Source: Acetatifactor sp.
Lineage (GTDB): Bacteria; Bacillota; Clostridia; Lachnospirales; Lachnospiraceae
Direction of reading: 5' to 3'
DNA: 11,990 bases
Assembly (NCBI GenBank): GCA_024699575.1
Contig: JAILPF010000251.1
Span: forward strand, 1 to 11,990
The stretch's first letter is position 1, and every line of letters begins with the position of its first letter. Made by a program: the position numbers and the translations under genes. The notes below the pieces were generated by a model. The model was not told where the DNA came from. It did no database searches and saw only the letters and a list, made by a program, of their open reading frames with translations. This document shows, piece by piece, positions 1-11,990 of this stretch.

Positions 1-495
1 GAGTCAGAAGAGTCTATAGAATCGGATGAAACTGCAGAACAGGAAAAGATTCCGGCACCGGATTTTACACTGAAAGACCAGTATGGCAATACGCATACCC
101 TATCTGATTATCGTGGAAAAATTGTATTTCTAAATTTCTGGGCAACATGGTGTCCTCCCTGCAGAGCAGAACTGCCGGATATACAGGCTCTCCATGAAAA
201 GTATTTTAAGATGGATGACCCGGATGTGGTGGTTCTCGGAGTTGCCTTCCCGGGACTTGGCGATGAGCAGGATGTGGCAGGGGAAACCCGGTTTCTTGAG
301 GACAATGGTTTGACGTATCCGGTATTGATGGATGAGGATGCAGAATTACTTCTGCCCTATTATATTACCGCATATCCCACTACGTTTATGATTGACCCGG
401 ATGGCAATGTGCTGGGGTACATTCCCGGTGGGATGACCAAAGAGATTATGGAGAGTGTCATAGACCAGTCGATGGAATTGAGTGGAATGAAATAA
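1..495 (+). CDS. TlpA/ResA-like thioredoxin-fold protein, 3' part (5' end outside window)
   Basis: The reading frame is open from base 1 and stops at 493-495, giving 164 visible codons. An acidic Ser/Glu-rich stretch, typical of the linker after a lipoprotein or membrane anchor, leads into IPAPDFTLKDQYG, the AhpC/TlpA-type entry strand. The redox motif WCPPC follows at visible residues 50-54 (bases about 148-162), within FLNFWATWCPPCRAELP, and the cis-proline region is AYPTTF. Members of this family are anchored outside the membrane and reduce disulfides of exported or haem-binding proteins; a true ResA role would need cytochrome c genes, and none is visible. The missing N-terminus probably carries the signal or anchor, and in Clostridia a CcdA-type electron donor or other redox gene often lies upstream. 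The fold call is secure; the physiological substrate is unknown. Confidence 0.9.
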   Translation, partial: ESEESIESDETAEQEKIPAPDFTLKDQYGNTHTLSDYRGKIVFLNFWATWCPPCRAELPDIQALHEKYFKMDDPDVVVLGVAFPGLGDEQDVAGETRFLEDNGLTYPVLMDEDAELLLPYYITAYPTTFMIDPDGNVLGYIPGGMTKEIMESVIDQSMELSGMK

Positions 496-510
496 TAAAG
501 AGTATATGAA

Positions 511-542
511 ACGAGCATCTTACCTTTTGGTAGGATGCTCGT
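511..542. terminator. Convergent, possibly bidirectional hairpin terminator
   Basis: A 14-bp stem (511-524 with 529-542, one G-U wobble) closes on a TTTT loop. It sits 15 nt after the stop of the thioredoxin gene and 25 nt after the stop of the opposing transporter gene. The T-run is weak on both strands (tgatgttt on +, a broken T-rich stretch on -), so termination efficiency is uncertain, but position and symmetry fit a shared terminator for two converging genes. Confidence 0.7.
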
Positions 543-567
543 TGATGTTTAAGGATATTTTAAATAA

Positions 568-1917
568 TTATTTCGCTTCAGCCTTTGCTTTCTTAGCGGC
601 AAGAGCTTTCTCGGTAGGTCTTACAAAGATTAAGCTTAACAGCAATGCAACGATGTAAAGAACGATGGTTGCATACAGTACTGTCTGATAGCCGACAGGG
701 TTTACAGAGTAACCGTCAACTTCTACAAACTCACCGAAGTGATTAACAATCCAGTTAGCCATCTGGTTACCGGTCAGACCTGCGAATGCCCATGCGGAAA
801 GAGTGATTCCGTGGATTGCACTGATGCTTCCCATACCGTAGTGATCGGAAAGCAATGTGGGTACGTTGGAGAATCCACCGCCGTAACCTGCGTTTACTAC
901 GAAGATTAAAGCAAGTACAAGGAATACCAACAGTCCGTTGCCGTTACCGTTTTTGATACCGCCTGTAAGGATTACAAGACCGGTAAATGCAATGGAGAGG
1001 ATGAAAATCATTTTGTAGATAGTATTTCTATCCTTCATGGTATCAGCCCAAGCGGAGAAACCGAGACGACCACCGGCATTGAAAATTGCGGAAACTGTAG
1101 AAATAATTCCTACAGAAGCTGCAAGACCGATACATTTTACAATCATCTTTTCCTGAGAAATCAGAGCCAGACCACAGGTGATGTTGATGTAGAACATTAC
1201 CCAGATACCAATGTAGTTGGTGATAGGTTTTGCCTTGATAACTTCGATGATGCTGGGTTTTGCGTCTTTGCCCTGAGGCTCATGCCAGTCAGCGGGTTTT
1301 GCAAGTAAGAGATGTCCGATGAACATCAATACAAAGTATACACATGCAAGGATTAAAAACATTTTGTAGATTCCGCCTTCGCCAAGACCCTCAAGCATAG
1401 CCTGCATGATAGGGCTTGCGATTGCCTTTGCAGCACCGAAGCCTGCCACAGCAAGTCCGGTTGCAAGACCTTTTCTGTCCTGGAACCAGAGCATCAGAGT
1501 TTTAACAGGAGAAAGATATCCGGTACCAAGACCGATTCCCATGATAAAACCATAGCTTACATAGATACCAACCAGTGCCAGAACGCTTCCTTTATGTAAT
1601 CCACCGTAGTAGATGAAAGCGCCGGTACCTGCCATACCAAGTGCAAAGCAGATAGATGCAATCAAGGAGGACTTATGGATGTCCTTCTCTACAATATTGC
1701 CAAGGAATGCAGCACTCATACCAAGGAAGAAGATTGCAAAGCTGAATGCCCATTCAGTTGCTCCCTTGGAAAAACCGATGTAGTCAGCAATCTCCTGACT
1801 GAAGATGGACCAGCAGTAAACCGTACCGATACTCATGTGAAGAAGCAGTGCGGGGATAGCGGCTCTGATCCATTTGTTGGTACGCCAGCCACCCTTTGTT
1901 TGTTCGTTGTTTGCCAT
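568..1917 (-). CDS. OFA-family MFS transporter (oxalate/formate antiporter-like)
   Basis: A 449-residue polytopic membrane protein with about 12 hydrophobic segments, the usual size for the major facilitator superfamily. Family features include the N-terminal GTVYCWSIFSQEI segment, the glycine-rich GIGLGTGYLSPV helix, WFQDRKGLATGLAVAGFG, and a motif-A-like GRLGFSAWAD loop in the second half. Together these resemble the oxalate/formate antiporter (OFA) family, whose studied members exchange small carboxylates such as oxalate and formate or take up pyruvate; the substrate here cannot be read from sequence. I place the start at the ATG at 1917 (MANNEQTK) because GAAAGGA lies about 11 nt upstream. 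An in-frame ATG at 1950 would add 11 residues, lacks a ribosome site and overlaps the putative leader. The gene is monocistronic, converging with the thioredoxin gene and diverging from the chemoreceptor operon. The C-terminus is Lys/Ala-rich and presumably cytosolic. Confidence 0.87.
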   Translation of the reverse strand: MANNEQTKGGWRTNKWIRAAIPALLLHMSIGTVYCWSIFSQEIADYIGFSKGATEWAFSFAIFFLGMSAAFLGNIVEKDIHKSSLIASICFALGMAGTGAFIYYGGLHKGSVLALVGIYVSYGFIMGIGLGTGYLSPVKTLMLWFQDRKGLATGLAVAGFGAAKAIASPIMQAMLEGLGEGGIYKMFLILACVYFVLMFIGHLLLAKPADWHEPQGKDAKPSIIEVIKAKPITNYIGIWVMFYINITCGLALISQEKMIVKCIGLAASVGIISTVSAIFNAGGRLGFSAWADTMKDRNTIYKMIFILSIAFTGLVILTGGIKNGNGNGLLVFLVLALIFVVNAGYGGGFSNVPTLLSDHYGMGSISAIHGITLSAWAFAGLTGNQMANWIVNHFGEFVEVDGYSVNPVGYQTVLYATIVLYIVALLLSLIFVRPTEKALAAKKAKAEAK

Positions 1918-1962
1918 ATTTTCATACGTCCTTTCTGATAATAATATCATTTAACCTATGTT

Positions 1963-1991
1963 ATATTATCACAAAACATTTGAATTGAAAA
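1963..1991 (-). promoter_or_regulatory. Putative promoter of the OFA transporter
   Basis: On the minus strand TTTTCA (1991-1986) is 17 nt from TAATAT (1968-1963). An overlapping alternative -10, GATAAT (1970-1965), is preceded by TGT, which makes it an extended -10. Both lie about 45-50 nt upstream of the preferred ATG. The region is very AT-rich, so chance matches are likely. Confidence 0.35.
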
Positions 1992-2017
1992 GAACGTATT
2001 ATTTTACGCGATATTGT

Positions 2018-2046
2018 TTGCAAATTATAGGATAATACTGTAAAAT
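2018..2046 (+). promoter_or_regulatory. Putative sigma-A promoter of the chemoreceptor-FapA-HD-GYP operon
   Basis: TTGCAA (2018-2023) and TAAAAT (2041-2046) are separated by exactly 17 nt, matching the consensus at 4/6 and 5/6 positions. The predicted start falls near 2053, giving a leader of about 50 nt with a strong AAAGGGGA ribosome site (2086-2093) 8 nt before the ATG at 2102. I saw no convincing sigma-28 motility promoter, which is notable because many chemoreceptor genes use one. Confidence 0.45.
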
Positions 2047-2101
2047 AAAGACAACTGGTACAAATAATGACACTTATTCCACAGTAAAGGGGAACAAGCT
2101 T

Positions 2102-3817
2102 ATGAAAGTTAGAAAAATCAGCATTGCAACTCAGATTTTATGCGCAGTACTTGTTATGTTTCTGGTTATTGATACGTTTCTTGGCCTTTCCATTTACAAG
2201 CGTACAGAAAGTCTGCTGATCGAGCAGATTAAGAGCAATGCGATTAGCCTTGCAAACTGTGTGGCGGCGTCAGTGGATGGTGAGCTTTTAAAACAAGTGG
2301 GCGCGGGTGATGTGGAAAGTGAAGCTTTCCGGACGATTCATGATACGCTGACGGTATTTCTGGAAAATGCGGATGTGGAGTATGTATATACTATCCGGAA
2401 AAGCAGCTCGGGTGGGACAGAGTTTGCAGTGGATTCCGATCCTGAGAATCCCGGACTTGCGGGTGATGCATTTGACGCTGATGCGGAGGATGTGAATGCG
2501 GTTTTTTCCGGAAGGGCTGTGGTAAATGATAAACCCTATACCGATGAGTGGGGGACTCATTTGAGTGCATACAGTCCCATTTATGCCGGTGGGAATATTG
2601 CAGGTGTTGCGGTAATTGACATCAGTGTAGATTGGATTAAAGAACAGACGAGTGTTCTTGCTGCTATGATTTTAGGCATCTGTATTGTCGTGATGATAAT
2701 CGGAGTGGCAGTAATGTTACTGCTTAGCAGAATATTGAGGACCCGTTTCGAAAAGCTGAATACAAAAGTGGTGGAATTAACACAGGGCAATGGCGATTTG
2801 ACCCGTAAAATCGAACTGAAAAGCGGCGACGAATTCGAAGTAATAGGTGAGAATATCAACGAACTGTTGGCATATATCAGAGGGATTATGTTGAATATTG
2901 CACATAATTCCGATGAGCTGAAAATGTCTTCCAGTAATATAGCACTGAATTTGGAGGAAGCCAACGTATCTGCGACTGATGTCAGTTCCACTATGGAGGA
3001 GATGAGCGCTATCATGCAGGATGCTTCCTCTTCACTGAATCAGATTGACGGGTTGATGGCGGATATTACAGATGCTTTCGGTGGAATTGTAAAGCGCATT
3101 AATGAGGGCAGGAATTTTTCGCAGAACATTAAGCAGGATGCTGTGAACATTGGAACTCAGGCTGTGAACGAGCAGAGAGATGCCAAGGAAAAAGCGGATG
3201 AGATGGCTAAAAGCGTTGCAGAGCGAATCGAAAAGTCCAAGGCGGTGGAACAGATTAAAGTTTTGACAGAGAATATTTTAAATATCACCAGTCAGACGAA
3301 TCTGCTGGCATTAAATGCAAGCATCGAAGCGGCAAGAGCAGGGGAGAGCGGAAAAGGCTTTGCGGTGGTTGCATCAGAGATTGGTAATCTGGCACAGGAT
3401 TCTGCCAATGCGGCTACGGAGATTCAAGAGGTATCTGCAAAAGTGATTTCTGCTGTGGACGAGCTGGCGAAAGAGGCAAACAGAATGCTCCGGTTTATCA
3501 GCGAAGTGGCTATGAATGGATATAGCGGGCTGGTTGAAACCAGCGGTAAATTCAAAGAGAGTGCTGAAAGATTTGATGAAATCATAGGAGAGTTTTCTGA
3601 AATCAGTGCTAATATACAACGTGATATCGACGGTATGCAGAAATCTACGGACAGCGTAAATAAGACAGTGGAGGAATCCACGCATGGCGTGGTCAATGCA
3701 GCTCAGAAAGCATTGAATATGAAAAATAATATGGCACAAATCGGAAGTGAGGCGGAAAACAGCAGTCAGGTATCCAATGCACTTTATGCAGAGGTTGGTA
3801 AATTTAAGTTGCAGTAA
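2102..3817 (+). CDS. Transmembrane methyl-accepting chemotaxis protein (chemoreceptor)
   Basis: A 571-residue receptor with classical topology. A first membrane helix spans about residues 9-30, and an extracytoplasmic sensor of about 150 residues follows. It contains YVYTIRK and GVAVIDIS segments that look like a Cache/PAS-like (PDC) fold; this is an inference. A second helix lies at about 186-210, then a HAMP domain (about 210-265), then a long helical signalling domain. The hairpin tip is unmistakable: [18 protein letters not shown] at roughly 398-415, followed by [16 protein letters not shown]. This tip normally contacts CheA and CheW. No CheR/CheB-tethering pentapeptide ends the protein (it finishes KFKLQ). 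A strong AAAGGGGA site 8 nt upstream supports the start. It is the first gene of a three-gene operon, 33 nt ahead of the FapA-like gene. Ligand unknown; no cheA, cheW or flagellar gene is in the window, so its output partner is elsewhere or unconventional. Confidence 0.92.
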
Positions 3818-3850
3818 AAAGTAATATTCGGAGGCAGGTGAGGCTTGACC

Positions 3851-6136
3851 ATGGTTTTGCAGGATGAATTGCTAAAAGCGGGCTTTAGTAACAACCAAAT
3901 AGAAGAAATCAAAGCAGGACTGAAAGCAGGACTGGATATCGACAAGTACGCGGACAAAAAATATCACTCTATTCAGATGCGACAAATACGTCTTGGATTG
4001 GAGAAGGGGCTGCCTGTTGAATATTATGCTGACCCAAAGTATGACTGGCTGCAGATGGAGGAGCTTCGCAAAGGTCTGGAGGATGATCTGGATGTTGCGG
4101 TGTACGCAGATTACAATATTCCATATGACAAAATGCAACAGTTGCGAGAGGGGCTTAAAGATGGGCTCAATCTTTTAGAGTACTTGAAGTACAGTGCCGG
4201 AATTATCGGACAGCTTCACAAAGCTTTATTGGACAGTGTCAATATTCTTCCTTACGTGGAGGAGGGATATGACGCGGAACAGCTACAGGAAATCAGGATT
4301 GCGTTAGCTCGCAAAATTGATTTGGATCCATATCTTTCGAAGGAATACAGAAGTCCCGCATTGGCGGAAATCCGTGAAGGATTAGCAATCGGCGTGGATG
4401 TAAGCGTTTATGCGAAAGTTGATTACAGCTGGCTTCAGATGCGAGAAATCCGTCTGGGCATGGAAAACCGAATAGATGTTTCCCATTATGCCAGCCCATA
4501 TTACAGCTGGGAACAGATGCGAGAGATTCGTACAGGCCTCCAGGAAGGTCTGGATGTCAGCGATTATGGTCGTCTACGTTTCCCTGCCAGTGAAATGAGA
4601 CGCAGGCATAATCTGCTGCGTAAGCAGATGCTTGCTCAGAGTGTGGTGGAACAACCGAAAGCACCTGAGGAAACATTACAAACGGTGGAACATACGACGC
4701 CCGTAGAGGAACCCCAGAAACATCAGGAGACTTCATCACAACCGGTTGCATCGACCGGTTACTCAGAAGAAATTTATGAAGAGATGGTTAAAAACCAGGA
4801 GCTCCTTCTAGCGGTTGAACAAAATGCAATGGTGGCATTTATAACCATTACGAGGAGACGTGAAGTACCTTCCGGAGTACTATATAAGTTTTTGGAGGCG
4901 AATGGAATCCGAAGGGGAATCAACGACGATAGAATTGCAGAGATAGCGGAAGGACATTATGAAGTAGAGCGGCCGATTCTGATTGCCCAGGGACAGATTT
5001 CACGCAAGGGAAAAGACGGCTGGTATGAGTACTTTTTCCGGACAGAATTTAAAAGGTCGCCGAAACAGAGGGCTGACGGCTCTGTTGATTTCAGAAATAT
5101 CGACTGGTTTGAGACAGTACAGGAAAATCAGATGTTGGCGATTTATCATGGTGCGGAGGAAGGAGAAGAGGGCTATACGGTTTATGGCTCGGTAGTTTCG
5201 GCAAGAAAGGGAACCGAGCAGAAAATGCTTCGAGGCGAAGGCTTTTATCTGGATGATGACCAGAGAACCTATCGTGCGTCTGTCAGCGGAATGATCACAC
5301 TGGAAGGTACGCACATGACTGTCTCAAAGCATATGGATGTACCGGAGGTGAATTTTGCCACAGGTGATTTGACCTTCGACGGAAGTATCCATGTTTTGGG
5401 AAATGTGGAGAATGGCGTTAAAATCAAGGCTACCGGTGATATTGTTGTGAGTGGAAATGTAGGCTCTGCATATTTAGAGAGTGATGCCAACGTGGTCCTT
5501 GAACAGGGAATGAATGCAGATGGTGAAGGTTCCATCAAAGCTGGAAAAGATGTAAACAGTCGCTTCTTTGAATCTGTCTCCGTGGAAGCGGGCGGTGATA
5601 TCCGGTTTAATACCAGCTTGAATTCTACTCTTATTGCACATGGTAAAATTGAGAGTGCCCTGGCAGTTGCTGGTGGACTCAGCTATTCAATGAAGGGATT
5701 TGTATTACAAAATGTGGGCAATAAAGCAGGTCTTCGCACACAGATTCGGTTGGGTATCAATGAAGCGTTGAAACAGGAACGTGCAGAATTAAAGCAACAA
5801 CAGGTAGACGTGCAGGCTGAAATCAGCACGTTAAAGAATGCATACAGTGAAATGCAGAGTAAATTTCCACCGGAATTTCGAGTGGCACTTCCGATGTATC
5901 AAAAGGTTGAGAATGCTATTTTCACAAAGGAGAGAGAAATGAATGAATTACTGGCGCAGGAGCAGGAGCTGCTGCAGAGGATGCGTCAGGAGAATGACGC
6001 CAAAATTGTTATCAGAGGAGAGGCGTTTGAAGGAGTTTCTGCGGATATCAACAGCTTGCGTTGGAAGGCAAATAATGAATATGATTTTACTCTGAAGCTT
6101 GGAAATCAAAGAATCCTCGTGATTTCTAATAAATAA
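3851..6136 (+). CDS. FapA/DUF342-family protein with N-terminal 26-residue repeat array
   Basis: A 761-residue protein with no signal peptide or membrane helix, so presumably cytosolic. Residues 13-244 are nine tandem repeats of 26 residues (see repeat entry). Residues about 262-305 are a Pro/Glu/Gln/Thr linker. Residues about 306-761 match the FapA (DUF342) family: NQELLLAVEQNAMVAFITI at the start of the domain, YEYFFRTEFKRSP, and a Gly/Val-rich parallel beta-helix-like stretch (GDLTFDGSIHVLGNVE, IKATGDIVVSGNV, GSIKAGKDV). A coiled-coil hairpin follows at about 636-700, then a final beta segment ending RILVISNK. FapA proteins are poorly understood; they have been linked to flagellar assembly and cell-surface or polarity functions. 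I choose ATG 3851 because AGGTGAGG lies 7 nt before it; a TTG at 3845 behind GGAGG would add two residues. The gene sits between a chemoreceptor and an HD-GYP regulator, so I infer it acts downstream of sensing or c-di-GMP. Confidence 0.85.
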   Translation: MVLQDELLKAGFSNNQIEEIKAGLKAGLDIDKYADKKYHSIQMRQIRLGLEKGLPVEYYADPKYDWLQMEELRKGLEDDLDVAVYADYNIPYDKMQQLREGLKDGLNLLEYLKYSAGIIGQLHKALLDSVNILPYVEEGYDAEQLQEIRIALARKIDLDPYLSKEYRSPALAEIREGLAIGVDVSVYAKVDYSWLQMREIRLGMENRIDVSHYASPYYSWEQMREIRTGLQEGLDVSDYGRLRFPASEMRRRHNLLRKQMLAQSVVEQPKAPEETLQTVEHTTPVEEPQKHQETSSQPVASTGYSEEIYEEMVKNQELLLAVEQNAMVAFITITRRREVPSGVLYKFLEANGIRRGINDDRIAEIAEGHYEVERPILIAQGQISRKGKDGWYEYFFRTEFKRSPKQRADGSVDFRNIDWFETVQENQMLAIYHGAEEGEEGYTVYGSVVSARKGTEQKMLRGEGFYLDDDQRTYRASVSGMITLEGTHMTVSKHMDVPEVNFATGDLTFDGSIHVLGNVENGVKIKATGDIVVSGNVGSAYLESDANVVLEQGMNADGEGSIKAGKDVNSRFFESVSVEAGGDIRFNTSLNSTLIAHGKIESALAVAGGLSYSMKGFVLQNVGNKAGLRTQIRLGINEALKQERAELKQQQVDVQAEISTLKNAYSEMQSKFPPEFRVALPMYQKVENAIFTKEREMNELLAQEQELLQRMRQENDAKIVIRGEAFEGVSADINSLRWKANNEYDFTLKLGNQRILVISNK
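3887..4582 (+). repeat. Nine tandem 26-residue (78-bp) repeats within the FapA-like protein
   Basis: Read by eye, the protein repeats with consensus roughly [YWx]xQMxEIRxGLExGLDV followed by SxYAxPxY. Units cover residues 13-38, 39-64, 65-90, 91-116, 117-140 (a 24-residue variant), 141-166, 167-192, 193-218 and 219-244; a tenth partial unit (ASEMRRRHNLLRKQ) trails off to about 4627. The DNA is clearly diverged between units, so this is an old protein-level repeat rather than recent DNA slippage. The pattern of one amphipathic helix, a Gly turn, then a short YA-containing segment suggests a helical solenoid or binding scaffold. Similar QM-EIR-GLE-GLDV repeats occur, from memory, in hypothetical proteins of gut Firmicutes, with unknown function. 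Confidence 0.88.
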
Positions 6137-6166
6137 TTACAACTTGGGAAGGAAGTGGACTTACCG

Positions 6167-7288
6167 ATGAGAGACACAGTTTTGATTGTAGACGACACAC
6201 AACTGAATCGTATTCTCCTAAGGGGTGTTTTGGCAGAGGACTTCAAAGTCCTTGAAGCGGAGAACGGAAAAGAGGCGTTTGAAATCATCGAGAAAAGTAA
6301 AGATGATATTGCCGCACTGCTGCTTGACCTTGTCATGCCGGAGATGGATGGTGAGGAGCTTCTTTCCACTTTACATAAGAAAGGGTATGGCGATGAATTT
6401 CCGATTTTGATTGTCACGGCAGAACAATCACTGGACAGGGTGGAGAAATGCTTTGACTATGGAATCGCTGATTTTATCAGAAAACCGTTTAAACCGGGTC
6501 TGGTGAAAAAAAGAGTAAAAAGAATTGTCGATATCTATTCTCAAAAGAATGATTTTAAGGACAAGCTGGGGCGGCAGACTGCCACACTGCAAAGCCAGTA
6601 CAGATTGCTTCAGAGTCAGGCGGAACAGTTAAAACAGAATAATGAGAAGATTCTGGATGTTGTGGGTACTATTGCAGAATACAGAAATATGGAAAGCGGA
6701 GGGCACATCAGAAACGTTAAAAAATACACAGAAATCCTTGCCAACCATGTGATGAACGAGTATCCGCAATACGGTTTGACGCCCGAAAAGGTTCGCATCA
6801 TTGTATCAGCGAGCGCCTTACATGATATTGGCAAGATTGTTATACCGGATCATGTGCTCTTAAAGCCTGGTAAACTGACAAATGAAGAGTATGAGCTGAT
6901 GTGTTCACACACGCTCAGAGGCTATGAGATTATTGAACGCATTACCGGCGCATGGAATGAAGAGTATGCACAATACAGTAAAGAGATTGCGAGACACCAT
7001 CATGAGAGGTATGACGGCAGAGGATATGCGGAGGGCTTATCGGGAGAGGCAATTCCGATTTCAGCTCAAATCGTAGCTGTAGCAGACTGTTTTGATGCAC
7101 TGTTAACGGATAAAATATATAGAGCTGCGTTTTCCTTTGATGAGGCATATCCAATGATTTTGAATGGCGAATGCGGTGTATTCTCGCCGAAGCTGATGGA
7201 AAGCTTCCGAAATGCAAGAACAGAATTAGAAGAATACTATCGGTTTTTGAAACGCGAAGAGGCGGAGAAGGAAAATGTAACCACTTGA
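6167..7288 (+). CDS. Response regulator with HD-GYP output domain (predicted c-di-GMP phosphodiesterase)
   Basis: A 373-residue two-domain cytosolic protein. The receiver (about 1-122) has the acidic pair D9-D10, phosphoacceptor D54 in LLLDLVMPEMDG, T84 and K106 (IRKPFKP), so it looks phosphorylatable. A helical, Gln-rich linker (about 123-160) leads to an HD-GYP domain (about 161-373) with SGGHIRNVKKY, ALHDIGKIVIP (H219, D220), LLKPGKLT, H248, RHHHERYDGRGY (H277-H279) and a VAVADCFDALLTDKIYR segment. HD-GYP enzymes hydrolyse cyclic-di-GMP using a metal centre. The signature GYP triad reads GYA here (residues 286-288), while HD, the histidines and DGxG are retained. I use ATG 6167, with GGAAGGAAG about 11 nt upstream; a GTG at 6155 sits inside that ribosome site. 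Third gene of the operon, 30 nt after the FapA-like gene; its kinase is not in the window. Confidence 0.9.
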   Translation: MRDTVLIVDDTQLNRILLRGVLAEDFKVLEAENGKEAFEIIEKSKDDIAALLLDLVMPEMDGEELLSTLHKKGYGDEFPILIVTAEQSLDRVEKCFDYGIADFIRKPFKPGLVKKRVKRIVDIYSQKNDFKDKLGRQTATLQSQYRLLQSQAEQLKQNNEKILDVVGTIAEYRNMESGGHIRNVKKYTEILANHVMNEYPQYGLTPEKVRIIVSASALHDIGKIVIPDHVLLKPGKLTNEEYELMCSHTLRGYEIIERITGAWNEEYAQYSKEIARHHHERYDGRGYAEGLSGEAIPISAQIVAVADCFDALLTDKIYRAAFSFDEAYPMILNGECGVFSPKLMESFRNARTELEEYYRFLKREEAEKENVTT

Positions 7289-7307
7289 TGAATGATTAAT
7301 AGATGAG

Positions 7308-7355
7308 GGAGCTGCAAAAAGGTGAGGGGTATCTCGCTTTTTTACAGCTTCTTTT
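7308..7355 (+). terminator. Rho-independent terminator after the three-gene operon
   Basis: A 19-bp imperfect stem (7308-7326 with 7333-7351; one C-A mismatch and three G-U pairs) has a 6-nt GGGTAT loop. The core is an A-tract, a short G/C stem, then TTTTTT, the classic intrinsic terminator layout; more T residues follow the full stem (TCTTTT). It begins 19 nt after the HD-GYP stop codon and separates the operon from the beta-glucosidase promoter. Confidence 0.8.
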
Positions 7356-7367
7356 GGAATAATGCAC

Positions 7368-7396
7368 TTTTCATAATTATGTCGCTGTGATAAAAT
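7368..7396 (+). promoter_or_regulatory. Putative promoter of the GH3 beta-glucosidase gene
   Basis: TTTTCA (7368-7373) and TAAAAT (7391-7396) are separated by 17 nt, and the -10 is preceded by TGA, giving an extended -10. The predicted transcript start near 7403 leaves a short leader carrying GAGGAG (7415-7420) 8 nt before the ATG. Its position just after a terminator supports an independent transcription unit. No catabolite-repression cre box was recognised. Confidence 0.55.
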
Positions 7397-7428
7397 TTTA
7401 GAAAGATACAATGTGAGGAGCTGTTGGT

Positions 7429-10251
7429 ATGACAAATCAGAAATTTAATTTAAAAGAATATGCAAGAACGGCAAGAGAGGCAGTCGCAGAGGGAATTGTC
7501 TTAATTAAAAATGCAGGCAATATTTTACCGCTTACAGGAAAACATAAGGTCGCTTTGTTTGGACGTACTCAGTTTAATTATTACAAAAGCGGCACAGGTT
7601 CCGGTGGACTGGTGAACACCAGATATGTGACAGGAATTTATGAGGCGTTGGCTTCCGATGCAGATATTGAGCTAAATACCACTGTCAGAAAGACTTACGA
7701 AGATTGGGTGGAGACACATCCCTTTGATGTAGGTCAGGGCTGGGCACAGGAGCCGTGGTTTCAGGAAGAAATGCCATTGACAGAGCAATTGGTCATTGAG
7801 GCGGCAAAGGAATCGGATACAGCCATTATTATTCTGGGCAGAACAGCCGGCGAGGATAAGGACAATAAGGCTGAGGCGGGAAGCTATCTTTTGACCGCTG
7901 AAGAACTGGATATGCTGGGAAAGGTCTGTGGGGCTTTTACACGTACCGTAGTGCTTTTAAATGTGGGAAATATTATTGATATGAAGTGGGTGGATGAATA
8001 TAACCCGTCAGCTGTACTTTACGTTTGGCAGGGCGGTCAGGAAGGCGGCAATGGCGTGCTGGATATCCTGAAAGGAACCGTGAATCCATCCGGACGATTG
8101 AGTGATACGATACCGAATAACATTGAAGATTGCTTTTCGACAGCTTACCATGGAGATGCGGACAGCAACACATATGCAGAGGATATCTACGTGGGATATC
8201 GTTATTTTGAAACCTTTGCGAAGGAGAAAGTGAAATATCCCTTTGGTTATGGTCTTTCCTACACCACGTTTTCACATGAACTGACGGCTGTGAAGGGGCA
8301 GGAAAATGAGTTGACTTTTGAGGTGAAGGTTACTAACACAGGTGCAGTGGCCGGAAAAGAGACAGTTTTGTTATTTGTGAAGGCACCTCAGGGAAAGCTT
8401 GGAAAGGCAGAACGTACCTTATGTGCATTCGCTAAATCTGATAATTTAAAGTCAGGAGAGACACAGACACTTACCATGGTTGTTCCGAAATATGTACTGG
8501 CTTCCTATGATGACAGTGGTGCTTCGGGATACAAGAGCTGCTATGTATTAGAGCAGGGAGTATATGATTTCTACTTAGGCGGAGATGTGCGTAAGGCACA
8601 GGAGATTTACAGTTGGACAGTAACCGAGACAACGGTGGTAGAAAGATTAAGTGAAGCCCTTGCACCGGTGAAGACTTTTAAACGTCTGAAACCACAACAA
8701 CAGGTGGATGGGACATTTACTGTTGCCTGGGAGAATGCTCCCGTCAGAACTGTGTCCTGGAAAGAAACCAGAGCAAATCACCTTCCTGTGGAGCTTGAAT
8801 TTACAGGGGATAAGGGATATCAATTGAAAGATGTGCGTGACGGGAAAGTTACAGTGGAACAGTTTGTGGCACAGCTTACGGATGAGGAGTTGATGACGAT
8901 TGCCCGCGGAGAAGGAATGTCTCCTGCCGGTGTGACACCGGGAATCGCAGGTGCCTTCGGCGGCGTCTCAGAAAGCTTGCGCAACTTTGGAATTCCTAAG
9001 GGTGGTTGCTCTGATGGTCCCAGCGGAATTCGTATGGATAGTGGGGCGAAGGCGTTTGCAATGCCGAACGGAACCTGCCTTGCCTGCTCATTTAACGAGG
9101 CGTTATCTGAGAAGCTTTATGAGTTTGAAGGGATGGAACTTCGCAAGAACCATATCGATACTTTGCTTGGGCCCGGAATGAATATTCATCGAAACCCCCT
9201 GAACGGACGTAATTTTGAATATTTTTCGGAAGATCCTCTTGTGACCGGTAAGATGGCAGCAGCACAGCTTCGTGGAATGCATAAGTATGGTGTGACGGGA
9301 ACGATTAAGCATTTTGCCTGCAACAATCAGGAATATATGCGTTCCAAAGTGGATACGGTTGCATCGGAGCGTGCACTCAGAGAAATTTACTTAAGAGGAT
9401 ATGAAATCGCTGTCAAAGAGGCAGGAGCTTTCCTGATTATGACCAGCTATAACCGTATTAACGGAATCCACGCTGCAAGCAATTATGATCTTTTGACTAC
9501 CATTCTTCGTAATGAATGGGGGTATAACGGTGCAGTAATGACAGACTGGTGGGCGCAGGGAAATGAGGAAAATGAAGCTGCGCAGATGGGACATACCGCT
9601 GTGATGGTGCGTGCACAAAATGATTTGTACATGGTAATGCCGGATGCAGGTCTTCCCACCGCAAAGGATACTTCCAAAGAGGGTTTGGAAAATGGTCTGG
9701 TAACACGAGGAGAATTTCAAAGGACAGCCATTAACATCTGTAATACGTTGCTCAGACTGCCGGCCTTGAGCTTTATGCTGGATGAGAGAACAGAGTTGGA
9801 TTTGGAACTGGAAGCAGTGCAGGAAGAGGATGCTGACGACATGGAAATAAAGCACACAGTGGAGGAAAGTGCTGAAGCAGGAGTGTTTTATCTGACGGAT
9901 ATGGACACCTCAAAAGGTACGTCCAATCTGTATCAGATGGCTTCCGGCGGAGGTGCATACCGTCTTACCATAGAGTGTTTGGTGGAGGGAATCAGCGAGC
10001 TGGCACAGGTCCCGCTTACTATCTTTAAGGAGCGAGAATTGCTGAAGACCATCACACTTACCGGAAAAGATACGTCTATCTGCACAGAAGTGATAGAACC
10101 GATTATTGCGACCAACACCACTTTCTTCCTGAAGTTTTACTTTGGCCAGGGTGGCATGAAGATTAAATCCTGTAAGTTGGAACGTACCATGAGCCAGGAT
10201 GAACTGATGCAGAAAATGAGAGAGTACAGAGAGAACGGAACCGCATTCTGA
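7429..10251 (+). CDS. GH3-family beta-glucosidase with permuted domain order
   Basis: A 940-residue glycoside hydrolase family 3 enzyme without a signal peptide, so predicted to cleave imported beta-linked oligosaccharides in the cytosol. The domains are in reverse of the common order. Residues about 8-270 are the alpha/beta sandwich (AVAEGIVLIKNAGNILPL, then YAEDIYVGYRYFE at 249-261). The FnIII domain follows YPFGYGLSYTTF and spans about 278-400. The TIM barrel lies at about 470-795, with SDGPSGIR (D529), GRNFEYFSEDP (R594), KHFACNNQE (K627, H628) and AVMTDWWAQG, whose D706 aligns with the GH3 nucleophile. E251 is a candidate acid/base residue, unproven. A further 140 or so residues after the barrel form an unrecognised beta-rich tail. 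This permuted order is known from rumen bacterial enzymes such as those of Butyrivibrio and Ruminococcus. Exact substrate (cellobiose, gentiobiose, xylo-oligosaccharide or other glycoside) cannot be assigned. Ribosome site GAGGAG fixes the start. Confidence 0.93.
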   Translation: MTNQKFNLKEYARTAREAVAEGIVLIKNAGNILPLTGKHKVALFGRTQFNYYKSGTGSGGLVNTRYVTGIYEALASDADIELNTTVRKTYEDWVETHPFDVGQGWAQEPWFQEEMPLTEQLVIEAAKESDTAIIILGRTAGEDKDNKAEAGSYLLTAEELDMLGKVCGAFTRTVVLLNVGNIIDMKWVDEYNPSAVLYVWQGGQEGGNGVLDILKGTVNPSGRLSDTIPNNIEDCFSTAYHGDADSNTYAEDIYVGYRYFETFAKEKVKYPFGYGLSYTTFSHELTAVKGQENELTFEVKVTNTGAVAGKETVLLFVKAPQGKLGKAERTLCAFAKSDNLKSGETQTLTMVVPKYVLASYDDSGASGYKSCYVLEQGVYDFYLGGDVRKAQEIYSWTVTETTVVERLSEALAPVKTFKRLKPQQQVDGTFTVAWENAPVRTVSWKETRANHLPVELEFTGDKGYQLKDVRDGKVTVEQFVAQLTDEELMTIARGEGMSPAGVTPGIAGAFGGVSESLRNFGIPKGGCSDGPSGIRMDSGAKAFAMPNGTCLACSFNEALSEKLYEFEGMELRKNHIDTLLGPGMNIHRNPLNGRNFEYFSEDPLVTGKMAAAQLRGMHKYGVTGTIKHFACNNQEYMRSKVDTVASERALREIYLRGYEIAVKEAGAFLIMTSYNRINGIHAASNYDLLTTILRNEWGYNGAVMTDWWAQGNEENEAAQMGHTAVMVRAQNDLYMVMPDAGLPTAKDTSKEGLENGLVTRGEFQRTAINICNTLLRLPALSFMLDERTELDLELEAVQEEDADDMEIKHTVEESAEAGVFYLTDMDTSKGTSNLYQMASGGGAYRLTIECLVEGISELAQVPLTIFKERELLKTITLTGKDTSICTEVIEPIIATNTTFFLKFYFGQGGMKIKSCKLERTMSQDELMQKMREYRENGTAF

Positions 10252-10280
10252 TAGATAACTTGGATAACCAGAATTATAAT

Positions 10281-10331
10281 AATCCCCGATACATTTATGT
10301 GTAGATAATGTACCGGGGATTTTGATTATTT
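10281..10331 (+). terminator. Rho-independent terminator of the beta-glucosidase gene
   Basis: A 15-bp stem with one A-C mismatch (10281-10295 with 10307-10321) contains a GC-rich CCCCG/CGGGG core and an 11-nt loop, and is followed by a T-rich tail (TTGATTATTT). It starts 29 nt after the stop codon. The 5' arm is A-rich just upstream, so weak activity from the opposite strand is possible. Confidence 0.78.
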
Positions 10332-10334
10332 CAT

Positions 10335-10375
10335 GTCAAAAGTAGCCATATAAATATCTTAAGATTTTGACTACT
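10335..10375. repeat. Nested inverted repeats in the AT-rich intergenic region
   Basis: GTCAAAA (10335-10341) and TTTTGAC (10365-10371) form a 7-bp inverted repeat; AGTAG (10341-10345) and CTACT (10371-10375) form an overlapping one. ATCTTAAGAT (10356-10365) is a perfect 10-bp palindrome inside. This could be a regulator site, a weak hairpin or chance in AT-rich DNA. No coding sequence is evident between 10252 and 10522 on either strand. Confidence 0.35.
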
Positions 10376-10396
10376 ATTGTGAAACGATTCGCAACA

Positions 10397-10416
10397 TTGC
10401 ACAGAATTCTTGCACA
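10397..10416 (+). promoter_or_regulatory. Direct repeat TTGCACA x2, possible activator site
   Basis: TTGCACA occurs at 10397-10403 and 10410-10416, a 13-bp period, with a looser related CGCAACA just before the first copy. Two same-orientation half-sites about one helical turn apart, roughly 37 nt upstream of a -35 box, are the layout used by several activators, including LytTR-type regulators of peptide-export operons. The regulator identity is a guess. Confidence 0.35.
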
Positions 10417-10452
10417 ACTTATTTGAACTGTACGTAATGAACGACAAAATTG

Positions 10453-10481
10453 TTGACTAAAGTCAGATAGTGTGATATCTT
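10453..10481 (+). promoter_or_regulatory. Extended -10 promoter with -35-overlapping inverted repeat
   Basis: TTGACT (10453-10458, 5/6) is 17 nt from TATCTT (10476-10481, 4/6), preceded by TGA as an extended -10. A perfect inverted repeat TGACT-AA-AGTCA (10454-10465) covers the -35, where a bound repressor would block RNA polymerase. Predicted transcription starts near 10488, one base past the A of an ATG at 10487, which argues that the downstream ORF begins later. Confidence 0.6.
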
Positions 10482-10490
10482 AAAACATGA

Positions 10491-10504
10491 ATGAAACGTT
10501 TCAT
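10491..10504. promoter_or_regulatory. Perfect 14-bp palindrome ATGAAACGTTTCAT, possible operator
   Basis: The palindrome is centred on CG with AAACGTTT at its core and lies at about +4 to +17 of the predicted transcript, between promoter and ribosome site. CG-centred AAACGTTT palindromes are typical LacI-family operators. It is 2 bp too short in its spacing for a standard 14-bp CcpA cre box. No LacI-type gene is in the window. Confidence 0.45.
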
Positions 10505-10525
10505 GCTCAGGAGAGTGACTTAGTG

Positions 10526-10813
10526 ATGAAAAATAAATATATTCTACCATTGATGGATTCTATTATTTCGTATACTCCAAATTATGATCATTTTCTTTCT
10601 GTTTTGGAAAACCAGCATGAGTTGACATATCCCTGGATTTTAGAGAACTATGTCGATTTGATTATTCGCAAAGATGGATCTAATCCAGATGTTTTTGAAT
10701 TCCTTGATTTTAACAAAATATGGTGGACATGCCCTTTCGTGCATGTATCCAGAATTCATAGAGATGTATTTGCAAGTGGATACTTTTTAGGTAGAAGGAT
10801 ATTCGTGCTATAG
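10526..10813 (+). CDS. Hypothetical protein, probably truncated, at head of AT-rich island
   Basis: A 95-codon ORF beginning MKNKYILPLMDSII and ending at 10811-10813. AGGAGAG (10509-10515) is well placed for the adjacent in-frame GTG (10523) or ATG (10526); the in-frame ATG at 10487 lies at the predicted transcript start and has no ribosome site. Residues 1 to about 70 read like a normal soluble protein, rich in aromatic residues (PNYDHFLSVLENQHELTYPW, FNKIWWTCPF). The last 15 or so residues (FLGRRIFVL) look less natural, and other frames beyond the stop resemble coding sequence, so I suspect an N-terminal fragment of a longer protein. The tone recalls proteins of unknown function beside Clostridia peptide-maturation clusters, but this is only an impression. 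No cysteine-rich or leader-type precursor is evident. Confidence 0.45.
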   Translation: MKNKYILPLMDSIISYTPNYDHFLSVLENQHELTYPWILENYVDLIIRKDGSNPDVFEFLDFNKIWWTCPFVHVSRIHRDVFASGYFLGRRIFVL

Positions 10814-10839
10814 GAAAAAACACAGAAAGGAGCATATAT

Positions 10840-10999
10840 ATCTGCCATTTTTACGATGAGCAATTGAGGTGGATGGTCAGAAAAACTTTCGGGAACATTT
10901 ATTGATAAAAAAGAAAAAACGAAGGTAATTAGATTTGAAAATTGCGAAGAACTGGTCAAAGAAATTATATCAAGATGTAGAATGAATCGAAAAACTTGA
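10840..10999 (+). pseudogene. Decayed small gene (lost start, frameshift)
   Basis: A good ribosome site AAAGGAG (10826-10832) is followed 7 nt later not by ATG but by ATC (10840). From there one frame reads ICHFYDEQLRW to about 10872; coding-like sequence then continues in the next frame from about 10874 as SEKLSGTFIDKKEKT and VIRFENCEELVKEI to a stop at 10997-10999. The W, D-K-T, RF and EEL-x-x-I spacing resembles small Firmicute proteins of unknown function that have a W-G-x-x-D core and an F-x-S-x-E-L tail. One inserted base plus a lost start codon would explain the pattern. ATC could rarely act as a start, but the frame would still close at 10903. Alternatively it is the end of the preceding truncated gene, or chance. 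Confidence 0.35.
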
Positions 11000-11034
11000 C
11001 AGTATAAGCAGGCTGGCTGAGAAAGGGAAAAAAA

Positions 11035-11481
11035 GTGACGAAGGATAAGAGGTTCGCTTTTATTGTATCTACACCTATTGTATCTATTATAATTGGCATT
11101 TTTACGATTGTTGTTCTTGGCTTTATGGCGTTCTTTTTGAAAGGAACAATGTATTATGTAATCTCAACTGAAATGCATGTAATTGATGAAAAAACATATA
11201 TGATTGAAGAAACACTTAGTGAAGACCTTGATGAAGTTTTAAATGATAATGGGACTTGGATTTCAGCTGAAGTATACACTGTTGAAGATCCAAACAACAA
11301 GTATACGATATTATTACGGGTGAACAGAGGATTAAATACTATTTACTGGAGTGGAGCTATTAATCAAAAGGATAAATTTGCGGTTGAGGGTATGAATTCT
11401 GTTCCTGTATATTTAAAGCTTAATCTGGGAGAGACTTATTTAATAAATATTCTGAAAGCGAGACTGTCACATGAAAAATAA
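11035..11481 (+). CDS. Small single-pass membrane protein ahead of ABC exporter
   Basis: A 148-residue protein of no recognised family, starting with GTG at 11035 behind AAAGGGA (7 nt spacing). A short basic N-terminus (MTKDKRF) precedes one long hydrophobic helix (about residues 8-32, with TPIVSIIIGIFTIVVLGF), so it should sit with the N-terminus inside and about 115 residues outside. The exterior part is acidic and beta-rich (ETLSEDLDEVL, KYTILLRVNRGLNTIYWSG, GMNSVPVYLKLNLGETYL). The overall shape, and its 11-nt overlap with the following exporter gene, suggest an accessory subunit like the short HlyD-type membrane fusion proteins of peptide exporters, though the HlyD coiled coil is absent. 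Function is inferred from context only. Local base composition is clearly more AT-rich than in the genes at 2102-10251. Confidence 0.72.
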   Translation: MTKDKRFAFIVSTPIVSIIIGIFTIVVLGFMAFFLKGTMYYVISTEMHVIDEKTYMIEETLSEDLDEVLNDNGTWISAEVYTVEDPNNKYTILLRVNRGLNTIYWSGAINQKDKFAVEGMNSVPVYLKLNLGETYLINILKARLSHEK

Positions 11482-11990
11482 TACAAAAATTCATGTAAGT
11501 GAGGATTTGTATCGGTTAAGGCGGTTGTGGGAACTGATGAAAGGGTACAGACTGTCATTTGCAAATTTGGCTTTTTGCGATATTATGGCACCGATAATAT
11601 CTATGGCATATCCATTATTATTTGCAATATTGATTGATGAGGTTTTTTATAACAGGAACTATCCGCTTCTTAAGATTATTGTAATAGCATATCTAATTAC
11701 CTATCTTTCAAGTTCTGCATTGTATTTTATTCAACGTTGTACGTTAGCACATTTGCTGACGGCGTTTAGTGGAAAAATGAAGAAAGAAGTGCTGAAGAAA
11801 ATATTTAGGTTTAAAGGGAGCTATTTGTCCTTGATAAATACAGGGGATCATGTTCTACTTCTTAATTATGATATTGATGAAATCATCAACTATTTGCATT
11901 TTAATTTATTTTATCCATTATCAAGTGTACTCAGACTTTTGGTTACTGTGATAACTGTTTTTTGCTTAAATTATAAAATAGCCTTTTTGA
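11471..11990 (+). CDS. ABC exporter, N-terminal transmembrane part (3' end outside window)
   Basis: The frame is open from ATG 11471 to the right edge, giving 173 codons. After a charged N-terminus (KIHVSEDLYRLRRLWELMKGY) come hydrophobic segments: ISMAYPLLFAILIDEVF, LKIIVIAYLITYLSSSALYF and LSSVLRLLVTVITVFCL. Between them is INTGDHVLLLNYDIDEI, equivalent to the coupling-helix region (S/T-G-D-x-x-x-R-x-x-x-D) of type I ABC exporters of the MsbA/LanT kind. The ATP-binding domain lies beyond the window. No N-terminal C39 peptidase is present, because the protein starts directly at the membrane domain, so it would not itself cleave a leader peptide. The start overlaps the upstream membrane-protein gene by 11 nt, implying translational coupling; its own ribosome site (GCGAGA) is weak. 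Likely cargo is a peptide or small molecule, not determinable here. Confidence 0.85.
   Translation, partial: MKNNTKIHVSEDLYRLRRLWELMKGYRLSFANLAFCDIMAPIISMAYPLLFAILIDEVFYNRNYPLLKIIVIAYLITYLSSSALYFIQRCTLAHLLTAFSGKMKKEVLKKIFRFKGSYLSLINTGDHVLLLNYDIDEIINYLHFNLFYPLSSVLRLLVTVITVFCLNYKIAFL

What the first reader, a model, noticed from the sequence alone, without database searches (positions are those of the whole stretch)
3851..6136. FapA/DUF342 protein fused to a nine-unit 26-residue repeat array
The repeats (consensus around QMxEIRxGLExGLDV, YA) occupy a third of the protein and are joined by a Pro/Glu-rich linker to an intact FapA-type beta-helix and coiled-coil domain. Seen directly: repeat periodicity and FapA-like motifs. 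Inferred: the array is a helical docking or filament-forming scaffold that gives FapA a new partner. I know of no described function for this combination.
Basis: partly seen in the sequence, partly recalled or inferred. Interest (0 to 1): 0.8.

Follow-up and report, generated by a model that had tools for sequence, protein, structure and literature searches.

The report
Repeat-armed FapA paired with c-di-GMP phosphodiesterase
In gut bacteria of the Lachnospiraceae, a flagellar-assembly-type protein carries a little-catalogued spiral repeat arm and is usually encoded next to an enzyme predicted to break down the motility signal c-di-GMP, which suggests, but does not prove, that it tethers that enzyme.

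Summary
The ORF at 3851-6136 is FapA_N + FapA preceded by nine 25-26-residue units and a capping helix; the 26-residue period far exceeds 1000 shuffles. AlphaFold gives the array alone a confident helical solenoid (pLDDT 96.7, pTM 0.86); the window array has no Pfam family and no convincing PDB match. The fusion is no artefact: 80 named loci, nearly all labelled Lachnospiraceae or its genera, match it end to end. In 6 stretches array and FapA are separate neighbouring genes.

The main new point is the neighbour. A REC-HD-GYP response regulator (predicted c-di-GMP phosphodiesterase) is the next gene in 76 of 81 loci and lies within two ORFs in 26 of 34 broader, partly overlapping stretches, but beside 0 of 16 array-less FapA genes. 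Genomes with the array nearly all have FlhA (46 of 48, against 164 of 349), though relatedness may explain part of that. Best explanation: a FapA paralogue whose array docks this enzyme, or its phosphorelay, near the flagellar base. The linkage is strong; the docking is inferred. The repeat also occurs in mobile-element-type proteins.

The parts
3851..6136 (+). array-FapA gene (761 aa from ATG; TTG at 3845 would give 763 aa)
   Evidence: 18-bp gap to the next gene
3881..4576 (+). nine-unit array, 26/25-residue helical units
4577..4645 (+). partial tenth unit, capping helix
4646..4765 (+). disordered Pro/Glu/Thr-rich linker, residues 268-307 from the TTG
4808..5305 (+). FapA_N domain (PF20250)
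   Evidence: E 7.6e-34
5333..6088 (+). FapA beta-solenoid and helical hairpin (PF03961)
   Evidence: E 1.4e-47
6155..7288 (+). REC-HD-GYP response regulator, predicted c-di-GMP phosphodiesterase, conserved neighbour
   Evidence: Pfam Response_reg E 9.2e-24 and HD_5 E 1.4e-25; next gene in 76 of 81 loci
2102..3817 (+). methyl-accepting chemotaxis protein, 27 bp upstream of the TTG; possibly same operon, found at -1 or -2 in only 4 of the 80 named loci
   Evidence: MCPsignal E 1e-27; L035, L036, L037, L042

Best explanation
This is a Lachnospiraceae paralogue of the flagellar protein FapA, distinct from the array-less FapA of the flagellar superoperon. It works as an adapter. The FapA_N, beta-solenoid and hairpin part sits at the flagellar base or cell pole, as Vibrio FapA does. 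The N-terminal nine-unit solenoid is a docking arm for the REC-HD-GYP enzyme encoded by the next gene, or for that enzyme's phosphorelay partners. The enzyme is thereby held where flagella are built and, when active, lowers c-di-GMP locally, which favours flagellation and motility. Shown from sequence: the array, its predicted fold, the conserved gene pair, the conserved HD-GYP signature, and co-occurrence with FlhA. Inferred: physical binding, location, and direction of the effect.
For: Confidently predicted solenoid. REC-HD-GYP orthologue is the same-strand next gene in 76 of 81 loci and within two ORFs in 26 of 34 stretches of a broader set, against 0 of 16 array-less FapA loci (with the same 1.5-kb flanks 8 of 12 array loci have it). 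H184, H223, D224, H252, H282, H283, G288, G290 and Y291 are identical in 74 of 74 full-length partners, D287 in 73. The own genome has 11 HD_5 and 13 GGDEF matches, so adjacency to one of them by chance would be rare. Hpt-type gene at -1 in 27 of 81 loci; it is there in 25 of 57 loci whose REC keeps the acceptor Asp and 0 of 17 whose REC lost it. FlhA in 46 of 48 array genomes. Precedents: FapA binds dephosphorylated EIIAGlc in Vibrio (passages); the landmark HubP binds the phosphodiesterase PdeB and is needed for its full function at the flagellated pole (abstract).
Against: No binding, location or activity data. Neighbourhood can mean co-regulation only. 5 of 81 and 8 of 34 loci lack the enzyme next door. 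The 81 and the 34 overlap, and the 80 were the best of 234. 17 of 74 partners lost the REC acceptor Asp, so phosphorylation is not universal. The FlhA association and the Asp/Hpt association are not corrected for relatedness, and arrays that are not joined to FapA also fall in FlhA-positive genomes (for example G076, G257). The window lies away from flagellar genes. Whole-chain pTM is only 0.49, so the domain arrangement is not predicted.
Confidence: 0.45

Rival explanations
1. The gene pair is a functional unit, but the array binds something else (a pole, envelope or cytoskeletal landmark, or FapA itself), and the HD-GYP enzyme acts only indirectly, by setting c-di-GMP or by being co-expressed.
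For: The repeat also occurs in proteins with no HD-GYP partner in the same chain: mobile-element-type proteins and stand-alone arrays. Some array-FapA loci lack the enzyme next door (5 of 81; 8 of 34).
Against: The enzyme was seen only beside FapA genes that have an array (0 of 16 array-less loci), which ties it to the array rather than to FapA in general.
Confidence: 0.3
2. The FapA part is a MinC-like division or placement factor acting through a MinD/FlhG-type ATPase, and the array regulates that; the link to c-di-GMP is secondary.
Against: The MinC_C score is below Pfam's cut-off (18.5 against 33.2 bits); the RSGQ stretch of MinC (role in MinD binding recalled) aligns to a part of the FapA profile without it; no MinC N-terminal domain was found.
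Confidence: 0.12
3. The array is a neutral or mobile-element-derived decoration of a lineage-specific FapA without a function of its own.
For: Closely similar repeats occur in proteins with ArdC, zincin, LPD25, Toprim, LPD1 or RadC domains (some domain names recalled).
Against: Unit number is nearly fixed (8 or 9 in 114 of 115), and the same unit is more alike across orthologues (mean identity 0.55) than units are within one protein (0.36): position-specific constraint, unlike P0003, P0006 and P0011 (0.50-0.68 within one protein). Where array and FapA are split they stay adjacent in 6 stretches.
Confidence: 0.1

Closest known systems
FapA, flagellar assembly protein A (PF20250 + PF03961, DUF342), of Vibrio and of the flagellar superoperon
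   Same: Both Pfam domains over their cut-offs; occurs in genomes with FlhA.
   Different: Nine-unit N-terminal array; not next to flagellar genes in the window; paired with REC-HD-GYP; the own genome holds a second, array-less FapA in two contig fragments.
RpfG-type REC-HD-GYP phosphodiesterases (type name recalled)
   Same: REC plus HD_5 domains with the HD-GYP signature residues.
   Different: The window copy has GYA for GYP (73 of 74 have P); 17 of 74 partners lack the REC acceptor Asp; the closest NCBIfam model, NosR family, is far below its cut-off (150.3 of 400 bits).
HubP-PdeB (polar landmark holding a c-di-GMP phosphodiesterase, Shewanella; abstract of PMC9061725)
   Same: Proposed logic: a scaffold with helical repeats (TPR for the FimV domain, abstract) and a phosphodiesterase at the flagellated pole.
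   Different: No homology was claimed or tested; the interaction here is inferred from gene order only.
MinC C-terminal beta-solenoid
   Same: Weak profile and fold resemblance.
   Different: Below the Pfam cut-off; RSGQ not conserved; no MinC N-terminal domain found.
Polyvalent proteins of mobile elements (PMC5512222; abstract start and term passages)
   Same: P0003, P0011, P0242 and others carry the same repeat beside ArdC-, LPD- or RadC-type domains.
   Different: Their arrays are longer and more uniform; no FapA domain in P0003, P0004, P0006, P0011.

Membership tests
FapA | FapA_N and FapA domains over Pfam's cut-offs | tested here: met
   117.1 bits (cut-off 27) and 163 bits (cut-off 31)
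FapA | gene lies in the flagellar superoperon | tested here: not met
   no flagellar gene found in the window; the array-less FapA of this genome lies with cheW, cheC, a sigma factor and DUF6115 on C252 and C83
FapA | needed for flagellation | not testable with these tools
   needs a mutant; co-occurrence with FlhA 46 of 48 is only suggestive
REC-HD-GYP c-di-GMP phosphodiesterase (next gene) | REC domain and HD-GYP signature residues | tested here: met
   GYA instead of GYP in the window
REC-HD-GYP c-di-GMP phosphodiesterase (next gene) | hydrolyses c-di-GMP | not testable with these tools
   enzyme assay needed
MinC | MinC_C domain over Pfam's cut-off | tested here: not met
   18.5 bits against 33.2
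MinC | RSGQ MinD-binding motif (role recalled) | tested here: not met
   aligned FapA profile positions do not carry it
Known helical repeat families (TPR, HEAT, Sel1 and the like) | match to a curated repeat model | tested here: not met
   0 families for the window array, and only scattered weak matches (at most 8 of 42 members for any family, best E 7.5e-4) for relatives
Solved alpha-solenoid folds, including the leucine-rich variant (LRV, alpha plus 3-10 helix per unit; recalled) | same fold as a solved structure | tested here: inconclusive

The most novel reading that the evidence does not exclude
A 26-residue alpha-solenoid repeat not described in the libraries searched, shared with mobile-element proteins, was built into a FapA paralogue as the docking arm of a dedicated spatial c-di-GMP module (array-FapA, REC-HD-GYP, often Hpt) that places a phosphodiesterase at the flagellar base of Lachnospiraceae. 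HubP-type landmarks were not looked for in these genomes.
Probability: 0.35. Interest if true: 0.75.

Novelty: new variant of a known kind. Interest (0 to 1): 0.6.

Why it matters
FapA is common in flagellated bacteria, yet a profile of this family matched no solved structure by sequence better than E 0.062 (MinC), and outside Vibrio I know of little on how it works. A conserved FapA-phosphodiesterase gene pair would give a concrete, testable link between FapA and c-di-GMP in gut bacteria, and would give a function to a repeat that Pfam does not name.

Full report
What is there. The ORF at 3851-6136 (possible TTG start at 3845) encodes 761-763 aa. Pfam finds FapA_N and FapA over their cut-offs and nothing on the first 320 residues. 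Residues 1-262 have a strong 26-residue period: self-comparison score 281 at lag 26 against a best of -25 in 1000 shuffles. Nine units (seven of 26 aa, two of 25) and a capping helix were cut. From 286 gap-free units of 42 relatives the residues at 50% or more read YxxxQMxEIRxGLExGLDVxxYA. Units 4, 5 and 7 of the window are degenerate.

Conservation of the fusion. A protein search with residues 1-265 gave 976 proteins at E up to 0.001; of the 120 listed, 116 (one of them the window's own protein) carry FapA_N and FapA. A genome-contig scan found 234 relatives and kept the best 80, nearly all labelled Lachnospiraceae, Acetatifactor, Roseburia or Lachnospira; L051, L081, L084 and L094 bear other or broader labels. 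In a 397-genome sample of the family 48 had an array match at E up to 1e-8, not all of them joined to FapA. In a class sample 14 of 391 had one, 9 of them in the same family. In 6 stretches (L125, L126, L127, L128, L145, L147) array and FapA are separate neighbouring genes. Unit number is nearly fixed (8 or 9 in 114 of 115 listed relatives), and the same unit is more alike across orthologues (0.55) than units are within one protein (0.36; seven units compared).

The neighbour. In the window the next gene (6155-7288, 18 bp away) is a REC-HD-GYP response regulator. Its homologue is the next gene on the same strand in 76 of 81 loci (window plus 80; misses L053, L075, L080, L094, L097). The 80 are the best of 234 and so biased to close relatives. 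In a broader, partly overlapping set it lies within two ORFs in 26 of 34 untruncated stretches; misses are L117, L127, L129, L132, L142, L143, L147, L149 (L133 without FapA and the truncated L128 and L131 left out). Beside array-less FapA genes it was found in 0 of 16 loci with flanks of at most 1.5 kb; with the same flanks 8 of 12 array loci outside the own genome have it (truncated L022 left out). The own genome has 11 HD_5 and 13 GGDEF matches, so c-di-GMP signalling is likely present and adjacency by chance would be rare. The HD-GYP signature residues are conserved in 74 full-length partners (74 of 74 for nine of them, 73 for D287); the window has GYA for GYP.

Phosphorelay signs. An Hpt-type gene sits at -1 in 27 of 81 loci (one member checked with Pfam). 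The REC acceptor Asp is kept in 57 of 74 partners. Hpt at -1 occurs in 25 of those 57 and in 0 of the 17 that lost it (p 3e-4). The 17 come from few lineages, so the p-value overstates the evidence, but the direction fits a relay from Hpt to REC. In the window the upstream gene is instead a chemoreceptor, as at -1 or -2 in L035, L036, L037 and L042.

Flagella. Of the 48 array genomes 46 have FlhA, against 164 of 349 without the array. The exceptions are the own genome (78% complete) and G260. Arrays not joined to FapA also fall in FlhA-positive genomes, so relatedness may explain part of this. The own genome holds pieces of a flagellar/chemotaxis cluster: CheW, CheC, a sigma factor and an array-less FapA start on C252; a FapA end, DUF6115 and what I read as rpsB and tsf on C83. 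FapA with sigma-28 and a small membrane HTH protein is a reported sub-module of flagellar superoperons (PMC11607428, passages; equating DUF6115 with that HTH protein is my inference). The window gene is therefore most likely a second FapA.

Mechanism. Vibrio FapA binds only dephosphorylated EIIAGlc (PMC6877527, passages). [quoted passage not shown] I saw those titles only. In Shewanella, binding of HubP to the phosphodiesterase PdeB is crucial for its full function at the pole (PMC9061725, abstract). By analogy I propose that array-FapA is an adapter between the flagellar base and the HD-GYP enzyme. The linkage is strong, the adapter role is inference (0.45), and filament formation is untested.

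The repeat elsewhere. The same repeat occurs in large proteins whose precomputed Pfam accessions I read as ArdC, zincin, LPD25, RadC, Toprim and LPD1 domains (names partly recalled), and in proteins named by their sources as from Mycoplasmopsis caviae, Spiroplasma helicoides, Enterococcus cecorum and Tissierella praeacuta. Whether FapA took it from mobile elements or the reverse is open.

Verdict. Observation confirmed; interpretation partly supported. A new variant of a known kind, whose most useful result is the conserved pairing with a predicted c-di-GMP phosphodiesterase.

Noticed in passing
window 7429-10251: GH3-family glycosidase of 940 aa with the GH3 C-terminal domain before the N-terminal domain; a homologue of similar length follows the HD-GYP gene in L035, and one is hit in L036.
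   Followed up: no
window 568-1950 (-) and 1-495 (+): MFS transporter of 460 aa and the end of a thioredoxin-like (AhpC-TSA/Redoxin) protein beside the chemoreceptor gene.
   Followed up: no
window 11035-11481 and 11471-11990: A 148-aa ORF with no family match overlaps by 11 bp the start of a permease-like ORF that runs off the window and weakly matches bacteriocin-export ABC transporters, below their cut-offs.
   Followed up: no
P0233, P0235 (protein collection): Two proteins with three array units, FapA_N and only the tail of an HD-GYP domain; they share the start and differ in the middle, like deletions between the FapA and HD-GYP genes.
   Followed up: partly
L063, L050, L092, L109, L081, L079, L108 and 10 others (17 of 74): REC acceptor Asp of the HD-GYP partner replaced by Arg (10), Lys (5) or Asn (2), always without an Hpt gene at -1.
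   Followed up: partly
L116:8623-10395 (-): Subtilase with a CspB-type prodomain two genes upstream of array-FapA; its cluster is at -2 in 3 loci and at +5 in 1.
   Followed up: no
P0252, P0178, P0276: The repeat in proteins named as from Mycoplasmopsis caviae, Spiroplasma helicoides and Enterococcus cecorum, far from Lachnospiraceae.
   Followed up: no
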